NCBI GenBank assembly: GCA_949746255.1
Contig: CATKAP010000218.1
Coordinates: forward strand, 1 to 64,000
DNA length: 64,000 nt
Source: an uncultured bacterium
GTDB taxonomy: Bacteria; Bacillota; Clostridia; Christensenellales; Borkfalkiaceae
Direction: 5' to 3'
This document shows, piece by piece, positions 1 to 64,000 of this stretch. How positions within the stretch are numbered: position 1 is the first letter of the stretch; each line of letters begins with the position of its first letter. The position numbers were made by a program, and so were the translations under genes. The notes under the pieces were generated by a model. That model did no database searches. It worked only from the letters and a program-made list of their open reading frames with translations, and was not told the origin of the DNA.

Positions 1-171
1 ATACCATTATATATGAATTAAAAATAAAAATCAATACAATTCAAGTAAAGAAAAACGTGAATTTTGTTTGGGATATATCCACATAAAAACAACATATTTT
101 TACACAATTCTTTATATTTTTTCCTCTTGTGCCGCGTATAATTAATAAAAACGGATTAACGGGTTAGGAAT

Positions 172-1113
172 ATGTCGGGTTACACAAAAAACATCGCCGT
201 GATAAGACAGATTAAGGAAGGATTTTCTACGGACGGCGGTCAGCTGACGGGAATAGTAAAAGCCGAAAAGTACGGTTCCGTGCTCGGCGTAGAAGTAACG
301 CTTATAAATTTTGCGCCTCTTTCGGAAGGAAGATACGTTACCGCAATTTCGGACGGTGAAAATATACTTTTGGTGGAGGACGGACATTTCGAAGGGATCG
401 CAAATCTCGATACGGGAAAAGGCTTCGCTGCGCTGGTGTGTTACATAAATTCTCAGGTGGTGCCGCTCGCTTCCGCCGTCTGCGGAAATTTCCACGCCGA
501 AGCGCTTACTATTAAAAGTCAGGTTGAGAAAGCCGAAAACATTCGTACGGCTTCCGAAAATACAGCTTTGGCGGAAAGTTCGGATAAAAACGAAAAAAAT
601 ATCGTTTACAGCGACGAAGCAATCGCGGAGGAAAATTATTATGAATACGCAGAAGATTATGAAAGCGGCGGTGCTTTATGCGAGGATTCGCAAAAAAAAG
701 AAGACGGGAGTGAAGCTGTACAAAATGAAGCGGCTTTTGGCTTTGTCACGGAAGAAAAGCTTGCCGGCGGCTTAGCGCAGGGAAATTTTTACGAGCGCAC
801 AAAGACGGAAATAGAAGGAATTTTGTCGGCTTATCCCTGCGCGGAAGAACTCGAAAAAACCGTGAAAAATTCCAGATGGGTCAAAATTTATTACGGCGAC
901 GAAAAGTATTACGTTTTCGGCGTGTTGTATAACGAAGGTACGCCTTCTTACATATGTTACGGCGTGCCGGCTTCGCAAAGTTCGCTTCCGCCGGAGAGCA
1001 TGCAGGGATTGGCTTCCTTTATTCCCTATTCTCCCGAAGAAACGCAAAGGGGGTTCTGGGTTATGTATCAGGACGCGAAAACGGGCGAAAGCATTAAAAT
1101 AAATTTGGCTTAA
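172..1113 (+). CDS. conserved hypothetical protein (313 aa)
   Basis: Long ORF with typical codon usage, followed by a strong hairpin; no recognised domain. Confidence 0.7.
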   Translation: MSGYTKNIAVIRQIKEGFSTDGGQLTGIVKAEKYGSVLGVEVTLINFAPLSEGRYVTAISDGENILLVEDGHFEGIANLDTGKGFAALVCYINSQVVPLASAVCGNFHAEALTIKSQVEKAENIRTASENTALAESSDKNEKNIVYSDEAIAEENYYEYAEDYESGGALCEDSQKKEDGSEAVQNEAAFGFVTEEKLAGGLAQGNFYERTKTEIEGILSAYPCAEELEKTVKNSRWVKIYYGDEKYYVFGVLYNEGTPSYICYGVPASQSSLPPESMQGLASFIPYSPEETQRGFWVMYQDAKTGESIKINLA

Positions 1114-1164
1114 AACATAAATATCCGGCGGCGGCTCGGATTAAAAAATATAAAACATAAAAAA

Positions 1165-1187
1165 CGGAGGGCGATGCTCGCCCTCCG
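1165..1187. terminator. hairpin terminator between convergent genes
   Basis: cggagggcga-tgc-tcgccctccg perfect 10-bp stem. Confidence 0.75.
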
Positions 1188-1206
1188 CAATTTGACTATT
1201 TGTTAT

Positions 1207-1416
1207 TTATTTAAGTCCTTTAAAAGGTTTGAAAACAATCATCGAATATACGCAAAATAAAGCGGAAACGCCGCAGATTGCGTAAAAGCTACGGTAAATT
1301 ACAGGTAATCCGAAGCTTAAAAAGTTAAGCAAATCAAATCCGCTGAAGGCGTATACGGCGGCGCATATGCCGAGGATAACAAGATTAGTTAGGCACAAAT
1401 AGCAAGTAAATTTCAT
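1207..1416 (-). CDS. small two-TM membrane protein, DUF378-like
   Basis: 69 aa; hydrophobic pattern resembles the DUF378 family. Confidence 0.55.
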   Translation of the reverse strand: MKFTCYLCLTNLVILGICAAVYAFSGFDLLNFLSFGLPVIYRSFYAICGVSALFCVYSMIVFKPFKGLK

Positions 1417-1457
1417 ATTAAAATTATGTGCGCGCGCATTGTTTTTATACTTTATAT

Positions 1458-1721
1458 TTAACAGCCCGTAATGTTATCCAACACCAATTTGTCGAATTCG
1501 GGCTGTTCTGCGAAATCGCGCGGCAAAAATTTTACCGTGCGAAATTTTGCATAGTTAAATATATGCGTTTTAAGAAGTATAGGCGTTGAAATATCCAACC
1601 CGTCGCAGATATCCGACAGATATTCGAAAAAGTTGGAATAAGTAAATTTGTCGTCGCGCTCATACGTTATTTGTTTTATGATTTTTTCGCCTTTTAAGAT
1701 TTTAGCCCAGATTCTAAACAT
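1458..1721 (-). CDS. conserved small hypothetical protein (87 aa)
   Basis: MFRIWAKILKGEKIIKQ... resembles a small conserved clostridial family. Confidence 0.6.
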   Translation of the reverse strand: MFRIWAKILKGEKIIKQITYERDDKFTYSNFFEYLSDICDGLDISTPILLKTHIFNYAKFRTVKFLPRDFAEQPEFDKLVLDNITGC

Positions 1722-1834
1722 ATAAAAAATTATAAACTATTGCGAAGGCGAATGCAAACGATTTGTTGACTTTAGATTGTAAATAAGGTAAAATAAGTCA
1801 AATAAATCCCATTTGCTTTTCGGGGGAGACAATT

Positions 1835-2332
1835 ATGAACGCACGTGAAAAAGAAATTCTTTCGTATCTTGCCGCGGATTCGCGCATTTCAGCCGCGCAG
1901 ATTGCCGCAACTTTAAAAATAACCGAAGAAGAGGCGGCGAAAAAGATACGCGAACTTGAAGAAGAAGGCGTTATAGTCAAATATACCGCCATAATCAACG
2001 CCGATTTTATCGATGAAGAAGCCGTGGAAGCTCTTATAGAAGTAAAAGTAACTCCGAGCCGCGGATTCGGTTTCGATTCCATAGCGCAGGAAATAGCTTC
2101 GCACGGAGAAGTGCAAAATTTGTATCTCATGAGCGGCGCGTACGATTTGGCCGTAATCGTCCGCGGAAAATCGTTGAGGTCGGTTTCGCGTTTTGTTTCG
2201 GAAAAAATATCCACTTACGACAGCGTTATATCCACGGCGACGCACTTTATTTTAAAAAAGTATAAGGTTGAAGGCGCGGTTATGAACAGAAACGGCGGCG
2301 CCGGCGGAGAAAGACTTAGCGTTCAGGCGTAA
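1835..2332 (+). CDS. Lrp/AsnC family transcriptional regulator
   Basis: N-terminal HTH plus AsnC ligand domain; 5 bp upstream of aminotransferase. Confidence 0.9.
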   Translation: MNAREKEILSYLAADSRISAAQIAATLKITEEEAAKKIRELEEEGVIVKYTAIINADFIDEEAVEALIEVKVTPSRGFGFDSIAQEIASHGEVQNLYLMSGAYDLAVIVRGKSLRSVSRFVSEKISTYDSVISTATHFILKKYKVEGAVMNRNGGAGGERLSVQA

Positions 2333-2337
2333 TTCCA

Positions 2338-3501
2338 ATGAGAAAATTCGTAAATAAAAGAGCCGCTTCTTTACAACCGAGCGGAATAAGAAAATTTTTC
2401 GATATCGTGCAGAGCATGGAGGGCGCGATATCTTTAGGCGTAGGCGAACCCGATTTCGTTACGCCGTGGAATGTGCGTGACGCGGCTATACGTTCGTTGA
2501 GGCGCGGATATACGCAATACACCGGCAATCGCGGACTTCCGGAGTTGCGAAATTTAATTTCGCAATATCTGGTAAAACGTTTCGGAATAGACTATCCAGC
2601 CGAGAGAATAATAGTAACCGTAGGGGCGAGTGAAGCGATAGACCTTACTATTCGCGCCGTATGCGATGAAGGCGACGAAATACTTATACCCGAACCGTCA
2701 TACGTGTCTTACTATCCCGCGGTATGTCTTTCCGGAGGCGTTCCCGTTCCTTTAAGTTGCCGTGCGGAGGACGGCTTTGCCGTAACGCCAGAACTTATTG
2801 AAAAAGCCGTAACGGCGAGGACCAAAGCAATAATTTTACCCTATCCGAATAATCCTACGGGCGCGGTTATGACGGAAGAGCAATTGCGTGAAATAGCGCC
2901 GGTGATAGAGAAGTATGATTTGTTGGTTATTTCCGACGAAATATATGCGGAACTTACTTATACGTGCAAACACTGTTCTGTCGCGGCGATAGGAAAAATG
3001 CGCGAAAGAACTGTATATATCGGGGGGTTTTCAAAAGCGTTCGCTATGACGGGGTGGCGCGTTGGCTTTGTTTGCGCGCCCGCGGAAATAGACGAAGCTA
3101 TGTTGAAAATACATCAGTATACAATACTGTGCGCTCCGCAAATGAGTCAGCGCGCGGCAATTTGCGCGTTGAAAGAGGGGTTCGAGGACGATTTTTCCAC
3201 TGTGGCCGAAATGCGTGAAGAATACCGCAAAAGGGGTAATTTTCTTGCCGGAGCTCTGGAAAGGCTGGGGTTGCAGTGCGCAAGACCGAAGGGAGCGTTT
3301 TATTTGTTTGTTTCAGTTGAGTCTACGGGAATGGACGGGGAAACTTTTGCAAACAAACTTTTGAAAAATCAGAAAGTAGCGGTGGTTCCCGGCGGCGCGT
3401 TCGGAAACGCAGGCAAATATTTTGTAAGAGCAAGTTATGCGACAGGAATGCAACAGCTTGCGGAAGCGGTGAACAGGATTGAAAAATTTTTAGGTAAATA
3501 A
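2338..3501 (+). CDS. PLP-dependent class I/II aminotransferase
   Basis: PYPNNPTGAV, SDEIYAELTY, GGFSKAFAMTGWRVGF motifs. Confidence 0.93.
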   Translation: MRKFVNKRAASLQPSGIRKFFDIVQSMEGAISLGVGEPDFVTPWNVRDAAIRSLRRGYTQYTGNRGLPELRNLISQYLVKRFGIDYPAERIIVTVGASEAIDLTIRAVCDEGDEILIPEPSYVSYYPAVCLSGGVPVPLSCRAEDGFAVTPELIEKAVTARTKAIILPYPNNPTGAVMTEEQLREIAPVIEKYDLLVISDEIYAELTYTCKHCSVAAIGKMRERTVYIGGFSKAFAMTGWRVGFVCAPAEIDEAMLKIHQYTILCAPQMSQRAAICALKEGFEDDFSTVAEMREEYRKRGNFLAGALERLGLQCARPKGAFYLFVSVESTGMDGETFANKLLKNQKVAVVPGGAFGNAGKYFVRASYATGMQQLAEAVNRIEKFLGK

Positions 3502-3521
3502 TCGCTGTTCGGCTGTTTTTA

Positions 3522-3550
3522 TTGACAAATTAAAGCCGAAACTATATAAT
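3522..3550 (+). promoter_or_regulatory. consensus sigma-A promoter upstream of greA
   Basis: TTGACA (3522-3527), 17-bp spacer, TATAAT (3545-3550). Confidence 0.85.
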
Positions 3551-3565
3551 AATGTAGTCGCAGAC

Positions 3566-3600
3566 GTGATTCCGGCCGAGTTTCGGGGTCACTTTTGTTT
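3566..3600 (+). terminator. hairpin plus T-rich tail in greA leader (attenuator-like)
   Basis: GTGATTCCGG/TCGGGGTCAC 10-bp stem with G-U pairs, followed by TTTTGTTT, about 10 nt after the predicted TSS. Confidence 0.5.
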
Positions 3601-3671
3601 ATATTTTCGACAATTAAATAATAATTCTTGATAAATAAAAGCGCCAACGCGCTAAAAAGAGGTGTTTTGTA

Positions 3672-4139
3672 ATGGCAGAACTGATTGTAATGACTCAGAA
3701 AAATTACGACGATTTGAAAAAAGAGCTTGAAGAGCTTGTTAAAGTTAAAAGACCCGAAATTATAGAACGTATTGCGGAAGCTCGCAGTCACGGCGACCTT
3801 TCGGAAAATGCGGAGTACGACGCCGCGCGTGAAGAACAGCGTTCCAACGAGGGAAAAATAGCCGAAATAGAGTATAAAATAAAAAACGCCGACATACGCG
3901 AAGAAGTAACAGATAATAGTTACGTTCATCTTGGAAGCGTCGTAACCGTTTACGACGACGATATGGACGAAACTCAGGTTTATACGGTGGTTTCGATAAC
4001 CGAAGTTGACGTTATGAACAATAAAATTTCCGTGGAATCGCCCGTGGGGTCCGCGTTGCTTCGCAAAAAAGCGGGAGACAAAGTAACCGTGGAATGTCCC
4101 AACGGCAATTATACTCTTAAAATAATTTCTATCGAATAA
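3672..4139 (+). CDS. greA: transcription elongation factor GreA
   Basis: MTQKNYDDLKKELEEL...RSHGDLSENAEYDAAREEQ GreA signature. Confidence 0.96.
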   Translation: MAELIVMTQKNYDDLKKELEELVKVKRPEIIERIAEARSHGDLSENAEYDAAREEQRSNEGKIAEIEYKIKNADIREEVTDNSYVHLGSVVTVYDDDMDETQVYTVVSITEVDVMNNKISVESPVGSALLRKKAGDKVTVECPNGNYTLKIISIE

Positions 4140-4147
4140 GGATTAAT

Positions 4148-5662
4148 ATGGAAGAAAATAAGCAGCCGCTTACAGCGGAAGAAGAAGCCCGCGAGCTTGC
4201 CGAACAGGCAAGGATCCGCAGGGAAAAGCTTGCAAAGCTGATCGAAGAAAACAAAGACCCCTTTACAAAAGTAAATTATGAAGTTACGGCGCGTTCCAAA
4301 GAAATTAAAGACGGTTTCGAAAAATTCGAAGGCGGAGAAGTTTCTATCGCCGGCAGGCTGATGTCTCGCCGCATAATGGGCAAGGCGTCGTTTTGTCACG
4401 TTCAGGACGGCGAAGGGCTTATTCAACTCTACGTCCGCCGCGACGACGTCGGCGAAGAGGATTACGCTTCTTTTAAAAAAGATTACGATTTAGGCGACGT
4501 TATCGGTATAAAAGGATATGTTTTCAAAACGCAGACGGGAGAAGTTTCCGTGCACTGCTCGCATATAGAAATGCTTTCAAAATGTCTTTTGCCCTTGCCC
4601 GAAAAACAGCACGGATTAAAAGACACGGATATTCGCTACCGTCAAAGGGAGTTGGATTTAATAGTAAATCCCGAAGTAAAAAGTACTTTTGTAAAGCGTT
4701 CGCGCATATTGGCTGCGTTACGTTCTTTTCTTGACGGAAAGGGGTTTCTCGAAGTTGACACGCCCGTTCTCAACACTATAGAAATAGGCGCGGCGGCGCG
4801 GCCGTTCAAAACCCGTCATAATGCGCTCGATATTGATATGTATCTGAGAATAGAAACCGAATTGTACCTCAAAAGGCTGATAGTGGGCGGTTTTGAAAGA
4901 GTTTACGAAGTGGGAAGAATTTTCCGTAACGAGGGAATGGACGCTTTTCATAATCCCGAGTTTACCACAATAGAGCTTTATGCCGCGTATTTGGATTATT
5001 TCGATATAATGAACCTTGTGGAAGAAATGTACGCTACCGTTGCAAAGCAGGTTTGCGGAAACACAACGGTGGCATATCAGGGCGTTGAAATAGAACTCGG
5101 CGGAAAATGGTCGCGCATGACCATGAAAGAAGCGGTAAAAAAATACTGCGGAGCAGATTATGACAGTTGGGAATCGGACGAACATGCGAGAGCCGAAGCT
5201 AAAAAGCTGGGCGTTGTCGCGGAAGAGGGCGAAAAAGCTACGAAAGGTCACGTGCTCATCGCTTTGTTCGACGCTTTTGTAGAAGATAAACTTGTTCAAC
5301 CTACCTTTATTTATGATTATCCCGTAGAAAATTCGCCGCTCGCAAAGCGTAAAGCGGACGACTCGGCGTTTACGCAGCGTTTCGAATATTTTATTTGCGG
5401 ACATGAATTCGGAAACGCGTTTTCCGAACTTAACGATCCGATAGACCAAAGACGCCGTTTTGTGAAGCAGGTTGAAGAAAAACGTAAACAGGAACCTAAA
5501 TGCAACGCTCAGGTGGATGAAGAATTTGTAACCGCCTTGGAATACGGGCTTCCCCCTACGGGCGGACTCGGCTTTGGTTTAGACCGTTTGGTTATGTTGC
5601 TTACCGACAGTGCGACTATAAGGGACGTGCTTTTATTCCCCACAATGAAACCCAGGAAATAA
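4148..5662 (+). CDS. lysS: lysyl-tRNA synthetase (class II)
   Basis: Class II motifs: RYRQRELDLI, FRNEGMDAFHNPEFT, GLGFGLDRLVMLLT. Confidence 0.97.
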   Translation: MEENKQPLTAEEEARELAEQARIRREKLAKLIEENKDPFTKVNYEVTARSKEIKDGFEKFEGGEVSIAGRLMSRRIMGKASFCHVQDGEGLIQLYVRRDDVGEEDYASFKKDYDLGDVIGIKGYVFKTQTGEVSVHCSHIEMLSKCLLPLPEKQHGLKDTDIRYRQRELDLIVNPEVKSTFVKRSRILAALRSFLDGKGFLEVDTPVLNTIEIGAAARPFKTRHNALDIDMYLRIETELYLKRLIVGGFERVYEVGRIFRNEGMDAFHNPEFTTIELYAAYLDYFDIMNLVEEMYATVAKQVCGNTTVAYQGVEIELGGKWSRMTMKEAVKKYCGADYDSWESDEHARAEAKKLGVVAEEGEKATKGHVLIALFDAFVEDKLVQPTFIYDYPVENSPLAKRKADDSAFTQRFEYFICGHEFGNAFSELNDPIDQRRRFVKQVEEKRKQEPKCNAQVDEEFVTALEYGLPPTGGLGFGLDRLVMLLTDSATIRDVLLFPTMKPRK

Positions 5663-5775
5663 ATTACATTTTTGCAAATTAAGCGATTTGTAAAATTTTG
5701 TTGTTTGGTTGCGAATTCAAGACTTACCTATAAAGCTCGTCTAATTAAGAACCAATAAAATTATTCAAATAAACC

Positions 5776-7116
5776 ATGTACGAATATCATATATATTCAC
5801 AACTTAAAAAATATGCGAGAGCGGGAAAAAGCTTTCACGTGCCCGGACATAAAGCTCGGGGGGATTTCAAAAGCAAATTTCCCGTGGCGGGGTTAGACGT
5901 TACCGAATTAAGCTATTCGGATAATTTAATGTGTCCCGACGGAGTGATTGCCGAAGCGCAGAAAGACCTTGCCGAAATTACGGGAGCAAAGAAAAGTTAC
6001 ATCGTGACGGACGGCTCGTCGGCGGGTATATTTGCCATGCTTTACGCGGCGGCAAAACGCGGAAATAAAATAATCGTGCCGCGCAACAGTCATCAAAGCG
6101 TTTGGAACGCGTGCAGGGTGTTCGGTTTTGAACCGGTCATAATACAGGGTAAAACCGAAAACGGAATCATGCTGCCGTCCGACGGTTCGGAATTAGAAGA
6201 ACTGCTTTCCAACGACGTAAACATTGCGGGACTGCTTGCCGTAAGTCCCGATTATTACGGAAACATCGCTCCGTTAAAACAGTATTCCGAAGTTTTAAAA
6301 AAATACGAAAGATTACTGATAGTCGACGGCGCGCACGGGGCGCATTTGGTTTTTTCGCCCGATAAAAAAGGTTACGCGGGCTTGTATGCGGATATGTGGG
6401 TGGACGGCGCGCATAAAAGTCTGCCTACGCTTACGCAAGGTGCGCTTGTATGCGTTAACGACGAAAAGATTATTCCCGAACTTGAAGAAGGGTTAAATAT
6501 TTTCCGCACTACTTCGCCGAGTTATCCCGTTATGGCTTCGGTGGAATACGGCTATAAATATTTATATAACAATCCTAAATTTTATGAGGAAGCGGAAACC
6601 GCGGTCTCCGCGTTCAGGCAGAAGTGCGCGGCGCCTGTTTACGTTTCCGACGATTTTACGAAAATTGTAGCGGATTTGGGCGCGCTCGGTATTTCGTCCG
6701 ACGTTGCCGCGGAACAGCTTGAAAAGAAAGGTATTTATTCCGAACTTTCCGACGGTCGTCACTTAATTTTTTACGCTTCGCCTTTAACTACGGCGGCGGA
6801 TTTAAATTCGTTGAACGCGGCTTTAACGGCGGTAGTCAACAATAAAAAGATAAAAAACACTTACAAGGAACGCCCTGCTTTGCCTTCCAACGAGAGGACA
6901 TATTCGTTTTTATACGCTTTGAAAAACCGTAGAGAGCTTGTTCCGCTTAAAAAAGCCGCCGGCAGGATGTGCGCGCGCAGCGCGGGAGTCACGCCTCCGT
7001 GTATTCCGGTAATCGTCGCAGGCGAAATAATTACTTCGGACGCTATCGAAGCTTTGTCTTGCGCGGGTCATACCTTCGGACTTGACGGCGGCGCCGTATG
7101 GGTGGTTAAAAGATGA
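5776..7116 (+). CDS. Orn/Lys/Arg decarboxylase family PLP enzyme
   Basis: FHVPGHK, DGAHGAH, VDGAHKSLPTLTQGA motifs; upstream of tmk as in Bacillus yaaO-tmk. Confidence 0.9.
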   Translation: MYEYHIYSQLKKYARAGKSFHVPGHKARGDFKSKFPVAGLDVTELSYSDNLMCPDGVIAEAQKDLAEITGAKKSYIVTDGSSAGIFAMLYAAAKRGNKIIVPRNSHQSVWNACRVFGFEPVIIQGKTENGIMLPSDGSELEELLSNDVNIAGLLAVSPDYYGNIAPLKQYSEVLKKYERLLIVDGAHGAHLVFSPDKKGYAGLYADMWVDGAHKSLPTLTQGALVCVNDEKIIPELEEGLNIFRTTSPSYPVMASVEYGYKYLYNNPKFYEEAETAVSAFRQKCAAPVYVSDDFTKIVADLGALGISSDVAAEQLEKKGIYSELSDGRHLIFYASPLTTAADLNSLNAALTAVVNNKKIKNTYKERPALPSNERTYSFLYALKNRRELVPLKKAAGRMCARSAGVTPPCIPVIVAGEIITSDAIEALSCAGHTFGLDGGAVWVVKR

Positions 7117-7736
7117 ACGGTAAATTCGTGACTTTCGAGGGCTGCGAAGGCTCTGGCAAGAGCACGCAGTTAAGGCTACTTTCCGAATATTTAAAGGAGA
7201 GAGGTACAGACTTTATATTGACGCGCGAACCCGGAGGCGGGGAAATTTCCGAAGAGATACGAAAGATAATTTTAAACGGAAAATATACCGATATGTTCGA
7301 CGAATGCGAAGCGCTTTTGTATGCCGCCGCGCGTATTCAACATCTTAAAGAAATAATAATACCCGCTTTAAACGCGGGTAAGCTGGTTATCTGCGACAGG
7401 TATGTGGATTCGTCGCTCGCATATCAGGGCTACGCCCGCGGTCTCGGAGCAGAGTTTATAAAAAGTATAAATTCGTACGCTTTGCAAAAGTATTCGCCCG
7501 ACGTCACCGTGTTTTTGGACATACCGCCCTCCGCGGCGTTCGAGAGAAAGCACGGCGCGGACGAGGACGACAGAATGGAACAGCAGGGTATTTCGTTTCA
7601 TGAAAAAGTATACGCCGGATACAGGGCGCTCGTTGCCGAATACCCGCGTATATGCGCCGTCGATTGCGGAGGAACAAAATTTCAGACCGCGGAAAACATA
7701 AAAAAACTTTTAATATCGAAAGGCGTAATAGATTAA
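7113..7736 (+). CDS. tmk: thymidylate kinase
   Basis: FEGCEGSGKSTQ P-loop, DRYVDSSLAYQGYARGLG. Confidence 0.95.
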   Translation: MNGKFVTFEGCEGSGKSTQLRLLSEYLKERGTDFILTREPGGGEISEEIRKIILNGKYTDMFDECEALLYAAARIQHLKEIIIPALNAGKLVICDRYVDSSLAYQGYARGLGAEFIKSINSYALQKYSPDVTVFLDIPPSAAFERKHGADEDDRMEQQGISFHEKVYAGYRALVAEYPRICAVDCGGTKFQTAENIKKLLISKGVID

Positions 7737-8645
7737 GTGGAAAAACTTTTAAAAAACACAACCGCATATAAAATACTTTCGGGCGACAGAGCGGCGGGTA
7801 AACTTTCGCACGCGTATATGTTGCACTTTCAGGACTCGAAAAATTTACGCGACGCGCTTAAAATATTTGCGGCGGAGTTTTTCGGAGCGGACGGCAATCT
7901 TCGTGAAAGGATAATGAACGGAAGTTTTTCGGACTGTATGATTTATCCGACGGAAGAAAAAAAACTTACGGCGGACGCGGTTGCGGAAATTTTAAACGAC
8001 AGCGCTATGCGCCCCACGGAAGGCGATAAAAAGTTGTACGTTATTTGCAATTTCGACGCGGCTTCGCAACTGTTGCAAAACAAGTTTTTAAAAACTTTGG
8101 AGGAACCGCTCGAAGGCATACATTTTCTCTTGGGCGTAAACTCGCTGGCGCCGGTGGTTGATACCGTTCGCTCGCGCGTAAAACTCCTTGAAATACCTCC
8201 GTTTACCCAAAGCGAAATATTTGCGGCGTTGGAGCGCATGAGTGGAAACTTATTGAACCGCGACGCTGCGAGAAGCGCGAACGGAGATTTGGGCGCGGCC
8301 CAGAATATGGTTGAAGGCGGTTGGTTTGCAGGCGTTCGCGCCGCGGCGAAAGATTTATGTTATACGGTGGATGCGTGCGACGTAGGTCTTGCGGTAGCAA
8401 AGTACGGCGACATAAAATATAAAAAAGAACTTTTATCTGAAATGAGGCGGCTTTATTTTTCGGCGTTGACGGAGGAAAGTCCGTTTACGCGCAAGCTCGG
8501 TAAGCCCGTTTTGGTATACGCGCTTGAAAAGTTGGACAAGGCATGCGCGGACATTACATACAACGCGAATTTTCAGGCGCTTTTATACGACTTTCTCTTG
8601 GGAGTGGTCGGGGAGAAAAACAAATGGCAGAAGTTACAGGGGTAA
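7737..8645 (+). CDS. holB: DNA polymerase III delta' subunit-like
   Basis: GTG start; SHAYMLHF, LLQNKFLKTLEEPLEGIHFLLG; synteny with tmk/ricT. Confidence 0.88.
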   Translation: MEKLLKNTTAYKILSGDRAAGKLSHAYMLHFQDSKNLRDALKIFAAEFFGADGNLRERIMNGSFSDCMIYPTEEKKLTADAVAEILNDSAMRPTEGDKKLYVICNFDAASQLLQNKFLKTLEEPLEGIHFLLGVNSLAPVVDTVRSRVKLLEIPPFTQSEIFAALERMSGNLLNRDAARSANGDLGAAQNMVEGGWFAGVRAAAKDLCYTVDACDVGLAVAKYGDIKYKKELLSEMRRLYFSALTEESPFTRKLGKPVLVYALEKLDKACADITYNANFQALLYDFLLGVVGEKNKWQKLQG

Positions 8646-9628
8646 CCTTTAAAGAGGGCGGTAAAGTTTATTATTTTGCGCCCGGCAAAGAACAGTATAA
8701 ACAAGGAGCGGGGGTAGTTGTGGAAACCGCCCGAGGCGTGGAATACGCTACGGTAGTTATGCCCCGCGCCGAAGTCGCGGATGAAAAACTTGTCGCTCCG
8801 TTAAAACCTATTGTGCGAGCGGCTACCGCAAAGGACGAGGAAACGCATCGCAAAAATCTGGAGCGGAAAGAAACTGCGTTCGATACGGTTCGTGAAAAAA
8901 TAGAAAAACACGGATTGGATATGAAACTTATCGACTGCGAATTTGCTTTCGACGGAAGCAAAGCCGTGTTTTATTATTCGGCGCCGCAACGCGTGGATTT
9001 CAGAGAACTTGTAAAAGACCTTTCTTCCGTTTTCCGTATGCGCATAGAATTGAGGCAGGTAGGCATACGCGACGAAATAAAACTTCTCGGCGGTATAGCT
9101 CCGTGCGGCAGAGAGTGCTGTTGCGCAAGCTGTATGCCGGAATTGAAAAAAGTATCCATCAAAATGGCGAAAAATCAAGGGCTTTCTTTGAATCCGGGTA
9201 AAATTTCAGGACTTTGCGGCAGATTGATGTGTTGCCTTTCTTATGAAAACGAATATTATGCGGACGCATGTAAGCAAATGCCCAGAATAGGGAGTGAAAT
9301 CACCACTCCGGAAGGCAAAGGCACTGTAATAAATGTTAATATGCTTAAAATGGAAGTTCGCGTAAAGATAGAAGACAAGACCAAAGATTTGATAACGTAC
9401 AAGGATTTTTCGGTTAACGATTTAAAATTTAAAGCGGTAAAACCCGCCGCGGATGAAGCCGAAGAGGAATCGGTTGAAGAAATGCCGGTAAAGCGTGATG
9501 AAAAAATTCCCGAAGCGCCCGCAGCCGATATTGCGTTAAACACCTCGGGAAATTCGGCGGAAAAGCAAAAAAATAAGCCTTCGGGCAAATTTCACAAAAA
9601 ATTCCGCCATAAAAAGAAACAGAATTAA
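8624..9628 (+). CDS. ricT: PSP1-domain RicT/YaaT-family protein
   Basis: Cys-rich GGIAPCGRECCCASC and GLCGRLMCCLSYE motifs; internal ATG at 8624. Confidence 0.9.
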   Translation: MAEVTGVTFKEGGKVYYFAPGKEQYKQGAGVVVETARGVEYATVVMPRAEVADEKLVAPLKPIVRAATAKDEETHRKNLERKETAFDTVREKIEKHGLDMKLIDCEFAFDGSKAVFYYSAPQRVDFRELVKDLSSVFRMRIELRQVGIRDEIKLLGGIAPCGRECCCASCMPELKKVSIKMAKNQGLSLNPGKISGLCGRLMCCLSYENEYYADACKQMPRIGSEITTPEGKGTVINVNMLKMEVRVKIEDKTKDLITYKDFSVNDLKFKAVKPAADEAEEESVEEMPVKRDEKIPEAPAADIALNTSGNSAEKQKNKPSGKFHKKFRHKKKQN

Positions 9629-9730
9629 CATTCGCGGCGGTTTGGCAAATATTTTGTTTAACCTCTTTACACAGCTGAAAATTTGTGTTATAATATAAAT
9701 TACAATAACGTAATAAACGGAGGAATAACC

Positions 9731-9904
9731 ATGGCACATATCATCACGGACGAATGCGTAAGTTGCGGCGCTTGCGCCGGCACTTGCCCCGTTGAAGCAA
9801 TCAGCGAAGGCGACGGAAAATATATCGTTGACCCCGACGTTTGCATCGATTGCGGCGCCTGCGAAGACGTTTGCCCTACGGGTGCTGTTCATCCCGCAGA
9901 GTAA
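9731..9904 (+). CDS. 2[4Fe-4S] ferredoxin
   Basis: Two CxxCxxCxxxCP motifs; start re-called to MAHIITDEC with RBS. Confidence 0.95.
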   Translation: MAHIITDECVSCGACAGTCPVEAISEGDGKYIVDPDVCIDCGACEDVCPTGAVHPAE

Positions 9905-9920
9905 GTAAAAGGAATGCTTT

Positions 9921-9950
9921 GGGCGGAGGTGCTGTAATCTCCGCCCTTTT
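9921..9950 (+). terminator. intrinsic terminator after ferredoxin
   Basis: gggcggag...ctccgccc followed by TTTT. Confidence 0.85.
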
Positions 9951-10009
9951 CCTTTATATGCGGCCGGTAAATATTACATTGGAGACGCAAACCTGATAAA
10001 TTTATTTAT

Positions 10010-10681
10010 ATGTTGAAAGACGGAGAGGTTCTCGAAGAGTTTTTCGGGGATAAAAAAATTATACAAAACGTAAATTTATACCGTTTCACTTCGGACAGTA
10101 TTTTGCTTTCGCGTTTTGCCCGCGCAAAAGTCGGCGATAACGTAGCCGATTTCTGTTCGGGCAGCGGGGTTATAGGATTTCATTTTTTATGCCTTAATCC
10201 TCAAATTCGTTCGCTCACTTTTTTTGAAATGCAAAAAGAACTTGCGGAAATGTCGGAGAGGACAGCGGCGCTTAACGGATTCGAATGCAAGGTAGTAAAC
10301 TGTCGTTTACAGGATATCGGCAAGGAATACGACGATAAGTTTTCTCTTATATTATGTAATCCGCCGTATGAGCGCGCAGGGTTCGAGAACGAAATTTATG
10401 AAAAAGCCGTATGCCGTAAAGAAATTACTTTAACTTTGCCCGAAATAACCGAGGCGGCTTTCCGCAAACTCAAATTCGGCGGCAGATTCGCCGTGTTAAA
10501 CCGCGCCGACAGGTGCGCCGAACTTATCTATTTACTTAAGTCACGGGGGTTGGAACCTAAACGCATGCAGTTTGTCTGCGGCAGAGAGGGGCAAAAACCT
10601 TATCTTGTTATGATTGAAGCGGTCAAGGGCGGAAAAGAAAATATAGAAGTTTTGCCGTTTGCAATAAACGGAACCGTTTAA
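10010..10681 (+). CDS. TrmN6/YabB-like N6-adenine methyltransferase
   Basis: Rossmann methyltransferase with NPPY motif; neighbour of rsmI. Confidence 0.85.
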   Translation: MLKDGEVLEEFFGDKKIIQNVNLYRFTSDSILLSRFARAKVGDNVADFCSGSGVIGFHFLCLNPQIRSLTFFEMQKELAEMSERTAALNGFECKVVNCRLQDIGKEYDDKFSLILCNPPYERAGFENEIYEKAVCRKEITLTLPEITEAAFRKLKFGGRFAVLNRADRCAELIYLLKSRGLEPKRMQFVCGREGQKPYLVMIEAVKGGKENIEVLPFAINGTV

Positions 10682-10744
10682 GTGGATAATTAAATTGGAA
10701 AACGCGTTTTTTCACATCAGTAATTTTTTTGCGTAGGTGAAATT

Positions 10745-10873
10745 ATGGAAGATAAAAAATTTGACGAAAAAAAATATTATAAAGAAAATAAGTTTTTGCT
10801 TATAGCAATGTCGGCTACGGTGGTTTCGGCGATAGTTTCTTTTGTTGCGTTAATGATAACGCTGTTCGGTTGA
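10745..10873 (+). CDS. small single-TM protein (42 aa)
   Basis: MEDKKFDEKKYYKENKFLLIAMSATVVSAIVSFVALMITLFG; absent from the ORF track. Confidence 0.5.
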   Translation: MEDKKFDEKKYYKENKFLLIAMSATVVSAIVSFVALMITLFG

Positions 10874-10882
10874 GGAAAAATT

Positions 10883-11110
10883 ATGAAACAAAAATATTGG
10901 GAAACGGTATGCTGGGTAATCTGTTTATTTTCGGTAAGCGTAGTTCCAGTGGAATTTTTAATTTTAACAATACCGCTTTATTCTTTGCTTTGGTGGACGG
11001 TTTTGGCGGTAAACGCCGTCGCGATGCCCATCGTTACAATCTGTTTCGCGCTGGAAATGCACAAGAGAAAAAAAGAAAAGCTGGATAAGCAAGCGGAAAA
11101 GAAGGAATGA
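10883..11110 (+). CDS. small two-TM hypothetical protein (75 aa)
   Basis: Hydrophobic ORF with basic C-terminus, 9 bp after the preceding small ORF. Confidence 0.5.
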   Translation: MKQKYWETVCWVICLFSVSVVPVEFLILTIPLYSLLWWTVLAVNAVAMPIVTICFALEMHKRKKEKLDKQAEKKE

Positions 11111-11113
11111 TAA

Positions 11114-11271
11114 ATAATTAAACGGAACGTTTACCGTTTGAATGGAGATAAACCCGAGCAAGCGGGAAAGAGAGAAAGATAAATGATTAAACGGAACGTT
11201 TACCGTTTGAATGGAGATAGACCCGAGCAAGCGGGAAAGAGAGAAAGATAAATGATTAAACGGAACGTTTA
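11114..11271 (+). repeat. 69-bp tandem direct repeat duplicating the rsmI translation-initiation region
   Basis: 'aacggaacgttta' recurs at 11121, 11190 and 11259 (period 69); two near-identical units plus the true rsmI start. Confidence 0.95.
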
Positions 11272-12067
11272 TTTCGTTGCTACGCCCATAGGTAATTTAA
11301 AGGATATTTCGCTCCGCGCGTTGGAAGTTTTGCGTACGGCGGATGTTATTTTCTGCGAAGATACTCGGCACAGCATAAAACTTTTAAACGCATATGAAAT
11401 TAAAAAGCCGCTTTACTCCTGTCATAAATTCAACGAACGCGAAGCGGCGGACAAAATTATTTCCTCAGTGAACGAGGGTAAAGAAGTCGCGGTTATTTCC
11501 GACGCGGGCATGCCCGTAATTTCCGACCCGGGAAATATAGTTTGTCAAAAATTAAAAGAGTCGGGCGTTCGGTATACCGTTATTCCGGGAGCTAACGCCG
11601 CGCTTTCCGCGCTTATACTTTCGGCTTTGCCGGCGGAAAGATTTGCCTTTATCGGCTTTTTGCCCGATAAGGCGGGAGAAAAAAAGGAGCTGTTGAAAAA
11701 ATATAAAGATCTGGATTTAACGTTGTTGTTTCACGTGGCACCGCAGGACGTGGACCGCGATATATGCGCTATGTACGAAATTTTCGGCGACAGAAGAGCC
11801 TGCGCGGTTCGCGAAATTACTAAAATGCACGAGGAAGCCGTATCGTTTAATCTTAAAGAAGGACTTCCTGGCGAAAAACGCGGCGAGTACGTAATAGCGG
11901 TAGAGGGCGCGGCCGAGCGGGAAAATTTGTTGAACGCTCTTTCCGAAAAAGAACATATACTGCACTATATGGCGCATGGAATGGACAAAAAAGATGCCGT
12001 TAAACAAGCTGCAAAAGACAGGGGCGTTGCAAAATCCGAACTTTATAAATATTCTATCGACTTATAA
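11252..12067 (+). CDS. rsmI: 16S rRNA (cytidine-2'-O)-methyltransferase RsmI
   Basis: YFVATPIGNLKDIS, FCEDTRHS, ISDAGMPVISDPG. Confidence 0.96.
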   Translation: MIKRNVYFVATPIGNLKDISLRALEVLRTADVIFCEDTRHSIKLLNAYEIKKPLYSCHKFNEREAADKIISSVNEGKEVAVISDAGMPVISDPGNIVCQKLKESGVRYTVIPGANAALSALILSALPAERFAFIGFLPDKAGEKKELLKKYKDLDLTLLFHVAPQDVDRDICAMYEIFGDRRACAVREITKMHEEAVSFNLKEGLPGEKRGEYVIAVEGAAERENLLNALSEKEHILHYMAHGMDKKDAVKQAAKDRGVAKSELYKYSIDL

Positions 12068-12073
12068 ATTATT

Positions 12074-13102
12074 ATGAAAAGAAAAGAAAATATTCCGCAG
12101 GTTGCGGAAAAAATGACAATTTACGAATACGAACAAAAATACACGAAAAGGCAGAACGTGCGCGGCGCAAAGATATTATTAAGGCTGATAGCCGCGGCTA
12201 TAGGGGTGCTTATTTTTACTTGTTTGCTTTTGGCCGGATTGAAAGTGGTTGAAATGTTCGAAGATAAAACTGTTCGGCTGTACGTGGGAATAGGCGCGGC
12301 AGTAGTCGGCGTCGCCGCTTTTGTGTTTATTTACATAATTCCGCTTGTAAAAATACTTAAATCCGATTATTTTATAACAAACGTAAACGCGAAAACCGCC
12401 AGAGAAGCGCAGAAGCATAACAAAAAAGTACGCAAAGATATTGCGCATAAAATTATAGAAATTACCGCGACGGTTGAAGGCGTGGGTTGGTACGATTCCG
12501 CGGTGGTGGGCGAGCTTGCGATAGCCGTAAACGCGGGCAACGAAGAGGGCGTAAAACAAGCGTTGACAGCGCTTTATACCGGTTCGGTGAAAAAGTCGGC
12601 GCAATCGCTCATTACTAAAACCGCGTTGAAATCTGCAATGTATTCGGCGCTTTCCCAAACCAGCAAGGTTGACGCGCTCCTGGTTTCCTTTCTTAATTTA
12701 CAACTTATCAAAGACTTAACGTTTTTGTACGGTTTCCGCCCCTCTGATGCAAAGCTTGTTAAAATTTTTGCGCATGTGCTACAGAATTCGCTCATTGCCT
12801 ACGGTCTCGGCGGAGTGAAAATCGGTAACAGCATAGTTAAAACCATGGGCGACGCGGTTAAAGGAATACCCATTCTCGGTTCGGCTATTTCGGCTTTGGT
12901 GGATTCGTCCGTGCAGGGGCTTACCAACGGCGTGCTTACTGCGGTGATGGGGTACCAAACGATAAAATATCTTTCGGAAGAATATAAGCTGCAGGATATT
13001 TTGGACGGAATAGAGCTTGCCGAAACCGAAGAAGAATTGCAGGAAACGTGCCGTGAAATAGAGGCGGAACTTCGCGGAACGCCCATGCCAAAAGCAGTTT
13101 AA
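12074..13102 (+). CDS. membrane protein, possibly DUF697-like
   Basis: Two N-terminal TM segments and C-terminal helical Gly/Ala-rich domain. Confidence 0.5.
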   Translation: MKRKENIPQVAEKMTIYEYEQKYTKRQNVRGAKILLRLIAAAIGVLIFTCLLLAGLKVVEMFEDKTVRLYVGIGAAVVGVAAFVFIYIIPLVKILKSDYFITNVNAKTAREAQKHNKKVRKDIAHKIIEITATVEGVGWYDSAVVGELAIAVNAGNEEGVKQALTALYTGSVKKSAQSLITKTALKSAMYSALSQTSKVDALLVSFLNLQLIKDLTFLYGFRPSDAKLVKIFAHVLQNSLIAYGLGGVKIGNSIVKTMGDAVKGIPILGSAISALVDSSVQGLTNGVLTAVMGYQTIKYLSEEYKLQDILDGIELAETEEELQETCREIEAELRGTPMPKAV

Positions 13103-13141
13103 TAAAAATCGATAAAATTATTATTTCGGAGTGATTATAAA

Positions 13142-14203
13142 ATGAAAGACGTTGAATTGATAGAAAGACTTTCGCAGGCGAGAGGCGCTTCCGGCTTCGA
13201 GGACGAAGTGCTCTTGATTGCGCGGGAATACTGTAAGGACTTTGCCGAGTTCGAAGAGGATAGCATGCGCAATTTGTACATAAAGCCTAAATACAACAAG
13301 GGCGGCCGCCCCTATATTCTCTTGGACGCGCACTCTGACGAAGTGGGGTTCATGGTTCAGGCAATCAAGCCGGACGGAACATTGCGTTTTATTCCGATAG
13401 GCGGTTGGAACGAAAAATGCCTTCCCTCTTCCAAGGTGCAAATTTATACGAAAACGGGGTATATAAGCGGGGTAATAGCCGCAATGCCCCCGCATTTCAT
13501 GAACGCGGAACAGCGAAACGCTCCCGTGAATTACGAAAATCTTGTAATAGACGCGGGCGCTACAAGTGCGGACGAAGCAAGGGAAATGGGTATAGAAATC
13601 GGCGCGCCCGTGGTACCTTTGACATTTTTCGAACATAATGAAAAAACTGGCATTTTACAAGGCAAAGCGTTTGACGACAGAATCGGCGTGGCCGCGCTGT
13701 TGAAATGCTTAAAAATGTTAAATAATCAACGGCTTGAATTGGACGTTATAGGCGTGATTTCCTCTCAGGAAGAGGTTGGCGAGCGCGGGATAACCGCGGC
13801 TATGCATAGGGTTAAGCCGGTTGCGGCAATATGCTTCGAGGGCTGCCCTGCGGACGATACTTTTTCGCCCTCTTATATGATACAGGACGCGCTTAAAGGC
13901 GGCGTTATGCTCCGTCATATGGATAGAACGGTAATATGCACGCCTCGTTTTACGGCTTACGCGCAAAAAATCGCCGAAAAATGCGGTATAAAAGTTCAAA
14001 TGGCGGTACGTTCGGGCGGAGGCAACAACGGCGCGTATATAATTTCTTCAAACGGCGGAACGCCCGTAATAGTGGCGGGCATACCCGTAAGATATATTCA
14101 TACTTTCAACTGTATAGCGGCGGTTGAAGATTTTAACTCCGTTACGGAGCTGGGCGAAGCGCTTTGCCAAAATCTTACGGAAGATATAATAAAGGGATTT
14201 TAA
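13142..14203 (+). CDS. M42 family metallopeptidase
   Basis: SGFEDEV, DAHSDEVGFMV, KAFDDRIG, SSQEEVGERG. Confidence 0.93.
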   Translation: MKDVELIERLSQARGASGFEDEVLLIAREYCKDFAEFEEDSMRNLYIKPKYNKGGRPYILLDAHSDEVGFMVQAIKPDGTLRFIPIGGWNEKCLPSSKVQIYTKTGYISGVIAAMPPHFMNAEQRNAPVNYENLVIDAGATSADEAREMGIEIGAPVVPLTFFEHNEKTGILQGKAFDDRIGVAALLKCLKMLNNQRLELDVIGVISSQEEVGERGITAAMHRVKPVAAICFEGCPADDTFSPSYMIQDALKGGVMLRHMDRTVICTPRFTAYAQKIAEKCGIKVQMAVRSGGGNNGAYIISSNGGTPVIVAGIPVRYIHTFNCIAAVEDFNSVTELGEALCQNLTEDIIKGF

Positions 14204-14212
14204 ATTAATTTT

Positions 14213-16033
14213 ATGCGGACGGTGAATACTGAAAAGGGGTTTACTTCCGTCGGCGCGTTGACGTATTTATTAAAGGGCAGCGTAGCTATGTTCTCCGCGG
14301 GAATCGCGGCGAGCCTGGTTATTACTTTTTTAAATATGCTCGTGCCCGAGTTGGTATCCTTTTCTATCGACAGTATTATAGGAAATGAAGAAGTTCCCGC
14401 AGCGTATGCGGGAATTATTTTGCTGTTCGGCGGAATTGATTATTTAAAACAAAATATATGGATCGTAGCCGCGTTTCTGTTGGCGATAGCTTTGATTAGC
14501 GCGGCGTTTATCTATTTGCGTACTTATTGTAACACTCGCGCCAATCAAATTTTTACGTGCAGGATGAGGGATAAACTCTTTTCGCATATTCAAAGGCTTC
14601 CGCTTTCGTGGCATAACGTTCACAGAACGGGCGATATTATTCAACGGTGCACGTCAGACGCGGAAGTTATAACCAACTTTGTTTCCGCACAGCTTATTAC
14701 ACTGTTCAGAATAATAATTTTGATAGTGTTTTCGCTTGTTTTCATGTTTATGAAAAACGTGAAACTTGCGCTTATATCTTCGGCGTTTATACCTCTGTTT
14801 TTGGGATATTCTTTGTTTTTTTATTCCCGTGCAAGAAAATCGTTTAAAAAATGCGACGAGGAAGAAGGCGTTTTGTCGGCTTTGGCGCAGGAAAACTTTA
14901 CGGGTGCGCGCGTGGTTCGGGCATTCGGCAGAGAAGAATACGAGAGGGCGAAATTTGAAAAACAAAACGTTTATTATACGGGACTTTGGGTAAAAATAGA
15001 AAAATTTCTGGCGCTTTTCTGGTCGTCGAACGATTGTATCGCGCTTTTGCAAGGGCTTCTGATAGTAGTTGTGGGCACGGTCTACTGCATAAACGGCGAG
15101 CTTTCCGCGGGCGATTTGGTGGCGTTTATTTCTTATAACACCATGCTTATGGGTCCCGTGCGGCAGCTAGGCAGAATAATTTCCAACATGAGCAAAGCCG
15201 GCGTTTCGTTGGGCAGAATCACGGAGATTTTAAACGCCGCGGAAGAAAATTACGGAGAAGTCGAAAAACTTTCGGGAGACATAGAGTTCAAAAACGTAAA
15301 CTTTTCTTATGACGAAGGCAAACCCGTACTCAAAGATATTTCGTTTAAGGTATCCGAGGGAACGACTGTGGGAATAATCGGCGGCACGGGCAGCGGGAAA
15401 TCTACCCTTGCTTTACTTTTGGATAGATTGTATGCCGTTACGGAAGGACAAATTTTTATAGGCGGAAGGGATATAAACGAAATCAGCCCCGCGACGCTGA
15501 GAAGAAATATAGGGCTTGTTTTACAGGAAGGCTACGTTTATTCTCGCACCGTCGGCGAAAACATAGCTATCGCCGCGGATTCGGCAAATGAAAACGATAT
15601 AACGTGCGCCGCGCGCGAAGCCTGCGTGCACGATAACATAAAGAATTTTTTAAAAGGATACGATACCGTAGTGGGCGAACGAGGCGTAACGCTTTCGGGA
15701 GGACAAAAACAACGCGTAACCATAGCCAGAACACTTTTGCGGGAAACTCCTTATCTTGTTTTCGACGACAGTCTTTCCGCCGTGGATGCGCAGACGGACG
15801 CGGAAATCCGCGCAAACCTCGCGGAAAAATTCAAAGGCGCAACGGTAATGATAATTTCTCATCGCATTACCACGGTTTTGCATGCCGACAATATTATAGT
15901 GCTTGACGGCGGAAGAATTGCGGAAAGCGGAACGGCGGAAGAATTGCTTAAACGCGGCGGGATTTTTAAAAAGCTTTACGATTTACAAACGGCTTTACCC
16001 GAGGAATTGAAGGAGGCGGCTGAAAATGACTGA
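14213..16033 (+). CDS. ABC exporter half-transporter (TMD-NBD)
   Basis: GGTGSGKST Walker A, LSGGQKQRV signature. Confidence 0.95.
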   Translation: MRTVNTEKGFTSVGALTYLLKGSVAMFSAGIAASLVITFLNMLVPELVSFSIDSIIGNEEVPAAYAGIILLFGGIDYLKQNIWIVAAFLLAIALISAAFIYLRTYCNTRANQIFTCRMRDKLFSHIQRLPLSWHNVHRTGDIIQRCTSDAEVITNFVSAQLITLFRIIILIVFSLVFMFMKNVKLALISSAFIPLFLGYSLFFYSRARKSFKKCDEEEGVLSALAQENFTGARVVRAFGREEYERAKFEKQNVYYTGLWVKIEKFLALFWSSNDCIALLQGLLIVVVGTVYCINGELSAGDLVAFISYNTMLMGPVRQLGRIISNMSKAGVSLGRITEILNAAEENYGEVEKLSGDIEFKNVNFSYDEGKPVLKDISFKVSEGTTVGIIGGTGSGKSTLALLLDRLYAVTEGQIFIGGRDINEISPATLRRNIGLVLQEGYVYSRTVGENIAIAADSANENDITCAAREACVHDNIKNFLKGYDTVVGERGVTLSGGQKQRVTIARTLLRETPYLVFDDSLSAVDAQTDAEIRANLAEKFKGATVMIISHRITTVLHADNIIVLDGGRIAESGTAEELLKRGGIFKKLYDLQTALPEELKEAAEND

Positions 16034-17837
16034 CAACGCGCCCCGTAAGGAATTAAAATTTTTCGGTCTTGGAAAACTTAAACCTTTTTTGGCTAATTAT
16101 AAAGGCTTGACGGCGGCGATGCTCGTTTGTGCGCTTGCGTGCAGCGCGGTAGTTACGCTTTTGCCGCTATTTCAAAAATATGCAATAGATAATTTTATCG
16201 CAAACAAAACGGTTGAAGGGCTTACGGTATTCGTTATTTTATACGTTACGTGTATAATTGCAAGTACAATATTCGATTTTATAAGCGGTTACAATTGCTG
16301 CAGATTGGAAATGTATCTTCTCCGCGATATGCGCAGGACGGCGTTTAATCATCTTCAAACGCTTTCGGTCGCGTATTTTAACGTGCACAGCGTGGGTAAA
16401 ATTCATGCGCGTGTAATGAGCGATACTTCCAACATAGGTTCGGTAATCGCGTGGGATAGCTTTCAGGGCGTCGCAAATCTTGTGTACATTGTCGGCGCGA
16501 TATCCGTTATGTTCGTAATGAACCCCCTGCTTGCGTTGTGCGTTTTGGCTATCGTGCCGTTCGCCGCGTTCGTTTCCGTATATTTCCAACGCAAACAGAC
16601 CGTTTTAAACAGAAAGGTGAGAGAGATAAATTCTCAGATAACCGCGGGTTTCAACGAGGGAATTACGGGAGTAGCCACTTCCAAAACGCTTGCCGTGGAA
16701 GAAAAGCTTGACGAAGATTTTTTCAAACGCACTGAAGAAATGAAAAAACGCTCCACTCATTTGGGGCATTACAGGTCTTTATTCGCTTCTTTTATAACTT
16801 TTGCCTCCTCCGTAGCGCTTGCGCTGGTTTTATGGTACGGCGGAATTATCACCGTGGAGGGCGTTATAGAAATAGGCACTTTGTCGGTGTTTATGAACTA
16901 TGCGCAAGGGCTCATGGAACCTGTGCAGTGGGCGGTGGAAGCGGTATCGGATTTGATTTCGGTTAAAGTTAATTTGGAAAGGTTTTCCGCGCTTTGCGAA
17001 GCCGAAAGCGACGTTAAAGACCGCCCAGAAGTTATTGAAACATACGGGGACGGGTTTAATCCCAAAAAGGAGAATTGGGAAAAATTACACGGCGATATAG
17101 AGTTCGAGGACGTTACTTTCAAATATCCCGACGGCGACGAATACGTATTGGAGCATTTTAATCTGAAAGTACCGAAAGGAACCACGGTTGCAATTGTCGG
17201 CGAAACGGGAGCGGGAAAATCCACGCTTGTAAACCTTGTGTGCAGATTTTTCGAACCCACCGAAGGCAGGGTGTTAATAGACGGAAAAGATGCTCGCGAC
17301 CGTTCGGTGGGATGGCTGCATTCCAATATAGGTTATGTATTGCAAACGCCGCATCTGTTTTCGGGAACGGTGCGTGAAAATCTTTTGTACGGAAACGAAA
17401 ACGCAACCTTTGAACAAATGGAAGCTGCGGTGAAAAAGGTAAACGCCGAATTTATTATAAAAAGGCTTGAACACGGTTACGATACCGACGTTGGCGAAGG
17501 CGGAAACACTCTTTCAACGGGCGAAAAACAGCTTCTTTCGTTCGCAAGGGCTATAATAGCCGACCCCGCCATATTTATTTTGGACGAGGCGACTTCCTCG
17601 GTTGACACGCTTACGGAAAAACTTATTCAGGACGCGGTAGAAAAGCTTATGGAGGGCAGAACGAGTTTTATAATAGCGCACAGACTTTCAACCGTGCGTA
17701 ACGCCGACGTCATTTTGGTGGTGGAGGACGGAAAAATTATCGAACGCGGCACGCATGAGCAGCTTTTGAAAAATCGCGGACACTATTATGATTTGTATTT
17801 AAAGCAATTCCGCGAAGAGCAAATCAAAAAGATATAA
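16026..17837 (+). CDS. ABC exporter half-transporter (TMD-NBD), probable partner
   Basis: GETGAGKST Walker A, LSTGEKQLL signature; overlaps preceding half. Confidence 0.95.
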   Translation: MTDNAPRKELKFFGLGKLKPFLANYKGLTAAMLVCALACSAVVTLLPLFQKYAIDNFIANKTVEGLTVFVILYVTCIIASTIFDFISGYNCCRLEMYLLRDMRRTAFNHLQTLSVAYFNVHSVGKIHARVMSDTSNIGSVIAWDSFQGVANLVYIVGAISVMFVMNPLLALCVLAIVPFAAFVSVYFQRKQTVLNRKVREINSQITAGFNEGITGVATSKTLAVEEKLDEDFFKRTEEMKKRSTHLGHYRSLFASFITFASSVALALVLWYGGIITVEGVIEIGTLSVFMNYAQGLMEPVQWAVEAVSDLISVKVNLERFSALCEAESDVKDRPEVIETYGDGFNPKKENWEKLHGDIEFEDVTFKYPDGDEYVLEHFNLKVPKGTTVAIVGETGAGKSTLVNLVCRFFEPTEGRVLIDGKDARDRSVGWLHSNIGYVLQTPHLFSGTVRENLLYGNENATFEQMEAAVKKVNAEFIIKRLEHGYDTDVGEGGNTLSTGEKQLLSFARAIIADPAIFILDEATSSVDTLTEKLIQDAVEKLMEGRTSFIIAHRLSTVRNADVILVVEDGKIIERGTHEQLLKNRGHYYDLYLKQFREEQIKKI

Positions 17838-17845
17838 AATAAAGG

Positions 17846-17876
17846 GGCGGCGTGAATACGCGCCGCCTTCGTTTTT
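17846..17876 (+). terminator. intrinsic terminator
   Basis: ggcggcg...cgccgcc followed by a T tract. Confidence 0.75.
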
Positions 17877-17936
17877 AATTCTTGTCGTACCCGCTTGCGC
17901 GGAAAGTGCTTGTAAGAACAAAGAGAAATTTCTATA

Positions 17937-19013
17937 TCAATAGTAAACTTCTTCTATTACGCCGCCGCCGAGGCAGTGGGTTTCGTCGTAAAATACGGCG
18001 TATTGTCCTTCGGTTACCGCGCGCTGGGTTTCGTCGAATTCCACAGTGGCGGTGTCGCCGTTTACGCCGACCTTAATTTTCTGTTCGGGTTGGCGGTAAC
18101 GGAATTTAGCTGTGCAAAATTGCGTTTGACGCGGCATATATCCAATCCAATTTAGCCCCGAAACTTTACATGCCTTTGAATACAGAGGGCTTTCGTCGCC
18201 GTGGGAAACATATAGAATATTGTTTTTCAAATCCTTTTTCACTACAAACCATCTGCCTTCTTCGCCGTGAACTCCGCCGAGGTCAAGTCCCTTTCTCTGC
18301 CCTATGGTATAATACATAAGGCCGATATGCTCGCCCACGGTTGCACCGTCCAACGTCACTATTTTTCCCTTTTGGGCGGGCAGATAGGTCTTTAAAAATT
18401 TGCGGAAATTTCTTTCCCCTATAAAACAAATTCCCGTGGAATCCTTCTTTTTCGCCGTTGCAAGACCTTGTTTTACGGCAATGTCGCGCACTTCGGATTT
18501 ATCGAGTTCGGAAAGGGGAAAAAGAACGTTTTCAAGTTGTTTTTCGCGTACCTGATTTAAAAAATAAGTTTGGTCTTTACCTGAGTCCTTAACTTTTTTT
18601 AAAAAAATTCTGCCGTTTATTTCTTCAACGCCGCAATAATGCCCCGTCGCTATATAATCCGCGCCCATAGAAAGCGCGTAGTCGCGGAAAGTTCCGAATT
18701 TTATTTCGCGGTTACAAAGCACGTCGGGATTAGGGGTTCTGCCCGCCTTGTATTCGGAAAGGAAGTAGGAAAACACTCTTTCGGCGTATTGCTTTGCGAA
18801 ATTCACGCTGTAATACGGAATGTCGAGAGTGGCGCATACTCTGCGCACGTCGGCGAAATCTTCGTCGGCATTGCATGCGCCGTTGGGGTCGGTTTCTTCC
18901 CAATTATACATGTATAACCCTATAACGTCGTATCCTTGTTGCTTTAAAAGATACGCCGCCACGGATGAATCTACTCCCCCGCTCATCCCTACGACAACTT
19001 TTCCTTTCGACAT
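17937..19013 (-). CDS. mnmA: tRNA 2-thiouridylase MnmA
   Basis: [17 protein letters not shown]-loop, [24 protein letters not shown]. Confidence 0.96.
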
Positions 19014-19253
19014 AAATTACCTCGAATTTTCTTTTGAAAAACATTATATCATAATAAAATAGTATTTGCAATTCTTTTGAATTATGGTATAATGTAACGG
19101 GTCGCTTCCTATGAACGGCGAATAACGGCGTGGAGCTGCGCTTTTTTCAACGTGCGTTTTCCGACTTTGTCGGCGATAAGACGAAAAACCCGCCCGCCTT
19201 GTTCCGCTTGTTTTTGGAAACAGACGAATTATTTTATTGGTATTATTTTTGCT

Positions 19254-19433
19254 ATGATTTTGCCCGACGACGATTATATATTACTGTCTTTGATAAATAC
19301 CGCTTTACGCGATAAATACGATTCGTTGGAATTTTTATGCGAAGAAGAGGGCGTAAACATGGCAGAAATAACCGCGCGGTTTGCCGCTTTGGGTTATAAA
19401 TACAACGGAAAATCGTTCGTATATTCGGAGTAA
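19254..19433 (+). CDS. DUF4250-like small protein
   Basis: MILPDDDYILLSLINTALRDKYDSLEFLCEE resembles DUF4250. Confidence 0.75.
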   Translation: MILPDDDYILLSLINTALRDKYDSLEFLCEEEGVNMAEITARFAALGYKYNGKSFVYSE

Positions 19434-19435
19434 TT

Positions 19436-20095
19436 ATGAGAGTTATAGATATAGAAAAATGGGAGAGAAGAAAATCATACCTTTGGTTTTCGGGTTTTTC
19501 CAATCCCACTTATTCTATTACCGTGCGGTTGAACGTTACCAAATTAATCGGGTTTAAAGGTAAGTATAAAAGCGATTTCTACGCCGATATGCTTTATTTA
19601 ACGATAAAAGCGCTAAATTCCGTATCCGCTCTGAAATTAAGGGTTGAAGGACAGAACGTGGTTGAATACGAAGCTCCCGCACCTTCTTTTACCGTAGCGT
19701 TGGAAAACGGGCTGTTCGACGTTTGCCGCGTAGAATGGATTGAAAACCCCGATATATTCCGCAGGCAAGTGCGCGAAGGCATAGAAAAAACAAAAAAAGA
19801 GGGAGGCAACAAAGGTTTCGGCGACGACAAGCACGACGTGTATTATTTTTCCTGTTTGCCGTGGTTGGATTTCACGGAAGCCACAAATCCCATTCCGGAC
19901 GATAAAGAATCTTTAAGCGTGCCACGCATAAGCTGGGGAAAATATGTTGAGAACGGCAACGGATACGAAATGAGTATGAATATAACGGTAAGTCACGCGC
20001 TTGTGGACGGAAAACCGCTGTGCGACGTATTTTACGCCGTTCAAAAAAATTTAGATAATTGCGAAAGTTTACTTAACGGGGAAAAACATGAGTAA
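19436..20095 (+). CDS. chloramphenicol acetyltransferase-family protein
   Basis: CAT fold pattern with catalytic-type VSHALVDG motif (canonical HHxxxDG). Confidence 0.85.
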   Translation: MRVIDIEKWERRKSYLWFSGFSNPTYSITVRLNVTKLIGFKGKYKSDFYADMLYLTIKALNSVSALKLRVEGQNVVEYEAPAPSFTVALENGLFDVCRVEWIENPDIFRRQVREGIEKTKKEGGNKGFGDDKHDVYYFSCLPWLDFTEATNPIPDDKESLSVPRISWGKYVENGNGYEMSMNITVSHALVDGKPLCDVFYAVQKNLDNCESLLNGEKHE

Positions 20096-21464
20096 AGTTT
20101 TTATAGCTTGGAGCGGAAATTTGGAAACCGCGAAAAAACTCGGAGAATATATTTCCAAAAGGGCGGGGTATGAAGCTATAGTGGGCGGAAACCTCCACGA
20201 TTTGAAATCCAATTATGTAGGCGGCACAATTATCGAACAGATGAAAAAGTGCGACCAAGGAATTTTGCTTATTCAGAAAAACGACGCGAGCGCGTTGAGC
20301 GCCAATCTTATGTTTGAATGGGGTTATCTGCTTGCAAAACTCAACGCCAACAAAATACATAACTATTTGATAAATCTCGAACCGAACGACAGCGCGTTGC
20401 CCAGCGATTTGCACGGCGTATGGTCTTATTCGTTGAAAACCGAAAATTTAACAGAGGAAGAAATAGTCGAAAATCTCGGCAATAAGTTTTTCAATTCGCA
20501 AAAAAATACGGTTAATACCAATAAAATGACATTGATACATAGCCGCGATGAAACGAGGCGCTTTGTCAGAGAACATAACGGCGACCCCACATGTTCGAAT
20601 TATGAAATGGCGCAGTATGTTTTGTGTTATATTTACTGCGCGTATATTTACGAAGATTCCCGCGAAGAAATCTTGGAAGATCTGCAAAAATTTTTAAAAG
20701 AACTCAGTCCCAACGCCAAACAGTCGGCAGAATTGTTCGCAAGTTTAAAGTGCGCTATAAATTCGGTAAAGCTGTATAAAAAAGTACGTTTTACGGGCGA
20801 CGAGCAATATATTATGCTCGATGATTTTTACGAAATAAGGGACGAATACGAAGACATTTTAAGTTTGCTTTACGATATGGACGAAGGCGAAGTAAAGGTA
20901 ATGCTTCAAGCTTTAATTTACGGTTTTATAGTATATCTTTATTTGCTTGTTCTTAACGGTAAAGAATTGGAAAGCGATAAGCGCGCCGAATATTGCAAAA
21001 GGCTTTTGGGTTTCGCCAAACAGACGGAAAAATATATAAACGAATTTTGCGACGCGGCGCCCGAACAGAATAAACAGTTTTGCGAACTTTTGCGTTCATA
21101 TATTTACCGCAATATGTTCTGTGCGCTTACTATGCTGGAAAATTTGGAAAGTAAGGGAGACGTTCCGCGCACGCAGGATTCTGACGAGAGAAAGGAAATT
21201 ATTTTAGAAAATCTTAAAAATTCTTTGGAACAGCGTAGACGTCTTTACAGTTTTTATAAAGACGGAACGGCGAGTATTACGTTTATCAATAATATTGAAA
21301 TGGAATATTTTCTTGCGCTTGCGGAATTCCGTTTGTACGACGCGGACGCGATTTCGCGCGAGGAGAGCAGAAAACGTTTGAGCAGGTATGTGCAGAAAGT
21401 TGAACGCTATGCTGCGGAAAAGAGAATTTTTACCGAAAAAATAAAAAGATATATAGAAAATTAA
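20088..21464 (+). CDS. TIR-like nucleotide-binding domain protein with long helical C-terminal domain
   Basis: KVFIAWSGN, GGTIIEQMKKCDQGILLI, LMFEWGYLLAKL, LPSDLHGVW resemble the TIR-like PF10137 family; starts inside the end of the CAT-like gene. Confidence 0.75.
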   Translation: MSKVFIAWSGNLETAKKLGEYISKRAGYEAIVGGNLHDLKSNYVGGTIIEQMKKCDQGILLIQKNDASALSANLMFEWGYLLAKLNANKIHNYLINLEPNDSALPSDLHGVWSYSLKTENLTEEEIVENLGNKFFNSQKNTVNTNKMTLIHSRDETRRFVREHNGDPTCSNYEMAQYVLCYIYCAYIYEDSREEILEDLQKFLKELSPNAKQSAELFASLKCAINSVKLYKKVRFTGDEQYIMLDDFYEIRDEYEDILSLLYDMDEGEVKVMLQALIYGFIVYLYLLVLNGKELESDKRAEYCKRLLGFAKQTEKYINEFCDAAPEQNKQFCELLRSYIYRNMFCALTMLENLESKGDVPRTQDSDERKEIILENLKNSLEQRRRLYSFYKDGTASITFINNIEMEYFLALAEFRLYDADAISREESRKRLSRYVQKVERYAAEKRIFTEKIKRYIEN

Positions 21465-21490
21465 AATAGCTTCGTTAAGAAGCTGTTTAC

Positions 21491-21566
21491 GCGCCCGTGG
21501 TGGAATTGGATACCATAAAGGCCTCCGACGCCTTCGGTTCGGGTTCGAGCCCCGACGGACGCACCA
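21491..21566 (+). tRNA. tRNA-Arg (anticodon CCG)
   Basis: Acceptor GCGCCCG/CGGACGC (one C-A mismatch), anticodon stem AAGGC/GCCTT with loop CTCCGAC, T-arm TCGGG-TTCGAGC-CCCGA, encoded CCA. Confidence 0.88.
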
Positions 21567-21636
21567 AAACTCTGATTTGTTTTAACGGAACAGCCCGATA
21601 GCGGTTTTTCTTGGCAATATCGGAGACTAAACATGA

Positions 21637-21684
21637 AAAATAAGCGCATACAGCCTGGTCCGGATTGTATGCGCTTATTTTTTT
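21637..21684 (+). terminator. strong intrinsic terminator
   Basis: aataagcgcataca...tgtatgcgcttatt followed by T run. Confidence 0.85.
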
Positions 21685-21777
21685 GATAAATATTATATTT
21701 ACATTGCGAACAACTATGAACATTTATTGTTTGCTGATGGTTTTTTATGCGATAACAATAATTTGCGCCGTTAGCAA

Positions 21778-21819
21778 AAAAAGACGGTCTGAAAGTTTTT
21801 ATTTTCAGACCGTCTTTTT
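21778..21819. terminator. bidirectional terminator downstream of transketolase
   Basis: aaaaagacggtctgaaa...ttttcagaccgtcttttt. Confidence 0.85.
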
Positions 21820-21821
21820 AA

Positions 21822-23792
21822 TTACTTATTTAAACTTAATTTTGCTTTTTCAGCTATATTTTCGGGAGTAAAGCCGAAGTGTTTATACAGCGTTTTGTAG
21901 TCGCCGCTGAGTCCGAATGTAGTCATTGCTATTATTTCCCCATTGTCGCCGGCGTATTCTCGCCAGCCCAACGGGCTTGCCGTTTCCACGCATACGCGCG
22001 CCTTGACTGTTTGGGGGATTACCGATTGTTTGTATTTTTCCGACTGTTTTTCAAAGAGTTCAAAACAGGGAATGGATACGACTCTTGTTTTGATTCCGTA
22101 GTTTTCCAAAAGCTTTTTTGCCTGAACGCAGAGCTCCGCTTCCGAACCGGTAGCAATCAACAGCGCGTCGGGTCCGCCCTTGCAATCGTCTATTATGTAA
22201 CCGCCTTTAAGCGCGTTTTCACCCTTATTAAACTGCGTTAAGTTTTGTCTTGAAAGAACTATCGCTACGGGATTTTTTCCCGTTAAAGCCGAAATATACG
22301 CCGCCGCCGTTTCCGAGTAGTCGCAGGGACGAAACACGTTAATATCGGGAGTGGCGCGCAGCGCGGCGAGTTGTTCCACTGGTTGGTGTGTGGGGCCGTC
22401 TTCGCCGACTCCTATGCCGTCGTGGGTAAGCACGTAAATGACGGGTAATTTCATAATCGCGCTCATACGTATCGCGCCTTTCATATAGTCTGAGAAAGTA
22501 AAGAAAGTAGAGCATACGATTTTCAGCCCGCCGTGCAGAGCAATGCCGTTGCATATAGCCGCCATGGCGTGTTCGCGTATTCCGAAATGAATGTTGCGGC
22601 CGAGTCTGTTTTCCGGTGAAAACCATTCTGCGCCTTTCAGATCGGTCTTTGTGGACGGAGAAAGGTCTGCCGAACCCGATAAAAGATTGGGTATGGTTTT
22701 TGCCAAATCGTTTAAAACTTTTCCGCCGCTTATACGTGTTGCTTCGGGTTTTTCGCATATAAACTTACGTTCGCAGTCCGGAATGAAACCGTCGAAATAG
22801 TTTTTGTATTCCTTTGCAAGTTCTGGGTAAGCCGCCGCATATTTCTTGAACGATTCGTTCCATTCGGTTTCGGCTTTGCATTTTTCTTCGGCGAGCCGTT
22901 TACAGTAATAGCGCACGGCTTCTGGACTTTCAAACGGTTCTTCCGTCCAGTTGAGTTTGTCTTTTGTCTGTTTAAGCTGTTCTTCGGTGAGCGGAGAGCC
23001 GTGTATTTCGGCAGTACCTGCGAGAGGAGAACCGAAACCGATTACCGAACGGCAGATTATCACGCTGGGTTTGCCCGTTTCCCGCTGTGCGTCGCAAACG
23101 GCGGAACGAATTTTTTTAACGTCGTTTGCATCGTCTACTTCTATTACCTGCCAGCCCATTGCCGCAAAACGCATAGCCGTATTTTCCGAAAACGCGGTTG
23201 AAGTGTCGCCTTCAATCGAAATATCGTTTTTATCGTAAAAAAGAATGAGTTTACCCAACTTTTGCGTGCCGGCGAAGGAACAGGCTTCGTAGCTTATTCC
23301 TTCTTCCAAACAACCGTCGCCGCAAAGCGCGTAAGTGTAGTGGTTTACGATATAATAGCCCGCTTTATTGAATTTCGCCGCCAGATGGGTTTCCGCAAGC
23401 GCAAGTCCTACGGCGTTTGCTATTCCTTGCCCTAAAGGTCCGGTGGATACGTCAACGCCTGCGGTTACGCCGTATTCGGGGTGTCCGGGGGTATTGGAAC
23501 CGAATTTACGGAAGCTCATTAAATCTTCTTTGGTAACTCCCAGACCGAACAGGTGTAATAGGGAATAGAGAAGGGCGGAACCGTGTCCGGCTGAAAGAAC
23601 GAATCTGTCGCGGTTTTGCCATTGAGGGTTTTTATAGCTGAAGTTCATAAATTCGGCAAACAGCGTGAACGCTGCGGGCGCTGCGCCCAGACATATGCCG
23701 GGATGTCCCGAATTTGCCTTTGTAATAGCTTCGGCGGAAAGTATTCTCACCGTGTCTATACTTTTTTGATTGATGTCGGTTTCGAGTGTCAT
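21822..23792 (-). CDS. tkt: transketolase
   Basis: GHPGICLGAAP, GPLGQGIANAVG, CGDGCLEEGISYEA, THDGIGVGEDGPTHQPVEQ. Confidence 0.96.
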   Translation of the reverse strand: MTLETDINQKSIDTVRILSAEAITKANSGHPGICLGAAPAAFTLFAEFMNFSYKNPQWQNRDRFVLSAGHGSALLYSLLHLFGLGVTKEDLMSFRKFGSNTPGHPEYGVTAGVDVSTGPLGQGIANAVGLALAETHLAAKFNKAGYYIVNHYTYALCGDGCLEEGISYEACSFAGTQKLGKLILFYDKNDISIEGDTSTAFSENTAMRFAAMGWQVIEVDDANDVKKIRSAVCDAQRETGKPSVIICRSVIGFGSPLAGTAEIHGSPLTEEQLKQTKDKLNWTEEPFESPEAVRYYCKRLAEEKCKAETEWNESFKKYAAAYPELAKEYKNYFDGFIPDCERKFICEKPEATRISGGKVLNDLAKTIPNLLSGSADLSPSTKTDLKGAEWFSPENRLGRNIHFGIREHAMAAICNGIALHGGLKIVCSTFFTFSDYMKGAIRMSAIMKLPVIYVLTHDGIGVGEDGPTHQPVEQLAALRATPDINVFRPCDYSETAAAYISALTGKNPVAIVLSRQNLTQFNKGENALKGGYIIDDCKGGPDALLIATGSEAELCVQAKKLLENYGIKTRVVSIPCFELFEKQSEKYKQSVIPQTVKARVCVETASPLGWREYAGDNGEIIAMTTFGLSGDYKTLYKHFGFTPENIAEKAKLSLNK

Positions 23793-25276
23793 TTAAAGCT
23801 CCTGATAAAGTTTGAACGCGTTTTTAAGCGCGGGATACAGTTGTTTAAAAATTGCGTATCTTTTTTCGTAACCCGCCGCCGCTTTTTTGTCGGGGGTTAC
23901 CGTTTGCGTAATACTTATAAGTTTTTCCACCGCAGACTGAACGGTGGAGTATTCCCCGCACGCTACCATGGCGAGAATCGCGCCGCCGTAAGCGGGTCCT
24001 TCCTGCGTTTTCGGCGTTTCTACGGGCATATTCAACACGTCTGCGATTATTTGCCTCCACAGCGGGCTTTTAGATCCTCCGCCGCATATTCGCGTGCCGC
24101 TTATCTTAGTTCCGTTTGATTTAGCTACTTCAACGCAGTCGCGCAGAGCGAACGCCACGCCTTCCATAACCGCGAGAGTCATTTGCATGCGTGTGGTAGT
24201 GGGGCGTAAGCCTATAAACGCTCCGCGGGCGTTGGTATCGTTGTGAGGGCTTCTTTCTCCCATTAAATACGGCATAAAAAAAGTGTCGTTTTCGCCGCGC
24301 AATTTATCCGCGCCTCGCTGTTCGGCGGAAAATTCGGTAGTTTTAAGTACGTTTTCCATCCACCATGCGTTGCAGCTTGCAGCTGAGAGTATACAGCCCA
24401 TAAGGTGATATTTTCCGTTCGCGTGCGCGAACGAATGCAGAGCGTTGTTGTCGTCTACGGAAAAATTATCGTTCGATATAAATACCGTGCCGCTCGTACC
24501 GAGAGAAATATTGCAATCGCCGTCATTTATTGTACCCGTTCCAATAGCCGCCGCGGCGTTGTCGCCCGCGCCCGCGCAAACAGTTACTTTATCGGAAAGT
24601 TGCAGCTCTTTTTTAACGCTGTCCAAAAGCGTTCCTACGGCGTCGTACGATTCGTAAAGACGGGGCAACTGAGTTTCTTTAACTCCGCATATCTGAAGCA
24701 TATCCGCGCTCCAACGTTTGTTTTTGACGTCGAGAAGAAGAGTGCCGCTTGCGTCCGAGTAATCGGTTGCGAATTTTCCGGTAAGGCGGTAACAATATAG
24801 TCTTTAGGCAACATTATTTTATCTATTCGTTTAAAGTTTTCGGGTTCGTTTTCCCTGAGCCATAGTATTTTTGGCGCTGTGAAACCCGCAAACGCGATAT
24901 TTGCCGTGCGCACGGATAGAACTTTGCGGCCGATAACTTCGTTTAAGTATTCCGTTTGCTTTTCGGTTCGCCCGTCGTTCCATAATATACACGGGCGAAT
25001 TACCGTGTCGTTTTTATCCAAAACGACCAATCCGTGCATTTGTCCGCCTACGCCTACGCCCTTTACCGCGGACTTATCATGACCTACCAAAAGCCGCATA
25101 ATGCCGCCTATAACGCCCGAATACCAATCTTCGGGGTTTTGTTCGCTCCACCCGTCGCGAGGGTAGTGTACCTTATAGGTCTGAGTAACAGAATTTATTA
25201 TTTTGCCGTCCGCCGTAACCAATAGAAGTTTGACGGAAGAAGTTCCCAAGTCAATACCGATATACATATTTTTCAT
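23793..25276 (-). pseudogene. xylB: xylulokinase, disrupted by a -1 frameshift
   Basis: N-terminal ORF 24635-25276 (GIDLGTSSVK...KIMLPKDYIV) and C-terminal ORF 23793-24701; conceptual YIV[Y]RLTGKFATDYSDASGTLLLDVKNKRWSADMLQICG restored by inserting one base near 24791. Confidence 0.9.
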
Positions 25277-25323
25277 CTCGCAAAATTGCCGCCGAAAAAC
25301 AAAATTTTCGACGGCAACGATTT

Positions 25324-26646
25324 TTATTTTCCGAAGAGTACGTTGTTTATAACGTGCTGAAGATATTCCTGATTGCCGCCTGAAGGAAGTTCGGGCGCGC
25401 CCAGCTTTTCCGCGTAAGCCGCAAGTTCTTCAAGCGAAGTTTCGTTCTTTAAAATCTTTTTGCCTATTTCGGTGGTTTTAAAAGTGGAGTATTTATTTTC
25501 CTTGAATTTATCGAGCGTGCCGTCTTCTATGAGTTTCGCCGCGTTGATAAGTCCCAAAGCCCAGGTGTCCATACCGAGAATGAAAGCGTGGAACATATCT
25601 TCGTGGGTGTAGGAAGGACGGCGGTTTTTAGCGTCGAAGTTAAGTCCGCCCGTAAGTCCGCCCGCGTTGAGTATTTCAAGCATTGCGTAAGTCGAGGTGT
25701 ATACGTCGCAGGGGAATTCATCCGTATCCCAACCCAGAAGGTAATCGCCCTGATTTGCGTCTACCGAGCCGAGCATGCCGTTTATAGCCGAAATTCTGAG
25801 TTCGTGTTCGAAGGTATGTCCCGCTAGAGTCGCGTGGTTGGCTTCGATGTTCATTTTGAAATCTTTTTCCAACCCGTGAGCCTTTAAAAAGCCGATTGCC
25901 GTCGCCGCATCGAAGTCGTATTGGTGCTTCATAGGCTCTTTGGGTTTGGGTTCTATGAAGAAATCGCCCTTAAAACCTATGCTTCTGCCGTAAGTTACCG
26001 CCATTTTCATAAGACGGGCAATATTTTCCTGTTCGAACTTTACGTCTGTGTTCAGAAGAGTTTCGTAACCTTCTCTGCCGCCCCAGAACACGTAGCCCTT
26101 GCCGCCGAGTTTTACGGTGATATCCAGAGCTTTTTTAACCTGAGCCGCGGCGAATGCGAATACGTCCGCGCTGTTGGTGGACCCCGCGCCGTTCATATAG
26201 CGGGGGTTGCCGAACATGTTTGCCGTACCCCACAGGCACTTTATGCCCGTTTTATTCATTTTATCGAGTATGTAGTCCGAAATTTCGTCCAAACGGGCGT
26301 TGGTTTCCTTAATGTCGTCCGCTTCGGGAACTAAATCCACGTCGTGCCAGCAAAAATATTTTATGCCCAGCTTTTGCATAAACTCAAAACCCGCGTCCAC
26401 TTTGGCTTTGGCGTGTTCCATAGTCCCCGGTTTTTTGCCGAAAGATTTATCCGCCGTTCCTCTGCCGAACATATCCGCGCCGTTTGCGCAGAGATTATGC
26501 CACCAAGCCATGGCGAAGGGGAGATGTTCGCTCATTTTTTTGCCTAAAATTTCCTTGTCTGCGTCGTAAAATTTGAAAGCGAATTTGTTTTTGGAATTTG
26601 CGCCTTCGTATTTTACGGCCGGAATATTTTCAAAAATTTCTTTCAT
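25324..26646 (-). CDS. xylA: xylose isomerase
   Basis: FAFKFYDADKEI, CWHDVDLVPE, FWGGREGYETLLNTD, NIEANHATLAGHTFEHEL; start re-called to MKEIFENIP. Confidence 0.96.
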   Translation of the reverse strand: MKEIFENIPAVKYEGANSKNKFAFKFYDADKEILGKKMSEHLPFAMAWWHNLCANGADMFGRGTADKSFGKKPGTMEHAKAKVDAGFEFMQKLGIKYFCWHDVDLVPEADDIKETNARLDEISDYILDKMNKTGIKCLWGTANMFGNPRYMNGAGSTNSADVFAFAAAQVKKALDITVKLGGKGYVFWGGREGYETLLNTDVKFEQENIARLMKMAVTYGRSIGFKGDFFIEPKPKEPMKHQYDFDAATAIGFLKAHGLEKDFKMNIEANHATLAGHTFEHELRISAINGMLGSVDANQGDYLLGWDTDEFPCDVYTSTYAMLEILNAGGLTGGLNFDAKNRRPSYTHEDMFHAFILGMDTWALGLINAAKLIEDGTLDKFKENKYSTFKTTEIGKKILKNETSLEELAAYAEKLGAPELPSGGNQEYLQHVINNVLFGK

Positions 26647-26714
26647 AAAAAAGCTCCTTATATATTTGGTCGTGAAAAATTTTATCGGAATCGATTGTGT
26701 ATTCAAATTTAAAG

Positions 26715-26743
26715 CGTCGGTTCGGTGCGTTACCGAACCGACG
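26715..26743 (-). terminator. intergenic hairpin between lipoprotein and xylA
   Basis: cgtcggttcggt-gcgtt-accgaaccgacg 12-bp perfect stem. Confidence 0.6.
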
Positions 26744-26787
26744 CCGCATAGTTCAATTTACTTTACAATTATTAATATCGGTTGATT

Positions 26788-27672
26788 TTACGCGCGGTCG
26801 AAGTTGTTAGTTCTGAAAAATTCGATCTTGCTGTCTGTGGCAATCATTATCTTATCCACGTTGCAACCTTTTGCGCCTGAAGTAAGGACAACCGTGTTTT
26901 CACCTGCTACCAAATTAACGGTAATTTCTATTTCGCAGTAGTTATGGTATGCAACGTCGCTTGTCATGTCTTCCCTTGTAAGTCCTGTCAAACCGTCGAG
27001 TTTCTTACCTTTAAGCGAAACGTCCGCATTGTTAATTTTAAGGGTAGGCGCGCCTTCTGCACCCAGATCAATCTCTCTTATAAACTGATCGTCCCAAGTG
27101 CCGTCGGTAGAGGCAAGTCTTAAAGTAAGTTTAACGTTTTCCGCCGCTGCGGACGCGTTGAATTTCCAGGTAATCGTCTGTCCCGTCGTTTTACCGCCGA
27201 AATATCCTACATTAGTGACGAGGGGACCGTCCGTTTTGCCCGATTCCGTAAATTCAATTTTGTTTTTTGATACCGTCATGGTATTTTGAGTTGCGCCGTG
27301 GTCGTCGAGAATGGCGGTTTCAGCTTCCAAGTGGTATACGCCGTTCACGGGTGTTACGGGAGTGGAAACGAATACTTTGCAAGAAGTGCAAATTCCCATA
27401 GCGTCGTATGCGTGCGCTTCCTTGCCTGAAATTTGATCTTCGTGAGCGCAGGTCGCTTTGTGCCAGTGGTATTCGTTATCGTGCATCCATTTTTTCGAGT
27501 AAATATGTTCGTGACCTTCCATATCCATGTCGCATACGTCGCATACGCCGTCCGCGTCGGCGTCGTAGTGCGTGGTGTGCACCGGTTCCGCTTGGTTGCA
27601 GCCTACGAGAAACGCGCTTGCGCTCAGAACCATTACCGAAGCAAATATGAGCGCCGTTAATTTCTTTTTCAT
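26788..27672 (-). CDS. secreted lipoprotein with acidic Cys/His-rich linker and CBM-like beta domain
   Basis: Signal peptide with lipobox FLVGC; DADADGVCDVCDMD motif; C-terminal carbohydrate-binding-like region. Confidence 0.65.
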   Translation of the reverse strand: MKKKLTALIFASVMVLSASAFLVGCNQAEPVHTTHYDADADGVCDVCDMDMEGHEHIYSKKWMHDNEYHWHKATCAHEDQISGKEAHAYDAMGICTSCKVFVSTPVTPVNGVYHLEAETAILDDHGATQNTMTVSKNKIEFTESGKTDGPLVTNVGYFGGKTTGQTITWKFNASAAAENVKLTLRLASTDGTWDDQFIREIDLGAEGAPTLKINNADVSLKGKKLDGLTGLTREDMTSDVAYHNYCEIEITVNLVAGENTVVLTSGAKGCNVDKIMIATDSKIEFFRTNNFDRA

Positions 27673-27732
27673 TTAACTTTCCTCCAAATAAATCGAGATA
27701 ATCCTTTTTCAAGGAAATCCTTTATTGCATTC

Positions 27733-27761
27733 AGTATAAATAAGATAAACCTCCGTTTCAA
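27733..27761 (-). promoter_or_regulatory. promoter of lipoprotein-xylA-xylB-tkt operon
   Basis: On minus strand TTGAAA (27756-27761), 17-bp spacer, TATACT (27733-27738). Confidence 0.7.
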
Positions 27762-27800
27762 GAAGAAAGTTTGCAAACTATGGCAAAAAGTTTTGATTTT
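27756..27800 (-). promoter_or_regulatory. 45-bp putative AraC operator, copy 1
   Basis: 44/45 identical in inverted orientation to 28841-28885; contains palindrome AGTTTGCAAACT. Confidence 0.8.
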
Positions 27801-27903
27801 GTAATAAAACACTGAAAAAGATAGCCTTTTACAAAAAATATATCAAAATTGTCAGTACTTCACACATTTGCCTAATTTGTTATTTCATACCAAATTTTGG
27901 GTA

Positions 27904-27932
27904 TTGACGAGGAAAATTTTATTTGCTATAAT
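27904..27932 (+). promoter_or_regulatory. promoter of araC-family regulator
   Basis: TTGACG, 17-bp spacer, TATAAT. Confidence 0.75.
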
Positions 27933-27963
27933 ACCGATAAAATAAATTACAAAGGTTTATTTT

Positions 27964-28749
27964 ATGTATTTTGAAACAAAGCGTTCGATTGACAGAAATT
28001 ATATTTACACTCAATCCGATGAAAATCTGAGTTTTGTAAGCCACGTACATAACAGTTACGAATTTATAACCGTGCTGGAAGGCGAGCTGGAATGTTCCGT
28101 TTATTACGAGAGCTTTATTTTAAAACCCGGAATGGCTATGCTTGTGTTGCCCAATCATGTCCACGGTTATAAAACGGATAAATATTCGCGCAGTTTTTTG
28201 TGTGTTTTTTCCAACGACTACGTAGCGGATTTTTATAAAGAGACTAAAAACGGTTCTTGGGGGGGGGGTAACGGCGTATATGCTATATTCGATTTTACCG
28301 ACCGCGGAGAGATTGAACTGTTAAAAAACGAAAGAACCAACAGATTTTTGCGGTGCGCGGCGTTATACGGCATCTGCGGCAGGGCTTACGACAATATGGC
28401 GAAGCGCGCGGACGCGGGCAACGTTGAGGAACTTACTATAAAACTTTTATATTACATTCAACAGAATTACGATAAAGTTATAACCTTAAAAGACCTTGCG
28501 AACGAAATGGGTTATAATTACACTTATCTTTCCAATATGTTCAATAAAATTTTCGGATGCGGATTTTCTAAGTTTGTGAATACTTTCCGCTCCAATAACG
28601 CGGCGGAACTTCTGCGCACCACAAATAAAAGCATGGTGCAGATAAGCAACGCCTGCGGTTTTGAAAGTATACGCAGTTTTAACGAGCAGTTCAAACAAAA
28701 CTACGGGGTAACTCCTTCCGATTACAGGGCTCATCGCAGTAAAGAATAG
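27964..28749 (+). CDS. AraC family transcriptional regulator
   Basis: N-terminal cupin-like (HVHNSYEFITVLEGELE), C-terminal double HTH (TYLSNMFNKIFGCGFSKFVN...GFESIRSFNEQFKQNYGVTPSDYR); contains G10 tract. Confidence 0.92.
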   Translation: MYFETKRSIDRNYIYTQSDENLSFVSHVHNSYEFITVLEGELECSVYYESFILKPGMAMLVLPNHVHGYKTDKYSRSFLCVFSNDYVADFYKETKNGSWGGGNGVYAIFDFTDRGEIELLKNERTNRFLRCAALYGICGRAYDNMAKRADAGNVEELTIKLLYYIQQNYDKVITLKDLANEMGYNYTYLSNMFNKIFGCGFSKFVNTFRSNNAAELLRTTNKSMVQISNACGFESIRSFNEQFKQNYGVTPSDYRAHRSKE

Positions 28750-28840
28750 ATAAATTTAACGTAAATATCAATAATTGAAAAGCAAACACATAAAACCGCG
28801 CGAATTTGTGCTTGCTTTTAATTTTTTTAATAAAAACTAT

Positions 28841-28885
28841 AAAATCTAAACTTTTTGCCATAGTTTGCAAACTTTCTTCTTGAAA
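28841..28885 (+). promoter_or_regulatory. 45-bp putative AraC operator, copy 2
   Basis: Inverted copy of 27756-27800; ends in TTGAAA (28880-28885), a possible -35 for the GH3 operon. Confidence 0.8.
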
Positions 28886-28957
28886 TTGAAGTTTAATTTT
28901 TTTACCATAAAAACACGGGAGAATATTCTCGGAATTTTTTAGGAGGAAAATAAAATT

Positions 28958-31915
28958 ATGAAAACTAGCAAACTTTGGCTTGGTTTGTCCGGTGTTGCAA
29001 CGTTCCTTTTTACGTTGTTTATCATCATTACGATGCTTGCCAATACCTTTGCCGGCTACATCAACGATTTTTTCGGACTGACGGGCGGCGGACTTGCGCT
29101 CAAAGGCAGTGCGTACGGCGACGCGGACGGCAACCTTACGGAAGAGGGCTGGAGCAGACTGATAAAAGACTCTTACGATTTTTGCGTACAGGAAGTGGAA
29201 GAAGGCTCCGTACTTCTTAAAAACGACGGCGCTCTTCCGCTTAAATCCGACGAACGCAAAGTCACTTTATTCGGTAACAACAGCGCGCACACTATTTGGA
29301 GAAGCGGCGCGGGCGGTCCTACACCCAATGCCGAATATCAGATAGATATGGCAAAAGCGTTCACCGACGGCGGCTTTCAAATTAACCAAAAACTTTACGA
29401 CGCTTATGCGGGTACGAGTTACGGCGCGGGCGTGGATCTCGGACAGACAAACAACGTAGGCGAAGCGCCCTTGAGATTCTATACGAACGCGTTAAAGAAT
29501 ACTTTTAAAGATTTTAACGACGTTGCGATAGTTACTTTCGCTCGTTTCGGAACTGAAAACGTAGACCCGCCTAAAGGTATTCTCAAACTCGACGCGAATG
29601 AAGAAGCGCTTCTTAAGTTGATAAACGAAAGCGGTCAGTTCGATAAAATAATCGTATTGTTGAACGGCCCGCTCGCCATGGAACTCGGATGGTTGGAGAA
29701 GTATAACGTAAACGCATGCCTTTGGTTCGGAAACCCCGGCTATTACGGGCTTCCCGGCGTGGTTAATCTTCTTAAAGGCGAGGCTAACCCTTCCGGTCAC
29801 AACACGTTCACTTTTGCGGCAAACTCAATAGGTTCGCCCGCAATGCAAAACTGGGGCAACTATAACTTCATGGGCAATACTCCCAACATGGGCGGGCACT
29901 ATGTGGTTTACAAAGAAGGCATTTACGTAGGCTATAAATATTATGAGACCAGATATGAAGACGTAATGCTCAACCAAGGTAAAGCCGGCTCCAAAACAGG
30001 CGCGATTACCGGCGCGGAAGCGTGGAAATATCAGGATGAAGTTTGTTTTCCTTTCGGTTTCGGACTTTCGTATTCGGAATACACTCAAACGCTTGACAGT
30101 TTGACCTACGACAGCGACAAGGATACATTCACGGCTACCGTAACCGTTAAAAACACCAACAATTTGGCGGGCAAGGCGAGCGTTCAGCTTTACGCTCAGT
30201 CTCCTTATACCGACTACGATAAGACTAGCGGCGTGGAAAAAGCGGCCATTCAGCTTATGGGCTATGAAAAAGTGGACGTTCCCGCAAACGGTACCGAGAC
30301 GGTTAAAATCGAAGTAGACCGTTATCTTCTTACGTCATACGATTCCGTATACGGCGACGGCGGATACATATTTGAACCGGGAACTTATTATTTTGCAATA
30401 GGTAACGGCGCGCACGAAGCTGTTAACCACGTGCTTGGCGCGAAGGGCGTAACCGAAGGTCTTGTAGACCACGAAGGTAAGACTTTCACGGCAAAAGCAA
30501 ACTGCGTTAAAACTTATAGCCCCGGCATTACCGAAATAGACAGAGAAACTTATAAAAACTCGCCCTATGCCGAATCGGTTGCGGTTGAAAATCAATTCAA
30601 CGACGCAGACCTTAACTATTGGGCGGATGATAATCAGAAAATAAAATATCTTACCAGAAACGATTGGGAAGCTACTTTCCCCACCGAAGTAAAAACTCTT
30701 CGCGCTAATGAGAGAATAGCTAAAGGTTTGGATATGGCTCAGTACAAGAAAGCTGCCGACGCTCCTTCTTTCAGCGCGGGCAAGGGCTCGGTTTACGAAG
30801 TAGAACTCGATACCCCCCTTACTTTCAAGGATATGCAGGGCGTACCTTACGACGACGAGAGATGGGACGCGCTGGTTTCGCAGCTGTCTTTGGACGATTT
30901 AATCATTTCGATTGCGGACCAAAGAGGTATTCAGGGCGTGGCAACCATACAGAAACCCGGTAATACCATTGCGGAAGGTCCCGAAGGCTTGCTTGCCAAG
31001 TTCACCAAGGGCGACAAACGCGCGGCGACCGGTTTCCCGACCCTGCCTACGGTAGCGGCTTCGTGGGATCATAAATTACAGACAAAATACGGCGATATGT
31101 TCGCGGAAGAAGCATTGTTCTGCGGCGTAGCTATGGTAAACGCGCCCGGTTGTAACACGATAAGAACTCCTTACACCAGCCGTGCGTCGGAATACTTCTC
31201 GGAAGACGCGGCGTTGTCTTACTATTCCGTTTCCAACGTTATTCTTGCAATGCGCGAAAAGGGACTTATCTGCAACGTTAAGCATTGCTTCCTTAACGAA
31301 CAGGAAACCAACCGTCAGGGCGTAGCGACTTTCTGTAACGAACAGGCTATCCGTGAAATTTATCTTAAACCTTTCGAAGGCGCGCTCACAAGAGGCAAGA
31401 GCCTTGGAATAATGACGGCTTACAACAGAATAGGCTTACAATACGCCGCCACCCACGTTCCCCTTATGAAAAACGTACTTCGCGGCGAATGGGGTTACGA
31501 AGGTTCGATTATAGACGACGCGCTTCCTTTTAGAGCTAATTACAGCGTGGGAGCCGATATGCTTATGGCAGGCACGAACATTTGGTGTCTTGACGGTCAG
31601 CGCGGACAGGAAATAAAGAACTCGATAATCAATAACGACGACGGCACGCTGTTAAAAGCGTTGCAGGAAGCCAATAAGCGTATATTCTTCGCGCTGATAC
31701 ATTCGTCCATAGGCGGCAGTATCGGTGAAGACTTTAAGGTTGACGAGTCTATGCCCTGGTGGCAGGCGGTGCTCGTTACCGTAGACGTAGTTATAGGCGC
31801 GTTGGCAGTAGCGGCGATAGTGGTTTTCGTATTAAACACTTACTTTAAAAAATCAAAATCAACCGTTGAAATTTCCGACGGAAATAAAGCAGGGGGAAAG
31901 GACGATGAACTTTAA
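28958..31915 (+). CDS. membrane-anchored glycoside hydrolase family 3 with reversed domain order
   Basis: N-terminal TM; VLLKNDGALPL domain and Fn3-like region precede the barrel (KHCFLNEQETNRQG, EWGYEGSIIDD); C-terminal TM. Confidence 0.9.
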   Translation: MKTSKLWLGLSGVATFLFTLFIIITMLANTFAGYINDFFGLTGGGLALKGSAYGDADGNLTEEGWSRLIKDSYDFCVQEVEEGSVLLKNDGALPLKSDERKVTLFGNNSAHTIWRSGAGGPTPNAEYQIDMAKAFTDGGFQINQKLYDAYAGTSYGAGVDLGQTNNVGEAPLRFYTNALKNTFKDFNDVAIVTFARFGTENVDPPKGILKLDANEEALLKLINESGQFDKIIVLLNGPLAMELGWLEKYNVNACLWFGNPGYYGLPGVVNLLKGEANPSGHNTFTFAANSIGSPAMQNWGNYNFMGNTPNMGGHYVVYKEGIYVGYKYYETRYEDVMLNQGKAGSKTGAITGAEAWKYQDEVCFPFGFGLSYSEYTQTLDSLTYDSDKDTFTATVTVKNTNNLAGKASVQLYAQSPYTDYDKTSGVEKAAIQLMGYEKVDVPANGTETVKIEVDRYLLTSYDSVYGDGGYIFEPGTYYFAIGNGAHEAVNHVLGAKGVTEGLVDHEGKTFTAKANCVKTYSPGITEIDRETYKNSPYAESVAVENQFNDADLNYWADDNQKIKYLTRNDWEATFPTEVKTLRANERIAKGLDMAQYKKAADAPSFSAGKGSVYEVELDTPLTFKDMQGVPYDDERWDALVSQLSLDDLIISIADQRGIQGVATIQKPGNTIAEGPEGLLAKFTKGDKRAATGFPTLPTVAASWDHKLQTKYGDMFAEEALFCGVAMVNAPGCNTIRTPYTSRASEYFSEDAALSYYSVSNVILAMREKGLICNVKHCFLNEQETNRQGVATFCNEQAIREIYLKPFEGALTRGKSLGIMTAYNRIGLQYAATHVPLMKNVLRGEWGYEGSIIDDALPFRANYSVGADMLMAGTNIWCLDGQRGQEIKNSIINNDDGTLLKALQEANKRIFFALIHSSIGGSIGEDFKVDESMPWWQAVLVTVDVVIGALAVAAIVVFVLNTYFKKSKSTVEISDGNKAGGKDDEL

Positions 31916-32330
31916 GGAATTATTTAAAAATAAAGGCGTCGGTTATTGGATTTGCACCGGCGCGGCGGTGTTGTCGCTGGTAATGGCGATAGTGGTGTTC
32001 GCCACAAGCGGAACGGCGTTGCCCGGCGTTCATACCGACGGGTACGTGATAGGTATCGTATTGCTTATACCGATTATAGTACAGGCGGTATTAACCTTCT
32101 TCCCCGTGCGCTTCGCCGCATTGCCCTCCGTACTTTTATACAGCGTGGCTCTCGGTACCGTAATATTGAGAATACCCGAAGCTGTTGCGGACTATTTTAA
32201 CAAAGTGGCTTATCAGGGCGGCAACTTCGGTATGTGTATGTTCTATTTTGCAGGCGTTCTTGCGCTTGTAGCGGCAAGCGTGGCCGGCTGTTTCTTCGAG
32301 CAGAACAAAGACGGAAAATATTTAATTTAA
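31905..32330 (+). CDS. small about 4-TM membrane protein overlapping the GH3
   Basis: MNFKELFKNKGVGYWICTGAAVLSL; ATG inside the GH3 stop region; paralogous in layout to 54598-55041. Confidence 0.75.
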   Translation: MNFKELFKNKGVGYWICTGAAVLSLVMAIVVFATSGTALPGVHTDGYVIGIVLLIPIIVQAVLTFFPVRFAALPSVLLYSVALGTVILRIPEAVADYFNKVAYQGGNFGMCMFYFAGVLALVAASVAGCFFEQNKDGKYLI

Positions 32331-32340
32331 GGAGAAATTT

Positions 32341-33963
32341 ATGAATAAGCGTTTCTTATTGACAGGCGGATTACTCGCCGTAAGCGTTACGGCTTGCGCG
32401 TTCGCTTTGGCGGGTTGTAACGTGACGCCCGAAGAACAGGTGCCTGAAATTAAGGAAACCGTAAGATATTCCGAAAAAACCAATCCCTATGCCGAGGTTT
32501 CCTGGCAGGAAATCAAGGGTATAGATAATTGGTCGGATAAAATGCTGAACGCACCGGTTTATTACCAGTTTGAAGGTTCGTATTCGGAAGCGTATCAAGG
32601 CAACTACAGCCGTACATATATGTATATGAACTGCTATAAAGACGGTTCTATGCACGCAACTTACGGTAACAGTAATTATTACGGATATTGGACCAACGTT
32701 GACAATACCGGCAAAGAAAACTTAATACTTCACATTCTGCGCATTAACGACGGCGAATACAACAACGGCATATATAAATCGGTTTGCGAAGCGGTTTCCA
32801 GTGATTTTTATGAGTTTTCGGCTCCCGTATATATACTTGATAACGGCGGACGTACGGTATTTATAAACGGTTATCATTATTCGCCCGTCGAAAGCTTGAC
32901 AATTAGCAACGCGCCCGATAAATATATCGTAGGCGACGCATTTTCAACGGCGGGAATGGTAGTAACCGTAAACAGAGAGAACGGAAAGAGCATGGCGGTC
33001 GATAAGGATTCCTATAACCACGCCGACTGCCGAATTAAGTTCTCGGGTTTTGACAGCTCGGAAAAGGGCGAGGGAAAAGTAACAGTTAAATATATTAACA
33101 CCGAAGTAGAAGCGTCTTACTCTTACAGCGTAATGGGCGTTCAAAGCGTTGAATTCAACGTCGACGAAGCCGTAACGGAATATTATGTGGGAGATAAGTT
33201 CGACGCTTCGGGCGTTACGGTTACTGCAAAGAGAGACGACGACGGGGAGGTCGAGGTTCCTTACGGTCGTTGGAAAGTCGAAGGTTTCGATTCGTCCAGA
33301 TACACTAACGGTCAAACGCAGACTCTAACCATATCTTTCGCGGGATTTAAGTACGAATACGATATTACGGTATCGCCTTTGGATTTCGTGGGCGAAATCA
33401 ACGGTCAACAAGTTATCATTAAATATCTCAGCACCAAAACGTGCGGAATATACGGTTTGGAAGGCGCGCCTGAAACCGGCTGGAGATTCGGATACCAAAA
33501 CGTGCAATTAAATGATTATGGAATAGTAACTTTAACTTATACGAGCGATTCAAAGATGCCCGAAGAAGAGTGGAATGCGTTCCCCAAGAAGTTCAGCGTT
33601 AACTTGGATACCGGTACTTATAACGTGGCGCAAGTATACACTATACCTTGGGACGGCGATAACCGTGCGTTAAACGAGCCCATGCCCACTATCGACGGCG
33701 GAACGACTTACCGTGAAATATATATATTAGACGACAGTACGGCGATTATAACTTATAGATATTGGTACGATAATCACCGCGACACGTTTACCGTTACTTA
33801 TACTAAGGAAGGCAATTTAATTACGTTTACCGATTGTTTGAAGTATTCGCAGGAAGGTTCGGGCGCAAATTTCGGCTCGCTTACCAAACAGTGGAATTTA
33901 AATGACGACGACAACACGGCGTTGCGTTATTACGAGCCTGAGGAAGGAACCGAAGAAAATTAA
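32341..33963 (+). CDS. lipoprotein with bacterial Ig-like repeats
   Basis: Lipobox FALAGC; repeated DKYIVGDAFSTAGMVVTV / EYYVGDKFDASGVTVTA Big_3-like motifs. Confidence 0.75.
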   Translation: MNKRFLLTGGLLAVSVTACAFALAGCNVTPEEQVPEIKETVRYSEKTNPYAEVSWQEIKGIDNWSDKMLNAPVYYQFEGSYSEAYQGNYSRTYMYMNCYKDGSMHATYGNSNYYGYWTNVDNTGKENLILHILRINDGEYNNGIYKSVCEAVSSDFYEFSAPVYILDNGGRTVFINGYHYSPVESLTISNAPDKYIVGDAFSTAGMVVTVNRENGKSMAVDKDSYNHADCRIKFSGFDSSEKGEGKVTVKYINTEVEASYSYSVMGVQSVEFNVDEAVTEYYVGDKFDASGVTVTAKRDDDGEVEVPYGRWKVEGFDSSRYTNGQTQTLTISFAGFKYEYDITVSPLDFVGEINGQQVIIKYLSTKTCGIYGLEGAPETGWRFGYQNVQLNDYGIVTLTYTSDSKMPEEEWNAFPKKFSVNLDTGTYNVAQVYTIPWDGDNRALNEPMPTIDGGTTYREIYILDDSTAIITYRYWYDNHRDTFTVTYTKEGNLITFTDCLKYSQEGSGANFGSLTKQWNLNDDDNTALRYYEPEEGTEEN

Positions 33964-33999
33964 AACTCATCGTTTTTCTCCTATATTCTACGGTATAAA

Positions 34000-34030
34000 A
34001 CTGCGCGAATCCAAACAAGATTCGCGCAGT
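34000..34030 (+). terminator. hairpin downstream of lipoprotein
   Basis: actgcgcgaatc-caaacaa-gattcgcgcagt; no U tract. Confidence 0.5.
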
Positions 34031-34137
34031 GGGGGTACCGTAAAGAAAATTTAATACAAAACCGAACGGAGCGGAAAAGCCGTTTGCTTTTCGCTCCGTT
34101 ACTGTATTTTGAAATATTTTAAGATAAGAGGTTTTAA

Positions 34138-35565
34138 ATGAGCAACCTACAGGTTTTTAATCCGTATTTGCCGAGTTGGGAATATATTCCGGACGGCGAA
34201 CCGCACGTGTTCGGCAACAGGGTTTATATTTACGGCAGTCACGATAAATATAACGGCAAAACTTTCTGTATGAACGATTATGTTTGCTGGTCCGCGCCCG
34301 TAGATAATTTAAAGGAATGGAAGTATGAGGGCGTTATTTGGAAAAAATCGGACGACCCTTCCAATATTAAAGGCGCGTTCAAAGAAATGTATGCACCAGA
34401 CGTAGTGCAGGGTAACGACGGAAAGTATTATCTATATTATTTTATGGGCAACCACGGTACTATCGGCGTTGCCGTATGCGATACTCCCGCGGGCAGATAT
34501 AAATATTTGGGGCGCGTGAAATATCCCGACGGAACGGTTCTCGGCAGAAAGAATGAAAAAGATTTGCACCAATTTGACCCCGGAGTATTCCGTGACGGCG
34601 ACGGAAAAATTTATTTATATACGGGTTTTTCACCTAAAAATCCGAATATATTTACACGGTTTAAACCTGTTAATATCAACGGGGCTATGGGTGCGGAGTT
34701 GGAAGACGATATGCTCACCGTTAAATTGCCGCTTGCGCGCATTGCAAAGTCGCAGCACTGTTCAAAGGGAACGGGTTACGAAGGACACGAGTTTTTCGAA
34801 GCAAGTTCTATGCGAAAGTTCAACGGCAAGTATTACTTTATTTATTCGTCGGTGAACGGGCACGAGCTGTGTTACGCCATGGGCGACAGCCCTTTGGGAG
34901 AGTTCCGATATAAGGGTACGCTCGTAAGTATAGGCGATCTGGGGCTTTCGGATAAGCCGTTGAATTATCTGGGCAACACGCACGGCAGCGTGGAATATAT
35001 AAACGGAAAGTATTACGTTTTTTATCACCGCCAGACCAACCGCCATTGCTATTCAAGGCAGGCGTGCGCGGAAGAAATTAAAATGAATGCGGACGGAACT
35101 TTCACGCAGGCGGAAATTACGAGTTGCGGACTGAACGGCGCGCCTTTAAAAGCCGAAGGCAGTTACGAAGCGAGAATCGCGTGCAATCTGTTTTCAAAAA
35201 AAGGCGTGAAGTTTTACACTTTCAAATCGCCGAAAGGTTGTCACCCTTATTTTACACAGAGCGGAGAAGACAGAGAATGCGATCCCGACCAGTATATAGC
35301 TAATTTCTGCGACGGTGCAACGGCGGGATTCAAATATTTCGAGTTTGACGGGGCAAATGAAATCAGCGTGGTAATTCGCGGCAATGCCAACGGTATAATA
35401 ACCGTTTCGGACGGTACGGAAACAGTTGCAAAAATACCTGTTAAACCTTGTAAGGCGCGCACGGCGTATAGGGCTGAACTTAATATCAAAAAGGGAGTAA
35501 AGCCTTTGTATTTCACATTTTACGGAAAGGGTAAGTGCGATTTTTGCGCTATTTCTTTCAAATAA
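34138..35565 (+). CDS. glycoside hydrolase family 43-like protein
   Basis: Five-bladed-propeller patterns: MYAPDVVQGNDGKYYLYYFM, HQFDPGVFRDGDGKIYLYTG, HEFFEASSMRKFNGKYYFIYS. Confidence 0.88.
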   Translation: MSNLQVFNPYLPSWEYIPDGEPHVFGNRVYIYGSHDKYNGKTFCMNDYVCWSAPVDNLKEWKYEGVIWKKSDDPSNIKGAFKEMYAPDVVQGNDGKYYLYYFMGNHGTIGVAVCDTPAGRYKYLGRVKYPDGTVLGRKNEKDLHQFDPGVFRDGDGKIYLYTGFSPKNPNIFTRFKPVNINGAMGAELEDDMLTVKLPLARIAKSQHCSKGTGYEGHEFFEASSMRKFNGKYYFIYSSVNGHELCYAMGDSPLGEFRYKGTLVSIGDLGLSDKPLNYLGNTHGSVEYINGKYYVFYHRQTNRHCYSRQACAEEIKMNADGTFTQAEITSCGLNGAPLKAEGSYEARIACNLFSKKGVKFYTFKSPKGCHPYFTQSGEDRECDPDQYIANFCDGATAGFKYFEFDGANEISVVIRGNANGIITVSDGTETVAKIPVKPCKARTAYRAELNIKKGVKPLYFTFYGKGKCDFCAISFK

Positions 35566-35581
35566 TTTAGATAGAGTTTTT

Positions 35582-35625
35582 AATACCCCCTTTGCGGATT
35601 TTACCGCATAGGGGGTATTTTATAT
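35582..35625. terminator. terminator between convergent GH43 and GtrA genes
   Basis: ataccccctttgcgg...ccgcatagggggtat with T tail. Confidence 0.85.
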
Positions 35626-35657
35626 AGGCTATATATGGCGGGATAACAGGATAAATT

Positions 35658-36245
35658 TTATTTCTTTTTAAATAAATTCAATAATTTATCGGTTGCATTT
35701 TTGTTAAATACTACGAATTTATCCCACAAAAATTCTGTTACGAAATTTATAATCAGTGAAAGAGCGGTAACTAAAATGCCCCAGTCGTTGCCCCAGACCG
35801 CAACGAGAGCGTCTCCGCCGAATGCGAGCGGCACAACGATTATACAGTTATAAACTATAACTAACGCCATTGCGAGCGGCACGTTGTTAGCCGCTTTAAA
35901 CGTGAATTTACGGTTGAAAGTAAAGTTCCATATTACGGAAAGTGCAAGACCGATTACGTAAGCAAGCCAATAATAATCTAACAGCCAGCCCGTCCACTGA
36001 TGTAATGCTGTGGTGGAAACAACCTGTATTACAGCGGCGGAAACGGAAAACGCCGTGAATTTAAGAAGTTGTATAAACTGTTGTTTACCGCTCATTTTTT
36101 GCGGTTGTCCGGCGTTTTTTTCCGTAGTAACTTCGCAAGGCGGCACGTGATTTTCGTTATTCTGTTGCAAGCCGTTATTTGAAGAATTTATATTTTTCAT
36201 GTCTTCCATAACATTTATTTTATCATAAAATAATTTTTCTCGCAA
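35658..36245 (-). CDS. GtrA-like membrane protein
   Basis: Four TM helices, NFTFNRKFTFK and FLWDKFVVF motifs typical of GtrA. Confidence 0.85.
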   Translation of the reverse strand: MREKLFYDKINVMEDMKNINSSNNGLQQNNENHVPPCEVTTEKNAGQPQKMSGKQQFIQLLKFTAFSVSAAVIQVVSTTALHQWTGWLLDYYWLAYVIGLALSVIWNFTFNRKFTFKAANNVPLAMALVIVYNCIIVVPLAFGGDALVAVWGNDWGILVTALSLIINFVTEFLWDKFVVFNKNATDKLLNLFKKK

Positions 36246-36499
36246 GCGTGAAAAACGTAAAACTCTTTTTTATAAAATTTTAAATCTTTGTAAAAAAGCG
36301 ACGGGCATATTTCATTGTGACATTTATATAAAAATTATCATATTATAAACTAGGCTGTAATTGCTTTTTTAAGCCTGTGACAATTAAATAATTAACCACA
36401 TATTCAACGATTTTTATACTACATATTCAGCTCTTTTAACAGGGGGTGTTTTATGTAGTATTTTTTATTGCGAAAAATTTATTTGGGAGTATAAAATTA

Positions 36500-37273
36500 A
36501 TGATTATACAAAATCAATCAAACGTTACTTATAATGCAGTGCCGCCCAACGAACCGGGAATCCCGGGCGGTCTTGCGAGCAACACCGTGAACACGGAGGT
36601 TTTAACTTACTCTATATCAAAAGTAATCAGTTCCGATAAAACTTTGTTAAAAGAGGGTGAAACCGCCCGCAATACGGTTACTATCACAAACAATTCCACA
36701 ACAAAATTAACCCATACTTTTATTTCCAACCATACGCCCAATGGCGCAAGTTATGTCGCTGGAAGCGTCAAAGTAAACGGGGTTTCACAACCGGCTTACA
36801 ATATTATTAACGGATTTTTTCTTCCCGATTTAAATCCCGGCGAATCTGTTACGGTCGAATACGATATAAAAATAGACTCCCCGGCGACGGTAACGCCCGT
36901 AATTGATACTTCAGAGTTCCAGTATTCGGTAACGGACCCTGTAAGAGGCGTGGTAAGTTTTGCCGAATATACCAATCCCGTTTCATTAAACGTTATATCC
37001 GCTAAACTCAAAGTTGTAAAAAGCGTTGATAAAGCTTTTGCTGTCAAAGGAGAAACTTTAACTTATACCGTAACTATGACCAACGAAGGCAATATCGATA
37101 TAAACGATATTTATTTTACCGATAATATTCCTCAGGGAACCACCTTTGTGGAGAAATCTGTATTGATCAACAGCTTCAGTTTTCCCGCATATCGACCCGA
37201 TATCGGTTACAGCGTGGCCAACTTAAATCCTAACGACAGCGCGACCACAAGTTTCCAAGTAACGGTAGATTAG
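36500..37273 (+). CDS. DUF11-like repeat protein without signal peptide
   Basis: Two repeats of TxTITNNxT...TFVxxSVxxN...YxxxxGFxxxxLxPGESVxVEFDxxx; start re-called at 36500 with RBS ttgggag. Confidence 0.75.
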   Translation: MIIQNQSNVTYNAVPPNEPGIPGGLASNTVNTEVLTYSISKVISSDKTLLKEGETARNTVTITNNSTTKLTHTFISNHTPNGASYVAGSVKVNGVSQPAYNIINGFFLPDLNPGESVTVEYDIKIDSPATVTPVIDTSEFQYSVTDPVRGVVSFAEYTNPVSLNVISAKLKVVKSVDKAFAVKGETLTYTVTMTNEGNIDINDIYFTDNIPQGTTFVEKSVLINSFSFPAYRPDIGYSVANLNPNDSATTSFQVTVD

Positions 37274-37287
37274 TAACGGAGTAAGCT

Positions 37288-38046
37288 ATGATAATTCCAA
37301 ACAAACTGAATATAACTTATAAAGTTGTTACGCCCCGCGGAGAATCGTATCTCGGAAATACTGAAAGCAACGTTGTTAATACGGAAATTTTATCTTATTC
37401 CGTATCAAAAGCAATCGTTTCGGATAAAACGTGCGTTAAGGAAGGGGGGACGGTTCGCAATACCGTGACAATAACAAATAATTCGGCAACAAAATTATTA
37501 AACAATTTTTTTACGGTTTCGGAACCTGACGGCGCAAGCTATATTGCCGGAAGCGTTAAAATAAACGGAGTTAAGCAACCCTCTTACGGTCCGATAACGG
37601 GGTTTCCTCTTCCCGAATTAAATCCCGGCGAGTCGGTTGTAATCGAGTTTGATTTAAAAGCGGATAGACCCGTAACTTACTTCGGGACTCTTAAGTATAC
37701 GGTAAACGACGCGGTAAGAGGCAATGTAAATTACTCCGAAAATACGAACACTCTTTCCGTAGAGGTTGTTTCAAACAAAATAAGCGTAATTAAAAGAGTT
37801 GATAAAGCTTTTGCCGTGAAAGGGGAAAAACTGCGGTATACGGTTATAATTGCCAATAACGGCAATACAGCGAAAACGGATATTATGTTTAAAGACGCGA
37901 TTCCTGCCGGAACGACATTTGTTTCAAACAGCGTTAAATTGAACGGCGCAAGTTTTTCCGCATATAATCCCGAAGACGGTTTTGCAATACCGGGTTTGGC
38001 ACCCGGCGAAGTTCTTACTGTTGAATTCGACGTAAAGGTGAATTAA
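37288..38046 (+). CDS. DUF11-like repeat protein, paralogue of previous gene
   Basis: Strong residue-by-residue similarity to 36500-37273. Confidence 0.75.
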   Translation: MIIPNKLNITYKVVTPRGESYLGNTESNVVNTEILSYSVSKAIVSDKTCVKEGGTVRNTVTITNNSATKLLNNFFTVSEPDGASYIAGSVKINGVKQPSYGPITGFPLPELNPGESVVIEFDLKADRPVTYFGTLKYTVNDAVRGNVNYSENTNTLSVEVVSNKISVIKRVDKAFAVKGEKLRYTVIIANNGNTAKTDIMFKDAIPAGTTFVSNSVKLNGASFSAYNPEDGFAIPGLAPGEVLTVEFDVKVN

Positions 38047-38047
38047 A

Positions 38048-38287
38048 ATGAGAATAATATCAAATATTTCAAGCATAATCGATAATTCCGGAACGGAGCC
38101 GATTATAATTTCAAGCAATATGGTTAAAACTATTGTGCGAACACAGTCCGAAAACGGCGTCAGAATATTTTATAACGACATACGAGTCGGTTATAATCAA
38201 TACGTAACGGGCAGCGGCTATTATTCTTACAGCTATAATAATTGTTGCCGTTGCTGTTGTGATTGCTGTCAGGATTTTTATTGCTAA
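38048..38287 (+). CDS. small Tyr/Cys-rich protein (79 aa)
   Basis: C-terminus YNQYVTGSGYYSYSYNNCCRCCCDCCQDFYC; 1 bp after the DUF11-like gene and followed by a terminator. Confidence 0.7.
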   Translation: MRIISNISSIIDNSGTEPIIISSNMVKTIVRTQSENGVRIFYNDIRVGYNQYVTGSGYYSYSYNNCCRCCCDCCQDFYC

Positions 38288-38312
38288 ACCGAATATTTAC
38301 CGTAATGAAAAC

Positions 38313-38343
38313 AAGCCCCGCTTTAAGGCGGGGCTTTAAATTT
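38313..38343 (+). terminator. intrinsic terminator of DUF11/Cys-rich operon
   Basis: aagccccgctttaaggcggggcttt followed by A/T-rich tail. Confidence 0.85.
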
Positions 38344-38688
38344 TTCTATTATTTAACTTTAATGTCCTGCGCAATTTTCGCCGTTAATTAAAACCGGGAA
38401 ACAGAATAAAAATAAGCGTTTTAAAAGTTTCGGCAAAAACCGCGGTAAAGCGCGTTGACAAAATTTCGTATACAGCTTAAAGCTTTTGGCAATTATTCTG
38501 TAAGTCGCTTTTTATTTGCGCAATATTTTTTTAAAATTATTGCAACTAAAAATTTTTTTTAGCAGTTTATGCCATTTAATTGCCGTTTTATGCAAAAACC
38601 CTTTACAAATATGAAAAAATTTATTATAATTTGTTAGAAAATTATAATCGTTATAAATTTAGCGATTTAGAAGGAATCAGGTGGAATA

Positions 38689-41100
38689 ATGGATATTAAA
38701 AAAGTAATTTCCGAATTGACGTTGCGCCAGAAAGCCGAACTCTTAACGGGTAAAGACTTCTGGCAAACAAAGGATTTTCCCGAATTGGGCATCCCGTCGT
38801 TATTCCTTGCGGACGGTCCTCACGGATTGCGCAAGCAAATAGCCGCGGCGGATCATTTGGGCTTTAATCCCAGTTTAAACGCAACGTGTTTTCCGACGGC
38901 TGCCGCCATGGCGAACAGTTGGAACGAGGAGTTGGGCGAAGAAATGGGCGCGGCTTTGGGCATAGAAGCGGCTTCGATGAGCGTAAACGTCCTTTTGGGC
39001 CCGGGAACCTGTATGAAAAGAAACCCGCGTTGCGGAAGAAACTTCGAGTATTTTTCCGAGGACCCTTATCTTGCGGGTAAAATGGCCGCCTCTTATATTA
39101 GAGGCATTCAGACTGCGGGAACCTCGGCTTGCGTAAAACACTTTGCGGGAAACAACCAGGAAGAGCGCCGTATGGCTTCCGATTCGGTTATGGACGAAAG
39201 AACGCTGAGAGAAATTTATCTTACCGCTTTCGAAATTGCCGTCACAGAGGGAAAAACTCAATGCATTATGTCCTCCTACAACAAGGTTAACGGCGTGTAT
39301 GCAAACGAAAACATGCATCTGATGCGTGAAATTTTGCGCGACGAGTGGGGCTTCGAAGGAGTGGTTGTAACCGACTGGGCCGGATGTAACAGCAGAGTGG
39401 AGGGCGTAATCGCCGGCAACGAGCTTGAAATGCCCGCATGCAAGTACGGAATAGACGACGTTGTTAAAGCCGTTGAGGACGGCACTCTCGATATCAAATA
39501 CGTTGACGAGTGCCTCGAACGTTTCTTTAAACTTATAGAACAGACTACAGCGGGAGAAAAGAATCAGCCGTTCGATATGAAAGCTCATCATAAGCTTGCA
39601 AAGAGATGTGCTGACGAAAGCGTTGTTCTTCTCAAAAACAACGGAATTTTACCTCTTGCGGAAAAGACTAAGATTGCGGTAATAGGCGACTTTGCAAAGG
39701 AACCCCGTTATCAGGGCGCAGGTTCGTCCGTAGTTAATCCTACGCGATTGGATACCGTTATGGGCAATATCGGCGGTTACGGATTCGAAGTTGCGGGTTA
39801 TGCGCAGGGTTTCCACCGCTACGGTAAAAAGAAGAACGGTCTTATTAAAAAGGCTGTAAAGCTTGCTAAAAAAGCCGACGTTGCACTTTTGTTCCTCGGT
39901 TTGGACGAGGCGAGCGAGGCGGAAGGACTTGACAGAGAGCACATTCATATCCCTGCAAATCAGATAGCGTTATATAAAGCCGTAAAGGCGACGGGTAAAA
40001 AAGTAGTCGTAGTGCTTTCCTGCGGAAGTTCGGTCGTTTTGAATTGGGCGCGCGATTGCGATGCGTTGGTTTACGCTTGTCTTACCGGTCAGGCGGGCGC
40101 GGGCGCAGTGCTCGATATAATAAGCGGAAAAGTAAATCCTTCGGGCAAGCTTGCGGAAACATTCCCCGTCAAATACGAGGATTGCTCTTCGGCTAAATGG
40201 TTCCCCGGCAAAAAACTTACGGCGGAATATCGCGAAGGGCTGTTTATCGGTTACAGGTATTTCGATACCGCGGGTGTAAAAACGGAATTCCCCTTCGGTT
40301 TCGGTCTTTCGTATACTACTTTCGAATATTCCGATATAGTTGCAGACGAAAACGGCGTAACTTTCAATATCAGGAATACGGGCGAAAAAGACGGCGCGGA
40401 AACGGTTCAGCTTTACGTCGGCAAAAAGGACGGTAAAGTATTCCGTCCCGCAAAGGAATTGAAGGGCTTTAAAAAGGCGTTTGTAAAAGCCGGCGAAAGC
40501 GTTTCCGTTAATATTCCTTTCGACGATAAAACTTTCCGTTATTTCAACGTTAAGACTAATAAATGGGAAGTTGAAGGCGGAGAATATCAGCTATATATCG
40601 GCGCAAGTTCGGAAGATATCCGTTTGGAAGCCGCCGTTGAAAGAGAGGGAACAACCGAAGTTATGCCTTATAACCCCGAAGAACTTCCTTCTTACTACAG
40701 CGGTAAGGTCGCTAACGTGGGCGACGCTGAGTTCAGAACGCTTATCGGCAGAGAAATTCCCGAAGCGAATTACGATTTCTACAAGAAAAAGAGAATGGTC
40801 ATTCATGAAAATTGTACGGTCGACGATTTGCGCTATTCCAAGCGTTGGGTGGGCAGAGCGTTCTCCGGCGCTATTCGGTTCGCAATAGGTTTCTGCGCCG
40901 CGTTCGGAATGAGAAACGCCGCAAACACGCTTACAATGGGAGTAAAACATCAGCCTATACGCGGAATGGCTAAATTCGGCGGCATGAGCCGCAGACAGAT
41001 GGAAGCTATGCTTATGATGTTCAACGGACATTTATTTAAAGGTATAGGTCGGTTTTTAAGTAAAGAAAAAAAGCAAAAAAATAAAAAGGAAGTAAAATAA
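38689..41100 (+). CDS. glycoside hydrolase family 3, canonical domain order
   Basis: RNPRCGRNFEYFSEDPYL, KHFAGNNQEERR, VVVTDWAG then VLLKNNGILPL; no signal peptide. Confidence 0.93.
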   Translation: MDIKKVISELTLRQKAELLTGKDFWQTKDFPELGIPSLFLADGPHGLRKQIAAADHLGFNPSLNATCFPTAAAMANSWNEELGEEMGAALGIEAASMSVNVLLGPGTCMKRNPRCGRNFEYFSEDPYLAGKMAASYIRGIQTAGTSACVKHFAGNNQEERRMASDSVMDERTLREIYLTAFEIAVTEGKTQCIMSSYNKVNGVYANENMHLMREILRDEWGFEGVVVTDWAGCNSRVEGVIAGNELEMPACKYGIDDVVKAVEDGTLDIKYVDECLERFFKLIEQTTAGEKNQPFDMKAHHKLAKRCADESVVLLKNNGILPLAEKTKIAVIGDFAKEPRYQGAGSSVVNPTRLDTVMGNIGGYGFEVAGYAQGFHRYGKKKNGLIKKAVKLAKKADVALLFLGLDEASEAEGLDREHIHIPANQIALYKAVKATGKKVVVVLSCGSSVVLNWARDCDALVYACLTGQAGAGAVLDIISGKVNPSGKLAETFPVKYEDCSSAKWFPGKKLTAEYREGLFIGYRYFDTAGVKTEFPFGFGLSYTTFEYSDIVADENGVTFNIRNTGEKDGAETVQLYVGKKDGKVFRPAKELKGFKKAFVKAGESVSVNIPFDDKTFRYFNVKTNKWEVEGGEYQLYIGASSEDIRLEAAVEREGTTEVMPYNPEELPSYYSGKVANVGDAEFRTLIGREIPEANYDFYKKKRMVIHENCTVDDLRYSKRWVGRAFSGAIRFAIGFCAAFGMRNAANTLTMGVKHQPIRGMAKFGGMSRRQMEAMLMMFNGHLFKGIGRFLSKEKKQKNKKEVK

Positions 41101-41101
41101 A

Positions 41102-42253
41102 ATGAGCGAAGAAGTTTTAAATACCGAAGAGCCCGCAGTTAAAACGGGCGCGGATAAAGAGTATACTGTAGAAGATATTCAAAAACAGATCAAACCTCTT
41201 TCCGAAAATGCGTTTGTCAGATTTTTTCAGAAAATCTGGCGTTGGTGGCTGGGATTGTGGTACGGTTTTTCAACCAAACACCCCAAAGCTTCTAAATTGA
41301 TATATATGGTATTCTTCTTTATCATATTTTCGGAAGGTGTTACTATTATTCAGTTCCTTATAATGACTTTCTTGCCGTTTGCTTTCCAAGGACTGTGGGA
41401 AACTCCCTTCGTTTGGCCCGCAGTTGCAATCAACGGACTTACGGACGGCGGCGGAAACCAGCTTTTCTACGCTATTTTTAACGAACCCGTAAAATTCATT
41501 TTGGCGGGCGCGGGCGAAAACGGCGGCGATTTGGTTTTACTCGCTTCCACAGCGGCGGAAGTTACGGCTATAAAAGCTAATCCCGCTTATGCCGCCGCGG
41601 TGCTGCAGTCCGCCGGACTCGGCAACTTTATCGCGTTTGAAATAGCAGTGTTTATCGCTCAGTGTATAAACTTCCCTTTGCAGAGAAATATAACTTATCG
41701 TTCTCACGGCAACCCCTGGTTCCAGGCAATGTGGTACTTTATCGGTTGGCTCGGAATTTCCGTTTTCGTAAACGCGCTTTGGGGTATTTGCAATCCTTTG
41801 ATGATGAGCTGGAACTGGAACGAAGTTGTTATAGGTCTTATAAAGACGGTTATTACCGGCGGACTTTCCATGGTAATCTTCTTCCCTATATTCCTTATTA
41901 TCTTCCCCGATAACAATAAAATGGCTAAAAACGCCCGTGCAAAATACGAAAAACTCGTTGCGGCTAACGCTCCCGCCGAAAAGCAGGAAGCGGCTAAAGC
42001 TAAAGCCGAGCTTTGGGAAGACAAAGCGGTTAAAGCCAATGCGGAAAAGGAATTCTTCCAGGCTAAATCCGTTGTAAACGCAAAAGCTATGACTTATTTT
42101 GCGGCAGTAAAAGCAAAAGAAAATCCCAAGGAAAAGGACGATAAAGCCCTTTTGGAAGAAAGAGTGCAAAAATGCTTTACAGAAGCTGTTGAAGCAATTA
42201 AAATAAAAGAAGAAAAACAAGCGGCGTTCGACGCTGTAAACGCCGCCGCGTAA
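41102..42253 (+). CDS. GtrA-like multi-TM protein with long charged helical C-terminal tail
   Basis: TM segments and Ala/Lys/Glu-rich tail after residue about 270. Confidence 0.6.
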   Translation: MSEEVLNTEEPAVKTGADKEYTVEDIQKQIKPLSENAFVRFFQKIWRWWLGLWYGFSTKHPKASKLIYMVFFFIIFSEGVTIIQFLIMTFLPFAFQGLWETPFVWPAVAINGLTDGGGNQLFYAIFNEPVKFILAGAGENGGDLVLLASTAAEVTAIKANPAYAAAVLQSAGLGNFIAFEIAVFIAQCINFPLQRNITYRSHGNPWFQAMWYFIGWLGISVFVNALWGICNPLMMSWNWNEVVIGLIKTVITGGLSMVIFFPIFLIIFPDNNKMAKNARAKYEKLVAANAPAEKQEAAKAKAELWEDKAVKANAEKEFFQAKSVVNAKAMTYFAAVKAKENPKEKDDKALLEERVQKCFTEAVEAIKIKEEKQAAFDAVNAAA

Positions 42254-42451
42254 AACGGCGGGTTAAATACGTACGTATTTAGGCAACCGAACGGTTTTGT
42301 CCGTCCGGTTGCCGCAAAGCGTATTTAACAGTTTATAATTTACGTATAACAGACATTTAATTTACTCGAAATGCATAATACCGAAATTTGTTATTCGTAC
42401 CGTTTGCATATAAAAGCGTCGTAACCCGTAAACTAAGGAAAAGGGTGTTTT

Positions 42452-43477
42452 ATGAAAATTATAAGCGTAACCGTTCCCTGTTACAATTCTCAAGCTTATA
42501 TGCGCAAATGCGTTGACAGTTTGCTGGCGGGCGGGGACGACGTAGAAATTATTATTGTAAACGACGGTTCTAAGGACGATACTTTAAAGATTGCAAACGA
42601 ATACAAAGAAAAATTCCCCAATATCGTGAAGGTAGTGGATAAAGAAAACGGCGGTCACGGTTCGGGCGTAAACGCGGGCGTGAAAGAAGCCACGGGTTTG
42701 TATTTTAAAGTAGTAGACTCCGACGATTGGGTTAACAGCGAAGAGTTTAAAAAACTGATCGCCCAAATCAAGGAGCATATCGCCGCGGGTACGGAACCCG
42801 ACCTGTATATAACAAATTTTATTTACGACCACGTTTTGGACAATACCCAGTACGTCAGTTCCTACGAAAAAAAGCTTCCCATAGGGGAAATTTGCGGTTG
42901 GGATAAAATGAAGCCTTTCCGCTACTCGCATATGCTTTTGATGCACGCGCTGTTGTATAAACATAAGGTGCTTGTGGAAAGCGATACGGTGCTTCCCGAA
43001 CATACTTTCTACGTGGACGATATCTATTCGTACAAGCCGTTGCCTTATGCCAAGACCATTTGCTATCTTAATTTAAATTTATACCATTATTTTATAGGCA
43101 GGGCCGATCAGTCGGTCAATATGTCTAATTTCGTAAAGCGTTACGACCAGCAGCTCCGCGTTATGCGCTGTATGATTGATTCCTATAAATGGGAAGAAAT
43201 AAAGCGCATGCCCAAAGGGCTCAGAAAATATATGTGGCACGCGTTGCAGGCTATAATGGCTACCACCATGCTTTTCGTGTGCGCGGAAAAGTCCGAAGAT
43301 AGAGTTAAAGGCTATAAAGAACTTTGGGCGCATATCAAGGAACGCGATAAGCCTCTTTACAGAAAACTGAAACACTTTTCATATTCTACCCCCGCGCTCA
43401 TGTTGCCTTGGAAATTGCGCGGCAGAATTTTGGTGTTCGCTTATAAAGTGCTTTGCAAAAAGGTTAAATTAGGTTAA
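42452..43477 (+). CDS. family 2 glycosyltransferase
   Basis: VTVPCYNSQAYMRKCVDSLL, EIIIVNDGSKDDT, KVVDSDDWV. Confidence 0.93.
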   Translation: MKIISVTVPCYNSQAYMRKCVDSLLAGGDDVEIIIVNDGSKDDTLKIANEYKEKFPNIVKVVDKENGGHGSGVNAGVKEATGLYFKVVDSDDWVNSEEFKKLIAQIKEHIAAGTEPDLYITNFIYDHVLDNTQYVSSYEKKLPIGEICGWDKMKPFRYSHMLLMHALLYKHKVLVESDTVLPEHTFYVDDIYSYKPLPYAKTICYLNLNLYHYFIGRADQSVNMSNFVKRYDQQLRVMRCMIDSYKWEEIKRMPKGLRKYMWHALQAIMATTMLFVCAEKSEDRVKGYKELWAHIKERDKPLYRKLKHFSYSTPALMLPWKLRGRILVFAYKVLCKKVKLG

Positions 43478-43480
43478 AAC

Positions 43481-44434
43481 ATGAAAAATTCAAAAAAGTT
43501 TGTCGGAATCGATATCGGCGGAATGACTATCAAAGGCATTGTCACCGATGAGAGCGGCAACGTCTACTGCCGCGACAGCATAGCCACCGGCTCGGAGGAC
43601 GGCCCCGCTTCTATGTGTAAAAACATAGTTGCGCTGTTCACCAACATGCTATTGGCTACGGGTTTGAAAAAAACCGACGTCGTAGGCGCGGGTATAGGCT
43701 GTCCCGGACTTATAGACAGCGCGGAAGGTATCGTTGTTTTTTCCGGAAATCTTAATTTGAAGGATTTTCCGCTTGCTAAAACGGTTGCGGCGCAAATAGA
43801 CGTTCCCGTAAAACTTACCAACGACGCAAACGCCGCGGCTTTGGGCGAGGCAAAGTTCGGTTCGGGCAAGGAATATAAAGACAGTATTCTTGTAACGCTC
43901 GGTACGGGCGTAGGCGGCGGCATAATCATAGACGGCAAACTTTTTGAAGGCGGAAAGTCCGCTGGTACGGAAATAGGGCATACGGTTATTGAATCGAACG
44001 GTTATTTCTGCACGTGCGGAAGGCGCGGTTGCTTTGAGTGTTACGCTTCGGCAAGCGCGCTTATGAAAAAGACTAAACAGGCCATGGAGGACGATACTTC
44101 TTCCGAAATGTGGAGAACTTATTCCCCGCAAACGGTTTCGGGAAGAACTCCTTTCGAATATGCCGATACCGACCATACGGCGCGGCAGGTTGTGGATTGG
44201 TATGTTAAATACCTTGCTTGCGGCGTAACCAATCTTGCAAATATTTTCCGTCCTCAGGTTGTAATGCTCGGCGGCGGAGTCAGCGAACAGGGCGAAAAAC
44301 TAACCGCTCCCGTTCAACGCCTCGTAAATAAAGAACTTTTCGGCGGTACCGAATTTGCACCCGTTAAAGTTGTAAAAGCTTCGTTGGGAAGCGCGGCGGG
44401 CGCGTTCGGTGCAGCGGCGTTGTTTATGAATTGA
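43481..44434 (+). CDS. ROK family sugar kinase
   Basis: GIDIGGMTIKG, NDANAAALGEA, LGTGVGGGI, CTCGRRGCFECYAS zinc motif. Confidence 0.94.
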   Translation: MKNSKKFVGIDIGGMTIKGIVTDESGNVYCRDSIATGSEDGPASMCKNIVALFTNMLLATGLKKTDVVGAGIGCPGLIDSAEGIVVFSGNLNLKDFPLAKTVAAQIDVPVKLTNDANAAALGEAKFGSGKEYKDSILVTLGTGVGGGIIIDGKLFEGGKSAGTEIGHTVIESNGYFCTCGRRGCFECYASASALMKKTKQAMEDDTSSEMWRTYSPQTVSGRTPFEYADTDHTARQVVDWYVKYLACGVTNLANIFRPQVVMLGGGVSEQGEKLTAPVQRLVNKELFGGTEFAPVKVVKASLGSAAGAFGAAALFMN

Positions 44435-44523
44435 GCGCGGAAAAATTTAAATTAAAATTATTTTCATTTGCGAAAATAAATCCTTATCACCTCCTTAAAA
44501 AATTCGAGGCAAACTCGGAGGCA

Positions 44524-44562
44524 AGCCGACGGAAATATTAATTTCCGTCGGTTTGTTTTTGT
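44524..44562 (+). terminator. intrinsic terminator
   Basis: ccgacggaaat-atta-atttccgtcgg followed by T tract. Confidence 0.85.
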
Positions 44563-44618
44563 AAAAACATACGGCGCGAAAGGTTGTTGTTATATCTCCG
44601 CCGTGATATAATAAAATT

Positions 44619-45200
44619 ATGTTGAACGACAATAAAATAACGGTGGGAGTTTCCGCGCACCGTAATATTGCGGCGGAATACGAAAAGGATATATTAAAGC
44701 TTGCGGTCGAAGCGTTTAAAGACCTTAAAGCGCGTTTTCCCGCGGCGGAAATAATAACGCTTAACGGTCTTGCGGCGGGCGGGGATTTGCTTTGCGCCGA
44801 AGCCGCGCTTGCGTGCGGAGTAAAAATAAAAGCGGTTTTGCCCGTTCCCGAAAAATTTTATTTAAATTCCCGTGATTTTTCAGCAATACAAAGGGAAAAC
44901 TATTTTAAAATAAAACAAGCGGCGGAGATAGAAAAAGTTTATGCAATTTCCTGTGACTTCGGCAATACAGAAGAAGAACGGAACGCCGCGTTCCGCGCTC
45001 AGACGGAATACGTTGCAACCGAGTGTGATTATCTGCTCGCACTTTGGGACGGAGCGCCCGAAAAAGAGAATAACGCTTGCGGAACGGCGGCGGCAGTGCG
45101 TTTTGCTCTTGAAAAGGGAGTTAAGGTTATTTGGATTTTTTCTCCGAGGGAAGGGCAAAGTTTTAACGATAGGAAACCGTTTTTAAAATGGAAGGTTTAA
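44619..45200 (+). CDS. SLOG/LOG-like Rossmann nucleotide-binding protein
   Basis: VGVSAHRNI, LNGLAAGGDLLCAEAALACGVKIKAVLP, CDYLLALWDG, GTAAAVRFALEKGVKVIWI. Confidence 0.65.
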   Translation: MLNDNKITVGVSAHRNIAAEYEKDILKLAVEAFKDLKARFPAAEIITLNGLAAGGDLLCAEAALACGVKIKAVLPVPEKFYLNSRDFSAIQRENYFKIKQAAEIEKVYAISCDFGNTEEERNAAFRAQTEYVATECDYLLALWDGAPEKENNACGTAAAVRFALEKGVKVIWIFSPREGQSFNDRKPFLKWKV

Positions 45201-45220
45201 TTGAAATAAAGTAAAATATG

Positions 45221-45255
45221 AAAGTGCGGCAGTTGGAAACTGCCGCACTTTTTAA
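45221..45255. terminator. intrinsic terminator
   Basis: aaagtgcggcagtt-gga-aactgccgcacttttt. Confidence 0.9.
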
Positions 45256-45267
45256 ATATGTATTATT

Positions 45268-45455
45268 TATTTATATCCAATAAATAATCCGCTGAAATTG
45301 CTTTTTTGTATTTGTTAAAATCTTTTTCAAACTCGTCAAAGCAAAGAATATCGCTTGCGTCAATGTCTGATAAAACGCAAAGTATCCAACGCGGGCAACG
45401 TTCTGCCCGACAATATGTTGAGTTTTCGACGAATGATGCAAGCCTAATTTTTTAG
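45268..45455 (-). pseudogene. decayed ORF remnant
   Basis: Open frame without ATG: KIRLASFVENSTYCRAERCPRWILCVLSDIDASDILCFDEFEKDFNKYKKAISADYLLDINK*. Confidence 0.4.
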
Positions 45456-45636
45456 CTGTTTTTTAATTTTTCAGTCCGCTGTGGTTTATGGCGGATTGTA
45501 ATTCTTTCCCTATATTATCTATAGTTGCAATATTAGAAATGTTAACGACAAGCAAGATTCTTGACTTGCGGCTGTTGACCGCGTAAAATAAGTATGCTGC
45601 GGCAACGCGTAAAATACTTATTTAAGAGGAAAAGTT

Positions 45637-45921
45637 ATGGAATCGGCTATTATTGATTTGATTTACAATGCAAAACTTCCCGTGTGGGAACAGGATTATG
45701 AAACGGAAGAATATAAAAAAGCGGAAAAAGAGTTTAATACAAAGTGCGAAAAGCTGCATAATCTTTTAAACAAGGAACAAAGGGAAGCTTTCGACGATTT
45801 ATTTTTGGTTTCAGGCAGATTGATAAATGCGGCGGGAGAAGACAGATTTAAAAAAGGTTTTACTATGGGGCTCAGATTGGGGTTAGAGGTTTTCGGAGGA
45901 AAACGTAAAAATAAAAAATAA
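45637..45921 (+). CDS. small DUF6809-like protein
   Basis: 94 aa; ends with GFTMGLRLGLEVF helix typical of the family. Confidence 0.6.
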   Translation: MESAIIDLIYNAKLPVWEQDYETEEYKKAEKEFNTKCEKLHNLLNKEQREAFDDLFLVSGRLINAAGEDRFKKGFTMGLRLGLEVFGGKRKNKK

Positions 45922-45930
45922 ATTTTCTTA

Positions 45931-45966
45931 CCGCCGCGGAGCAATTATTGCTCCGCGGCGGTTTTT
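45931..45966. terminator. intrinsic terminator
   Basis: accgccgcggagcaat-tattgctccgcggcggttttt. Confidence 0.9.
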
Positions 45967-46047
45967 GTAGAAATGTCTTAATTGTATATAAATTGCTCCG
46001 TTTTGTCCATAGACTTAAAGCCAAAATTAGTTATAATTAAAATTGTA

Positions 46048-46072
46048 TATTTATGATATAATATCATAAATA
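46048..46072. promoter_or_regulatory. 25-bp perfect palindrome, putative operator upstream of eda-like gene
   Basis: TATTTATGATATAATATCATAAATA, overlapping a TATAAT. Confidence 0.7.
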
Positions 46073-46096
46073 AAAAATACCCAAAAAGAGGCAAGT

Positions 46097-47080
46097 ATGG
46101 AACTTAAAGAAAAATTCGACGTATTAACAGACGAATTGGAGAACGTGGGAATAGTTCCCGTAATTAAATTGGAAAAAGTGGAGGACGCCGAAAAACTTGC
46201 AAAGGCGCTTCGCGACGGAGGAATAAACTGCGCGGAAGTTACTTTCCGTGCGAAGGGCGCGGACGAGGTCATTAAACGTATGACTAAAGCCTTCCCCGAT
46301 ATGCTTGTGGGTGCGGGAACCGTGCTTACGTGCGAACAGGTGGACGCGGCTATCGCGGCGGGCGCAAAATTCTGCGTAGCTCCCGGACTTAATCCCAAAG
46401 TGGTAAAACACTGTCTTGATAAAGGCGTGCCTTTCGCTCCCGGGCTGTCTTCCGCAAGCGAAATAGAGCAGGCGTTGGAGCTCGGACTTAATTTCGCCAA
46501 ATTCTTTCCGGCGGAACAGGCGGGCGGGCTTCCCTATATAAAATCGGTTTGCGGACCTTATACCACAATGCGTTTTATGCCCACGGGCGGCGTTACGGCG
46601 GATAACCTTAACACATATCTTTCCTTTAAGAAAATAGTATGCTGCGGCGGAAGTTGGATTGTGCCTCCCGCGCTTTTAAACGCGGGCGATTGGACTGGCA
46701 TAACCAAACTTTGCCGTGAAGCTATAGATAAAATGCTCGGCTTCGAGCTTGCGCACGTCGGGCTCAACTGCAAAAACGACAAAGAAGCTGAAAGCGTGGC
46801 GGACGAATTCGAAAAAGCATTCGGATTCGCCAAGAAAGTTGGCAACAGTTCGGTATTCTCCGCGACGGCTATGGAAATGATGAAGTCGCAGGGGCGCGGA
46901 ACTAACGGTCATATAGCGATAGCTACAAATTCCGTAAAGCGCGCGGCTTATCAGCTTGAAAAGCGCGGTTTCAAAGTCGCGCCCGAAACTGTAAAATTCA
47001 CCGCGGACGGCGTTATGCAGGTTGCATATCTTGAAAAAGAGATAGGGGGCTTTGCAGTACATTTATTACTGAAAAAATAA
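46097..47080 (+). CDS. KDPG/KHG aldolase fused to C-terminal VOC/glyoxalase-like domain
   Basis: GVPFAPGLSSASEIEQA, KFFPAEQAGG, FMPTGGV; then about 110 aa HVGLNCKN...GGFAVHLLLKK. Confidence 0.88.
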   Translation: MELKEKFDVLTDELENVGIVPVIKLEKVEDAEKLAKALRDGGINCAEVTFRAKGADEVIKRMTKAFPDMLVGAGTVLTCEQVDAAIAAGAKFCVAPGLNPKVVKHCLDKGVPFAPGLSSASEIEQALELGLNFAKFFPAEQAGGLPYIKSVCGPYTTMRFMPTGGVTADNLNTYLSFKKIVCCGGSWIVPPALLNAGDWTGITKLCREAIDKMLGFELAHVGLNCKNDKEAESVADEFEKAFGFAKKVGNSSVFSATAMEMMKSQGRGTNGHIAIATNSVKRAAYQLEKRGFKVAPETVKFTADGVMQVAYLEKEIGGFAVHLLLKK

Positions 47081-47248
47081 ATTTAAACGCATATTGCAGC
47101 GTTATGCCGTGTCAAACTTGCGCTTTTTTGCGGTCGCGTACGTCTTTGTACGCTTTTCGAAAAAATGCCCTTTTTCTTGTCTGACTCGCAACTCTGCGTT
47201 TTAAGACGCTTAAAAAATATCAACAAATTAATTCGGAGATAAAATTTT

Positions 47249-48280
47249 ATGAAAAAAATAGTTACCATGGGCGAAATTATGCTTCGTCTTTCCACTCCTA
47301 ACAATGAAAAGTTTATTCAGGCGGACGAATTCGATATAAATTACGGCGGCGGCGAAGCAAACGTTGCCGTTTCGTGCGCAAATTACGGGCATAACGCCGA
47401 ATTCGTTACCGCGGTTCCCGCCAACGAAATAGGCGAATGCGCCGTTGCGGCACTTCGCAAATACGGCGTTGAAACGCGCCATATCGCAAAATGCGGCGAA
47501 AGACTGGGAATATATTTTCTGGAGACAGGCGCTTCTATGCGCCCTTCAAAAGTCGTTTACGACAGAGCGCATTCTTCCATTTCCACTGCGACCGCGGCGG
47601 ATTTCGATTTCGACGATATTTTCAAGGACGCCGATTGGTTCCATTTTACGGGAATAACTCCCGCCGTTTCGGATAGCGCGGCCGTTTTAACGGAAGAAGC
47701 TTTGAAAGCGGCTAAAAAACACGGCGTAACCGTTTCTTGCGATTTGAATTTCCGTAAAAAACTTTGGTCCAGCGAAAAGGCGCAAAAGGTTATGACAAAG
47801 CTTATGAAATACGTTGACGTTTGCATAGGCAACGAGGAGGACGCGGAACTAGTTCTCGGTTTTAAGCCCGGCAATACCGATGTTACAAGCGGCGAATTGG
47901 AGCTTGCTGGCTATAAATCCATATTTGAGCAAATGGTTAAAAAATTCGGCTTCAAGTATGCGATATCGTCCCTTCGCGTAAGTCATTCGGCTTCGGATAA
48001 CGGTTGGTCCGCGTGCATATACAACGGCGAAACGAAGGAATTCTATCATTCCAAAGAATACAGAATTTCACCCATAGTAGACCGTGTAGGCGGCGGCGAC
48101 AGCTTTGCCGGCGGCGTAATATGCGGATTCATGGACGGAAAAGATTTTAAATCGGCTCTCGAATTCGGCGTTGCGGCTTCCGCGTTGAAACATACTATCC
48201 CCGGAGATTTCAACCTTGTTACACGTAAAGAAGTTGAGGCTCTCGCGGGCGGCGACGGTTCGGGCAGAGTTCAAAGATAA
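47249..48280 (+). CDS. PfkB family sugar kinase, probable 2-keto-3-deoxygluconate kinase
   Basis: GEIMLRLSTPNNEKF, GGGEANVAVS, DRVGGGDSFAGGVI. Confidence 0.88.
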   Translation: MKKIVTMGEIMLRLSTPNNEKFIQADEFDINYGGGEANVAVSCANYGHNAEFVTAVPANEIGECAVAALRKYGVETRHIAKCGERLGIYFLETGASMRPSKVVYDRAHSSISTATAADFDFDDIFKDADWFHFTGITPAVSDSAAVLTEEALKAAKKHGVTVSCDLNFRKKLWSSEKAQKVMTKLMKYVDVCIGNEEDAELVLGFKPGNTDVTSGELELAGYKSIFEQMVKKFGFKYAISSLRVSHSASDNGWSACIYNGETKEFYHSKEYRISPIVDRVGGGDSFAGGVICGFMDGKDFKSALEFGVAASALKHTIPGDFNLVTRKEVEALAGGDGSGRVQR

Positions 48281-48400
48281 ATTAATTTTTTACGGAAATT
48301 CCCGCGTTACGAGCGGGGATTTCCGTGAATATACGGTTAATGATAAGACCGCAAATTGAAATTGCACAGGGCGGAGCGGTTAAAAGGAAATTAACGGTAA

Positions 48401-49510
48401 ATGGCTCATTTATTATTAAAAAACGTTAATAAAATATATCCTAACGGATGTCACGCCGTGCACGATTTAAATTTAGAGATAAATGGCGGAGAGTTTATTT
48501 GTATTGTCGGGGAATCCGGTTGCGGTAAATCTACCGTTTTGCGCCTGATAGCGGGGCAGGAAGATATCACTTCGGGAGAGTTTTATATAAACGGTAAACT
48601 CTCAAACCGAATGTCTCCCCGCGACAGAGGGATCGCGACTGGTTTTCAATCCTACGCGCTTTATCCTCATCTTACTGTATACGAAAATCTTGCGTTCGGT
48701 CTTAATCTGGAAGGTATTGACGAGGACGTTATAGAAAAAAAAGTTCATGAAACCGCCAAAGTTTTAGGGCTTACCGACTGTCTGGAAAAATTTCCGAGGT
48801 CGCTTTCGGACGGGCAGTGTCTGCGCGCGGCGGTAGGGCGCGCGCTTATAAGAAACGTTAAAGTTATTCTTATGGACGAGCCGTTATCCAACCTCGATTC
48901 GATAAAGCGCGCAGCTGCGCGTTCCGAAATTAAGAGTATACACCGTTCTTCGGGCGTTATTACAATTTATACTACGGACGACATAGCCGAAGCCGCAGCA
49001 TTGGCGGACAGAATAGTGGTTATGAAATCGGGCGGTTACGTTAAGCAGACAGGCGCGCCTTCGGAACTCTATTATTATCCGAAAAATCTTTTTGTCGCCG
49101 CAGCTACGGGTGAATTTTCTATGAATTTTATTCAAGGCGCGGTAGAGGGCGGCAAATTCAAAGCATGCGGTTTGGAGTTTCAACTTGAAAACATAGTGAA
49201 AAATTCCGTGGGTGCAGAGGGTAAAAAAGCGGTTTTGGCGTTCAGACCGGAAGCCGTAAAACTTAAAACGGAAGAGGAATGTTTCGCCGTAAAATGCAAA
49301 GCGGAATTTTCCGAGCTTTTGGGCGATGTAACTAAAGTCCATGCTACGGCGGGCGCGGACGTCGAAAAATTTAAAATAATATTAATAGTAGATTCGCGCG
49401 AAGCGCCGCAGGACGGCTCGGAATTTACCTTCAAAATACCGCGTAAGGCGGTGTATTTATTCGACGCGGAGACGGAAGAAGCAATGGAAAGCGAAGTGGT
49501 CCGTCAATGA
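48401..49510 (+). CDS. MsmX/UgpC-type sugar ABC transporter ATPase with atypical motifs
   Basis: GESGCGKST, FQSYALYPHLTVYEN, ILMDEPLSNLD; signature LSDGQ and H-loop TTDD. Confidence 0.88.
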   Translation: MAHLLLKNVNKIYPNGCHAVHDLNLEINGGEFICIVGESGCGKSTVLRLIAGQEDITSGEFYINGKLSNRMSPRDRGIATGFQSYALYPHLTVYENLAFGLNLEGIDEDVIEKKVHETAKVLGLTDCLEKFPRSLSDGQCLRAAVGRALIRNVKVILMDEPLSNLDSIKRAAARSEIKSIHRSSGVITIYTTDDIAEAAALADRIVVMKSGGYVKQTGAPSELYYYPKNLFVAAATGEFSMNFIQGAVEGGKFKACGLEFQLENIVKNSVGAEGKKAVLAFRPEAVKLKTEEECFAVKCKAEFSELLGDVTKVHATAGADVEKFKIILIVDSREAPQDGSEFTFKIPRKAVYLFDAETEEAMESEVVRQ

Positions 49511-49621
49511 AAATTTTTAATGATTTTTAGGCAGTAGCCGTATTAAATAACGGTTTGCCTACAGACGGAAAGGCCATTAAAAACAAGAAAAAGCAATATA
49601 CAAAACCGGAGTAACTTTATA

Positions 49622-51034
49622 ATGAAAGCTTTTATGGACGGAGATTTTCTCCTTGACACTTATACGGCTAAAAAGCTGTATCACGAACACGCCGAGCGTA
49701 TGCCGATAATAGATTATCACTGTCATTTGCCCGCGCGCGAAATTTATGAAGATAAAAAGTTCCGCAATCTTGCGGAAGCGTGGCTCGGCGCGGGAGACCG
49801 TTACGGCGACCACTACAAATGGCGCGCTTTACGTGCGCGCGGATACGAGGAAGAAAGCATTTCCGGTCCCGACGACGAGTATAAAAAGTTTTATCAGTTT
49901 GCGGAAAGCATGCCTTATTTCGTAGGCAATCCGCTTTATCATTGGTCGCACCTCGAAATGCGCCGTTACTTCGGTATAAACGAAATTATAAACGCCGAAA
50001 ACGCGCCTCGCATTTGGGAAAAAGCCAATAAAGTTCTTGAAACGCTTACCGCGCGGGAAATGATGTATAAATTCAACGTTAAAACGGTGTGCACTACCGA
50101 CGACCCCGCGGATTCGCTGGAATGGCATCAAAAAATGAACCGGGACAGTACGCTAAAAGTAAAGGTTAGACCCGCGTTCCGCCCCGATAAAGCAATCAAC
50201 GTGGAAATGAGTTGGTTTGCGGATTGGGTAAAACAACTTTCTTCAGTCGTAGGGAAACCGATAAACAGCCTTAACGATTTATGCAACGCGCTTGCCGAAA
50301 GAATTAAATTTTTCGACGAAATGGGTAGCAAACTTGCCGACCACGGTTTGGACGCGGTGCATTACGCGCCCGCAAGTTACGGAGAAGCTAACGCCGTGTT
50401 CCAAAAGGGTATGAACGGCGAGGAAATTTCCGATTCCGAACAGGATAAATATAAGGGATATTTGCTCTTGTTTTTGGCGAGAGAATACGCGAAGTTCGGA
50501 TGGGTTCAGCAGTACCATATAGGCGCGTTACGCAATAATTCCAAAAATATGATGTCGAAAATAGGTCCCGACACGGGGTTCGACGGCATAGACGATAAAA
50601 TTTATATGCAAAAGCTTTCCGCGCTTTTAGACGATATAGACGCGGACGGCGGGCTTCCGAAAACCATATTGTATTGCCTCAACCCTCGCGACAATTACGC
50701 GCTTACGGTTCTTGCCGGATGTTTCCAGAAAGAAGGGGTGAAAGGCAGGGTTCAGGTGGGCACCGCATGGTGGTTCCTTGATCAATTGGACGGAATGAAG
50801 CAGAATATGGAAACTTTGATGCAGGTGGGGCTTATCGCGCAATCGGTAGGCATGTTGACGGACAGCCGTTCTTTCCTTGCTTATCCCCGTCACGAATATT
50901 ACAGAAGGCTTTTATGTAAATTGCTGGGCGATCTGGTGGAAAACGGACAGTATCCCGAAGAAGAGCTTCCCCGTCTCGGCAAAATAGTGGAAGATATCTG
51001 CTATAACAACGCCGCCGAATATTTTGATTTTTAA
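49622..51034 (+). CDS. uxaC: uronate (glucuronate/galacturonate) isomerase
   Basis: IDYHCHLPAREIYED, VCTTDDPADSLEWH, HIGALRNNS, DSRSFLAYPRHEYYRRLLC. Confidence 0.95.
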   Translation: MKAFMDGDFLLDTYTAKKLYHEHAERMPIIDYHCHLPAREIYEDKKFRNLAEAWLGAGDRYGDHYKWRALRARGYEEESISGPDDEYKKFYQFAESMPYFVGNPLYHWSHLEMRRYFGINEIINAENAPRIWEKANKVLETLTAREMMYKFNVKTVCTTDDPADSLEWHQKMNRDSTLKVKVRPAFRPDKAINVEMSWFADWVKQLSSVVGKPINSLNDLCNALAERIKFFDEMGSKLADHGLDAVHYAPASYGEANAVFQKGMNGEEISDSEQDKYKGYLLLFLAREYAKFGWVQQYHIGALRNNSKNMMSKIGPDTGFDGIDDKIYMQKLSALLDDIDADGGLPKTILYCLNPRDNYALTVLAGCFQKEGVKGRVQVGTAWWFLDQLDGMKQNMETLMQVGLIAQSVGMLTDSRSFLAYPRHEYYRRLLCKLLGDLVENGQYPEEELPRLGKIVEDICYNNAAEYFDF

Positions 51035-51197
51035 TTTGGTCTTTATTTAAAGGCGCGGAATTAATTCCGCGCCTTTAATAATTAAAAAAGTTAAAATTGC
51101 AATATAACAGTAGCGTTTTTGCAATTTACATACGGCAATTCGGGTGTTATAATAAACGTGTGTTATAAGAGCACATGTTTTGTGCGAAAATAAAACT

Positions 51198-51245
51198 ACA
51201 AGGGGACGTCCCCTTGTTTCCGTTCATTTGTATGAACGGAAACAA
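51198..51245. promoter_or_regulatory. two overlapping perfect hairpins in leader of GH3 operon
   Basis: acaaggggacgtccccttgt (51198-51217) and ttgtttccgttcat-ttgt-atgaacggaaacaa (51214-51245). Confidence 0.6.
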
Positions 51246-51351
51246 GAAAACGTTAATAGTTACGGCAAAAACTTTTACGCACGGCAAAATTTAACGGTCG
51301 AACCGTAAATTTGTTTTGAGTAAAGGGAAAAATTAAAAAAGGAGAAAGAAA

Positions 51352-54300
51352 ATGTTTAAAAAAGCACTTTGGCAGGGATTAACGTTTATTTGCGCGTTTT
51401 TTCTTGCCATATCCATCATTGCGTCGAATGTGCTGGAAGCCAACCGCAGCGCGGTAGACGGCTTCTTCAATTCGGTCAGTGAAGAATTGGTTTCCGACGA
51501 AGGGGAAACTTATTCCACATTCAAACCGGACAAAAAGTATTTGAACGACGACGGCACGGGCAACGCGAGGGCGCTTATCAAAGACGCGATAGACCTCGGT
51601 CGCAGACACGAAACGGAGGGGGCCGTACTTCTTAAAAACAACGGCGCGCTTCCTCTTGCAAAGGGAAGCAACGTAACCCTTCTCGGCGCGCGCAGTCACA
51701 GAACGATTATAAATTCGGGCATGGGACAAAAATCGCAGGGTAACTACATAACGCTCGAACAGGCGCTTTCCGCAACCAAAACAGATTTTGCAAATACAAA
51801 AATCGATAAAAAAGAAGCGGTAAACGACTTTGAATTTGCCGAACTTAAACTGAACGGAGACGGCGCGGCGGCAGGCGCGGGCTACACGCTCAATCCCACT
51901 ACAATAGCCGCATACGAAACCGTAAGCGGAACTATGGCGTTGCAACCCTCCGCAAATAAGGTTTATAAAGTGGGCGAGCCTTCGTTGGACGAACTTACCG
52001 CGGCGCAAAGCGGATTTGTGTCGAGTTTCGCTCAGTACAAAGACGCCGCTATCGTGGTGATAGGCAGAGGCGCGGGCGAAAGCAACGACTATTGGGAGGG
52101 CGGACTCAACGCCGACGAAAAGACGGATACCATTACTGAACCTCTTCAGCTTACTCCAAACGAGCTTGAAATAATAGAGCTTGCAAAGGCAAACTTCAAC
52201 AAGGTAATAGTGCTCGTTAACACCAACTCGGCAATAGAGATAGGCGACCTTAAAAACGACGATAAAATAAGCGCTATTCTTTGGATAGGTCACCCCGGCA
52301 ATTACGGACTTTTGGGCGTAGCCGATATACTTTGCGGAAACGTGAGTCCTTCGGGCGGATTATACGATATTTACGCGACCAACAATCTTTCCGCTCCCGC
52401 AATGATGAATATGGGTGATTTCACTTGGTCTAACATTGTTATGGACGGAAAAACGGCTAAGTGGGAGGACGGCTCTCTCGCAAGAAGTAAATCCACGAAA
52501 TACGTAATGGAAGCGGAAGGTCTTTATACCGGCTACCGTTACTATGAAACAAGATATTTCGATACCGTTTACAATCAAGGCAACGCTAAATCCACAAAAG
52601 GAACTTATGCTTCCAAGAGCGGCTGGAACTATGCGGAAGAAGTTGCTTACGGCTTCGGTTACGGGCTTTCCTATTCTCAGTTCGATTTCGAAATTTTAGG
52701 CGAACCCAAAATTACGGTTTCCGCGCATGAAATTTACGCGGACGTAACCGTTAAAGTTACGAATAAAGGAAGCGTTGACGCGAAAACGAGCGTTCAGTTG
52801 TATATGCAGGCTCCCTACACCGATTACGATAAACAACATAAGGTTGAAAAATCAGCCATACAGCTTGTAGGCTTCGACAAAACGGGATTGCTTACAAAGA
52901 ACGGCGGTACCGAAACGGTTACCGTAAACGTGGATTTACAGAATTTGGCAAGCTACGACAATACTTGGGATAACGGCGACGGAACAAAGGGCACTTATAT
53001 TCTGGAGAATGGCGCGTATTACTTCGCAATAGGCAACGGCGCGCACGACGCTTTAAACAACGTGCTTGCTTTGCAGGGTAAAGGCGTTTCCGACGGTATG
53101 GATTATTCGGGAAAAGCCGCGCTCGCAAAAGAATGGAATTACAAGTACGCGGGCAAGGGCGATATAGACTATACCACCTTCGGCGTTTCCAAAAACAACC
53201 AAAAAATCAGCAACCAGATAGATTATATAGACTGGAACAATTTCGGCGGAACAAAAATAACCTATCTTTCCAGAAGCGATTGGGACGGAACTTATCCCGT
53301 TAAACACACCTCTCTCGCCGCTCCAGACGACATGAAACCTTTGCTTAACGGTAAAATAGCGGCTTCCTCGGACGGTAAAACCTATTACACTATAAAAACG
53401 GACGACGACGTTTCGGGAATTAAATGGAACAGTACGGAAACGGCTTATAAATTCTACCAGATGGTGCTTTCCGATTGGGACGATTACCGCTGGAACGACC
53501 TTTTAAATCAGATCAATCTAGAAGAAGCTACGGCTTTCGCTTCCAACGCGGGCCCCAACTTCCTTGCTTTGGGCGGTATAGATTTCATAGCTTTGACCGC
53601 CGCTACAGACAACGCCGGCAACGGTATTGTGTTCGATCTTAAAGCTACTAAGGACCCTAAGGCTCCCTGGTCTGTTCTTGAAGGCGAGGACAGCAACTGG
53701 AACGGTCAGGTATTCGGTTGCGCTCCGCTTGTGGCGGCGTCGTTCAACGACGAGTTTATGTATGAAATAGGTAATTTTGTAGGCAACGAAGCTTTGTTTG
53801 TAGGGCTTCCCATAGTTTGGGGCGTAGGACTTAATACTCACCGTCACGCATACAACGGAAGAAACGGCGAGTACTATTCCGAAGACCCCGTGCTTTCAGG
53901 CGTGTGCGCAATGGAATTTGCCGTAGCTGCGCGCAATAAGGGACTTATTTCGGCTCCCAAACACTTCGTATTCAACGATCAGGAAACAAACCGTAACGGC
54001 GTTGCCCCCTTCATGACAGAACAGCGCGCAAGAGAAATAGAGCTTCGCGCATATCAAATCGGCGTGGAAGCGGTTAAATATGACGGCGAAGGAATGATAG
54101 GTCTTATGACTTCGTTCTCCAAAGTAGGTCCTGTGGAAGTTACCAACAGCTGGGGAATGATGACGGGAATACTTCAAAAGGAGTGGGGCTTCAACGGCTA
54201 TGCCGTTACCGATATAAGCGACGATAAAGACCTTTATACGGGTATGGTTTACGCCGGTTGCACAGGCTATGACCTTCGTTTCGGCAACCCGACGAGCACG

Positions 54301-54597
54301 GAAGATTTTGCAAGCAAGATAGGCGCTCAGGCGGACGGTATAACGCTTTCTCCCGACATGTTCGCCAAGGACGCGACGATGCAGAATATTATCAAGACCT
54401 CTATAAAGAGAACGCTTTGGTCTTTCGGACAGTCCAATCTTATGAACCGTTACAATGCGTCCACTCATAAGGAATGGCGTATGACTCCCTGGAGAGCTAT
54501 GTATATTGCCGGTATAACCGTTACTGCGGTGCTTTCGGCGGGATGCGCGGCAATGTACGTTGTTTCCGTATTAAAGGGAAAGAAGGAGGTAGTATAA
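51352..54597 (+). CDS. membrane-anchored glycoside hydrolase family 3 with reversed domain order
   Basis: N-terminal TM; VLLKNNGALPL domain first, then KHFVFNDQETNRNG and EWGFNGYAVTD; C-terminal TM. Confidence 0.9.
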   Translation: MFKKALWQGLTFICAFFLAISIIASNVLEANRSAVDGFFNSVSEELVSDEGETYSTFKPDKKYLNDDGTGNARALIKDAIDLGRRHETEGAVLLKNNGALPLAKGSNVTLLGARSHRTIINSGMGQKSQGNYITLEQALSATKTDFANTKIDKKEAVNDFEFAELKLNGDGAAAGAGYTLNPTTIAAYETVSGTMALQPSANKVYKVGEPSLDELTAAQSGFVSSFAQYKDAAIVVIGRGAGESNDYWEGGLNADEKTDTITEPLQLTPNELEIIELAKANFNKVIVLVNTNSAIEIGDLKNDDKISAILWIGHPGNYGLLGVADILCGNVSPSGGLYDIYATNNLSAPAMMNMGDFTWSNIVMDGKTAKWEDGSLARSKSTKYVMEAEGLYTGYRYYETRYFDTVYNQGNAKSTKGTYASKSGWNYAEEVAYGFGYGLSYSQFDFEILGEPKITVSAHEIYADVTVKVTNKGSVDAKTSVQLYMQAPYTDYDKQHKVEKSAIQLVGFDKTGLLTKNGGTETVTVNVDLQNLASYDNTWDNGDGTKGTYILENGAYYFAIGNGAHDALNNVLALQGKGVSDGMDYSGKAALAKEWNYKYAGKGDIDYTTFGVSKNNQKISNQIDYIDWNNFGGTKITYLSRSDWDGTYPVKHTSLAAPDDMKPLLNGKIAASSDGKTYYTIKTDDDVSGIKWNSTETAYKFYQMVLSDWDDYRWNDLLNQINLEEATAFASNAGPNFLALGGIDFIALTAATDNAGNGIVFDLKATKDPKAPWSVLEGEDSNWNGQVFGCAPLVAASFNDEFMYEIGNFVGNEALFVGLPIVWGVGLNTHRHAYNGRNGEYYSEDPVLSGVCAMEFAVAARNKGLISAPKHFVFNDQETNRNGVAPFMTEQRAREIELRAYQIGVEAVKYDGEGMIGLMTSFSKVGPVEVTNSWGMMTGILQKEWGFNGYAVTDISDDKDLYTGMVYAGCTGYDLRFGNPTSTEDFASKIGAQADGITLSPDMFAKDATMQNIIKTSIKRTLWSFGQSNLMNRYNASTHKEWRMTPWRAMYIAGITVTAVLSAGCAAMYVVSVLKGKKEVV

Positions 54598-55041
54598 ATG
54601 AAAGAATTTATTAAAAAGACGGGCTTGGCTTTCTGGTTCGGTTCTGCGGCGGCATTATTGGCTTTGATAGGCGCTTGCATATTTATATCGACTAATTCGA
54701 CGGCGGGCTACTCTATAATAGGCGGAAACGGAGCTATTGCGGCGGCCTTCATAGCGGCGGTTCTTTTCGCGGCGGGAGCTTATCTTACGGTTAAATTCGG
54801 TTCGCAACATTATTTTACTGCGGCGGCAAAGCTTGCGGCTTTGGTTCTCATATGCGTGGCTCTCGGCGTAATGTTGAACGACAGAGTCGGTTTGGTTGCG
54901 GATTTATTTACATGGGATAGTCATAACGCGTTAGGCTGGAGCGTTTTCGATACTTCGGTTGCCGCTATGGTGTTCATGTTGCTTTCCGCGGTTGCGGTAA
55001 TAATAAGCGCGTTTTTCGGCGATAAAAAAACGACGGCTTAA
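54598..55041 (+). CDS. small about 4-TM membrane protein following GH3
   Basis: MKEFIKKTGLAFWFGSAAALLALIGACIFIS; directly abuts GH3 stop. Confidence 0.75.
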   Translation: MKEFIKKTGLAFWFGSAAALLALIGACIFISTNSTAGYSIIGGNGAIAAAFIAAVLFAAGAYLTVKFGSQHYFTAAAKLAALVLICVALGVMLNDRVGLVADLFTWDSHNALGWSVFDTSVAAMVFMLLSAVAVIISAFFGDKKTTA

Positions 55042-55217
55042 ATAGTTAAGTATACACTGAAATCTTTTTACCTTCTGAATAGCGGACGCGCCGTAAGGCG
55101 CGTCCGCTTTCTCTGTTTTATTAAAAGCAACTCAAAAGTTACTTTTTGCAATTTTTATTTATTGATTAAATAACGGTAAAGGCGTATAATTATTTGTGAT
55201 CAACAAGGAGGCGGCAT

Positions 55218-56066
55218 ATGACCACGGGTGAAAAAATAGCGAAATGCAGAAAGGAAAAGGGGTTTACGCAAACGGAACTCGCGTCGGAACTCGGCGTTAC
55301 CCGGCAGGCGGTTTCCCGTTGGGAAAGCGATTTGACTTTCCCGGAAACGGCGCAGCTTTTAAACATGAGTAAACTTTTCGGTTGCAGTGTGGACTGGCTG
55401 TTGAAGTACGGCGAGGCAAGCCGTGAAAGGGCGGAAGAGAGCGGCTCGGTAAATATAGCCGAACGCATGAAAAGTTGGCATTTCGAATATAAAAGTAAAA
55501 AGTGCATTGGTAGTTTGCCTCTGGTTCACGTTAATATAGGATTGGGCAGAACGGCAAAGGGCTTTTTTGCCGTGGGTATTAAATCTGTCGGGATATTTTC
55601 TGTAGGAATATTTTCACTCGGAATCTTTGCGTTCGGAGTTTTTGCCTTGGGGCTTTTGGCTATGGGCTCGGTAGGTTTGGGATTACTGCTTGGAATGGGC
55701 GCTTTAGCTTTAGGCGCGTTCGCAGTAGGCGGAATTGCCGTGGGATTTATAGCGTGCGGCGGGGTTGCTATAGGTATGTTTGCTTTCGGCGGCTGTGCGG
55801 TAGGCGGTTACGCTTTCGGCGGATATGCTTACGGTTCATATGTCGCTATTGGCGATGTTGCCCGCGGAGGAATCGCGTTAGGCGGACAATCGGCCGAAGG
55901 AAGCGTATATTCTTCAATAATTTCTGATTTTAACGAAAACTACGAAGTAATTTGCTTGAAGTTCGATTCTTTGCCGGAAATTTTTTCTGTTTTTAATAAT
56001 TGGTGTAAAAGTTTATTCGAGGAAATTTTAAAAGGCAATATAACGCTCGGGAACATAAAAATTTAA
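55218..56066 (+). CDS. XRE-family HTH protein with glycine-periodic hydrophobic repeats
   Basis: GEKIAKCRKEKGFTQTELASELGVTRQAVSRWE HTH; then IFSVG-IFSLG-IFAFG-VFALG-LLAMG... Confidence 0.85.
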   Translation: MTTGEKIAKCRKEKGFTQTELASELGVTRQAVSRWESDLTFPETAQLLNMSKLFGCSVDWLLKYGEASRERAEESGSVNIAERMKSWHFEYKSKKCIGSLPLVHVNIGLGRTAKGFFAVGIKSVGIFSVGIFSLGIFAFGVFALGLLAMGSVGLGLLLGMGALALGAFAVGGIAVGFIACGGVAIGMFAFGGCAVGGYAFGGYAYGSYVAIGDVARGGIALGGQSAEGSVYSSIISDFNENYEVICLKFDSLPEIFSVFNNWCKSLFEEILKGNITLGNIKI

Positions 56067-56105
56067 AAAAATATTAATAATTTTAAAAATACATAGTAAA
56101 AACGC

Positions 56106-56136
56106 TTGCTTGTTACGTTACGTAATACGCTATATT
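56106..56136 (+). promoter_or_regulatory. MerR-type promoter/operator
   Basis: TTGCTT, 19-bp spacer, TATATT; palindrome ttacgt-t-acgtaa at 56113-56125 inside the spacer. Confidence 0.65.
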
Positions 56137-56156
56137 GGAACATGAAGGAGGTAAGT

Positions 56157-56870
56157 ATGTCATATTCTACGGGAGAAATAGCCGAACTTTGCGGCATAAC
56201 CGTGCGTACCGTACAGTTTTACGACAAGGAAGGTTTGCTTAAACCCGAAACGCTTTCCGAAGGAGGCAGACGGCTTTACGGCGAAAACGAACTTAAATCC
56301 ATGCAGATTATTTGCATGTATAAAAGTTTGGGGCTCAGTCTTTTGGAAATAAAGGACGTTTTAAGCGGCGGCGACGGGCTTGCGATAATATCGGACGTGC
56401 TTGACGATAAAGAAAATTCCGCATTGCACGAAATAGAGAGCGCTAAAGAGCGTCTGGAATGTATACGGGCGGTAAAACGCCATTTCGCCGAGAGAAGCGC
56501 GATTTCTCCGAAAATGTTTTTTGATGTACAAAAAGTTATGAAAGGTCAGCAAAAACTTAAATTGGTTTATGCGATAATGATTGTATTGACAGTACTGTCG
56601 TTCATCGCGGGAACCGCGTTTATCGTGTTGTGGGCGGTTTGGGGCATGTGGTTACCGCTTGCGGTAGGTATGCCTTGCGTTATCGCGGCAATGGTAGCCT
56701 TGACGGTGATTTATTTCAAGAACACGGCGTATATATGTCGGGAATGCTGTAAAAAATTCAAACCTAAGTTCCTTGAAATGTTTTTTGCGCCGCATACGCC
56801 AAAAACGCGCAAATTGAAATGTCCGTATTGCGGTTGTAAAAAATATCATACCGAAACGTATTGTGATTGA
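56157..56870 (+). CDS. MerR family transcriptional regulator with TM segment and C-terminal Cys motifs
   Basis: TGEIAELCGITVRTVQFYDKEGLL; two hydrophobic helices; CRECC and CPYCGCKK. Confidence 0.9.
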   Translation: MSYSTGEIAELCGITVRTVQFYDKEGLLKPETLSEGGRRLYGENELKSMQIICMYKSLGLSLLEIKDVLSGGDGLAIISDVLDDKENSALHEIESAKERLECIRAVKRHFAERSAISPKMFFDVQKVMKGQQKLKLVYAIMIVLTVLSFIAGTAFIVLWAVWGMWLPLAVGMPCVIAAMVALTVIYFKNTAYICRECCKKFKPKFLEMFFAPHTPKTRKLKCPYCGCKKYHTETYCD

Positions 56871-56882
56871 AAATTTTAAAAA

Positions 56883-56914
56883 TCCCCGCAGACGTTTAGT
56901 CTGCGGGGATTTAT
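56883..56914. terminator. intrinsic terminator between convergent genes
   Basis: aatccccgcagac-gttta-gtctgcggggattt. Confidence 0.9.
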
Positions 56915-56922
56915 TGGTTCAT

Positions 56923-58062
56923 TTATTCATTCCAGAAAGTGCTTGCAATCGATTTTAAGTTATATTCGAAATTGCCGTGACTGAAAGCTATGGGAATAAT
57001 AGCTTTTACCATAGTGGCTCTGCCTGCGTTGTTACGTTTATTGTTTACCGCCGTAAAAATGTACGACGGAGAATAACCAGCCATAGAGCTGTTGTAAGTA
57101 AGCGTAACGGCGGTAGTTTGAAGTCCTTTGGAATTACCTTCGCCGTCTTTCAAATCTTCGTAAAGACCGTGGGGTTTTAAAATATCCGTAAACGCCGTTT
57201 TATCCGATTCGGTGAGCAAAACGGGACCGCCCGTAAGAATATACCCGTTTACGCCGCTTGCGGGCGTGTACAGGCTTATTCCCTGAGAAAAACTTCCGTC
57301 TCCGAGATTTTGCGCGCGCGCCACTATCTCTATTTGAGCGACGTCGAAAAGCGTGCTTTGCGCTTCCGATAAATTCTCTTTTACTGTTACGGTTTCTTTA
57401 TTCGTTTGGGCAAGATTGTCCGTTTTTACCGTTTTTACCGCAGAGCCGTTAAAATTGTAATAATTTACGTACTCGCAGTCGACAAGGCGGTAAGCCGATT
57501 TGAGGTCGTTTGCCTGTAAAGCGGCGGGGGTGGCGCATTTTTCGATTGTTTTCGCGTATAACGGTTGGAGTTTGTTTTCAACCGAGAGAAACCAACATTC
57601 CGTAACCTGAGTTTGGTTTTCGAAAGTTTCCCGTTCGGTTCCGCATGTAAAGGTAACCGAGGGAATATTCAGTTCGGTTTTGTAAAAATAAGCGGTAATG
57701 CCTTTTTTTGCCGCGTCTTTATAACTTTCTTTAAACTCGGAGCAAACAAATTCGGATTCTATATCGAAGGGTTGCGCGTAAAAAATCGTATTGTATGTGC
57801 CGCCTTCGGCATATTCTACCGAGTAGGTAATATTGCCTACTTCCGATTTAACGAATTTTACGTCGTAGTTTACTTCTTCTCTCGAAAATTGGGCGTTGTC
57901 GGCTGTGTTGATAAAAGTAGGTTGTATACTTTTGAATGTGGTGTTTGAAAACCAGTTTGAATTCAGCGCAACGACGCTTTTAGTCGGTCCCGCGCAACCG
58001 GAAGCTCCTACGGCGCATATCAGAGCGGTCGCCGCGATAACCGTAATTAAAGATTTTTTCAT
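56923..58062 (-). CDS. predicted lipoprotein of unknown function
   Basis: Signal peptide with lipobox VGASGC; start re-called to MKKSLITVIAA. Confidence 0.7.
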   Translation of the reverse strand: MKKSLITVIAATALICAVGASGCAGPTKSVVALNSNWFSNTTFKSIQPTFINTADNAQFSREEVNYDVKFVKSEVGNITYSVEYAEGGTYNTIFYAQPFDIESEFVCSEFKESYKDAAKKGITAYFYKTELNIPSVTFTCGTERETFENQTQVTECWFLSVENKLQPLYAKTIEKCATPAALQANDLKSAYRLVDCEYVNYYNFNGSAVKTVKTDNLAQTNKETVTVKENLSEAQSTLFDVAQIEIVARAQNLGDGSFSQGISLYTPASGVNGYILTGGPVLLTESDKTAFTDILKPHGLYEDLKDGEGNSKGLQTTAVTLTYNSSMAGYSPSYIFTAVNNKRNNAGRATMVKAIIPIAFSHGNFEYNLKSIASTFWNE

Positions 58063-58180
58063 AAATTTACCATTATAATTTACTTTGCTTAGACTAAAGT
58101 ATATCATATATTTTTAAAATTGTAAAAACTTTTACGCTATAATTCTTTAAAATTACCTTAGGTTGTGGTAAAATGAAAAT

Positions 58181-61100
58181 ATGATTAAAGCTTATAACTG
58201 CGCCGCGCTTTCAACCGCGTTTGAAAAATTAAAGGAAATAGTAAAATATAACGAGCAAAAGGGTTTAAGAACCGTTGTTTTTTGCGAGGACAGGCTTTCT
58301 CTCGCCGCCGAACGCACCGTTTGCGCGGCGGTAGAGGGGACGTTCCTTACTTCGGTATATACTTTTGCGCGCTTTCTTTCCGCAGAAAAGGGCAAAAGCT
58401 TAAACGTGCTTTCAAGTCAGGGCTCGGCTATGGTTATAAGGAAGATTATAGAGCGCAACAGGGAAAGTTTAATTCTGTTTAAAAAACTTTCCGCGACTTC
58501 GGCGGCGCAGAGCGTATACGACACAATAGCGCTTTTTTATTCCTCGCGCATTTCCGCGGACGACGTTGCAAAAGCTTCTTTCAGCGGCGGACTTCTCGGC
58601 GGTAAACTTCACGATTTGGCGCTTATTTATGCGGAATATACGGAGGAACTCGAAAGAAGCGGAAAACAGGATAGAAACGGTTATCTCCGTCAGCTCGGCG
58701 AGGTTATAGAAACAAGCGAAAAAATCCGCGGCGGCTCGGTGGTGTTTCTCGGCTTTCAGGCGTTTACGAGCACTACCGCCGACTGTGTACGCGCGGCGTT
58801 TTCCGCTGCGCGAAGCGTGTACGGACTTTTTATCGGCGGCGCGGAAGCGTTATACGTAAACGAAGCCTGCGCGGCGTTTTCCGGAATCGCGGAAGAATTC
58901 GGCGGCGCGGAGGTCGTTAACGCAACGGGAATCCGAACCGAAGAAGCGGAGGTTTTAAGGCGTTCGCTTTTCGAACCGAAAAGTTATTTTAACCCCCGAA
59001 ACGCAAACGGCAGGGTTTTTATATTCGAAGCCTCGGACGAAAACGAAGAATTGGAATACGTAGCCGCGAATATCAAGCGGCACGTCATAGACGGCGGCAA
59101 AAGATACGCTAAAATTTCGGTAATGCTTCCGGACGTGGAAAAAGGCGAACGCGCGCTTGCCAGAGTTTTTTCCCGTTACCGTATTCCCTATTATGCGGAT
59201 AGAAGATTTTCGCTCGCGGAACACCCGTTGTGCGCGTTTGTAACCTCTTACGTTTCATGCGTGATATCAGGTTGCAGGCCGCAGGACGTAGATTTTGTAA
59301 TTTCTTCGCCGTTATTTCCGGCAAAGCGCAGGGAAAAGGATGTATTCAGAAATTACGCGTTAAAACTTTGCGGTTGGCGCGGCGCGGTCAACAGGGAACC
59401 TAAGGAAGAACTGTGCGAAAACTTCGGGTTCGATTTTAAAATCGTAACCAAGGTGCGCGGCATATTTTTAAGCGGACTTAAAATTCTTTCAAGTGAGGCT
59501 AAATCGGGCATATGCGAGGGGATAAGAAAACTTTTGTCGGAGTTTGAAGCGGAAGTTAAACTTAAATCGCTTGCCGAAGAATTCCGAGACGAACGTCCCG
59601 CCGAATCGGAATTTAATTTGCGCGCATACGAAGCTTTATTAAGCGTTTTGGACGAAGCCGAAGCGTTGACGGACGGTTCGGGCGATTTAAAAGAATTTTT
59701 AAAAATATTGAAAAGCGGTTTTTCGGCGATGAAAATTTCGCTTATTCCGCCCAAGGCGGACGCCGTTTTCGTGGGAGGGTTGTCCGAGACTGCCAATACG
59801 GGCAGCGACGTTGTGTTCGCCGTGCATTTGACCGGCGAAGTTCCCGACGCGGGCGCGGATACCGCCCTTTTGACCGACAGGGAAATTTCGGCTTTGGAAA
59901 GCGTAACCCTTAATATATCTCCCAAGTTACGGCAGGTTAATTTACGAAGAAGAGAAGTTTGCTCGCTGAATATATGCTCTTTCAGAGAAAATTTATATCT
60001 TACTTATCCGTTGCGGAACGACGGCGGAGAATGTGTTCCGAGTGAAATTGTATCTTATGCGACCGCCGTATTCAACGCTCCGTCCGGCGGGGAACTTAAA
60101 GCCGTAAATTTAAGCAGGTTAGAAGATAAGGGAAGAGCGTTACCGTATTATTGCAGTGAAAAATTGCCTGCCTTGTGCCGTTTGCAAAACGCTTACAACG
60201 GTAAATTTGCTTCTTCGATATTCGAAGCGTTAAAACTTTGCGGCGAGAGGGAAGCCGCGCTTGCCGCTCTTAAAAAACGCGTTCCGGCGGCAATATCATG
60301 CGGCAAACGGCTTTATTTAAGTTATAACAGCATATCTCCCACGGCTCTGGAATCTTATTTCGCTTGTCCGTATTTGAGTTTTATGCGGCAGGGATTAAAA
60401 GTACAGGAGAGGGAAGAGGGCGCGTTGCGCGCCGTTGACACGGGCAATTTTATTCATTCGGTGTTGCAGGATCTCGCTCCCGAAATAAACGGATTGGAAA
60501 CGGAGGAAAAACTTTCGGAACGCGCCAGAGAACTTGCCGAAAGCAAGCTTTCACGTCCGCCGTATTCTTCTCTGACCGATTCCGCAAGCGGAAAATATAC
60601 CGCGGGCGAACTTATAGAAGAAGCCGTTAAAGTATCGTCGGGAATGTATCAGCAGATTAAAAATTCGTCTTTTACGGTAACTTCCGCGGAAAGCAAGTGC
60701 GAAATCAGTTTGAATGACGGTGTTAAACTTTTCGGAAGAATAGACCGTGTGGACGGAAGCGGCGATATGGTGCGGATTATAGATTATAAGACGGGCTCTA
60801 TAGACGCTTCGGCTACAAAATATTACATGGGGGCAAAATTGCAATTGCCTTTATACCTGTTGAGCGTTTCGCAGGGTTTGCGCGCTGCCGGGGCGTATTA
60901 TTTCCCCGCGTCGATAGAATACAGGGAAAAAGCCGACGGCGTATTCCGTTTGCAGGGCTTTATGGACGGAAGCGACGAGGTTGTGGCCGCTTCGGATATT
61001 CGCGTTCAACCCAAACAGAAAAGCGATTACGTGGAAGCTTATTTCGCGGGCAGAAAGGTTGACGGCGCTATGTCTAAAGAAGAATTTTCTTGCTTTTTGG

Positions 61101-61315
61101 ATTATTCTAAGTTGGTTGCGTCGGGCGGAATTAAAGAATTTTTGGCGGGCAACGTAGCGCCTTCGCCCGCGGAAGGAACCTGCAAATTTTGTAAAGCCGG
61201 CGGGAGTTGCGGTTTTGCCGCCGGAAAAGACGGCGAAGAGAGATCTTTTTCTTCGGTCAGGTGTTCCGATATTGCGGAACTTGTAAGGAAGATTAAGGAG
61301 GGCGAAAATGGTTAA
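58181..61315 (+). CDS. addB: ATP-dependent helicase/deoxyribonuclease subunit B
   Basis: Size, C-terminal nuclease DRVDGSGDMVRIIDYKTGS, Cys cluster ACPYLSFM...CKFCKAGGSC; upstream of addA. Confidence 0.9.
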   Translation: MIKAYNCAALSTAFEKLKEIVKYNEQKGLRTVVFCEDRLSLAAERTVCAAVEGTFLTSVYTFARFLSAEKGKSLNVLSSQGSAMVIRKIIERNRESLILFKKLSATSAAQSVYDTIALFYSSRISADDVAKASFSGGLLGGKLHDLALIYAEYTEELERSGKQDRNGYLRQLGEVIETSEKIRGGSVVFLGFQAFTSTTADCVRAAFSAARSVYGLFIGGAEALYVNEACAAFSGIAEEFGGAEVVNATGIRTEEAEVLRRSLFEPKSYFNPRNANGRVFIFEASDENEELEYVAANIKRHVIDGGKRYAKISVMLPDVEKGERALARVFSRYRIPYYADRRFSLAEHPLCAFVTSYVSCVISGCRPQDVDFVISSPLFPAKRREKDVFRNYALKLCGWRGAVNREPKEELCENFGFDFKIVTKVRGIFLSGLKILSSEAKSGICEGIRKLLSEFEAEVKLKSLAEEFRDERPAESEFNLRAYEALLSVLDEAEALTDGSGDLKEFLKILKSGFSAMKISLIPPKADAVFVGGLSETANTGSDVVFAVHLTGEVPDAGADTALLTDREISALESVTLNISPKLRQVNLRRREVCSLNICSFRENLYLTYPLRNDGGECVPSEIVSYATAVFNAPSGGELKAVNLSRLEDKGRALPYYCSEKLPALCRLQNAYNGKFASSIFEALKLCGEREAALAALKKRVPAAISCGKRLYLSYNSISPTALESYFACPYLSFMRQGLKVQEREEGALRAVDTGNFIHSVLQDLAPEINGLETEEKLSERARELAESKLSRPPYSSLTDSASGKYTAGELIEEAVKVSSGMYQQIKNSSFTVTSAESKCEISLNDGVKLFGRIDRVDGSGDMVRIIDYKTGSIDASATKYYMGAKLQLPLYLLSVSQGLRAAGAYYFPASIEYREKADGVFRLQGFMDGSDEVVAASDIRVQPKQKSDYVEAYFAGRKVDGAMSKEEFSCFLDYSKLVASGGIKEFLAGNVAPSPAEGTCKFCKAGGSCGFAAGKDGEERSFSSVRCSDIAELVRKIKEGENG

Positions 61316-64000
61316 TCTTACCGAAGAACAGCGCGCGGCGGTTGAAAGCCGAGGCAAGGTTATAGTTTCGGCTTCCGCCGGTAGCGGAAAAACCTTCGTA
61401 ATGATACGTAAACTTGTTAACGCCGTTGTCGGCGGCGCGGATTTGGACGACATTCTCGCCGTAACTTTTACCAAAAAGGCCGCCGCGCAACTGAAAGAAA
61501 AATTGCGCGCCGCGCTCATAAAGCAAGTGGAAGGTGCGGACGACGCCACCGCGGCGCGGCTTAAAGTTCAGCTTTCCAAAATTTCCTCCGCAAATATTTC
61601 CACAATACATTCTTTTTGCGCCCGTCTTTTGAGAACGTATTTTTATGCGCTCGGTATCGACGGCGGGTTCGACATAATATCCGACGACGATTCGGTTGCG
61701 AAAACTTTGAAATCGCGAGCGATGGACGAGCTGTTCGAAAGATTGTACGAAGAAAACGACGCCGATTTTAAAACAGTCTTGAATTGTCTTATGCGCAAGC
61801 GTAACGATTTATCGGTTAAAAGACTTATAGATTCTGCGTACTCTTCGGTGAGAAGTACGGCGCGTTATGACAAAGTACTTGAAAATTGTGTAAAACTTTA
61901 TACCGAAGAAGGGTTCGGCAGTATTTGCGGAGAATTGTTAAAGCGCAGAAAAATGAAAATTGCCCCCTTAGTATGCAGTCTTGAAGAATTTGAAAGAACG
62001 TTTGCCGTGGAAACTAATAAAACAACCTACGCAACGATATTCGATGAAATGCGGCAGTCGTTGTTGTCCTCGGCAAACAATTTATTTGAAGGAAAACGAC
62101 CGTTTACCGTAACGAGAAAGCCTTCCGACCCGCCGCAGGATAAGGAAGCGGGCGAAGCGTTTAAAGCTTTTAAGGAAAATCTTACAAAGCGTTTCAACGC
62201 GTTGCGCGGGGATTATACCGACGAGCGAACGGAAAAAGAAATATTTTTAAAAAGCGGAGAGCTTGCCGCGGCGTTTTCCCGCGTTTTAATGATGTTCGAC
62301 GCTGAATATACCGCGGTTAAGCGTGAAGAGAACAAGCTGGATTATAACGATTTGGAACATTTGACGCTTAAACTTTTAACTTCCCCCGAAACGGAAGAAG
62401 CGCGCGCGGAAATCGGCAATTCTTTCAAATATGTGTTTGTCGACGAATATCAGGACGTAAATCCCGTGCAGGAGGAAATAATTTCTTCTCTCGGCGGAGA
62501 GGTGTTTTTGGTTGGCGACGTAAAGCAGGCTATATACGGATTTCGCGGCAGCCGTTCGCTGTTCTTTGCTGAGAAATACAATAAATTCATGGGCGGAGAA
62601 GGAACGGCTTTGCGCCTTTCGAATAATTTCCGGAGTTCCGACGGCGTGGTTAATTTTGTTAATAAATTGTTTTCGGAAGTAATGGGCACGGAATCCTGCG
62701 GTTTCGATTACGCGGAAAGTTCTCGGATGATACGCGGCGGGGCGTATCCGGAAAACTACGGCAAATGCAGTTTGTTTTTATTCGGAAAGGAACCTAAAAA
62801 GGAACGCGAACTCGGCGTATATTCGGTGCTCAACGGCGGTGAAAAATGCGAAAACACCCGCGAAGGTCTGGCCGTTGTTTCGCTTATAAATAAAATGGTG
62901 CGCGACGGCGAATATTACGACCTTGCAACCGGCGCTTTTACGCCGTTAAAATATTCGGATATATGTATTCTTACCCGTAAGAATAAGGGCGCCAGCGCGG
63001 AGGGAATAACTCGCGCTTTAAGAGATAACGGCATACCCGTTTCGGGCGCCGGCGAAAGCAATATTTGCGCAATGCCGGAAGTGAAGCAGTTTATCGACAT
63101 ATTGTCGTTGATAGATAACGCCGAACAGGATATACCGCTTGTTTCCGCATTGTTGTCTCCCGTCGGGAATATGACTGAAAACGAACTCGCCTATATAAGA
63201 ATAGCCGCCAAGGAAAACAGGCTTTCGTGTTCTTCTAAAAAAAATCCGCCATTCCGTGAATGTTGCCGTGCATATGCGGCGGAAATACGCGGTGAAATTT
63301 CCGAAAAACTTGAAAAATTTTATTTAAATCTTGAAAAATTACGCAGCTTATCGGAAATTCTGAATACGGGCGCGCTTGCCGATGAAATTTTGGAAAGATA
63401 CGGTTTGGAGGCGGCTTACGGTCTTGGCGGAGGCGAAAAACTGAAAAACGTTTTAAGGCTTGTCGGCGAGGGCGCTGCTTTGCCTCTTACGGCGTTTTTG
63501 GAAAAAATAAAAGCGGGGGGCTTCAATATATCTTCTCCCGCCGACGCTCCGTCGGATAGCGTTAAAATTATGACCATGCACGCTTCTAAAGGGCTGGAAT
63601 TTCCAGTGGTAATTCTTGCCGATATTTGCAGAAGTTTTAAAGGTGCGGAATACAACGAGGTGCCTTTCGACGACGAATTCGGTTTTGCGCCCAAATATTA
63701 CGATAAAGAAAACATGCTCGTATACGATACAGTTTTGCGTAAACTTTGCAAAATGCGTTCCGCGTCGGAAGAGCTGAAAAACGAGCTTAATTTGTTTTAC
63801 GTTGCTTGTACGCGCGCAATGTGCGATTTGTATATTCTTGCCGAAGAAACGGAAGAATACGATTCTTCTGCGGTAACGGAAGCGCGCAGCTATGCACAGA
63901 CTTTCGATATGAATAAATTTTTCCCCGAAGAAATTACGCCCGAAAGCGGGGAAGACGTAACGTCGGCGGAAAAAGCAAAGGAAAGCAATCCTGCGGTGGT
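61308..64000 (+). CDS. addA: ATP-dependent helicase/nuclease subunit A (truncated by window edge)
   Basis: MVNLTEEQRAAVESRGKVIVSASAGSGKTFVMIRKL, VFVDEYQDVNPVQEEII, TMHASKGLEFPVVILADI; no stop in window. Confidence 0.92.
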   Translation, partial: MVNLTEEQRAAVESRGKVIVSASAGSGKTFVMIRKLVNAVVGGADLDDILAVTFTKKAAAQLKEKLRAALIKQVEGADDATAARLKVQLSKISSANISTIHSFCARLLRTYFYALGIDGGFDIISDDDSVAKTLKSRAMDELFERLYEENDADFKTVLNCLMRKRNDLSVKRLIDSAYSSVRSTARYDKVLENCVKLYTEEGFGSICGELLKRRKMKIAPLVCSLEEFERTFAVETNKTTYATIFDEMRQSLLSSANNLFEGKRPFTVTRKPSDPPQDKEAGEAFKAFKENLTKRFNALRGDYTDERTEKEIFLKSGELAAAFSRVLMMFDAEYTAVKREENKLDYNDLEHLTLKLLTSPETEEARAEIGNSFKYVFVDEYQDVNPVQEEIISSLGGEVFLVGDVKQAIYGFRGSRSLFFAEKYNKFMGGEGTALRLSNNFRSSDGVVNFVNKLFSEVMGTESCGFDYAESSRMIRGGAYPENYGKCSLFLFGKEPKKERELGVYSVLNGGEKCENTREGLAVVSLINKMVRDGEYYDLATGAFTPLKYSDICILTRKNKGASAEGITRALRDNGIPVSGAGESNICAMPEVKQFIDILSLIDNAEQDIPLVSALLSPVGNMTENELAYIRIAAKENRLSCSSKKNPPFRECCRAYAAEIRGEISEKLEKFYLNLEKLRSLSEILNTGALADEILERYGLEAAYGLGGGEKLKNVLRLVGEGAALPLTAFLEKIKAGGFNISSPADAPSDSVKIMTMHASKGLEFPVVILADICRSFKGAEYNEVPFDDEFGFAPKYYDKENMLVYDTVLRKLCKMRSASEELKNELNLFYVACTRAMCDLYILAEETEEYDSSAVTEARSYAQTFDMNKFFPEEITPESGEDVTSAEKAKESNPAV

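Follow-up and report, generated by a model that had tools for sequence, protein, structure and literature searches.

A CatA-like acetyltransferase gene kept beside a CAP12-type TIR gene: a candidate two-gene immune-type signalling module in an uncultured Borkfalkiaceae bacterium

The window analysed here, a stretch of 64,000 nucleotides from an uncultured bacterium of the Borkfalkiaceae (contig CATKAP010000218.1), carries two overlapping genes of the same strand between mnmA and a tRNA-Arg(CCG) gene (Table 1). The first encodes a CatA-like O-acetyltransferase (CAT) and the second a protein in which an N-terminal TIR domain is followed by an all-helical domain. Both open reading frames and their 8-nt overlap stand as given in a preliminary description of the sequence, and the islet position that it assigned to the pair is real, except that a small DUF4250 gene also lies between mnmA and the CAT gene. 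The promoter-like site that could drive the three genes has 10 of 12 matches with an extended -10, in a region where 11 such sites were seen and 7.4 would be expected by chance. Elsewhere in the window (23793-25276, reverse strand), a xylulokinase-like gene located between xylA and the transketolase gene is split into two overlapping open reading frames of 213 and 302 aa in different frames, by a frameshift that may be real or may come from the assembly.

Table 1. Location of the gene pair, its functional positions and its neighbours in the window
Feature	Position	Strand	Basis or remark
mnmA	17937-19013	-	left of the DUF4250 gene
Promoter-like site, candidate driver of DUF4250-CAT-TIR	19065-19093	+	consensus match only
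DUF4250 gene	19254-19433	+	59 aa; Pfam 1.9e-16; between mnmA and CAT
CatA-like O-acetyltransferase (CAT) gene	19436-20095	+	219 aa; Pfam CAT E 8.8e-20
Clade-specific Arg164 codon of CAT	19925-19927	+	invariant in 27/27 linked CATs
Catalytic His187 codon of CAT	19994-19996	+	within the CAT gene
TIR + TPR-like protein gene	20088-21464	+	458 aa; starts 8 nt before the end of the CAT gene
TIR domain (residues 1-137), CAP12/Pycsar type	20088-20498	+	PF10137 1.4e-10; 7un8 (SfSTING) 3.7e-6; Foldseek 9lmq prob 1.00
E77 codon (aligned to catalytic Glu84 of SfSTING)	20316-20318	+	alignment; invariant in 39-row alignment
D107 codon (aligned to Asp110 of SfSTING)	20406-20408	+	alignment; invariant in 39-row alignment
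C-terminal all-helical domain (residues 146-458), TPR-like solenoid, putative sensor	20523-21461	+	AlphaFold, Foldseek
tRNA-Arg(CCG), right edge of the insertion site	21491-21566	+	ARAGORN

The pair is inserted between the DUF4250 gene and the tRNA-Arg(CCG), at a site left empty in the majority of relatives examined. Of the same-genus relatives examined that lack the pair, nearly all have these two neighbours 15-258 nt apart; here the distance is 2061 nt. The DUF4250 gene is an ancestral neighbour of the insertion site and stands outside the module, since relatives without the pair also carry it between mnmA and tRNA-Arg. In three other genomes (G074, G060 and G055) the pair also lies beside mnmA with the same tRNA-Arg downstream, an extra peptidase gene being placed between them in G055. 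The inserted element itself carries no integrase. Integrase-like or resolvase-like genes are located beyond the same tRNA-Arg(CCG) in relatives (loci L156, L169 and L153), marking it as an integration hotspot. Presence is patchy, in 14 of about 90 same-genus genomes and in 2 of 391 in the class, one of the two being that of the window.

The N-terminal part of the second protein belongs to the CAP12/TIR-STING type of TIR domain, as judged from its sequence and from profile comparison. The Pfam family CAP12-PCTIR_TIR (PF10137) covers residues 3-114 with 41.7 bits against a curated cut-off of 24.7, so that the TIR-like N-terminus recognised beforehand is confirmed. The single protein used as query found no match among solved structures; the family profile was needed to reach SfSTING. 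In the AlphaFold model, which was computed from a 39-member alignment (pLDDT 91.1, pTM 0.84), the TIR domain is followed by about a dozen helices, and Foldseek pairs the TIR part with TIR-STING, which bears out the TIR fold. The glutamate of the FEWGY motif, proposed earlier as a candidate catalytic residue, is E77, and in the profile alignment E77, N73 and D107 correspond to E84, N80 and D110 of SfSTING. In that protein Glu84 is catalytic, and Asp110 of one subunit completes the active site of the other subunit in the dimer (PMC9402430). Competence of the window protein as an NADase is well supported at the level of aligned residues, because these three are matched to SfSTING and are also invariant across the 39-row family alignment. 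Among PADLOC models, the TIR part alone is matched by PDC-S35 (2.5e-6) and by a TIR effector model (0.0019).

The C-terminal ~310 residues had been described as about 300 aa of predicted helices without a recognised domain; this part is indeed unmatched in Pfam (no credible match in residues 138-458), and yet its shape is recognisable. AlphaFold predicts confidently a helical solenoid, and Foldseek relates it to the TPR domains of LGN, Pins and kinesin light chain with probabilities up to 1.00 and E-values of ~4e-3 to 1e-2, no match with the PDB being obtained at E ≤0.001. A viral fold search returned generic helical repeats only. With Foldseek E-values of that weakness, the domain is best described as TPR-like and as a putative sensor. 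The helical domain was also seen without the TIR domain on a 4-kb metagenome contig (L113, 936-3908, forward strand), in frame with a Shango SngC helicase and adjoining SngB/BrxD. This joining may be a real fusion, by which the helical arm is tied to a defence system, or else a chimera of the assembly; an intact family member was not found in the rest of that assembly.

The preliminary description had called the first protein a CAT-family enzyme from its VSHALVDG motif, and the call is correct: the motif is the HxxxDG active site, and the 219-aa protein scores 72 bits with Pfam CAT (PF00302; cut-off 23.5). A profile of the CATs linked to TIR genes matches CAT-III structures at 5e-39, and the homology to the type A chloramphenicol acetyltransferases CAT-I and CAT-III is full-length. 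The catalytic His187, the transition-state Ser139 (Ser or Thr within the family) and the structural Asp191 are retained in the alignment with CAT-III. The linked enzymes differ from CAT-I and CAT-III, and from the 16 unlinked CATs that branch beside them, in a small set of residues: R69 and R164 are present in 27/27 linked and 2/16 unlinked CATs, and P24, P152 and W167 are likewise invariant in the former and mostly not in the latter. R164 aligns with position 172 of CAT-III (numbered by counting from the printed alignment), which is Ile in the wild type and Val in 1qca, and Ile166 of saCAT1, the equivalent of CAT-III Ile172, lines the chloramphenicol pocket (PMC12549896). Hence, because an invariant arginine replaces a hydrophobic pocket contact, the acceptor is probably anionic rather than chloramphenicol, an argument drawn from one pocket position (R164) and R69. 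An ordinary chloramphenicol resistance gene that happens to lie next to an unrelated TIR gene would account for the family membership, but it is hardly credible given 77.8 bits with NCBIfam chloram_CatA against a cut-off of 270, the arginine in the drug pocket and the conservation of the pairing. The CAT (window 19436-20092) is also matched at 1.5e-23 by phrog_12857, a PHROGs family without assigned function, which indicates that phages too encode CatA-like proteins.

The pairing of the two genes is beyond chance. Homologues of the TIR protein occur in 16 of 150 relatives, and in 12 of these 16 a clear CAT gene stands immediately upstream, that of the window not counted. Among 84,980 species genomes scanned, 52 TIR-family loci were found, mostly in Clostridia, with others in Erysipelotrichaceae, Bacilli, Spirochaetota, Actinomycetota, Planctomycetota, Bacteroidota and one alphaproteobacterium, and the two genes are neighbours in some two dozen bacterial genomes besides that of the window. 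In the family tree the CAT gene is directly upstream in 27 of 53 rows, all of them within one 37-member clade (0/16 outside it), so that the CAT-TIR association put forward for survey is kept far beyond the window genome. At linked loci the CAT gene precedes the TIR gene in every case, on the same strand and with a gap of -11 to +133 nt (median ~12 nt). Pairwise distances of CAT and TIR proteins in the linked set correlate with r 0.75, a value reached in 0 of 2000 permutations, and with r 0.63 in the larger subclade; since host relatedness contributes to r, the correlation speaks for long joint inheritance and not for contact. The CAT is not strictly required, because it is absent from 10 of the 37 clade members, in which no CAT remnant was found; apparently several losses or replacements of the CAT have left the TIR protein intact.

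Where the operons hold further genes, these are enzymatic, and CAT-less members of the CAT clade can have other enzymes, of sugar or nucleotide type, in tight operons. A HAD phosphatase gene lies upstream of the CAT gene in five distinct loci. A Lachnospiraceae locus without CAT (L067, 5371-9365) carries a TIR_2 gene, a small membrane protein gene, a nucleoside hydrolase gene and a CAP12-type TIR gene, separated by short gaps or overlapping, and an ion-channel-like gene is located upstream of this run. In another locus without CAT (L070), genes for a membrane protein, a TIR_2-NagB-like fusion, a HAD protein and the TIR protein follow in series beside an integrase-like gene; in the fusion (2340-3626) TIR_2 is joined to a glucosamine-6-phosphate deaminase-type domain with NagB similarity at 1e-7. 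Each single association could be due to chance, nucleoside hydrolase and cytidine-deaminase-like genes being seen at two loci each; a small-molecule role for the TIR partner is plausible because partner enzymes are exchanged among loci. A membrane protein of ~700 aa with a possible RyR-like C-terminus is encoded near several family members (L087:5255-7333, L099:5228-7333, L070:141-2336, L109:1590-3566, L111:11547-13643), and in two of the loci its gene lies directly upstream of the CAT gene. The RyR-like identity of this neighbour was left out of the claim, as the similarity is weak (RyR1 at E 0.0082 by profile, Pfam RyR at E 1.5) and the model poor (pLDDT 50).

Comparison with described systems places the TIR domain close to known effectors and the pair apart from known modules. 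The TIR domain has in common with the CBASS TIR-STING proteins (Cap12, SfSTING) the PF10137 family, the aligned conserved catalytic Glu, the pocket Asn and the dimer-mate Asp. It differs from them in that the TIR domain is N-terminal and is followed by a TPR-like solenoid in place of STING, and a cyclic-nucleotide sensor (STING, SAVED) is not found on the protein. No CD-NTase gene accompanies it in the operon and no SMODS (CBASS-type) cyclase was matched in the available assembly, which is 86.5% complete, so the earlier conclusion that this is no standard CBASS holds. PycTIR of Pycsar is of the same TIR family, and one family member (L082) matches the PADLOC PycTIR model at 8.2e-5, whereas the partner here is a CAT; within this locus the adjacent CAT, DUF4250 and tRNA genes leave no PycC cyclase. 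Thoeris (ThsA/ThsB) also combines a TIR with a second protein, and the L070 operon contains a second TIR with weak ThsB similarity; but the window TIR is of the CAP12 type with no ThsB match in Pfam or PADLOC, and no ThsA-like partner adjoins it. The single-protein defences SpbK and Swarozyc (DUF4062) likewise link a TIR-type NADase to a sensor arm, with possible direct sensing of phage proteins, although their TIR subfamily and sensor differ and a CAT partner is not reported in the papers searched. The PADLOC candidate PDC-S35, a model of 278 positions, has its matching TIR-like part at the C-terminus and does not match the solenoid; no CAT model was matched. With the pair itself PADLOC gave no match beyond the TIR domain, and a CAT-TIR system was found neither in PADLOC nor in the open literature searched. 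No acyltransferase known to us makes the signal in a bacterial immune system.

An anti-phage function is somewhat favoured. The patchy presence argues for it, as do the TIR subfamily and the fact that the insertion site is a variable one. An enrichment in defence islands, suggested earlier as a sign of such a role, was not found: most flanking genes are of housekeeping type, and among 104 of them scanned at E 1e-10 no more than four PADLOC families were detected, with one flanking gene each. No family member was recovered from phages with the window TIR as query or from plasmids with the L082 TIR as query, and viral-contig collections gave no relative.

Our leading reading, which comes near to an even chance and is offered tentatively, is a two-gene immune-type signalling module in which a TIR-NADase is the effector, the TPR-like domain its sensor and the CAT the enzyme that sets its threshold. 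The TIR domain would be inactive until the TPR-like C-terminal domain is engaged, with phage as the putative trigger. The engaged domain would then cluster the TIR domains, Asp107 of one copy completing the site around Glu77 of its mate, and the active TIR would destroy NAD, so that the infected cell stops growing. The CAT would be an active acetyl-CoA-dependent O-acetyltransferase with an anionic acceptor, probably nucleotide- or sugar-phosphate-like, and may make or edit a small molecule, or a protein state, that sets the threshold of the TIR protein. The effector part of this reading is strong; the signal step and the role in defence we infer. As to the partner, the best reading is that it is exchangeable and makes or edits a small-molecule ligand of the TIR effector. 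Possible but doubtful is immune signalling by acetylation proper, in which the CatA-like enzyme would use CoA as donor of an acetyl or other acyl group for a nucleotide-type molecule, and the TPR-like arm would read the species so acylated or de-repressed, sister loci using a nucleoside hydrolase, NagB-like/HAD proteins or a second TIR instead.

In the main rival to the module reading, which we consider rather unlikely, the TIR protein senses and acts by itself: its TPR-like arm would directly bind a protein of the phage, and the CAT would be an accessory enzyme that, for example, modifies the trigger or limits self-damage. The 16 of 53 members outside the CAT clade, solo or with unrelated neighbours, and the absence of the CAT from 10 of 37 members within it are in its favour, and precedents exist, as a phage portal activates SpbK, Swarozyc assembles with the portal and the TPR domain of Avs4 binds a portal; it does not account, however, for a single CAT subfamily, in which R69 and R164 are invariant, being kept beside the TIR over deep divergence. 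Improbable is a toxin-antitoxin pair, the TIR being toxic by default until neutralised by CAT binding or acetylation and freed when CAT function is lost during infection. The constant upstream and often overlapping position of the CAT gene is the usual antitoxin-first order, but the TIR is intact without CAT in many genomes, with several independent cases in the CAT clade, and a simple binding antitoxin does not need a complete CAT active site. Little chance is given to a non-immune metabolic or stress module adjusting the use of NAD and acetyl-CoA; housekeeping surroundings with few defence genes near would suit it, but the patchy presence, the insertion at a variable tRNA site and the characterised PF10137 TIRs, which are CBASS and Pycsar effectors, speak against it.

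If the module reading is right, some genes annotated as chloramphenicol acetyltransferase may not be resistance genes, and the arginine at the pocket position could help to separate non-resistance CATs in resistance surveys. Moreover, bacterial immunity would gain a TIR-NADase module whose partner enzyme has no precedent and whose sensor arm is new, and acetyl-CoA-dependent chemistry on an immune ligand would be indicated.
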